From the IMG/VR virus record IMGVR_UViG_3300010155_000043, positions 1-31,843 of that record: a stretch of DNA of 31,843 nt, one strand, 5' to 3'. Source of the stretch: a virus. Shown here in pieces: positions 1 through 31,843 of this stretch (position 1 is the stretch's first letter; each line of letters begins with the position of its first letter). The position numbers were made by a program, and so were the translations under genes. The notes under the pieces were generated by a model, which had not been told where the DNA came from, searched no databases, and saw only the letters and a list, made by a program, of their open reading frames with translations.

Positions 1-227
1 ACTTCGTAGCATTTAAACCAGAATCTAGAATGCGTATTAATTTACCTATTGTACTACACCATGCTGATCATATGGCTTCTCAAATTGAGTATGAGAGATG
101 GAAGGAGTCGGATACTACATTAGTGACGGAATCAAAACGTAAGGTTCGAAAATCAAGTAGTAAGACAATAAGTAACTCCTCAGAATCTGCAACAGAGCTG
201 TTTAAAGATTTATTTGGAGCTGAATAA
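1..227 (+). CDS. Probable HD-domain phosphohydrolase-like protein, C-terminal part (5' end outside window)
   Basis: The frame is open from base 3, upstream of the first ATG at 30, so this is the end of a longer gene cut by the window edge. The readable part has LPIVLHHADHMASQIEYERW, with a His-His-Ala-Asp-His cluster like the last metal-ligand helix of HD-family hydrolases found in marine T4-like phages. A basic, Ser-rich stretch (KRKVRKSSSK) follows, and the protein ends in TELFKDLFGAE. The family call rests on one short motif and is uncertain. The stop codon overlaps the next ATG by one base (TAATG), so the two genes are translationally coupled. Confidence 0.45.
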   Translation, partial: FVAFKPESRMRINLPIVLHHADHMASQIEYERWKESDTTLVTESKRKVRKSSSKTISNSSESATELFKDLFGAE

Positions 228-502
228 TGTATATTATTATTATATTATCTACCTTATTAGTTGTGTGTGGTTACATTATATTTAATCTACTACGTAAGAT
301 AGAGCGAGTGGAGGATGCATTCACAGAAGCGTCCACATTAAATACAGCATTATATACAGCGCTACGAGGGTTAGTTACTGAGATGGAAAGTATTGATGAA
401 GATGGAGCATTTCAATCAGACGATCAAGTCGGTGGAGTGTTTAAACAATTACGTCATGCTATAACGTCTGTTAGCGAATTATTTACAGAAGAAGAAGAGT
501 AA
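227..502 (+). CDS. Small membrane-anchored protein upstream of the late sigma factor
   Basis: This 91-residue protein starts with a hydrophobic segment at about residues 2-20 (MYIIIILSTLLVVCGYIIF). A positive stretch (RKIER) and a soluble, acidic, helical tail with coiled-coil-like spacing follow, ending in FTEEEE. The likely topology is one N-terminal anchor with the tail in the cytoplasm. A GGAG at 216-219 lies inside the upstream gene, and the start overlaps that gene's stop. Small proteins of this shape next to gp55 are, from general knowledge, common in marine T4-like phages, but no function is known to me. It lies 1 nt before the sigma factor gene and is probably co-transcribed with it. 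Confidence 0.7.
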   Translation: MYIIIILSTLLVVCGYIIFNLLRKIERVEDAFTEASTLNTALYTALRGLVTEMESIDEDGAFQSDDQVGGVFKQLRHAITSVSELFTEEEE

Positions 503-503
503 T

Positions 504-1277
504 ATGACACCAGTAGAGCAATTTTATGAAGATTTAGAAAAGAAGCGTGAAGAAGAGCTTCAACGTAAGTTGATTGAGCAAGTAGAGGGTGTTAAGAAGA
601 AGCGTGGTCGACCGAGAAAAAGTAAGATGTATTTTACGCAAGATACAGAAGATGCTATTATTGCATATAACGCTGAAGTAGATGATAGGTTACGAAATAA
701 AGTATTTAATGAATTTATTTATTATCCATTATTTAAGATGGCAGAGAATTTAATTCATAGATATAAATTTTATCACTTCGACGCACCTACAGCAGATGTT
801 CAATATGAGGTAATTGCTTTTATATTAGAGAAGCTACCGAAATACACTCAAGGTAAAGGTAAAGCGTTTTCATACTTTAGTATAGTTGCAAAAAATTATC
901 TTATTCAAAATAATTATAAGCATTATAATCGTAAAAAAGCAAAAGCGCCTGTACTAGAGATAGATACTAAACGAAGTGTTGTTAATGAAGTTATACGAGA
1001 AGAGATATTATCTGAAACTCAAGACTTTTTTCACTTATTTATAACACACTGTACAGAGAATATTGATGATATTATTAAGTATAAACGAGATATACCAATC
1101 GCGTATGCTTTATTAGAGATATTTACAAATTGTCATAATATAGAAACATATAATAAAAAAGCTTTATATATTATGGTTCGAGAGATGGTAGATGTGAAGA
1201 CACAGTACATAACTCGAGTCGTTAATATATTGAAGGATGAGTATGGTCGACTATACTCATTATATAGAAGTAGGTAG
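504..1277 (+). CDS. 55: Late-transcription sigma factor, T4 gp55-like
   Basis: This is a 257-residue protein, longer than T4 gp55 (185 aa). The core at about residues 60-150 has the layout of the gp55/sigma-70 family: VFNEFIYYPLFKMAENLIHRY, then KLPKYTQGKGKAFSYFSIVA and KNYLIQNNYKHYNRKK. The YFSIVAKNYL segment resembles the sigma region 2 helix that binds RNA polymerase and the -10 element. Such factors direct host RNA polymerase to late promoters. Residues 31-41 (KKKRGRPRKSK) form an AT-hook-like motif around GRP that T4 gp55 lacks as far as I know. The C-terminus is basic (YGRLYSLYRSR), without the hydrophobic-acidic tail that T4 gp55 uses to bind the sliding clamp. The ATG lies 1 nt after the preceding stop. 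Confidence 0.85.
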   Translation: MTPVEQFYEDLEKKREEELQRKLIEQVEGVKKKRGRPRKSKMYFTQDTEDAIIAYNAEVDDRLRNKVFNEFIYYPLFKMAENLIHRYKFYHFDAPTADVQYEVIAFILEKLPKYTQGKGKAFSYFSIVAKNYLIQNNYKHYNRKKAKAPVLEIDTKRSVVNEVIREEILSETQDFFHLFITHCTENIDDIIKYKRDIPIAYALLEIFTNCHNIETYNKKALYIMVREMVDVKTQYITRVVNILKDEYGRLYSLYRSR

Positions 1278-1334
1278 TGCACGATTTACTTCTCGGCAAT
1301 AATGCCAATAATAATTAAATAAAAGGAGATAATT

Positions 1335-1559
1335 ATGGATTCAGTAATTAAGCAAGTCTCAGGATTTTTCACAGGTTTAACAACACTATTTTTAGCGGTT
1401 ATTCCAGTACTAGTTCTTTGGACAATCTTAACTGGTGGTGCTGTATTCGGAATGGATGTAGCAGCTAACTTAACAGCCTTTATTACGCAATTAGGTAATA
1501 GTGGGTTCGTTGGATTAGTGGTACTAGTATTACTAGCATCATTCTTTACGAAGAAGTAG
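1335..1559 (+). CDS. Small two-helix membrane protein, probably strongly translated
   Basis: This 74-residue protein has two hydrophobic helices (about residues 11-33 and 57-71), separated by a glycine-rich, weakly polar loop (TGGAVFGMDVAANL), and ends in FFTKK. A strong ribosome binding site, AAAAGGAG (1320-1327), lies 7 nt before the ATG. A clear intrinsic terminator follows 17 nt after the stop, so the gene is the last of its unit. The size, two helices and charged ends would fit a small holin or another inner-membrane protein. No lysis gene lies nearby, so the role stays open. The gene itself is well supported. Confidence 0.75.
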   Translation: MDSVIKQVSGFFTGLTTLFLAVIPVLVLWTILTGGAVFGMDVAANLTAFITQLGNSGFVGLVVLVLLASFFTKK

Positions 1560-1575
1560 TTTTTGAATTACAATA

Positions 1576-1606
1576 AAGGAAAAGCGCTTTTATAGCGCTT
1601 TTTTTT
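1576..1606 (+). terminator. Rho-independent terminator
   Basis: A perfect 8-bp stem, AAAGCGCT (1581-1588) with AGCGCTTT (1594-1601), closes a 5-nt loop and is followed by a run of T (to 1606). A-rich bases before the stem extend the pairing with the T run. It ends the transcription unit containing the late sigma factor and the two-helix protein, just before the next gene start. Confidence 0.9.
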
Positions 1607-1608
1607 AT

Positions 1609-1626
1609 TTGTATATTTATATACAA
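1609..1626. promoter_or_regulatory. Candidate late-promoter-like motif with perfect dyad
   Basis: TTGTATAT-TT-ATATACAA is a perfect inverted repeat. It contains GTATATTTAT (1611-1620), which recurs in three other gene gaps. It lies between the terminator and the start codon at 1636. Read on the - strand it contains TATAAATA, the T4 late promoter consensus. That it is a promoter, and in which direction, is inference. Confidence 0.45.
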
Positions 1627-1635
1627 GGAGTACAT

Positions 1636-1986
1636 ATGAGCGAAGAATCAGAAGAAATATTTAAAGGTAAATCGTTTAAGAATTTACTAGAAGATATATA
1701 CAATAATTCTAAGAAGAAAGAAGTGCAGATTCAGATACTTATTACTGAATTAAAACCTATGATTAAAAATATAGGTGATGCAATAATTATTGTTCCATTG
1801 ATTAAGGATTATATGGAGATTGCAGTAAAAAACGATGAAGCATTAATTAAGATGGCAGCTATTGTTCAGAAAGCACAAGGTAGGTCTAGCGGCGGTGATG
1901 ATGGATTAATGTTAACAGAACAAGAGAAGCGTCAGTTAATGGAAGAGGTAGAGAAGGTAGGCGATAGTGTCAAAGTACATAAATAA
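1636..1986 (+). CDS. Small conserved T4-like phage protein of unknown function
   Basis: The product is 116 residues if read from ATG 1636. An upstream in-frame TTG at 1609 is rejected because it falls in the dyad motif, whereas AAGGAG at 1625-1630 is well placed for 1636. The protein is mostly helical and charged. A hydrophobic central part (ELKPMIKNIGDAIIIVPLIK) precedes a polar Ser/Gly-rich hinge (GRSSGGDDG) and an acidic-basic C-terminal helix. There is no signal peptide or catalytic motif. The gene opens the tail/baseplate unit and overlaps the next start by 20 nt. Its place suggests a tail assembly or structural role, but I do not recognise a named family. Confidence 0.7.
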   Translation: MSEESEEIFKGKSFKNLLEDIYNNSKKKEVQIQILITELKPMIKNIGDAIIIVPLIKDYMEIAVKNDEALIKMAAIVQKAQGRSSGGDDGLMLTEQEKRQLMEEVEKVGDSVKVHK

Positions 1987-2992
1987 ATATAGTTCAAAAT
2001 CTAGAGTAGATAGAGATCAATCTAGGTTAATCGATGTACCTGTTAATACTACTACAACAATAGGATCTGTTATTGACGTAATATCGCAAAACGGTAATAG
2101 TGTTGGAGATATTATAGTTGCTATAAAGAATGAAGATGGTACATTTACTAATAAAGTTGCTTCACCAATATCACCTCACTTCATATCACTACCATTACCA
2201 AACGAGCGAGTATCATTAATGAAAGATGGTACATCTAGTAAGTGGTATTATTTAACTCCATTATCTAAAAATGGATCTGTTAATCATATGGGTAATGGTA
2301 TTAAACGTGTATTTGAGCAAGATACATCTACATTATATACAGGTAAAACATTTACACCATCACCATCTTTACGATCTCTTAATATACACGAAGGTGATAC
2401 TATTTTTCAAGGACGTAGTGGTCAAAGCATACGATTCGGTAGTAAGCGTGAACAGACAAACACTCCATGGAATTCAGATAGTGATGAAGGATTACCTATC
2501 ATCACAATTAGATCAGGCGTATCTCAAATCGAAAACCTAGATACAGATTTCTCTTCTATATATCTAACATCCGGTCAATCACTACCGATAGTACTTAAAA
2601 GCTTAATCCCCGCTACATATATAAAGCCAGAGATATATGCTGATAATCAAATCGTAATAACTAGTGATAGATTAATGCTTTATAGTCAAGAGGATAATGT
2701 TGTAATTTCTAGTGCAGCAGATGTAGGGATATCAACATCTAAATGGGCTATCGATATATCTACAATGGCGGATCAAATATCATTACTATGTGAACATGTA
2801 ATAGCACTCGCTGGTGAGCTAAGTAATCAGGGGCTATACTCTGCTACATCAACACACGTATCAGCTGGACCAGGAGCTCCAACAGCTCCATCACAGAATG
2901 CTCCGCAATTTAATATGATATACAATCAAGCAACAAATATTAGAAGTCAAGTGCAGCAAATTAAAAATAATATAGATAATATGAAACAGTAA
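1967..2992 (+). CDS. Baseplate hub/needle-like structural protein (gp5-type OB domain, no lysozyme)
   Basis: This 341-residue protein starts at GTG 1967, inside the end of the previous gene, with a purine-rich GAGAAGGTAG upstream. Residues about 20-100 look like an OB-type beta domain as in gp5/VgrG-like hub proteins (IGSVIDVISQNGNSVGDIIV, then LPLPNERVSL). The middle carries GDTIFQGRSGQSIRFGS, which I associate with a conserved structural protein of marine T4-like phages. Residues about 225-255 (IVITSDRLMLYSQEDNVVIS) resemble the beta-strand repeats of a needle. The C-terminal 70 residues are Ala/Pro/Gln-rich and end in a helix. I see no lysozyme domain. It probably sits at the tail tip or baseplate centre, and its place before gp25 and gp6 agrees with this. 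Confidence 0.55.
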   Translation: MSKYINKYSSKSRVDRDQSRLIDVPVNTTTTIGSVIDVISQNGNSVGDIIVAIKNEDGTFTNKVASPISPHFISLPLPNERVSLMKDGTSSKWYYLTPLSKNGSVNHMGNGIKRVFEQDTSTLYTGKTFTPSPSLRSLNIHEGDTIFQGRSGQSIRFGSKREQTNTPWNSDSDEGLPIITIRSGVSQIENLDTDFSSIYLTSGQSLPIVLKSLIPATYIKPEIYADNQIVITSDRLMLYSQEDNVVISSAADVGISTSKWAIDISTMADQISLLCEHVIALAGELSNQGLYSATSTHVSAGPGAPTAPSQNAPQFNMIYNQATNIRSQVQQIKNNIDNMKQ

Positions 2993-3002
2993 ATCCAAGT
3001 CG

Positions 3003-3013
3003 CGTATATTTAT
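3003..3013. promoter_or_regulatory. Candidate late-promoter-like motif
   Basis: CGTATATTTAT lies in the 44-nt gap between the needle-like gene and the next gene, 23 nt before the ATG at 3037. It is one of four copies of GTATATTTAT, all in gene gaps. The promoter role is inferred from position and recurrence. Confidence 0.4.
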
Positions 3014-3036
3014 TATATGATAGTACAGGAGATTAT

Positions 3037-3435
3037 ATGAAATCAAAACAATTAGCACAATTAATTCGTAAACTTGTTAAAGAAGAAGTACAGAAACAGG
3101 TGCGTAGTGTATTAGCAGAACAGTCTGCAAAAAATGCCTCCTTTATGGAAATGCAGCAACCTGCACCGGAATTTAAGGAAGCAAAGAAGTTTACTGCAAA
3201 CTCTGCATTAAACGATATACTTAATGAGACAGTTCAGTCTACAGACTATGATACGCTAAAAACATTTAATTCATCAGATGCAAGAGCTGGGTTTGCAGCA
3301 ATGCAAGGTCCTATGGGATCTAATCCTATACCTGATAAAGATATTAGTGGTGCACCTATGAATCCGAGTAAAGTAACACCAGATTTAATGAAAGCATTAA
3401 CTCGAGATTATTCAGAATTAGTAAAGCGATTTTAA
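3037..3435 (+). CDS. Small helical protein of unknown function in the baseplate block
   Basis: This 132-residue protein has a good ribosome binding site (CAGGAG) 7 nt before the ATG. The first 30 residues form a highly charged amphipathic helix (KQLAQLIRKLVKEEVQKQVR), a likely oligomerisation or docking segment. The rest is polar and probably partly disordered, with Met/Gly/Pro-rich parts (MQGPMGSNPIPDKD), and ends in a short helix (MKALTRDYSELVKRF). No catalytic motif or membrane segment is present. It lies 12 nt upstream of gp25 and is probably co-expressed with the wedge genes, so a small structural or assembly protein is plausible. I do not recognise the family. Confidence 0.7.
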   Translation: MKSKQLAQLIRKLVKEEVQKQVRSVLAEQSAKNASFMEMQQPAPEFKEAKKFTANSALNDILNETVQSTDYDTLKTFNSSDARAGFAAMQGPMGSNPIPDKDISGAPMNPSKVTPDLMKALTRDYSELVKRF

Positions 3436-3447
3436 TAAAAGTAAAAT

Positions 3448-3852
3448 ATGCCAAACAAGAAGATAAATCCTTTAGATTTTAAGAACGATGTAGCTATCGG
3501 AGTAGGTTTACCTATGAACTCTTCTGTTGGCGGATTTAAGTTAAATTATTTAACAGAAGATCAAATACATTCTAATCTAAAGAATTTAATCTTAACTATG
3601 AAAGGTGAAAGATTAATGCATCCCTCGTTCGGCTCAGGATTATATAACTTGCTATACGAACCTGCAATTGAAGGAAATTTATCCTCAATGGCAATAGATA
3701 CAGTTAGAGAGTCGGTTAGTGAGTGGATGCCGTTCGTAACTATAAAAAATGTATCTGTAGAATTTGATAATAATACTGCTAATGTATTAATTAGTTATGA
3801 AGTACAAGAATTAGATATTAAGAAGATTTTAGATATGACTGTTAAGGTATAA
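3448..3852 (+). CDS. 25: Baseplate wedge protein gp25
   Basis: This 134-residue protein matches the gp25/GPW family (T4 gp25 is 132 aa). The family core is clear: LTEDQIHSNLKNLILTMKGE, RLMHPSFGSGLYNLLYEP, and a closing beta segment (ANVLISYEVQELDIKKILD). In T4, gp25 ties the gp6/gp7 wedge to the sheath-starting proteins at the baseplate core. The stop codon overlaps the gp6 start by one base, so the two wedge genes are translationally coupled, as in many T4-like and P2-like tail clusters. Confidence 0.92.
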   Translation: MPNKKINPLDFKNDVAIGVGLPMNSSVGGFKLNYLTEDQIHSNLKNLILTMKGERLMHPSFGSGLYNLLYEPAIEGNLSSMAIDTVRESVSEWMPFVTIKNVSVEFDNNTANVLISYEVQELDIKKILDMTVKV

Positions 3853-5726
3853 TGATGGCAGAAGTTAAAAGAGATGTAAAATATATTAATAAGGATTTCT
3901 CTGAATTCAGAACAAACCTTATTGAGTATGCAAAAAATTATTTCCCAAAGACGTATAATGATTTTAATGAAACATCACCGGGTATGATGTTTATTGAGAT
4001 GGCGTCATATATAGGAGATGTATTATCATATTATACAGATTATAATATGAAAGAGACAATGTTACATCATGCACAAGAAAAGAAGAATGTATATAATATT
4101 GCTCAAACATTTGGATATAAGCCTAAGCTAGCTTCATCAGCTAATGCTACAGTAGATGTGTTTCAGTTAGTACCAAACTCCGGTACAGGGGCCAGCTCAA
4201 GACCAGATTTTGATTATGCATTTACTCTAGAGAAGGGAGCTCAATTTAATACATCTACAAATATAGTATTTAGAACAACAACGCCAGTTAATTTTGCTCA
4301 CTCTAGCTCAACTTCACCGACTGATGTATCTGTATACCAGATTAATAACACTACTGGTCAACCAGAGCAATACTTATTAAAAAAATCAGTATCAACTATT
4401 AGTGGTGAGATAAAAACAAAAACAGTAACAGTAGGAAGCGCTGATCCGTACTTGAAAGTGCTAGTTGATGATAAAAATATAATAGGTATAGAGTCTATTG
4501 TTGATGGAGATGGAAATACGTGGTATGAAGTTCCGTATCTAGCACAGGATACTATATTCGGCGAAACTGTTAATTCAGAAGCTCAAGATCCTACATTAAG
4601 TGTAGGTGCTGTAAGCGCTCCTTATATATTAAAATTAATAAAAACTTCACGACGATTTATAACTCGAGTAACAGAAGATGATAAAATTGAGATACAGTTC
4701 GGTTCCGGTATATCATCAAATCCAGATGAAGAAATAATACCAAATCCAGATAACGTAGGATCACCTCTACCAGGTAATGTAAATAACTTAGATACCTCAT
4801 TTGATCCTGCAAACTTCTTATATACTAATACATACGGACAATCACCATATGATACTACATTAACAATTACGTATATTGTTGGATACGGATTAGATGCTAA
4901 TGTACCTAGTAAGACTATAACAAATGTTACATCTAAGACTGCTACGTTCGATGGTACTAAAACTCTATCACACGCATTGAAGCAAACAGCTGAAGATTCA
5001 CTCGAAATAAGTAATCCGCTACCTGCGACTGGAGGGACAAGTGTTGAGTCGTTAGATGAAATTAAAAATAATGCTCTAGCTAATTTTAGTACACAAAATA
5101 GAATGGTAACGAAAGAGGATTATGTTATTAGAGCTCTATCATTACCTAGTAAGTTTGGTAATATAACAAAAGCGTATATAGCATCAGATGAACAACTATC
5201 TGGTGACGATAAACCTATTAATAATCCGTTAGCAGTAAATATGTACGTTCTTGGATATGATAAAAATAAAAATCTAACAGCAGTAAATAATATTACTAAG
5301 CGTAATATTAAAACATATTTATCACAATATAGAATGCTGACAGATGCTATTAATATAAAAGACGGATATATTGTTAACTTTGGTATTGATTTTGAAATTA
5401 CATGCTTAGCTAATCGTAACTCACAATCAGTGTTATTGAAGTGTGTACAAGCTTTAAAAGATAAGTTTAGTATAGATAAGTTATCATTTAGTACACCGAT
5501 TATAACGAAAGACATATATATTGCGATAGCTAATGTTGATGGAGTACAATCTGTAGTAGATGTTAAGCTTATAAATTATTATGATGAAGATAATGGTTAT
5601 TCCGGTAATAAGTATTCATTTGAGTCTGCAACACATAAAGGGGTAATATACCCATCACTCGATCCTTCAGTATTTGAAATAAAATATCCAGACACTGATA
5701 TACGCGGTCGTGTAGTAACATATTAA
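3852..5726 (+). CDS. 6: Baseplate wedge protein gp6 (baseplate J-like)
   Basis: This 624-residue protein is close to T4 gp6 (660 aa). The N-terminus is diagnostic: KYINKDFSEFRTNLIEYAKN, NETSPGMMFIEMASYIGDVL and SYYTDYNMKETMLHHAQ, followed by the 'NVYNIAQTFGYKP' segment. A baseplate J-type core with 'FGSGI' lies near residue 277, and QNRMVTKEDYVIRALSLPSK near residues 415-434. gp6 dimers, together with gp7, build the wedge that triggers sheath contraction. Two tandem ATGs (3852 and 3855) are possible starts, and the first overlaps the gp25 stop. It is followed after 11 nt by the DNRLRE-like gene. Confidence 0.93.
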   Translation: MMAEVKRDVKYINKDFSEFRTNLIEYAKNYFPKTYNDFNETSPGMMFIEMASYIGDVLSYYTDYNMKETMLHHAQEKKNVYNIAQTFGYKPKLASSANATVDVFQLVPNSGTGASSRPDFDYAFTLEKGAQFNTSTNIVFRTTTPVNFAHSSSTSPTDVSVYQINNTTGQPEQYLLKKSVSTISGEIKTKTVTVGSADPYLKVLVDDKNIIGIESIVDGDGNTWYEVPYLAQDTIFGETVNSEAQDPTLSVGAVSAPYILKLIKTSRRFITRVTEDDKIEIQFGSGISSNPDEEIIPNPDNVGSPLPGNVNNLDTSFDPANFLYTNTYGQSPYDTTLTITYIVGYGLDANVPSKTITNVTSKTATFDGTKTLSHALKQTAEDSLEISNPLPATGGTSVESLDEIKNNALANFSTQNRMVTKEDYVIRALSLPSKFGNITKAYIASDEQLSGDDKPINNPLAVNMYVLGYDKNKNLTAVNNITKRNIKTYLSQYRMLTDAINIKDGYIVNFGIDFEITCLANRNSQSVLLKCVQALKDKFSIDKLSFSTPIITKDIYIAIANVDGVQSVVDVKLINYYDEDNGYSGNKYSFESATHKGVIYPSLDPSVFEIKYPDTDIRGRVVTY

Positions 5727-5737
5727 GGTAGCGTGAT

Positions 5738-6817
5738 ATGATTTATTCAATATTTCCATCAAGAGATGCAACAATATATGAAAACTCTGAGAGTTTAAAC
5801 ACTGGTATTGATGAAATACTTGAGTTAACAAAAATCGTATCTTCATCAAAACAGCCGGGTGTATCAAATACTAGGATTCTTATCGATTTTGATACTAGTG
5901 AGATATCTGCATCTGTTGCGTCTGGAGAGATTAGTGGATCAGATGGACTTTCACCTAAGTACTATTTAAAAGTATTTAATTCTATTCAAGACCAAGTACC
6001 TTATTCATATACTCTAGCAGCAGCTCCTATATCACAATCATGGGATATGGGTATAGGTAAATTACCGTATTATCCAAGTGTAGTAGAGGGTGCTAGTTGG
6101 AAATATAGAGATGGTCAAACAGCGGGTACACAGTGGAGTTCATCAGGCGGTACAACAGTAACGGAGTCAGGGTATGTAGTAACACAAGTATTTAATAATA
6201 CAACATATGATATTGAAATGGATGTGTCAACTATTATAACTAGCTCTTGGATTCAAGGGGCATTAGGATATCAAAACAACGGAATCTTAATACAGCGATC
6301 CGGCTCACAGGAAACAGATGGTACTAGGTATGGATCATTAAAATATTTCTCAAAAGAGACACATACTATATTTGCACCACGTCTAGAGGTTAGATGGAAT
6401 GATAGTCAATTTGCTACCGGATCACTAACTGCGTTGACAGGTGATTCAATAGGAGTGTTTACATCAAACTTACAAGGTGAATATAAAGAAGGAGCTAAAG
6501 CAAGAATTCGTTTATTAGGTAGAGAGTTGCACCCTGCAAAAGCATATACAACAACAGCTACCGCAGCTTCACCAAAATATTTACCTTCATCGTCATATTA
6601 CTCGATTGTAGATGTAGCTACAAATACGACTATAGTACCTTATAATACATCATATACAAAAATTAGTTTAGATAGCTCAGGTAACTACTTTAACTTCTGG
6701 ATGAATACACTCCTACCAGAGCGTGTATATAAAATAGAGGTTAGAGTTGATAGTAGACAATATGCTGGTCAACAAGAATACTTTACTTGTGATACTGTAT
6801 TTAAGGTTGTGAGATAA
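5738..6817 (+). CDS. Baseplate-associated structural protein with DNRLRE-like beta domain
   Basis: This 359-residue protein lies in the tail block between gp6 and the long gp7-like gene. The first 220 residues match the layout of DNRLRE/CBM-type beta-sandwich domains: SRDATIYE with NTGIDEILEL at residues 8-30, RILIDFD at 46-52, a Trp-marked stretch (SWKYRDG ... QW, about 120-133), NNGILIQRSGS at 180-190, and KETHTIFAPRLEVRW at 206-220. The remaining 140 residues are another beta-rich part. In bacteria DNRLRE domains occur in extracellular proteins. Here it would be a virion module on the baseplate. By position it could stand in for a peripheral wedge protein such as gp8, but no direct similarity is visible. 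Confidence 0.6.
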   Translation: MIYSIFPSRDATIYENSESLNTGIDEILELTKIVSSSKQPGVSNTRILIDFDTSEISASVASGEISGSDGLSPKYYLKVFNSIQDQVPYSYTLAAAPISQSWDMGIGKLPYYPSVVEGASWKYRDGQTAGTQWSSSGGTTVTESGYVVTQVFNNTTYDIEMDVSTIITSSWIQGALGYQNNGILIQRSGSQETDGTRYGSLKYFSKETHTIFAPRLEVRWNDSQFATGSLTALTGDSIGVFTSNLQGEYKEGAKARIRLLGRELHPAKAYTTTATAASPKYLPSSSYYSIVDVATNTTIVPYNTSYTKISLDSSGNYFNFWMNTLLPERVYKIEVRVDSRQYAGQQEYFTCDTVFKVVR

Positions 6818-6819
6818 TT

Positions 6820-8064
6820 ATGAAGATAAAATGGCAAAACATAGATTTATCAAAATATATGAAAGATATGTTTACCGTATCTGCTATGCCTATACCAGGA
6901 GCTACAAAAGAAGATACAGCTAGAGCAACTGAGAAGATGGTTGCTACTGAGGTTAAGCGAATTGAAGCGCAGAAAGGACGAGATGTAGTACTCATTAATG
7001 ATAGAGTATTCATAACAGATGTGGATGATAATAATAATGTAGTTCCAAGGTTAAATGAAGTTAGAGGATTAGATTACGACTATCTAAAAGATCATATCGA
7101 TGATACTATATATGAATTATTACCGCAACCACCTGAACTTCCAATTACACCGCCACCTGTGAGTGAGTTTGTAAATGCATTATGGGTTGCAAACTGGGGA
7201 ATGTTAGCTGATTTCGGTGGATCAACAGATCCAGATAAAGATATAGGTGGAGATTGGGTGAGACGAGATGCTCATGAGTGGCCTGCTAGATTCGGTATTA
7301 ACCCTGTATACAGATTTTTTACCGGTGATAATCCGCTATTCTACATACATAACCCTGTAAGCCATAGAGATCCAGAGACAAGTGAAGATGTAGTGCCAGA
7401 TGAGATAACGTGGAAGTTAGATGGTCAAGAAGTACATAAAGGTCGCTATCTGCAATTGTATGAAGTTTCACCTACAGAAGCTAGAAAAGCTTTAACAGTT
7501 GAAATTAAAAATTCAGCAGGTACCACGACGCAAACATTATTCTATGAGATTAAAGATTCAGATGATGAAGGAAGTATAGAGGGATTCTCAAGCACATATC
7601 AAGGTAGTTATTTCTACGATTCGAGTGCAGCTGATGGTAAAGGAAAAGCGATATTCCGTGAAGATGACAGATACGAGCCGAGGTGGGTTAAGTTCCGCGT
7701 AGAGTGGAACAATTATGGAAACGGTGAGAATAAGAAGCGGAAGTTCAGGAACGGTACACCGTCTGTTAAATTAGATGGAGTGGAGTTAAATAGGACAGGA
7801 GAGTTAGGAAGTAATACAGCAGGTAATACATATTCTAAGCAAAATGGTGACGAATTACAGAAGGATGGTCGATGGTATTATTTTGAAAAATCACCTGGCC
7901 CGATGACGTTAGAGATAGATTACAGGTTTAATTATAGAAGTGGTGGTAAGAAGAGACGTATTTTTAATAAAGTGGTAGAGCAAAATATAGCATTAGATTC
8001 ACCTAGAGATGGAGTAGTAGATTTAGGTGTATTACACGTAGGTAAGAGGGATGTAAAAAGATAA
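6820..8064 (+). CDS. Virion structural protein of unknown fold, baseplate region
   Basis: This 414-residue protein starts 3 nt after the previous stop. The N-terminal 100 residues are helical and charged. A proline-rich linker follows (QPPELPITPPP, residues 103-113), then a Trp-rich beta part with two Ig-like-looking segments (WKLDGQEVHKGRYLQLYEVS near residue 204; KVVEQNIALDSPRDGV near the end). The segment VEWNNYGNGENKKRKFRNG is unusually basic. There is no signal, membrane helix or enzyme motif. The last base of its stop is the first base of the next start (TAATG). The context makes it a tail/baseplate component. I do not recognise the family. Confidence 0.7.
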   Translation: MKIKWQNIDLSKYMKDMFTVSAMPIPGATKEDTARATEKMVATEVKRIEAQKGRDVVLINDRVFITDVDDNNNVVPRLNEVRGLDYDYLKDHIDDTIYELLPQPPELPITPPPVSEFVNALWVANWGMLADFGGSTDPDKDIGGDWVRRDAHEWPARFGINPVYRFFTGDNPLFYIHNPVSHRDPETSEDVVPDEITWKLDGQEVHKGRYLQLYEVSPTEARKALTVEIKNSAGTTTQTLFYEIKDSDDEGSIEGFSSTYQGSYFYDSSAADGKGKAIFREDDRYEPRWVKFRVEWNNYGNGENKKRKFRNGTPSVKLDGVELNRTGELGSNTAGNTYSKQNGDELQKDGRWYYFEKSPGPMTLEIDYRFNYRSGGKKRRIFNKVVEQNIALDSPRDGVVDLGVLHVGKRDVKR

Positions 8065-11000
8065 TGGCAAAATTGAGTAGATTTAAATTCAATATTAGTA
8101 ACTACCTCGCTTCATCAACACCAACGGTGATGCCTGCTGTTAGTATAGTTCCAAACGCACCATCTATTGATGTCTTAACACCTCGTGTAGCAAGAATGAG
8201 TGCAGATATTTTAAAGTCTCCATTTGTATATAAAGCCCCACATTTTGGTGAGTCTATAGCAAAGGGAGATGAGCCTGATCCAGAAGCACTTGTAGATGAT
8301 AATAGTATTATATATCTAAACTCTGATATACATGATGATATGCATTATGTACCGTTACAACGCTCTCAAAATGAAGATTTAGACTACGTATTACTTGAAG
8401 CTTATAGTGGTAATAAGAGGATTGGATCAGTAAGCGTAAGCATCTCAGATCCTATCATCACAGTGAAGGGTGATCAAGTAAGTATAGATGTATTATCACT
8501 TGTTCGAGATAAGCTAGGTCTCGGTAACGGGCAATATGATATCCGAGTTTGCTTTTACAGAAATTATATATACGGTGAAGAAGATACATCAGATACAGGT
8601 AAAGTTCAAGTAGAAGAGATCTCTCCATCTCGGTATGAGATTAGAGTAAAGGCTTCGCTACCAAAATATTATAATTCACTTGAAGATTGGGGCAGTGTAT
8701 CGCCTAAACAGGATGAGTTTAATTATGATGTAATATGGCCGGCTATACTTAAAGACTCTAGTAGACAATTAAATATACTATCAACAAATTGGACATCTTT
8801 AACTTATGAAGAAGATGCACTCGGTCAAGATCATATAATATTTAGGTTAACGGAGCCATTACCGCGTAATGTAAAGGTTGGAAACCAATTCCAAATAACA
8901 CGTGATATAATATCTCCATATGTTATACCTGTTGTTGTTGATCTTGAGTCAAGTGTAGCGGACGAGTTTAATCAATTACGAGGTCCAAACTTTAAAGCTA
9001 TTGATATAAAAGATAAGCCAGCTAGAGAGACTAAGTTTGAAACGTGGGATAGTATAATTGGAACAGACACTCTCACTAAGCAGAGAATTATCGATAAGTA
9101 TATAAGTGGATCTGATAATTCATTACTGAATATAGATCACCGTAAATATGATAACTTCGTTCACTTTAGTTCAGCTGAAGAGAGAATAAAAAACTTTAAA
9201 TATAAGTTAGAGCTTATAGAGTACTATACATCACAATCTAATGTTGTATCAGTTGATCAGTCAGGTAAAGACGAAACAGCTGCAACAGGGTCTATAGAGT
9301 TCTTACAAAATAAAGCGTCATATGATTCAAAGAAGACGGGTATAATAAGTGGATTTGATGAATATGAAAAATATTTATATTACGAATCTCACTCTACAGA
9401 AGAAACTACGTATGGAACATTTCCAGCAGCAACATGGCCAAAGAGTACATCTACAAAACCACATACTCTTGTATCCACAACAGGATCAGAGGCGATTACT
9501 TGGTACGCTTCACAATTAGTAACTGCGTCACTTTATGATGATACAAATGTAAATATATTACGCAATACAATACCACAACACATATTACAAGATGGTAATA
9601 GCGATAGCTACGTGTTATTTGTAGATATGGTAGGGCAGCACTTTGATACTATTTATAATTACATATCACAAATACCAAATGTTGTAGATAGAGAAGAGTC
9701 TATATATGACGGTATGAGTAAGGATTTAATATATGATACCGCTAAATCATTTGGATGGTCTCTACAATCTGGATTCGATACTAGTAAGTTGTGGGAATAT
9801 GTACTAGGAACAGATGAAACTGGTAGTTATAGTACCAGTACAAACGAAGTTAGAGCGGAGTCATATTCACATGAAGATATTGAAAAGCAAACGTGGAAGC
9901 GTATTGTAAATAATATACCTTACCTATTAAAAACTAAGGGTACTGCACGTGGAATAAAAGCATTACTCAACACATATGGTATACCTAATACAATACTACA
10001 AATACAAGAATACGGTGGCCCAGTTCCAACACGACCGCTAAATACTCGACGTGAGATTGAAAAGTTTTCATACGCATTAGACTTTTCAGGATCTAGATGT
10101 ATTGCAACGTCTCATAGTGTAATTGATGTTGATAAGCCGGGATCTGACTTCACAAACACTGATGCAGATCGCTACACGTCAATGTATGAGTTTAGATTTG
10201 ATACATCAACTACACAGAGCATGCATTTAGTTTCCGCAGAAGAAACATCAAGTATAAATGGTGGTATTGGAGGTGTAGGTAAGTTTGAGGTAATATTAGA
10301 GCACTCAAGTTCTGCATCTGCAACGTCGAGTTACAGTAAGTACGGTAGACTACAGTTTAAGATAACATCTGGTAGTGGTGCAGAAACAACAATGTCAACA
10401 GACTATGCACCGTTTTATGATAATGATTGGTGGAACGTATCCTTCGGAACACAAGAGTATATAACAGGACCGAGTGATACAAAACGTTCTGTATTTGAAA
10501 TAAGATACGCTAAAATAGGCGAACATGCAGATGATATAACACATAGCGGCTCTACTACATTTACTATACCTACAGCAGTTGCTACTAAAAAATATTATAA
10601 CGGAACATGGGGACATTCAGGACGCATGCTCTGGGGAGGAACTGGTTCCGGGGACTCAACTGCAACTTATAACGGATTCGTAGGATCAATGCAAGAGGTT
10701 CGTGGATGGGCAGAGCACATTAGTGAAAAATCATTCCATCAACACGCATTATCACCTATATCTATAACTGGTGATACAGTTCAGATGGCGTATAATGATT
10801 TAATAATGCGACATCCGCTAGGTACTAATAATAAAAAATATAATCACTCTACTACAACATCATTAACAGTTACAGAGTCGATTCCAAATACACTGTATGC
10901 TGCACCATTTACAACTGCAGCGCATACAACAGATGCGACTTTTATAGGATGGCCTGATGCTGTATCATATAGTAATAAGTCGGAAACGTATTACGTAAAT

Positions 11001-11870
11001 GTACCTAATACGATCGGTGCAACAGCGAACGATTCTAAAATACGTATAGAGGATAATAAACTACGTGTAGATCAATTATCATCGGATAAGAGTTTTGAAG
11101 TTTCATCATTTGACTCTAACCCGCTAGATACAGAGCAAATAACAGTAGCGTTTTCACCACAAGATCAGATAGATATAGATATTGCTATGCAGTTCGGTGG
11201 ATTCTCACTCGATGATTATATAGGTGACCCACGTGATAGGTTTAGTACCAAGTATACATCGTTACGCGATATTCAAAACTTATACTATAAAAAATATGAT
11301 GATAGATATAATATTTGGGCTTTCATTAGAATGCTAAAATATCTTAATACAGGATTCTTTAAGCAAATTGAAGCTCTATTACCTGCTCGAGCAGACGCTG
11401 TAGTAGGTGTATTAATCCGACCAAGTATGTTAGAGAGATCTAAAGTAAAGGATATAGGCGTTGTATCATTAACATCTAATAATTACTATGGTACTATAAG
11501 CGAACCTGTTAGTGGTATATCTGGTAGATCTTTAAGTCAACGATATAACAATACAGATTTCTTAACATATACGACAACTATTAATATGATTAAATCAAGC
11601 TCTGCATTACCGCAGATAGATCTTATTGATAAATATACAAGTGGATCACAATCTACATTCTCTACCGGACTTACACGATTAATACGTACAGGTACTCGCG
11701 TATCATCAACAGATTTCAACACACCTTCTGCTGATACAATAGATGGGTCACCGGTTGTTGAATTTATACTTACTAATCCAAATAGATTATATTCAACTGA
11801 TATTTTATCCGGCAATGATGGTGGAAATACACCAGGTATGCCAGCAGGTGGAGATCTAATAGTGAGATAA
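8064..11870 (+). CDS. Large baseplate protein with gpI/gp7-like core and LamG-like domain
   Basis: This 1268-residue protein is the largest of the baseplate block. Residues about 612-645 (NNIPYLLKTKGTARGIKALL, then NTYGIPN) carry the 'TKGT..G...LL..YG' signature of P2 gpI-type tail proteins, the functional counterpart of T4 gp7. Residues about 665-890 read like a concanavalin/LamG jelly roll (YALDFSGSRC ... YNGFVGSMQEVRGWAEHI). The C-terminal part holds a helical segment (IWAFIRMLKYLNTGFFKQIE, about residues 1085-1104) and LIRPSMLERSKV. gp25, gp6 and a gpI-like protein in order mirrors P2 W-J-I, so a gp7 wedge role is reasonable. Size is near T4 gp7 (1032 aa) plus one added domain. No direct gp7 similarity was tested. 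Confidence 0.55.
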   Translation: MAKLSRFKFNISNYLASSTPTVMPAVSIVPNAPSIDVLTPRVARMSADILKSPFVYKAPHFGESIAKGDEPDPEALVDDNSIIYLNSDIHDDMHYVPLQRSQNEDLDYVLLEAYSGNKRIGSVSVSISDPIITVKGDQVSIDVLSLVRDKLGLGNGQYDIRVCFYRNYIYGEEDTSDTGKVQVEEISPSRYEIRVKASLPKYYNSLEDWGSVSPKQDEFNYDVIWPAILKDSSRQLNILSTNWTSLTYEEDALGQDHIIFRLTEPLPRNVKVGNQFQITRDIISPYVIPVVVDLESSVADEFNQLRGPNFKAIDIKDKPARETKFETWDSIIGTDTLTKQRIIDKYISGSDNSLLNIDHRKYDNFVHFSSAEERIKNFKYKLELIEYYTSQSNVVSVDQSGKDETAATGSIEFLQNKASYDSKKTGIISGFDEYEKYLYYESHSTEETTYGTFPAATWPKSTSTKPHTLVSTTGSEAITWYASQLVTASLYDDTNVNILRNTIPQHILQDGNSDSYVLFVDMVGQHFDTIYNYISQIPNVVDREESIYDGMSKDLIYDTAKSFGWSLQSGFDTSKLWEYVLGTDETGSYSTSTNEVRAESYSHEDIEKQTWKRIVNNIPYLLKTKGTARGIKALLNTYGIPNTILQIQEYGGPVPTRPLNTRREIEKFSYALDFSGSRCIATSHSVIDVDKPGSDFTNTDADRYTSMYEFRFDTSTTQSMHLVSAEETSSINGGIGGVGKFEVILEHSSSASATSSYSKYGRLQFKITSGSGAETTMSTDYAPFYDNDWWNVSFGTQEYITGPSDTKRSVFEIRYAKIGEHADDITHSGSTTFTIPTAVATKKYYNGTWGHSGRMLWGGTGSGDSTATYNGFVGSMQEVRGWAEHISEKSFHQHALSPISITGDTVQMAYNDLIMRHPLGTNNKKYNHSTTTSLTVTESIPNTLYAAPFTTAAHTTDATFIGWPDAVSYSNKSETYYVNVPNTIGATANDSKIRIEDNKLRVDQLSSDKSFEVSSFDSNPLDTEQITVAFSPQDQIDIDIAMQFGGFSLDDYIGDPRDRFSTKYTSLRDIQNLYYKKYDDRYNIWAFIRMLKYLNTGFFKQIEALLPARADAVVGVLIRPSMLERSKVKDIGVVSLTSNNYYGTISEPVSGISGRSLSQRYNNTDFLTYTTTINMIKSSSALPQIDLIDKYTSGSQSTFSTGLTRLIRTGTRVSSTDFNTPSADTIDGSPVVEFILTNPNRLYSTDILSGNDGGNTPGMPAGGDLIVR

Positions 11871-11891
11871 TGGTTGATTATTTTCAACTAT
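11870..11891 (+). other. Stem-loop at end of the baseplate unit
   Basis: ATGGTTGA (11870-11877) can pair with TCAACTAT (11884-11891), with one G-U pair, around a TTATTT loop. It lies just after the stop of the 1268-residue gene and before the next candidate promoter motif. There is no T run, so it is a weak terminator at best, or an RNA-end or processing hairpin. Confidence 0.3.
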
Positions 11892-11902
11892 GTATATTTA
11901 TA
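11892..11902. promoter_or_regulatory. Candidate late-promoter-like motif
   Basis: GTATATTTATA lies in the 62-nt gap before the gene at 11933, 30 nt upstream of its ATG. It is one of four copies of the same 10-mer in gene gaps. Its - strand contains TATAAATA. The promoter function is inferred. Confidence 0.42.
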
Positions 11903-11932
11903 ATATATAATAAAAGATGGAGTTAAGATAAC

Positions 11933-12589
11933 ATGGGATATTTAGATAACAGTAGCGTAACGGTTGACGCTGTATTAACTAAACGTGGCCGAGAGCTGCT
12001 TGCAAAAGGTCAATTGAATATAACGAAGTTCGCGTTAGGCGATGATGAAATTGATTATACATTGTGGGATGTTAGTCACGATAACGGGACAAATTACTAT
12101 GGTGAAGCTATAGAAAATTTACCTATGCTTGAGGCGTTTAGTAATGATCCACAAGCGTTAAAATATAAATTGATAACGCTTCCGAAGAATACGCAGATCT
12201 TACCTGTTATAACATTACCTGTGTCAAGCGTAACTCTAACATTACCTGGCCAATCAAGCGTAGTTGCACCGCAAACTGCAAACGTAACTAACGGTAATAT
12301 GGAAATGGGGTACACGTTTACTATTGCGAATGCAGATATAGTAACATTAGCAGCTGATAGATTACAAGGGAATTCTAATATGGCAAGAGGTAATCGAGTT
12401 CATACACCTGATGGTAATCAATCGTCACATACTATCTCTGCTTTAGGTGTTAGATTAACCGCTAGATCGATCACAACAACAACGTCAACAACATTAACGA
12501 TAACAGCTAATGAGACAGGTGGTACAATCACTGTTCCTGTAACAGTTAATGCTGATACAGTATTAACATCAGGACAAATTACTGCATAA
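11933..12589 (+). CDS. Tail/fibre-associated structural protein with conserved N-terminal module
   Basis: This 218-residue protein starts at an ATG preceded by GGAG about 10 nt upstream. The N-terminal 55 residues (VDAVLTKRGRELLAKGQLNI, then TKFALGDDEIDYTLWD) form a module I know from marine T4-like virion proteins, often called tail- or fibre-associated. The rest is Thr/Val-rich beta sequence (STTTSTTLTITANETGGTI), like Ig-type or fibre strands. It opens a unit with the next two virion genes, spaced 9 and 8 nt apart, each with its own ribosome binding site. The exact position in the particle is unknown. Confidence 0.65.
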   Translation: MGYLDNSSVTVDAVLTKRGRELLAKGQLNITKFALGDDEIDYTLWDVSHDNGTNYYGEAIENLPMLEAFSNDPQALKYKLITLPKNTQILPVITLPVSSVTLTLPGQSSVVAPQTANVTNGNMEMGYTFTIANADIVTLAADRLQGNSNMARGNRVHTPDGNQSSHTISALGVRLTARSITTTTSTTLTITANETGGTITVPVTVNADTVLTSGQITA

Positions 12590-12598
12590 GGATAACAA

Positions 12599-13630
12599 AT
12601 GGCATCATTTAATAGGTTTGAAGCAAATGACATAGTTCAAGGTAATACATCTAAAAACGTTACCTCAGCACTCTTCACAGGAACAGGAGCACTAACCAGC
12701 TTCTTCACTTCATCAACACAAACATCTTCAGCAGCTGGTACATCTTATTATTGGGATGTATATCATCAAGATCCACATGCTGCAGCTACAGATGATTCAG
12801 CTGAAGTACAGTTCCAAATATCATACGGACATTATGCAGGTTCCGGATCAGCAACACCGTCAGGTGCAACTACAGGATTCCATCCAACGCGAGCTGTATA
12901 CGGTCAGTTTAGAAACTTATTATTAGACTCACCATCACCTACAAAATTATTTTCATTAGGAGATGATACAACTGTTGATAGAGCTGTATTTATTACTTTG
13001 AATCGAGCAAGATTTAAAGAGCAGTTAGATAAAGGTGATTGGCACCTTTCATTCAAAAACGGAGCGACTACTCACTCGGTAACTGATGATAGCTCTGTTG
13101 CAGCTGCAACTTCAGAAAATGGGCATGTAACATATAATATAATAAGCGGATCATCAACCGGTCCAGCCTTATATAAATCTGGCAGTAATTATGTACATTG
13201 GGGTAAAGTATATCCTGAGTTAGGTATTATAATGTTAGATGGAGAGAGAATGCTAGGTAGTAGTCATGCAACTACAGCAGGTCTAAGTTTAAATACAGGA
13301 ACCTCAGCAGCTTCAAACGATGGTGTACCAGGACAAATTTTTGATTCATTAACAAACTTCACAGGACGAGCAGATGAAGATATTTCTTCTACATTCTACT
13401 TTGTGAGAGCGAAAAATAATGAGTTTAATTTCTCTACAAACGAAACATTCAGATCAGGTACAGCTGGCCAAGTACGTCATGCATCAATGATCGGTGATCC
13501 TCAAGTGTATATATCATCTGTTGGATTATATAATAGCCAAAATGAATTGGTAGCTGTTGCAAAATTAAGCAAGCCATTACTTAAAAATTTCGAACGAGAA
13601 GCAACTATACGAATTAAATTAGACTACTAA
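12599..13630 (+). CDS. Virion structural protein with C-terminal module shared with the next gene
   Basis: This 343-residue protein has AAGGA 6-10 nt before its ATG. It starts with SFNRFEANDIVQGNTSKNVT, a polar and probably docking segment. The middle is Ser/Thr/Gly-rich beta sequence (AVYGQFRNLLLD, DWHLSF). The last about 130 residues (YVHWGKVYPELGIIMLDGER ... FYFVRAKNNEFNFSTNETF ... YISSVGLYNSQNELVAVAKL ... KLDY) resemble the C-terminus of the following protein. This shared end is likely an assembly or trimer domain. No enzyme motif or membrane segment is present. A tail or neck structural protein is likely, and a specific gp number cannot be given. Confidence 0.7.
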   Translation: MASFNRFEANDIVQGNTSKNVTSALFTGTGALTSFFTSSTQTSSAAGTSYYWDVYHQDPHAAATDDSAEVQFQISYGHYAGSGSATPSGATTGFHPTRAVYGQFRNLLLDSPSPTKLFSLGDDTTVDRAVFITLNRARFKEQLDKGDWHLSFKNGATTHSVTDDSSVAAATSENGHVTYNIISGSSTGPALYKSGSNYVHWGKVYPELGIIMLDGERMLGSSHATTAGLSLNTGTSAASNDGVPGQIFDSLTNFTGRADEDISSTFYFVRAKNNEFNFSTNETFRSGTAGQVRHASMIGDPQVYISSVGLYNSQNELVAVAKLSKPLLKNFEREATIRIKLDY

Positions 13631-13638
13631 GGGACTAT

Positions 13639-15432
13639 ATGTCTAGGTTTACTTATAAAGCACTTGATCCTAAGAGGGCATCTGTAGTGGAGTACACCGC
13701 GCATAAATCGTGGACCGTTACAGATGAAACTACAGGTTCTTTCGGTATAAAGGTATTATCCGGGTCATACTCTTCTGCACAATTCAGAACATCGGATAGT
13801 ATGACAGATGGATTTTACCAATCAAGCGTTTTTAATTCAATACAGCACCTTTATTATAGTGACCCTAACAATGCAACTATTTCGAGTGATAGTGAGTATT
13901 TACAATCACAAGAACGCGAATTGCTATCTTATGTCCAAGTCTTTAGTATACCATCAAACATATACGGTAAAAGCATACATCCAGGAACAGTCGCAATCGA
14001 TGCCGAAGAAGATTATTGGGATGACGGAGTAGGAAATTTATATAGTAATACTATGTATACATCAGCTACTTTACAATACGCACCTCCTAGACCATCTGAT
14101 ACGTTCTTATATTTATCGTTTGATGAAGAGAGGACTTTAGTTGTTGGTGATGATATTGTAGATAATTATGCGTTAAAGTATAGGAGTGCATTACCAAAAT
14201 CTCCTGTTGTGCGGAACGGTATTATAGCAGCAGGTCGCCGGAGCGGTACAGATCCACATAACCATCCATTAGCATATAAAGCGATAAATCTACCTGGCAC
14301 AGCATCTATAGAGACTGGATCAGAAAGTGTAATAGAAATACAAAATACTGTAGGTAGGTATTTTGACAACTGGAACCATGATTTTGCGATTAGCTGCTGG
14401 GTTAATATACCTGTATCACAAAGCGTATCATCTAGCTTTACTGGACTATTTTCAGACCCTCTCAATACACGGCAATTACAACCGCATACGGAGAATGTTA
14501 TAGCAACCGGTAGAGGGTTCATTGATAATCCTACTCATAATAATATAATACCGTGGGAGATATCTGTTGTTAATAACAGTGGTGATGCATCTGAAGCAGG
14601 TAAAATATATGCACGTCGTGGACAATATGATGATGTATTATTACTTTCATCTAGCATTAGCCACGCGACAGGCGGTGATACATGGACTCATATCATCTTT
14701 CAGAAAACAGGTTCAACTTTACAGTTAATGGTAAATAGCGGATCAACTAATACAGGTGGAGGTGACGCAACGTGGGAGTATGGTAATATGACCGCTAGTT
14801 TAGTATCTGGAACTGATCCACTTAATGATCACACTATAACATCACATGCGGATATATGTATAGGAGCGCAACGAGCTGGTTATAAGCAGTGGAAGTATTT
14901 AAATGATGCACCATCTCCACATAATACTATATCATATAATCCCGCATATATAAAACCGCTTTCAGCATCTATAGATGAATTCATTATATATAATAACGCA
15001 CTATCGCATGTAGGCGTTAACTCACAGGTAACTAACAAACATACTAAAACATCAAATCCAATCGCTGGTAATATATTTTATAAACATGGTATTATTACGC
15101 TTACTAATCCTTTTAAAGAGGGTGAAGTAGAAACCACAGATAATTTCACGTTAACATTCTCTGGATCACATGATGTAACTGCACACGCATATCAATGTAC
15201 AGTTGAAGATGGTGAATATAATATAACTCTAAATCCAACAGCTCGTAAAGGATATAGTACTGAAAATCAGTATCCACAGCCATTTACTACTAGCTCAGAA
15301 TTCTCTCCGTATATTACATCGATTGGATTGTATAATGATATAGGAGAATTACTTGCAATAGGTAAATTAGGTCAACCTGTAAAGAGTCCGCAGGATTTTG
15401 ATATATCGTTTGTAGTACAATTTGATACATAG
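13639..15432 (+). CDS. LamG-like (concanavalin fold) virion structural protein
   Basis: This 597-residue protein has AAGGGA just upstream of its ATG. Residues about 247-455 have the full LamG/concanavalin pattern: FAISCWVNIP, then WTHIIFQKTGSTLQLMVNSG, DICIGAQR and SASIDEFIIYNNALS. Such domains often bind sugars or proteins. The C-terminal 100 residues (NIFYKHGIITLTN ... YNITLNPTARKGYS ... YITSIGLYNDIGELLAIGKL) match the C-terminal module of the preceding gene. A role on the tail surface or in fibre attachment is plausible. The stop TAG is directly followed by the ATG of the homing endonuclease, so that gene was inserted exactly at the end of this one. Confidence 0.72.
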   Translation: MSRFTYKALDPKRASVVEYTAHKSWTVTDETTGSFGIKVLSGSYSSAQFRTSDSMTDGFYQSSVFNSIQHLYYSDPNNATISSDSEYLQSQERELLSYVQVFSIPSNIYGKSIHPGTVAIDAEEDYWDDGVGNLYSNTMYTSATLQYAPPRPSDTFLYLSFDEERTLVVGDDIVDNYALKYRSALPKSPVVRNGIIAAGRRSGTDPHNHPLAYKAINLPGTASIETGSESVIEIQNTVGRYFDNWNHDFAISCWVNIPVSQSVSSSFTGLFSDPLNTRQLQPHTENVIATGRGFIDNPTHNNIIPWEISVVNNSGDASEAGKIYARRGQYDDVLLLSSSISHATGGDTWTHIIFQKTGSTLQLMVNSGSTNTGGGDATWEYGNMTASLVSGTDPLNDHTITSHADICIGAQRAGYKQWKYLNDAPSPHNTISYNPAYIKPLSASIDEFIIYNNALSHVGVNSQVTNKHTKTSNPIAGNIFYKHGIITLTNPFKEGEVETTDNFTLTFSGSHDVTAHAYQCTVEDGEYNITLNPTARKGYSTENQYPQPFTTSSEFSPYITSIGLYNDIGELLAIGKLGQPVKSPQDFDISFVVQFDT

Positions 15433-16101
15433 ATGATTATATATAAGACAACAAATATTATTAATGGTAAATACTATATTGGTCAGGATTCTAATAACAA
15501 TCAGGACTACCTTGGTAGTGGAGTTATTTTAAATAAAGCTATTAAAAAATATGGTAGGTCATGCTTTAAAAAGGAAATTATTGAGTATTGCTCATCCTCT
15601 GCAGAGCTTAATGATAGAGAGCGATTTTGGATAAAGAAATTATCTCCTGAATATAATATAGCACCTGGAGGTGCAGGTGGTGATTGTTACACAGGTAATC
15701 CGAATTTAGATAAAATTAAAGCTAATTTAAGTGCGTTAGGTATACAGCGCTGGCAATGTGATTCGTATAAGCGTAAAATGTCTGAAGCAGCTAAGCAGCG
15801 ATATTCACAGCCATTAGCTAGGCAAGCTACAAGTATTGCAACGAAGGTAGCGTGGTCTAAAAAAGATAGGACAGGTATTAATAGTTCTCGCTGGTCAGGA
15901 TACTGCTATTTATATAATAATAATAAGGATTTTATATGTATGTATGATACAATGAATATAGCTGCTAAAATGTTAAAAGTGGATGTTGCAACAATACGTA
16001 AATCGAGTAATACGCGATCTCATGTGAGTGGTGGTAAATATAAAGGTTATTTTTTTATTGTAAGTAAGGAAGTGTATGGTGAGAAGCCACTGGTTATATA
16101 A
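15433..16101 (+). CDS. Free-standing GIY-YIG homing endonuclease with NUMOD-type DNA-binding modules
   Basis: This is a 222-residue mobile gene of the T4 Seg/I-Tev class. The N-terminal 80 residues are the nuclease: IIY (2-4), YYIG (14-17), YLGSG (26-30) and the Glu63 in DRERFWIKKL. I do not see an arginine at the usual I-TevI-like place, so activity is not certain. A NUMOD3-like helix (SYKRKMSEAAKQRYS, 111-125) and a NUMOD1-like helix-turn-helix (MYDTMNIAAKMLKVDVATIR, 170-189, then GGKYKGYFF) would recognise DNA. Its ATG abuts the stop of the LamG-like gene, and its 3' end overlaps the next gene by 26 nt. It would cut sites in phages lacking the gene and spread itself. Confidence 0.85.
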   Translation: MIIYKTTNIINGKYYIGQDSNNNQDYLGSGVILNKAIKKYGRSCFKKEIIEYCSSSAELNDRERFWIKKLSPEYNIAPGGAGGDCYTGNPNLDKIKANLSALGIQRWQCDSYKRKMSEAAKQRYSQPLARQATSIATKVAWSKKDRTGINSSRWSGYCYLYNNNKDFICMYDTMNIAAKMLKVDVATIRKSSNTRSHVSGGKYKGYFFIVSKEVYGEKPLVI

Positions 16102-16522
16102 AGGAAAGCCTCTAAAGGAGGCTCCTGAAGAATATTTCGGTTTTGTTTATTTAATAAAAAATAAAAAAACAGGTAAAAAATATATTGGTCGAAAGTATTT
16201 CGGTACAACTCGTCGTGTGAAGGTTAAAGGAAAGAAGCGACGTAAAGTTATACGTAAAGAGTCTGATTGGGCTTCATATCAAGGCTCATCAAAATCACTG
16301 CAGCAAGATATACAAAAATTAGGTAGTAAGAGTTTTGAGTTTACTATTCTAATAATGGGTGAAACAAAGGGACAAGTTAATTACTTAGAAGAAAACATAC
16401 ATCATAGGTTTCACGTGTCTGCAAGTGATGACTTTTATAATGACTGTATCGGTCCTCGGAGATTTGCTAAAGTACGTTTTGATGAGAGTGTAGCTAAAAA
16501 AATTAACAAAATAGTTGTGTAG
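16076..16522 (+). CDS. GIY-YIG domain protein of marine T4-like type
   Basis: This 148-residue protein has AAGGA (16066-16070) 5 nt before the ATG, which lies inside the upstream homing endonuclease. The domain is visible as GFVYLIKN (22-29), KKYIGRKYF (34-42), WASYQGSSKSLQQDI (65-79) and the Glu in YLEENIHHRF (103-112). An insert of basic residues (RRVKVKGKKRRKVIRK) lies between the two motif halves. The start segment WLYKGK is, from memory, typical of small GIY-YIG proteins that many marine T4-like phages keep at conserved places, often called Seg-like. It has no extra NUMOD modules, so it may be a resident nuclease rather than a recent invader. Its DNA target and role are unknown. Confidence 0.75.
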   Translation: MVRSHWLYKGKPLKEAPEEYFGFVYLIKNKKTGKKYIGRKYFGTTRRVKVKGKKRRKVIRKESDWASYQGSSKSLQQDIQKLGSKSFEFTILIMGETKGQVNYLEENIHHRFHVSASDDFYNDCIGPRRFAKVRFDESVAKKINKIVV

Positions 16523-16548
16523 TTCGTAAAAATATCTTATATTTAAGC

Positions 16549-17460
16549 ATGGGATTATTAAGTATACTAGAGACCGTATTAGGTAGGTCAAAGAAGACGT
16601 CTGGAAATAACGTTTCGTTTAAATGTCCGTGTTGCAACCATTATAAGCATAAGCTAGAGATTGATCTATCAACTCAATATTGGCATTGCTGGGTATGTAA
16701 CGCTAAAGGGCGTAAACTATATACGTTATTTAAGAAAGCTAATGCATCTAAGGTTCAAATAGATGATTTAAATAGAGAGGTAGGTAGCTATGTGTCAGTG
16801 CGTGAGACTACCTCTAAACAAGGGGTAATGCTACCTCCAGAGTTCCAACTAATACTTAATGGTAATAAGAATAATCCAGAGTTTAGAAATGCATTACATT
16901 ACTTAAAAAGTCGAGGTATAACTAGAGAAGATATTGTTAGGTATAATATAGGCTACTGCGAAACAGGTGATTATAGTGGCATGATTATAGTACCTAGTTA
17001 TGATGAAAACGGTATGTTAAACTTCTTTACAGGTAGATCATATTATAAGGATGCAACGTTTAAACATAAGAATCCAAAAGTATCTAAAGATATTATTGGG
17101 TTTGATTTACTAGTTAACTGGAGTGAACCTATAACAATAGTTGAGGGCGTTTTTGATGCAATTGCTGTAAAGCGAAACGCTATTCCGCTATTTGGTAAGA
17201 TTATACTAGATAAGCTAAAGTCGTCAATAATAAATAATAAAGTTAAGACAGTGTATATTGGCTTAGATTCAGACGCAAGAGTTAAAGCGTTAGATATATG
17301 TCAGTATCTTATAAATAATGGAGTAACTGTATATCTTATAGAGTTAGGAGAAAAAGATCCTAGTGAGTTAGGATATCCAGGATTTACAGAATTATATAAT
17401 ACAGCTAGCCCGCTAACAGGTAGTGGGTTAATGATGAAGCAGATGGGAATAATGATTTGA
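16549..17460 (+). CDS. 61: DNA primase, T4 gp61-like
   Basis: This 303-residue protein is slightly shorter than T4 gp61 (342 aa). The N-terminal zinc finger of the CHC2 type is clear: CPCCNH (C26, C29) with WHCWVC (C47, C50). The TOPRIM catalytic part shows VEGVFDA (E199, D203) and GLDSDA (D240, D242), which bind the catalytic metal ions. It makes RNA primers for the lagging strand together with a gp41-type helicase, which is not in this window. A 26-nt gap precedes it. Its stop TGA overlaps the start of the nuclease gene (TTGA), so the two are translationally coupled. Confidence 0.92.
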   Translation: MGLLSILETVLGRSKKTSGNNVSFKCPCCNHYKHKLEIDLSTQYWHCWVCNAKGRKLYTLFKKANASKVQIDDLNREVGSYVSVRETTSKQGVMLPPEFQLILNGNKNNPEFRNALHYLKSRGITREDIVRYNIGYCETGDYSGMIIVPSYDENGMLNFFTGRSYYKDATFKHKNPKVSKDIIGFDLLVNWSEPITIVEGVFDAIAVKRNAIPLFGKIILDKLKSSIINNKVKTVYIGLDSDARVKALDICQYLINNGVTVYLIELGEKDPSELGYPGFTELYNTASPLTGSGLMMKQMGIMI

Positions 17461-20400
17461 GCATAAAAAATATTGATGTTGGATTTGATACATTAGATAA
17501 AATACTACATATCGCGGATATACATATACGTAATTATCAGAGACATAAAGAGTATAGAGAAGTATTTAAAGAATTATATAAAGGTGTAGATAGCTTACCA
17601 GATAACGCTATAGTATATGTTGGTGGAGATATCGTACATAATAAAACTGATATATCACCTGAGTTAATATCACTAACATCTGAATTCTTAAAGAAGTTAG
17701 CTGACAGGAGACATACGATTGTTATCACAGGTAACCATGATACTAATTTAAATAACACGAGTAGACTGGATGCATTAACGCCTATTATTAATAATCTAAA
17801 TCATCCTAACTTACATTACTTAAAAGACTCTGGTGTATATAAGATTGCGGATACACACTTCACTGTGTTTAGTATATTTGATCCACCATCTGAATTTATT
17901 AAAGCAGATAGTTTTAAAGGGTCAACAAAAATTGCACTCTTCCATGGACCCGTTAAATCATCTAAAACAGATATTGGGTATGAAGTAACTGGGGAAGAAT
18001 ATACTGCTGATTTATTTGATGGATATGATTTATCTTTATTAGGTGATATACATAAACGTCAATATGTTGATAAAGCAAAAACGATATGCTATCCCGGGTC
18101 ACTAATTCAACAAAACTTCGGTGAAGCTTTCAAGCACCATGGATACGCTATATGGGATGTAGCTAAACGCAAACCAAAATATACTGATGTACCGAATAAG
18201 TATGGCTTCTATACTATCGACGTGAAGGATGGCATTCTACCTAATATTGATGATATACCAAAGCAGCCGCGATTAAGAATTAGAACTACAAATACAACAG
18301 AAGCAGAGTTAAAAAGCATCATTAAAGATGTAAAGAAAAAATGTCGTGCAAATGATATAATTACTATCAAGCAAGATAAGATTAAAGGTACAGCTAGCAC
18401 ATCTAGAGCATTGACGAGAGATGTAAGAGATGTTAATTATCAGAATAAGCTACTAGAAGAGTACATTGAAAAGAATCATGATGTAGATTCAATACTATTA
18501 CGTAAGATAAAATCTATAAATAAAGCATTGAATGGAATGTTGCTCAACGAAGATATAACAAGAAATGTTACATGGAACATAAAGCAATTTGAATTTTCGA
18601 ACATGTTTAGTTACGGTGGCGGTAATAAGATAAATTTTGAAAAAGCAAAAGATGTTATTGGATTATTTGCTCCTAATCATGCAGGTAAATCTGCAATATT
18701 AGATGCATTAGCGTTCTGTATATTTGATAGATGTAGTAGAGGTAAATCAGCGTCAGATATAATGAATAATACAAAAAATACGTTCGAGTGTAAATTACAG
18801 TTTGAAATCGATGGTGTTGATTATTATATAGAGCGAAAGGCAAAGCGAATACTCAAAGGCTGGATGAAAGGTAAGGTTAGAGTTGATGTTGATTTTTGGT
18901 ATGTTGATGAAGATGGAAATAATGTATCTTTAAACGGAGAGCAAAGACGTGATACAGATAAATCTATACAAGGGTATCTCGGTGAGTATGATGATTTTGT
19001 TCTTACTGCACTATCTGTACAGAATAATAATACAGGATTTATTGATAAATCACAGTTTGAGAAGAAGGATTTATTATCACAGTTTTTAGATATAACTGTT
19101 TTCGAGCAGCTATATGCATTAGCAAATGATGAAATACGTGACGTACAAGCATTATTAAAAGATTTTGGTAATACTGATTACTCACAGCAACTTATCGACG
19201 TTGAGGATAAATTAGAAAAAAGTGAAGAGCGATATACAGAGTATCAGAAGCAGAAATCAGATATTGAATCACGTATAAAGGATTTGGGTAAAGCCATTTT
19301 ATCGCTAACCAAATCGCTACATAAAAAAGTGCCATTAGATAATATTGATTTATTAGATGTAGAGAGAGATAATGTATTATCGCAAGTAAGTGTAATTAAT
19401 GATCGATTAGAGTCAGATGAGCAAGTCGCATTGAAGAATAAGCAAACAATACTTGATTGCACTGTAGAGGTAGATAGATTAGAGAGTGAAGATGTTGAGC
19501 AGAAATATAAAGAGTTATTAGAATCAAGAGAAGATTTATCAGCACTTAATCGTCAGAAAGAGTTGCTAAAAAAAGATGTTCAGCATAAGCAAGAGCGTTT
19601 AGATGCAATTGGTCAGTTTGATCCAAATTGTAGTTTTTGTCAAGATAATGATTTTGTTAAAACTGCAAATGCAACACGAGATAGTTTAGAGGAAGATAAG
19701 GCTGTGGCTCATAAGCTAATGTCTGATATAAAAGCTGTAAGTGAGCAATTAGATACATATGTTGGAGTAAGCGGTAAGATAGATGAGTTGAGAGAGTATA
19801 GACATACTATATCTAGAATACAAAGAGAGCGTGATTTAGGTCGAATTGCATACTATAAAGCGAAAGAGTCGCGAGATAAATTATTACAGCGTGTTACAGA
19901 TATAGATACACAAGTAAAGCGATATCACGAAAATTTACAAGCTATAGAAGAAAACTCTGTTATTAATAAAGAGATTCAGAATCGTGATGAAGAGCAAGAC
20001 GCTCTTAAAGAAGAGTTAAATACTATTAATAATAAGCGTCAAATGTGTTATAGTGATATTAAAGTGTGTAAGACAGATATACGTACTATAAACAGTCATA
20101 TAAAGAAAGCGCATGAGTTAGAGGTGAGATTAAAAGCGTATGAATATTATTTAGATGCAATAAAGAGAGATGGTATCCCGTATGAGATTATATCTGACAC
20201 ACTACCTTATATTCAAGAAGAAGTTAATAATATATTATCTCAAGTCGTTGATTTTGAATTAGAATTCGATGTTGATGGAAAGAATATATTAACATATATA
20301 AAGTATGGTGATAATACTTGGTCATTAGAGATGACATCTGGAATGGAGAAGTTTATATCATCTCTTGCTATTCGTGTTGCACTTATTAATATATCTAACT

Positions 20401-20606
20401 TACCGAGACCAACATTCTTAGCTATTGATGAGGGATTTGGTAATTTAGATTCTACAAATATAAATTCAATGTCTATGCTTTTCGACTACCTTAAAACAGA
20501 GTTTGATTTCATATTAATAATATCACACATTGACATCATGAGAGATATGGTAGATGATGTTATTGAAATATCTAAACAAAGTACATTAAGTAACGTTATT
20601 TACTAA
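17457..20606 (+). CDS. 47/46: Fused Mre11-Rad50-type recombination nuclease (gp47-gp46 fusion)
   Basis: This is a 1049-residue single chain. Residues 1 to about 330 are a gp47/SbcD-type metallophosphoesterase: ADIH (D21, H23), GGDIVHNK (D58), GNHD (92-95), FHGP (H163) and GDIHK (196-200). From about 375 follows a gp46/SbcC-type ATPase: Walker A APNHAGKS (405-412), two long coiled-coil arms, a zinc hook CSFC (C725, C728), a TSGMEK signature (960-965), and Walker B LAIDEGFGNLD (D991, E992). The frame is open throughout. In T4 these are two genes. The complex resects DNA ends to start recombination-dependent replication. The start is TTG 17457 in a TTGA overlap with the primase stop, and no ATG precedes the catalytic motifs in this frame. 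Confidence 0.93.
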   Translation: MSIKNIDVGFDTLDKILHIADIHIRNYQRHKEYREVFKELYKGVDSLPDNAIVYVGGDIVHNKTDISPELISLTSEFLKKLADRRHTIVITGNHDTNLNNTSRLDALTPIINNLNHPNLHYLKDSGVYKIADTHFTVFSIFDPPSEFIKADSFKGSTKIALFHGPVKSSKTDIGYEVTGEEYTADLFDGYDLSLLGDIHKRQYVDKAKTICYPGSLIQQNFGEAFKHHGYAIWDVAKRKPKYTDVPNKYGFYTIDVKDGILPNIDDIPKQPRLRIRTTNTTEAELKSIIKDVKKKCRANDIITIKQDKIKGTASTSRALTRDVRDVNYQNKLLEEYIEKNHDVDSILLRKIKSINKALNGMLLNEDITRNVTWNIKQFEFSNMFSYGGGNKINFEKAKDVIGLFAPNHAGKSAILDALAFCIFDRCSRGKSASDIMNNTKNTFECKLQFEIDGVDYYIERKAKRILKGWMKGKVRVDVDFWYVDEDGNNVSLNGEQRRDTDKSIQGYLGEYDDFVLTALSVQNNNTGFIDKSQFEKKDLLSQFLDITVFEQLYALANDEIRDVQALLKDFGNTDYSQQLIDVEDKLEKSEERYTEYQKQKSDIESRIKDLGKAILSLTKSLHKKVPLDNIDLLDVERDNVLSQVSVINDRLESDEQVALKNKQTILDCTVEVDRLESEDVEQKYKELLESREDLSALNRQKELLKKDVQHKQERLDAIGQFDPNCSFCQDNDFVKTANATRDSLEEDKAVAHKLMSDIKAVSEQLDTYVGVSGKIDELREYRHTISRIQRERDLGRIAYYKAKESRDKLLQRVTDIDTQVKRYHENLQAIEENSVINKEIQNRDEEQDALKEELNTINNKRQMCYSDIKVCKTDIRTINSHIKKAHELEVRLKAYEYYLDAIKRDGIPYEIISDTLPYIQEEVNNILSQVVDFELEFDVDGKNILTYIKYGDNTWSLEMTSGMEKFISSLAIRVALINISNLPRPTFLAIDEGFGNLDSTNINSMSMLFDYLKTEFDFILIISHIDIMRDMVDDVIEISKQSTLSNVIY

Positions 20607-20610
20607 TCAT

Positions 20611-20630
20611 CGTATATTTATATATGATAC
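20611..20630. promoter_or_regulatory. Candidate late-promoter-like motif with imperfect dyad
   Basis: The 62-nt gap after the nuclease gene holds CGTATATTTATATATGATAC. The core GTATATTTAT (20612-20621) is identical to the copies at 1611, 3004 and 11892. Flanking ATCGTATAT and ATATATGAT form a dyad with one G-T pair. It lies 47 nt before the fibre gene start and would mark a switch from replication genes to adhesion genes. Function is inferred. Confidence 0.42.
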
Positions 20631-20668
20631 TTGAGGTAAATTCGAGTAGATAACTTGGGGTTCACAAA

Positions 20669-22948
20669 ATGTTTAAAAGGCAGAATACATATCTAGGCTT
20701 ACACAAGTATCCTATACTTATAACAGATAACGCTGATTATTCAGAGTATTTCAAAGTAAGTGATCTGCCACTAGAACTAACCTCAGGTAAAAATTTCTTC
20801 AAATTATATGGTAATAGCGAGTTATTAGCTAATGAATCTGAAATTCTTATTGAAGTATTAGATTCTAACAATGCTCCTATATATCATCATGTTAATAGAT
20901 ACAGAGATCCATCAGGTCGTAGAGTAATATCTATATATGTTTATGACGATACACCAGCTGGAAACGCTAGAATTACTATTCTTGGTCAAGCGAAGTATCG
21001 TCCAAATGGATCTTCAATACCGAGTAATTGGAAAGATAAGCATAATGTTAAGTGGTCAACAGTTGTACCGCTACAACCTCACAAGCAAAATAATTCTGAG
21101 ATAATATTTGACGTTATACCTGGAGTAAAGATTCAGGAGATTAATCGTTGTTATGCAGAGTATGATTTTGTAATCGGTAATAAGGCATATCAATCAGTTA
21201 GTGGAGAAGGAACAATTACTAATTACAGCTCTCATGCAGGAGGAGAGGGTGTAGCCGAACTAACATTCGCAGGCCATATACCAGGCGGACCTGGTGGCGG
21301 TGGATTTAATCCTAAAGTGCGGGAAATATCACTCGCTGTAAACGGATTAACAACCGCTAACTTTCAATATTGGGTTGATAATTTTATTAGTTATGGTGAT
21401 GGGCAAAGCGTAGTATTCTTAAATCCGTATAAGTGGGAAAAGAGAGGTACTGCAACAGCAGGTAGATATGGACATATTCAAACTTGGCCGCACGACTATT
21501 GGCCAACATGGAATCCAACTGTACTGTATGTGAAAGATTCTAACACACTTACAGTAACACCACTCACTATACCAGTCAAAGCTATAAAAAATGATGGTAG
21601 TTATACGATTCAAGAGATACATCCCAACTTTCTAATACCTACCGCAGATGGAACATATACTAATTTCACTACATCATATCATCAAACAGGAGATACATCT
21701 GCTGCAACACTAAACTCACAATCGTTCGCTAACATTACATTAAAGAATCTCGATCCAATCGCGGGTGATGTATATAAAATAAAGACATATATGAAGAGTC
21801 AAGGATTCGGACCATATACACTGATTGGTGAAGATTTAGTTGAGGATAATAACTTATTAAGTGACCCGTCTAGTCTAACTCCGTATGGTAGTGCTGGACA
21901 CTTCGTTGATCAAACTGTAGTTGATAATCTTTGGGAACTTGATGTACCCGGAAGTATGACTGCCGGAGCAACCCAATCTAACTTCCCTATTATGGGAGGT
22001 GTAACAATAACGGGTAGTGAAACGATAACTAACACAGCTTATGAGTATTACGGTGGACCTGTTAACTATACACGTCCATGGTCTACTAAAGGCATTTTAT
22101 TTAAAAGTAAGCGTTCCATTGACGTGTATAGTGGTAATACATATAGTATCACATTCGAAGCTGCAGCAGATAAAGCACCTGGTCAAGATCAACCTAGTAT
22201 AATGGAGGTATGGATCTCAGGATCTGCAGTAACCCCTGGTCCACATGACTTGGCGGCGAATACACGGTACATTGTTACAACTCCTAACGGTACAGGATTA
22301 GGTAGACGTGTAGGGGTATTAAAGGCAGATTTATATAAAGATGGTAACCGCGAAGCGATGGAAGCTTTAGGTAGTAATATTACAACGAATAGAATCCATA
22401 GCGCTATGAGCTCTATAGCTGCAGCGCGTGGTGAAGGCGATCTTCAGGAAGCAATACGGTTTACAGAGCACAACGCTCTCGCTTCATCTCAAATACCTGG
22501 AGTTGCGAATAATAATCCATATAGATTAACATTGCCAGGCGGGTTTACGCCAAATACGCAGCAAGTTGTACCTGGTATAGTTAAAAAGAAAGTTGTACAG
22601 ATTAATTACACACCTGAAGAAGATGGTGATTTAAATATTCGTTTCAATGTAATATTTGGTAAATGGCATATAGGAAATGTTGAGATTAAAGGGGATCGCC
22701 AAACAGGGTTTACTCCAAATCATACATTCCAAGAATTCCCTGTACCAACAGCTCAAGAAAATGATGTACTTGATTTTAAATTTGAATTCTACAATCGTCG
22801 TAATGAAGAAGCTAATATCGCGCTAACTTTAAATAGCGTGGACTTCTCAGGTAGTAATTTATATATAGATGGAATAAATAATCAACTACCAGGTACAATA
22901 AATATTGGAGATGGTCTTATAATGGAAGGATTCGACGGGACACTGTAA
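20669..22948 (+). CDS. Tail fibre/tip structural protein of marine T4-like type
   Basis: This 759-residue protein has a weak upstream ribosome binding site (GGGG). Its N-terminal 120 residues (ADYSEYFKVSDLPLELTSGK, ILIEVLDSNNAPIYHHVNRY, RVISIYVYDDTPAGNARITI) form a domain I recall from fibre or tip proteins of marine T4-like phages. A glycine-rich turn (GHIPGGPGGGG) lies near residue 210. The rest is beta-rich, with a helical part near residues 555-600 (EAMEALGSNITTNRIHSAMS). It is the first gene of the adhesion block and lies 2 nt before the giant fibre gene, so it probably connects the fibre to the baseplate or caps it. No enzyme motif was seen. Confidence 0.65.
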   Translation: MFKRQNTYLGLHKYPILITDNADYSEYFKVSDLPLELTSGKNFFKLYGNSELLANESEILIEVLDSNNAPIYHHVNRYRDPSGRRVISIYVYDDTPAGNARITILGQAKYRPNGSSIPSNWKDKHNVKWSTVVPLQPHKQNNSEIIFDVIPGVKIQEINRCYAEYDFVIGNKAYQSVSGEGTITNYSSHAGGEGVAELTFAGHIPGGPGGGGFNPKVREISLAVNGLTTANFQYWVDNFISYGDGQSVVFLNPYKWEKRGTATAGRYGHIQTWPHDYWPTWNPTVLYVKDSNTLTVTPLTIPVKAIKNDGSYTIQEIHPNFLIPTADGTYTNFTTSYHQTGDTSAATLNSQSFANITLKNLDPIAGDVYKIKTYMKSQGFGPYTLIGEDLVEDNNLLSDPSSLTPYGSAGHFVDQTVVDNLWELDVPGSMTAGATQSNFPIMGGVTITGSETITNTAYEYYGGPVNYTRPWSTKGILFKSKRSIDVYSGNTYSITFEAAADKAPGQDQPSIMEVWISGSAVTPGPHDLAANTRYIVTTPNGTGLGRRVGVLKADLYKDGNREAMEALGSNITTNRIHSAMSSIAAARGEGDLQEAIRFTEHNALASSQIPGVANNNPYRLTLPGGFTPNTQQVVPGIVKKKVVQINYTPEEDGDLNIRFNVIFGKWHIGNVEIKGDRQTGFTPNHTFQEFPVPTAQENDVLDFKFEFYNRRNEEANIALTLNSVDFSGSNLYIDGINNQLPGTINIGDGLIMEGFDGTL

Positions 22949-22950
22949 TT

Positions 22951-25900
22951 ATGGCTAATTTAAGAACAACAGACTATAAAGGATTTAACAACGCAACAGC
23001 ATCAGCTGGATATGAAGGTGCTGGACTAATATTATGGTCCGGATCAATGGTTTTAGATTCGGCAGGTCAATATACTAGCTACTCTGGTGTTGGTTTAGAA
23101 CTAGTAAGTGATGGTGAGTCATATTTACGATTTGCAACATCCACGTCAACGCAGGTAGGTGAATTAGATGTACGTGCAAATAAGTTTTACGTAGGATCAC
23201 CTACCTCTCAGTTTATATCTGGTTCCGGAGGTAATATTGAAATAAGCTCCTCTGCTTTCCATCTCTCTCGAACCGGTGACGTTATAATGTCCGGATCAAT
23301 AACAGCAGCTGAAGGGTATATCGGTGATTGGAAGATTGTTGATGGTAAGTTAAGTGGTTCAAATGCAACATTAGATGCAGTTGGTGCAGCACTTTATCAT
23401 ACAACAAAAGGTCCAGGTTCTGATACACCAGCTGGTGGATTTCATCAACTTAGAGATGAGTATTATATAGATTTTACACCAAGTCAAGGTCCTACAGCAA
23501 CTGCTGGAAAATATTACGTAAAATTTGGTCCTAATTTTTCTATTAGTGAGAGCGGAGTATTGTTTGCAAGTGGAGCAGTATTCGAAGGAACAATTACAGC
23601 AAGTGCTGGGCTAATCGGTGGGTATAATATTGAGTCTCATTCACTCACAACTACCGGGTTTGCAATAGGTGATAGCACTGAAGCATATGCAATCAGCTCA
23701 AGTAACTTTAACGTCGATCATACAGGAGTAGTAACAGCTAGTGCTGGATTGATTGGTGGATTTGAACTATCTAGTACTGAGATTAAATCTTCAAATAATA
23801 ATTTAAGATTAAAATCTTCCGGTGATATAACAGGATCTCAAGTATTATTTGATGGTGGTACGATAGGTGGAATAACTATAGATGGTGATTCATTAAGTAT
23901 AGGGACATCTTATAAGATTTCATCTTCTACAGATACTAATGACCCTGTTTCATTTATTTCATCATCTAACTTCAAAGTATCAGCTGGTGGTACAATAACA
24001 GCCAGTGCTGGATTGATTGGAAATTGGGCTATTAATGGTGGTAGTTTAGTTAGTACAACTAACGGAGCAACTAACGGTAAAGGTATATTTTTAGAAGCCG
24101 ATGATACTCCAAGAATAGTTGTTCGAGAAGATGGTAACAATGCAGTATCGATGTTATATACAGATTCAACTAACTATGGTATTCAGGGGCTAGTAGGTGG
24201 CGAAAGAATATTTGGTCTTGGTAATCCTGGTAACAGTGGTAATACAATTGCAGGCTGGACATTTGATAGCGAGAAGTTGACAGGTGGTCACATGATTATC
24301 CGGAAAGACGGTACCATTGAATCCGATGGATTTGTAACAAACTTACCCGGGTCAGGATTTAGATTAACAGCAGCATCTGGAGGAATGTTAGAGGTAGAAA
24401 ATGCTAGAATCAGAGGTACTCTTTCAACAGCTGTATTTGAAAAAGAAACAGTTAATGCTGTCGGTGGACAATTATATGTTGCTAATTCAACCACATTAAC
24501 AGGTTCAGCCACTCACCCGCAAGCAGCTTACTCTAATACTGATACAACTATGTCTGTAGTTAATGTAACAGGATTTTCAAGCGGAGAAATACTATCAGCT
24601 AAGAAAGTTAACGATACAGGATTTCAAACAGAATATTTATTAGTTAACTCATCATCCAGAGCTAATAAAGAAAGTGGAACAGATTATACCGGTAATATTT
24701 ATGTAACAAGAGGGTACGGTTCAGGAGTGACAGGAGATTCAGCATCACTAGGGAATACTCCAGGAGCAGCTCAATCATATACAGGATCTCAAGTATTAGT
24801 ATCTACAGGTAAGCTTAATACTGGGTACATTCGTTTAAATGCTAATCCAAATGATGAAGCTACACCATATATGCAGATCGTGGAAAGAACAGGTAGCGGA
24901 ATATATGACCTAGAATTAAAAGCTCAACTAGGAGACTTATCAGGTATATCATCAGGTAAATTGTTCGGTGAAACAAATCCAGGATTTGGATTATTCTCTG
25001 AGAATGTATTCTTAACAGGTGGTATAGTAGCTCAAACCGGATCGATTGCCGGTATAGAGATGGAATCTGGAAAATTATACACCGGTCCAGGGGTGCATGG
25101 AGGAGGTACTACAGGATTTTATTTAGATTCTGGAAGTAAATTCTCGCTAGGTGATAAATTAACCTGGGATGGAGATGGAAATTTAGTTATTAATGGTACG
25201 ATTACTATTGGAGCAGATTCAATAGATAATAGTGGTATAGCAGATGCAGCAGAAGCAGCAGCAGCTGCAGCTCAAGCGAGTGTAAATAATATAACTGCTA
25301 CTCAAACAACACATCTATTTGGAGGACCTTCTGGCTCAACTATATCATCTGGAAAATTAATAGCTGATGGTGAAACAACAGGATCACTATGGTATCAGAG
25401 TGGTAGTAGTTACGGAAGCCATGAGACGAAAAATGGTGTATTAATGCTATCATCATCTATGGATGAATCGTATCAGATTCATACCGCAGTTCTCAGAAGC
25501 TCTCAATCGTATAACAGGAACTCAGGTATAATGTTTACATCGGATGTAACGTATATGCAGCCCACTCAGAAGTTTATAATAGGGTTCGGTAAAAACACAT
25601 CTGTAGATGTAAGCGACTTCACACCTGGTGCAATTCCGTCCGTAAGCCAACCACCAGCACATGCTTTTCGTTTTGATGCCGGTGCACTCAAAATTATTGA
25701 AGGTTCTAATACTAGTACTCATCGGTGGAGTAATTATAACGATGTTATAGCTGTAGGAGATAAACTTAGATTAACTATCGAGCCTTATAGTGGTAGTGGC
25801 GCGCTGTATAAAATTTACAAATTCCCTGATTTAACCACGCCCGGTTTCACTACTTCTTCTCTCGGTGAATCATGGGCTACGACTGAAGAGATGCTAGATA

Positions 25901-27363
25901 TACAGCTTGCTACTAATAATAACACTGCTACATCAAATATTTTTGTCGATAGTATTTACGTAACTTCTACTACCACTCCGAGTGCTACAGCTACTACAAC
26001 GGCTCAAGCAACTGCAAATACAGCAACAGGTTCAGCAGATGCAGCTCAAGCAACTGCAAATACAGCAACAGGTTCAGCAGATGCAGCTCAAGCAACTGCA
26101 AATACAGCAACAGGTTCAGCAGATGCAGCTCAAGCAACAGCTAATACTGCAACAGGTTCAGCAGATGCAGCTCAAGCAACAGCTAATACTGCAACAGGTT
26201 CAGCAGCTGCAGCTCAAGCAGCTATAGATGCAATGGAAACCCAAGTAGTTCTTGATAGTGGAGGAATGGGATTATGGAGTTCAGGTGGAGTTTCATCAGG
26301 ATTTTTAGTAGCAGATTACGGTACTACTACAAAATTTTACGATGGTGTTGATGATCAAGCAGCAAATGTAAAGTTACAATTAAATGCCGATGGCGTTAAA
26401 GCGTACGGGGACAATACAAGTACATATGCTAACGTTACCAGTGCAGGTTTAGATATTGTAGAAGATTCTACTAATGTAGCCAATTTTGGTTCATCTATGA
26501 GAGTTGGTGTTTCCGCTACAGATAAAAGTGCACTTCGAGTTGACTCATCAGGTAATGTAACTCTTGGTACATCTAATAAAACTAATATTACTATTAACGC
26601 TGATGGTACAGCTGTATTCTCAGGTAGTATATCTGCTTCAGCTGGTCAGATTGCAGGATTTAATATTGATGATACTAAATTAAAGCAAGGTACATCGTTC
26701 TATTTAGACGGTGCATCTAATGCCGATTACTTTATATCTTCATCAAAATTCGCAGTCACTCCAGGTGGAAGTATAACTGCTTCCAGCGCATTCTTTGAAC
26801 AAGATGTTGAGACTGCAGCATTACGTCAGAGAGTAATAACAATAGATGCATCGAACGCGCGATACTATTTTAAGCACGTTATGATAGACGGTCAGAGTAA
26901 TGCTAATAATATTACCATATACACTGCCACCACGTATTTGAATGTAAAAGCATGTGATTTATACTTAGATGGTTCCCTCGGCGGTGAAATAACAAATCAC
27001 GTTATTATTGAACAATCATGCTTTTTAGATGCGGTGCATCCTGGCGAAGGTGGTCAGTTTTTTGTTATGCCCATTAATATTACCTGGGGTACTGACGAGT
27101 TAGAATCAGGTGCTAGTGGTGTCAGAGGATATGTATATGGAGGAAGCTTCGGAAACCGAGCTATCGCAGGAGAAAATTCAGTAGCTGCAGCCCTTGGGCC
27201 TATACGTAGAATACATTCAGCTACTACAGTAACAGGACAGAAAACACAAATAACAATAGAAGCTAACGATACACACGAAGTATCATTTATATCAATAGAT
27301 GCTCAAAGTGGTCAAGATGGATCTTTAGGACAGGTAGCAGCTGCTGTAGCCTCAAGAAGATAA
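22951..27363 (+). CDS. Giant repeat-rich tail fibre protein
   Basis: This 1470-residue protein is a modular fibre. It carries at least six copies of a pattern 'SSS-F-V-x-x-G-x-ITASAG-x-IGG', with clear ones near residues 115, 215, 262, 350 and 1227 and weaker ones near 308 and 698. Such tandem beta units are typical of fibre shafts. An Ala-rich linker at about 766 (AAEAAAAAAQASV) and a tandem linker at 1018-1094 (five exact-length 14-residue units, AQATANTATGSADA-like) bracket a 250-residue beta domain that may bind receptors. The C-terminal 200 residues (VMIDGQSNANNITIYTATTY, ITIEANDTHEVSFISIDAQS) read like a tip. There is no good ribosome binding site: it starts 2 nt after the previous stop. 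It likely reaches out to the host surface. Confidence 0.75.
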   Translation: MANLRTTDYKGFNNATASAGYEGAGLILWSGSMVLDSAGQYTSYSGVGLELVSDGESYLRFATSTSTQVGELDVRANKFYVGSPTSQFISGSGGNIEISSSAFHLSRTGDVIMSGSITAAEGYIGDWKIVDGKLSGSNATLDAVGAALYHTTKGPGSDTPAGGFHQLRDEYYIDFTPSQGPTATAGKYYVKFGPNFSISESGVLFASGAVFEGTITASAGLIGGYNIESHSLTTTGFAIGDSTEAYAISSSNFNVDHTGVVTASAGLIGGFELSSTEIKSSNNNLRLKSSGDITGSQVLFDGGTIGGITIDGDSLSIGTSYKISSSTDTNDPVSFISSSNFKVSAGGTITASAGLIGNWAINGGSLVSTTNGATNGKGIFLEADDTPRIVVREDGNNAVSMLYTDSTNYGIQGLVGGERIFGLGNPGNSGNTIAGWTFDSEKLTGGHMIIRKDGTIESDGFVTNLPGSGFRLTAASGGMLEVENARIRGTLSTAVFEKETVNAVGGQLYVANSTTLTGSATHPQAAYSNTDTTMSVVNVTGFSSGEILSAKKVNDTGFQTEYLLVNSSSRANKESGTDYTGNIYVTRGYGSGVTGDSASLGNTPGAAQSYTGSQVLVSTGKLNTGYIRLNANPNDEATPYMQIVERTGSGIYDLELKAQLGDLSGISSGKLFGETNPGFGLFSENVFLTGGIVAQTGSIAGIEMESGKLYTGPGVHGGGTTGFYLDSGSKFSLGDKLTWDGDGNLVINGTITIGADSIDNSGIADAAEAAAAAAQASVNNITATQTTHLFGGPSGSTISSGKLIADGETTGSLWYQSGSSYGSHETKNGVLMLSSSMDESYQIHTAVLRSSQSYNRNSGIMFTSDVTYMQPTQKFIIGFGKNTSVDVSDFTPGAIPSVSQPPAHAFRFDAGALKIIEGSNTSTHRWSNYNDVIAVGDKLRLTIEPYSGSGALYKIYKFPDLTTPGFTTSSLGESWATTEEMLDIQLATNNNTATSNIFVDSIYVTSTTTPSATATTTAQATANTATGSADAAQATANTATGSADAAQATANTATGSADAAQATANTATGSADAAQATANTATGSAAAAQAAIDAMETQVVLDSGGMGLWSSGGVSSGFLVADYGTTTKFYDGVDDQAANVKLQLNADGVKAYGDNTSTYANVTSAGLDIVEDSTNVANFGSSMRVGVSATDKSALRVDSSGNVTLGTSNKTNITINADGTAVFSGSISASAGQIAGFNIDDTKLKQGTSFYLDGASNADYFISSSKFAVTPGGSITASSAFFEQDVETAALRQRVITIDASNARYYFKHVMIDGQSNANNITIYTATTYLNVKACDLYLDGSLGGEITNHVIIEQSCFLDAVHPGEGGQFFVMPINITWGTDELESGASGVRGYVYGGSFGNRAIAGENSVAAALGPIRRIHSATTVTGQKTQITIEANDTHEVSFISIDAQSGQDGSLGQVAAAVASRR
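23290..24060 (+). repeat. Protein-level tandem repeats (ITASAG-x-IGG units) in the giant fibre
   Basis: Repeat units start near 23296 (ITAAEGYIGDWKI), 23596 (ITASAGLIGGYNI), 23731 (VTASAGLIGGFEL), 23863 (GTIGGITIDGDSL, partial) and 23995 (ITASAGLIGNWAI). Later diverged copies lie near 25045 (GSIAGIEM) and 26629 (ISASAGQIAGFNI). They are diverged at the DNA level, so this is an old structural repeat and not a recent duplication. Confidence 0.7.
26002..26232 (+). repeat. 42-bp tandem repeat, five full units plus a partial one
   Basis: Units of exactly 42 bp start at 26002, 26044, 26086, 26128 and 26170, with a degenerate half unit from 26212. Each encodes AQATANTATGSADA (ADA becomes AAA in the fifth). 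Units 1-3 are identical in DNA. Units 4 and 5 share different synonymous codons (ACAGCTAATACTGCA). The frame is kept because 42 is a multiple of 3. It is an Ala-rich linker or coiled-coil in the fibre, probably variable in length among relatives. Confidence 0.95.
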
Positions 27364-27375
27364 TAAAGGAATAAT

Positions 27376-27978
27376 ATGCCAGCACCACCATCCATATCCG
27401 GAATACAAGAACATGAATTATCGCACGGAGGAGCATATCAATTTCTCTCAGATTCTGATGGAGGAATTACTCTCATAAACACAAGTTTCCCGTTCGGATT
27501 TACGACTGGGGTAAATCAAGAATGTGCAATTAAAGGTACATTACAGGTAGGTGTCACTTCGGCTCATGCACTAAGTTGTGCTGGAGATGTTATTGCTTTT
27601 GCCTCCGATGCACGACTAAAAATGAACATCACTGATATAGATCACCCTTTAGAGAAGCTTAATAAGTTACGAGGAGTCTATTATAATTGGAATAAAAAAT
27701 CTATAGATGTCGGATTTAATACAACTATATCGCAGGAGCCTGAAATCGGAATGATTGCACAGGAGTTAGAAGAAGTCATACCTACTGCTGTTAAGAGAGC
27801 TCCGTTTGATCATAAAGGAAATAGATCAATATATAACGATAAACACGTCAGAATAGATGGTGAAGATAGTCCATACAAAACAATCCAGCTAGAAAAGGTT
27901 GTACCATTATTAATAGAATGTATAAAAGAACAGCAAGTGCAGATTAATGAGCTGAAACTAAAGATGGAGAGTAAGTAG
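27376..27978 (+). CDS. Small fibre-tip protein with S74 intramolecular chaperone domain
   Basis: This 200-residue protein has AAGGA 8-12 nt before its ATG. Residues 77-200 match the Peptidase_S74 chaperone of endosialidase: FASDARLKMNITDID with probable cleavage before S77, then LNKLRGVYYNWNKK, EIGMIAQELEEVIP and a C-terminal helix (YKTIQLEKVVPLLIECIKEQ, VQINELKLKM) that trimerises. In known cases this domain sits at the end of a spike or fibre, helps it fold as a trimer, then cuts itself off. Here only 76 residues precede it, in a separate gene. It would fold a very short trimer tip, or act next to the giant fibre, whose gene ends 12 nt upstream. The stop overlaps the next GTG. Confidence 0.85.
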   Translation: MPAPPSISGIQEHELSHGGAYQFLSDSDGGITLINTSFPFGFTTGVNQECAIKGTLQVGVTSAHALSCAGDVIAFASDARLKMNITDIDHPLEKLNKLRGVYYNWNKKSIDVGFNTTISQEPEIGMIAQELEEVIPTAVKRAPFDHKGNRSIYNDKHVRIDGEDSPYKTIQLEKVVPLLIECIKEQQVQINELKLKMESK

Positions 27979-28868
27979 TGCCAGTGCCACAGCAAAATCA
28001 ACCGAAGTCGTTAGGTGGTATCCGGTTAGAATATATCGGTAAAAGCCCTTTTACCGATCTTAATTATAGTGTACCAGAAGGTGGATTCACTACTTGGTAT
28101 GATCCTACGTCACTTTACTCAGTATCTAATACATCATTAGCAGAAATGGGAGCAAATACTGAAATAAATGAATATGGTCCATACTTAGATTCTAATGCCC
28201 CTCACAGTATGAATGAGTTTTCTGGACTAAGTACTCCAGGAACCTACTTCCAGCAAAGTGATGGTACATGGATTGATAGATTCCGAATAGGGCTATTCGA
28301 TGAAATACTCATCGATGCCGATGAAGGGCCAACATATAAACACCTGCCATTTACTGACCAATCAACTCTATGGTGGTATCCTAACACCACTGATAGGATA
28401 CTGCTTAATCAATATGGCAACTTCATAGTATCAAATACGATAGGAGAAGACATGGCTGACTGGGATTGGCTGGGTGACCCCCCTTGGCCTAATCCTTATT
28501 ATCGCGTACCTGTTGGTGGATATTACACTTTCCTTTTTAAGATGTGGTATAAATCAGGCTGGTCAACAAATCCATATGATCCTGATCAAATAATCGTTCA
28601 ATCATCATATCCGACTCCATACGGAACCTATTTTTCTTATGATATAGGCCAATTAAGTAATACAGCAGGTGGCTATTATAGTAAATCCGTCAATTTAGGT
28701 CCGTTATACCTATATGCGAATACAGAAGTTCATTTTTTTTATAAACGAGTCAGTGGAAATATTCGACTCACTGACGACGGAGCTGGTGGTCCCGGTACTG
28801 GAGGAGCTGGAGAAATAAACTATCCTACAACTATAGAGCTACTTTCCTCTCCGATTATTCCAACATAA
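27978..28868 (+). CDS. Aromatic-rich adhesion-block protein, no recognised family
   Basis: The 296 residues start at GTG 27978, which shares one base with the upstream TAG. The next in-frame ATG would remove 56 residues. The protein is unusually rich in Trp, Tyr and Pro, for example TLWWYPNTTDR and DWDWLGDPPWPNPYYR, and beta-rich near the end (YLYANTEVHFFYKRVSGNIR), followed by a Gly-rich turn. No helix-rich part, signal or membrane segment is present. Aromatic-rich surfaces are common in sugar-binding tips, and its place right after the S74 gene suggests a receptor-binding or fibre-associated role. This is inference. Confidence 0.6.
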   Translation: MPVPQQNQPKSLGGIRLEYIGKSPFTDLNYSVPEGGFTTWYDPTSLYSVSNTSLAEMGANTEINEYGPYLDSNAPHSMNEFSGLSTPGTYFQQSDGTWIDRFRIGLFDEILIDADEGPTYKHLPFTDQSTLWWYPNTTDRILLNQYGNFIVSNTIGEDMADWDWLGDPPWPNPYYRVPVGGYYTFLFKMWYKSGWSTNPYDPDQIIVQSSYPTPYGTYFSYDIGQLSNTAGGYYSKSVNLGPLYLYANTEVHFFYKRVSGNIRLTDDGAGGPGTGGAGEINYPTTIELLSSPIIPT

Positions 28869-28908
28869 GATATGGAGAGAATATATAACATAAAAGGTAA
28901 TACGTAAT

Positions 28909-29889
28909 ATGGGTAATTTAACACAAGATATAATAACAGTAGCAGATGGTAAGCTTCACTTTATTCCATCCGGCTCAACGACTACAGGTGTTTCGCAAAG
29001 TATACATTCTATCGCACAAAACTACGTTGTAACAATGTCAGGTGCATCATTATCTCAAAGTGTATTAGCTCCTCACAACAATACAGCGTCGTTCTGGTAT
29101 TTTCGAACACCAACTGACTATTCGTTTAAAGTATTTTATCAAAACCTATCTCAAAGTGCGGTTGAGCCGACGGGTAGTGGTAATTTAAGTAGTTTACCAA
29201 ATACATTTAGCTCAACTTCAACTGGATCAGCTATACGTATTATGTTAGATATGAATCAGACAGGATCTAGTATAGCGGATTTAACATATAACGGATTAAT
29301 CAAGTCAACTCTTGGAACAAATCGATACACAGTATCACACTCATTATCTTCGTCTTTTTCATATATACATATCAACAGCGCAATACCTGGAGCTCCACCT
29401 GCAGATGATGTAAGCTTCACGTACATGTCTGGATCATCTATAACATATTGCGTGCCTCAAAGCGGATCTGGACTACCTTATCAACTCGCTACTGTTGGTA
29501 CACCATCAACTGCAAGTGCTACAGTGAAATATCAATTAACTGATGATAAAGCCTCCGCTGAACTAGTAGTGCCCACTTCTGAATCTTTTATGAGAGTAAA
29601 AGACGGATACTATGCTATAAATGTAACAAACTCTACAACAGGATCTGGTGTTTCACTTCATGGCGGACTAGATTTTGATTATGGTCAGCCGCTACCTAAC
29701 TCACCATATATTAAAACCAACGGCGGGTTTGATATTTATATGGATAATGCAAATACTCATGATAATTCTGAGTTTAGAGTATTTAAAAATACAGGACTAG
29801 CTGGAGTTCCACCAGGTGAGGAATTGTTAACATTATCTGATAATGGAGACCTTACTGTATCAGGTAGTATAGTTGGAGGTACTTTTTAA
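28909..29889 (+). CDS. Short tail fibre-like protein ending in GGTF
   Basis: This 326-residue protein has AAAAGG upstream of its ATG. It starts with NLTQDIITVADGKLHFIPSG and consists of Ser/Thr/Gly-rich beta sequence. The end, FRVFKNTGLAG ... LLTLSDNGDLTVSGSIVGGTF, has the 'SDNGDLTVSGSI' pattern common at phage fibre ends. The last four residues, GGTF, are shared with the product of the gene at 30762, and their codons make a GGAGGT ribosome binding site. The TAATG at the stop opens only a 9-codon reading frame. The product is probably one of several interchangeable adhesion proteins. Confidence 0.65.
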   Translation: MGNLTQDIITVADGKLHFIPSGSTTTGVSQSIHSIAQNYVVTMSGASLSQSVLAPHNNTASFWYFRTPTDYSFKVFYQNLSQSAVEPTGSGNLSSLPNTFSSTSTGSAIRIMLDMNQTGSSIADLTYNGLIKSTLGTNRYTVSHSLSSSFSYIHINSAIPGAPPADDVSFTYMSGSSITYCVPQSGSGLPYQLATVGTPSTASATVKYQLTDDKASAELVVPTSESFMRVKDGYYAINVTNSTTGSGVSLHGGLDFDYGQPLPNSPYIKTNGGFDIYMDNANTHDNSEFRVFKNTGLAGVPPGEELLTLSDNGDLTVSGSIVGGTF

Positions 29890-29918
29890 TGTATAGGATG
29901 ATATTTATATATGGCTGA
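29889..29918 (+). other. Nine-codon remnant frame after the fibre stop
   Basis: ATG at 29889 overlaps the TAA of the fibre gene and follows a perfect GGAGGT, but the frame ends with TGA at 29916-29918. The same junction at 31362-31378 starts a real fibre gene. It looks like the stub of a lost or replaced downstream fibre gene. Confidence 0.4.
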
Positions 29919-30207
29919 TGGGATAATAAATTGGGAAGAAGCTAATTTTACATGGGATGATAATTCGTATGTATGGAGTTTAATACTAGAGATAGTAGAG
30001 ACTTCGAATAACGGCGATGCTATCAAGCGTAAATTACAAGAACTCCCTGAGAAAGATAAAAAGAAATTTATACGCCTTATTATGAGACGTAAAGGTATCA
30101 AAGTATATAATGAGAGAAAAGAAGTTAAAGATATTAAATCATATGTTGAAGATATTAAAATAATAGCTGAGGAGATTAAAGCTAATGTACAAATTATTCA
30201 CGGATAA
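29911..30207 (+). CDS. Small conserved non-fibre protein between fibre genes
   Basis: This 98-residue protein starts at ATG 29911 with AGGATG 11-16 nt upstream. The N-terminus has Trp/Asp-rich strands (INWEEANFTWDDNSYVWSLI), followed by a basic helical part (LPEKDKKKFIRLIMRRKGIK) and a C-terminal helix (DIKSYVEDIKIIAEEIKANV). The combination 'FTWDDN ... DKKKFIRLIM' is one I associate with small proteins of marine T4-like phages. Function is unknown. It overlaps the next gene by 23 nt and forms a pair with it, set between two fibre genes. Unlike its neighbours it is not Ser/Gly/Thr-rich, so it is not itself a fibre. Confidence 0.7.
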   Translation: MADGIINWEEANFTWDDNSYVWSLILEIVETSNNGDAIKRKLQELPEKDKKKFIRLIMRRKGIKVYNERKEVKDIKSYVEDIKIIAEEIKANVQIIHG

Positions 30208-30754
30208 ATCAGAACTCTTTGAGTGCACAATTGCACTAGAAGGAGCGAGCCTTAAAAAATCAACAGCTAGATTAGTTGTAGAGACAGCTGAATATTCCTT
30301 ACTATTTAAGGGTAAAATAGATTCTAACGGTAACTGTAAAATTCCTATTAGAAAGCTTAAAGGCCTTATAGATGAAAATACAGAAGGTAGCATTCGCTTA
30401 GAAGTTATCGCAGAAGATACATTTTTTACACCTTGGGAAAACAATTTTCAAGTAGATGCTAGTAAGAAGGTGACTGTTGAGGTGAAGTCTACAAATCAAA
30501 AGGCACCTATCGTTGAAGCTAAAGTAACATCTGTTAAAAGCGATGAAATATTAATATCAGAGCGTCAACATATTATAAATGTATTTAAACTTCTTATAAA
30601 GGAAGATATTAATATTAATAATATAACGTATAAGAGAGATGAGTTAAATAATATCATTGCAACGTATCTCAACGAACATAGCATCAGCGATACAGAAAAG
30701 ATAGTCAAAGGTGTATTAAAAGTATTAGAAACTAAAAGTAAAAAATGGTTATAA
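30185..30754 (+). CDS. Conserved T4-like protein, possibly structural or assembly-related
   Basis: This 189-residue protein starts within the preceding gene. The N-terminal 95 residues are a beta domain (KSELFECTIALEGASLKKST, ARLVVETAEYSLLFKGKI, LEVIAEDTFFTPWENNF), which I recall from marine T4-like phages. A Lys/Val-rich linker (KVTVEVKSTNQKAPIVEAKV) and a C-terminal helical part (HIINVFKLLIKEDININNIT) ending in KSKKWL follow. No enzyme motif or membrane segment is present. With the gene at 29911 it forms a two-gene cassette lodged in the fibre block. A role in head or tail assembly is possible, but nothing visible proves it. Confidence 0.7.
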   Translation: MYKLFTDKSELFECTIALEGASLKKSTARLVVETAEYSLLFKGKIDSNGNCKIPIRKLKGLIDENTEGSIRLEVIAEDTFFTPWENNFQVDASKKVTVEVKSTNQKAPIVEAKVTSVKSDEILISERQHIINVFKLLIKEDININNITYKRDELNNIIATYLNEHSISDTEKIVKGVLKVLETKSKKWL

Positions 30755-30761
30755 GAAATAA

Positions 30762-31376
30762 ATGGCACTACCAAATTTAACAGGTACAAACATACAAGAC
30801 ACGTATCAGAGGCTATTACAAACAGATGGCGGTACTCTTAAAGATGGTACTGGTTCTGCAGTTACCTTATCTAATTTAACTATTAGTAATACAGGCTCAT
30901 TTGGTAGAGTAGAGTGTACGACAATTTCAGCTTCTACCGGGCAGTTTGATGCTAGTACAATTACTATTGGTGGAACCTCTTTTAGTGAAGTAGGAGAAGA
31001 GCTCCAACTATCATCAAGTGACGGATATCGAAATTTAAAAGTAGGTACCATTAGCTTTATATCAGCATCAGGCCTTGTATATTCAGATATAACAGCTCGT
31101 GGATTTGTATCTGCTTTATATGGATTCGCTACTCCTAGCCGACTTTGGTTCGGAGAATCAGGTAGTACTGAAAATATTCGATCATTTTACGTAAATCCAC
31201 CTTCATATGATACACCAAGTGGTATAATAGAAATAAACGCAGCTACAAGAATAGTTGCGAATAACGACTTTCACACATCAGGAAGTTTATACTCACAAAC
31301 AAACATAACAGCCTCAGGTGATATAAGTGCAAGCGGTGATATTTATTTTAGTAATATAAATGGAGGAACATTCTAA
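30762..31376 (+). CDS. Short tail fibre protein ending in GGTF
   Basis: This 204-residue protein starts 7 nt after the previous stop, with a weak ribosome binding site. The N-terminus (NLTGTNIQDTYQRLLQTDGG) is an attachment module I recall from marine phage fibres. The rest is beta-repeat sequence (TISASTGQFDASTITIGGTS, SQTNITASGDISASGDIYFS), ending in INGGTF. The codons of the last Gly-Gly form GGAGGA, a ribosome binding site for the next fibre gene, whose ATG overlaps the stop (TAATG). The ITASGDISASGDI part is related in style to the shaft repeats of the giant fibre. Confidence 0.72.
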   Translation: MALPNLTGTNIQDTYQRLLQTDGGTLKDGTGSAVTLSNLTISNTGSFGRVECTTISASTGQFDASTITIGGTSFSEVGEELQLSSSDGYRNLKVGTISFISASGLVYSDITARGFVSALYGFATPSRLWFGESGSTENIRSFYVNPPSYDTPSGIIEINAATRIVANNDFHTSGSLYSQTNITASGDISASGDIYFSNINGGTF

Positions 31377-31843
31377 TGGGTGTAATACAATTAAAATACG
31401 GATCTCAATCAGCAGCTCCTACAAGTTTAGTGAACGGTGAATTCGCTATTAATGTAGATAGTAATCAGTTGTGGTATGGTTCTGGATCTAATAATACTCC
31501 TGTGAGTGATTTAAGATTAAATACAATAACAGCAGAGAAATATATAATATCATCATCTGTCACTCACATGACAACATCCTTTAGTTCAGGATCAACCGAA
31601 TTCGGTGATTCAGCTGACGATACACATACATTTATAGGTTCTATATCAGCGTCAGAGAATATGAGAATAGGCGGGTTTAGTGATGATAATGATCACTTTC
31701 TCCAAATAGATTCCCAAGGCGGTGAGAGCAATCACTACTCAGGAGTTCAACTTAAACACGCAACAGAAGGATACGGGTTTACGGTCCAATCCCAAGATGG
31801 TGTGGATAATAGATGGGGGTTAAATATTCTAAGGCACCAATCT
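31376..31843 (+). CDS. Tail fibre protein, N-terminal part (3' end outside window)
   Basis: An open frame of 156 codons runs to the right edge without a stop. The start (LKYGSQSAAPTSLVNGEFAI, then NVDSNQLWYGSGSN) is the 'APTSL-NGE-AIN' fibre N-terminus common in phage tail fibres. It is followed by SGSTEFGDSADDTHTFIGSI, a motif common in marine fibre and structural proteins. It is coupled to the previous gene by TAATG with GGAGGA 9-14 nt upstream. The sequence continues past the window, so length and tip cannot be judged. It may carry the receptor-binding end or its own chaperone. Confidence 0.75.
   Translation, partial: MGVIQLKYGSQSAAPTSLVNGEFAINVDSNQLWYGSGSNNTPVSDLRLNTITAEKYIISSSVTHMTTSFSSGSTEFGDSADDTHTFIGSISASENMRIGGFSDDNDHFLQIDSQGGESNHYSGVQLKHATEGYGFTVQSQDGVDNRWGLNILRHQS

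Follow-up and report, generated by a model that had tools for sequence, protein, structure and literature searches.

A fused Mre11-Rad50 gene in a tailed phage, ordinary within its own phage group and of a kind described in 2011

The canonical Mre11-Rad50 complex is already composed of two Mre11 and two Rad50 subunits. The nuclease and the ATPase come from two genes in E. coli (SbcCD) and archaea, and likewise in T4 (gp47/gp46), SPO1, the T5-type pairs (D12/D13) and the Staphylococcus exonuclease pairs, where small genes often lie between them. T4 gp46/gp47 is an ATP-stimulated processive nuclease (PMC13402864) and is thought to carry out the resection of double-strand breaks (PMC3016280). Mre11/Rad50 fusions were reported in 2011 from Mimivirus (R555), Bacillus phage 0305phi8-36, five bacteria and six eukaryotes (Yoshida, Claverie and Ogata, PMC3175470). 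That study found R555-like genes to be abundant in viral-fraction aquatic metagenomes and already saw them on marine scaffolds with phage primases, with the joining confirmed in no more than a few sequences from the environment; it also noted an Asp in R555 at the position of P. furiosus His206 and deduced a linker of 9-12 residues from the T. maritima complex (PMC3175470). Our literature search found neither subsequent experiments on Mre11-Rad50 fusion proteins nor biochemistry on the fused branch described here.

The window, by which we mean the whole stretch of DNA analysed (31,843 nucleotides, a 31.8-kb fragment), comes from a tailed phage that carries genes for a baseplate and tail fibres, and contains one SbcD-like match. 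An initial annotation of the letters alone had read Mre11-like and Rad50-like subunits as joined in one polypeptide, and this was confirmed. The frame at 17457-20606 on the plus strand is open for 1049 codons with zero internal stops, and both halves were assigned by Pfam (Metallophos, residues 15-200, E 4.8e-11; AAA_23, 381-608, E 1.2e-11) and by PHROG (SbcD-like, 15-355, E 3.8e-31; SbcC-like, 280-1048, E 3.3e-48). A complete calcineurin-like nuclease, with capping and Rad50-binding domains (about residues 14-360), is followed by a linker of about 11 residues (361-371). Residues 372-1049 form a complete ATPase of the Rad50/SbcC type, including its coiled coil and CxxC hook. All of this lies in a single frame rather than in the separate genes of the T4 type. 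As the 67 aligned homologues keep the catalytic columns invariant, a chance resemblance is excluded. The features of the locus are as follows.

16549..17460, plus strand: DNA primase gene, conserved upstream neighbour, its stop overlapping the fusion start (TTGA); PHROG DNA primase, E 6e-39
17457..20606, plus strand: fused Mre11-Rad50 (SbcD-SbcC) gene, 1049 aa, TTG start; from the ORF, Pfam and PHROG
17496..18374, plus strand: Mre11/SbcD nuclease and capping domain, residues 14-306; from the AlphaFold2 model against 7dog_B
18042..18056, plus strand: motif V GDIHK (196-200), with D197 at the site of a metal-ligand His in canonical Mre11; from sequence and alignments
18432..18536, plus strand: two-helix segment 326-360, candidate Mre11 Rad50-binding helix-loop-helix; from DSSP on the model and the T. 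maritima alignment
18537..18569, plus strand: linker between the Mre11 and Rad50 parts, residues 361-371; from the model and alignments
18669..18692, plus strand: Walker A APNHAGKS (405-412); from sequence and the alignment of relatives
19095..20162, plus strand: predicted coiled coil, residues 547-902; from the model
19629..19640, plus strand: zinc hook CSFC (725-728); from sequence and the alignment of relatives
20334..20348, plus strand: ABC signature TSGME (960-964); from sequence and the alignment of relatives
20415..20432, plus strand: Walker B FLAIDE (987-992); from sequence and the alignment of relatives

The TTG start and the primase stop share bases (TTGA, 17457-17460), and as the previous in-frame stop lies at 17421-17423, there is no in-frame ATG, GTG or TTG upstream of it. 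By a mechanical rule, 62 of 119 distinct related frames have ATG as their first start and 55 have TTG. The PHROG models of the SbcD/SbcC families are 967, 989 and 1376 positions long, which suggests that fused members may already be inside these families. An Rfam scan of the window gave zero matches.

The folds of both halves were predicted with an AlphaFold2 model built from 67 sequences (mean pLDDT 82); the overall pTM was 0.47, a middling value at which the model does not establish how one half sits against the other. Residues 14-306 of the model matched S. aureus SbcD (7dog_B) with Z 24.9 and rmsd 3.3 over 273 aligned residues, and residues 373-1049 matched the head of E. coli SbcC (7yzo_D) with Z 29.5 and rmsd 3.2 over 349, residue 373 pairing with SbcC residue 1. 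Helices predicted at 326-340 and 345-360 occupy the site of the Rad50-binding helix-loop-helix of Mre11, and the segment up to about residue 360 aligns to the C-terminus of T. maritima Mre11 (aligned to its residue 376). Thus, in the model and the alignment, a capping domain and a helix-loop-helix precede the linker, whose length fits the 9-12 residues of Yoshida et al. 2011. The best full-length viral fold matches were giant-virus proteins, for example from Tupanvirus, Harvfovirus and Catovirus; residues 372-1049 dominated the match list, so that the absence of other matches to the Mre11 part carries no meaning.

Compared by its published description, Mimivirus R555 shares with the window protein, as do its aquatic homologues, the order of domains in one chain, the Asp at the P. 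furiosus H206 position and a similar short linker; unlike the 1049-aa protein of this tailed phage, R555 has 1351 aa and a longer coiled coil. An annotated and cultured phage, Microcystis phage Mel-JY01, encodes a fused protein of 1066 aa (WWT39521.1) that is about 40% identical and is also preceded by a primase and a GIY-YIG gene, but there an extra small gene (7789-7962 of our locus L059) lies between primase and fusion. The T4, SPO1, T5-type and Staphylococcus pairs have both domains, the motifs and the inferred function in common with the fusion and differ in being two genes. E. coli SbcCD and archaeal Mre11-Rad50 share the folds of both halves (Z 23-29), with only about 16-22% identity in the structural alignments.

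Every motif listed in the initial annotation was found at the residue given. In the nuclease half these are D21/H23, GGD with D58, GNHD (92-95), H163 and GDIHK (196-200), and in the ATPase half APNHAGKS (405-412), C725/C728, SGME (961-964), LAIDEG from 988 and SHID (1023-1026), so that Walker A, CxxC hook, signature, Walker B, D-loop and H-loop are all present. The catalytic, Walker, signature and hook residues were invariant or nearly so in the 67 aligned sequences. The claim that all metallophosphoesterase motifs are there stands, as motifs I-V (D, H, D, NH, H, xxH) are present and conserved, but it overlooked that one canonical metal-ligand His is an Asp, D197. The Ala at the start of Walker A, which had been pointed out as a departure from the usual Gly, is likewise real, but it is no peculiarity of this protein: A405 is kept in more than 90% of the aligned relatives, in which N407, G410, K411 and S412 are invariant, and nearly all distinct Walker A variants among relatives start with Ala, whereas those of T4 and E. 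coli start with Gly.

GDIH at motif V was invariant in the 67 sequences, whereas the proteins of T4, SPO1, P-SSM2 and Staphylococcus, Lactobacillus and Bacillus phages have GH[FY]H and T. maritima has GHIH. The window protein thus carries the Asp of the R555-like fusions. We rejected this Asp as an exclusive mark of fusion, since the T5-type D12 proteins, which come from two-gene systems, have GDLH, and the residue therefore does not strictly track fusion. With D197 in place of a metal-ligand His, the enzyme may depart from canonical Mre11 in its nuclease activity or in its preferred metal. It is unlikely that the invariant Asp and the Walker A Ala set the fused branch functionally apart, with a different use of metals, a differently coupled ATPase, and nuclease and ATPase acting only in cis. 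Another reading is that the nuclease half is degenerate and chiefly has a structural or DNA-binding part to play, which would make the protein for the most part an ATP-driven DNA tether. Such a role would agree with an invariant D197 where the Mre11 proteins of T4, SPO1, P-SSM2 and Staphylococcus phages have His; however, D21, D58, N93, H94, H163 and H199 are invariant or nearly so in the 67 sequences, as is H23 in 23 sequences, Asp is also a good metal ligand, and its occurrence in the T5-type D12 proteins (GDxH) makes it a recurring natural variant. We consider this improbable.

Of the 115 distinct loci that had sufficient sequence upstream, 112 carried a primase homologue as the immediate upstream neighbour of the fusion, mostly no more than about 230 bases away, and at 0.6 and 1.6 kb in two loci; the other three were the divergent fusion L061 and two two-gene controls. 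Another end-directed task, such as degradation of host DNA or the cutting of palindromes and hairpins, could be the main one instead of recombination-dependent replication, as SbcCD has an affinity for hairpins and the annotation of T4 gp46/gp47 includes host-DNA degradation. The conserved linkage to a primase in a replication operon points to replication, which makes such a main task very improbable, and the roles are not exclusive.

The protein is, with high probability, a single-chain Mre11-Rad50 (SbcCD) enzyme that processes DNA ends in a tailed phage, belongs to the R555-like fused proteins, which are common across aquatic viruses, and works as T4 gp46/gp47 does; we infer this activity and role from homology and from the replication operon with the primase directly upstream. 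In the mechanism we propose, two chains would form a dimer, with contacts between their Rad50 heads as well as between their Mre11 domains. ATP would close the Rad50 heads on DNA ends, which zinc hooks and coiled coils would tether, while each chain's own helix-loop-helix and short linker would hold its Mre11 part beside the base of the Rad50 coiled coil. ATP hydrolysis would be coupled to the nuclease, and the Mre11 part would resect the end to 3' single strands for recombination-dependent replication, as in T4. The fusion does fix a 1:1 ratio of the two parts, as had been stated, but with a canonical complex that is 2:2 anyway this makes little difference; the fusion would leave this composition as it is and link the expression and inheritance of both parts.

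Relatives were collected as 57 loci from a protein query, the best 80 of at least 593 matching stretches from an alignment query, and four in prokaryote assemblies, which we infer to be phage contigs. At least 593 viral-contig stretches encode relatives, and those retrieved were fused. Both the nuclease motifs and Walker A, with no stop between them, were found in 109 of the 119 distinct related frames, a count that describes the fused branch that served as query and so does not give the share of fusions among all phages. The other ten comprised six pieces cut at contig ends (L048, L049, L050, L055, L057 and L142), two two-gene controls (L062 and L063), one gene with an insertion (L060) and L061 (LR756501, a 735-kb phage record), a long divergent fusion that missed the motif filter because it has GNHE instead of a GNHD-type motif. 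The frameshift or stop that had been proposed as a check at the junction was looked for and excluded. That a lost stop or frameshift in assembly or sequencing merely joined adjacent gp47-like and gp46-like genes is scarcely credible, since many independent assemblies, with more than 100 distinct sequences between them at 31-79% identity, have the same frame open over the linker, as does Mel-JY01, and the sole frameshift noted in a relative sits near residues 815-831, away from the junction.

In a collection of named phages, 434 records matched at E 1e-5, and in only nine of them did a single stretch span 80% of the query. Most of the 434 were Staphylococcus, Listeria, Bacillus, Proteus and Vibrio (T5-like) records, which appeared two-gene wherever inspected. 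Exactly one SbcD-like match, always within the fused frame, was present in nine of the ten large virus records of relatives (89-171 kb), and the match in the tenth was below the family threshold. A Halobacteriovorax assembly had a fused copy and, elsewhere, separate SbcD-like (411 aa) and SbcC-like (1092 aa) frames. In a tree of Rad50 heads, the two-gene forms of T4, SPO1, P-SSM2, Lactobacillus and Erwinia fell apart from the fused group; the number of fusion events was not derived from this tree because of its long branches (L061, Kaldavass, T4).

The initial interpretation was therefore correct in its observation of a fusion and of both halves; it missed D197, and it made no estimate of rarity. 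The fusion is not rare: such fusions are standard in close relatives, an outcome that the initial annotation had itself named as a refutation, and the kind was published in 2011. The fusion is ordinary within its own phage group and alone opens no long-standing question. What the locus and its relatives add is well-supported evidence that a fused Mre11-Rad50, beside a primase, is what aquatic tailed phages of one large and mostly uncultured group normally carry. A single-chain enzyme could also suit structural work on the coupling of nuclease and ATPase.

Several minor observations were made. Directly before the primase, the window has two ORFs of GIY-YIG (SegE-like) endonucleases (15433-16522), and the GIY-YIG gene of Mel-JY01 is at the matching place. 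A 200-aa stand-alone ORF at 27376-27978, with the intramolecular chaperone of endosialidase domain (Peptidase_S74), follows shortly after a tail fibre ORF of 1470 aa. Two large ORFs, at 8064-11870 (1268 aa) and 20669-22948 (759 aa), had no PHROG or Pfam match. The relative with the frameshift (L010, around 6000-6060) has it at an A-rich run inside the coiled coil, which is likely an indel error. In L060 (LR756508.1, a 484-kb phage record), about 1 kb at 4601-5670 splits the fused gene directly after GDIHKRQ and holds an endonuclease ORF with an HNH-type PHROG match and a TnsA-like nuclease domain. The interruption had zero Rfam intron matches and its borders do not read as an intein; an intron, a split gene and an insertion are candidates. 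Finally, Vibrio phage 1.031.O (MG592415.1, L164 3983-7147) encodes a very divergent Mre11-Rad50 fusion of 1054 aa (AUR83013.1), annotated only as 'coil containing protein', which carries GNHD, GDIH, GSIGSGKT, CPTC and LSGGQ and may represent a separate, independent fusion event.
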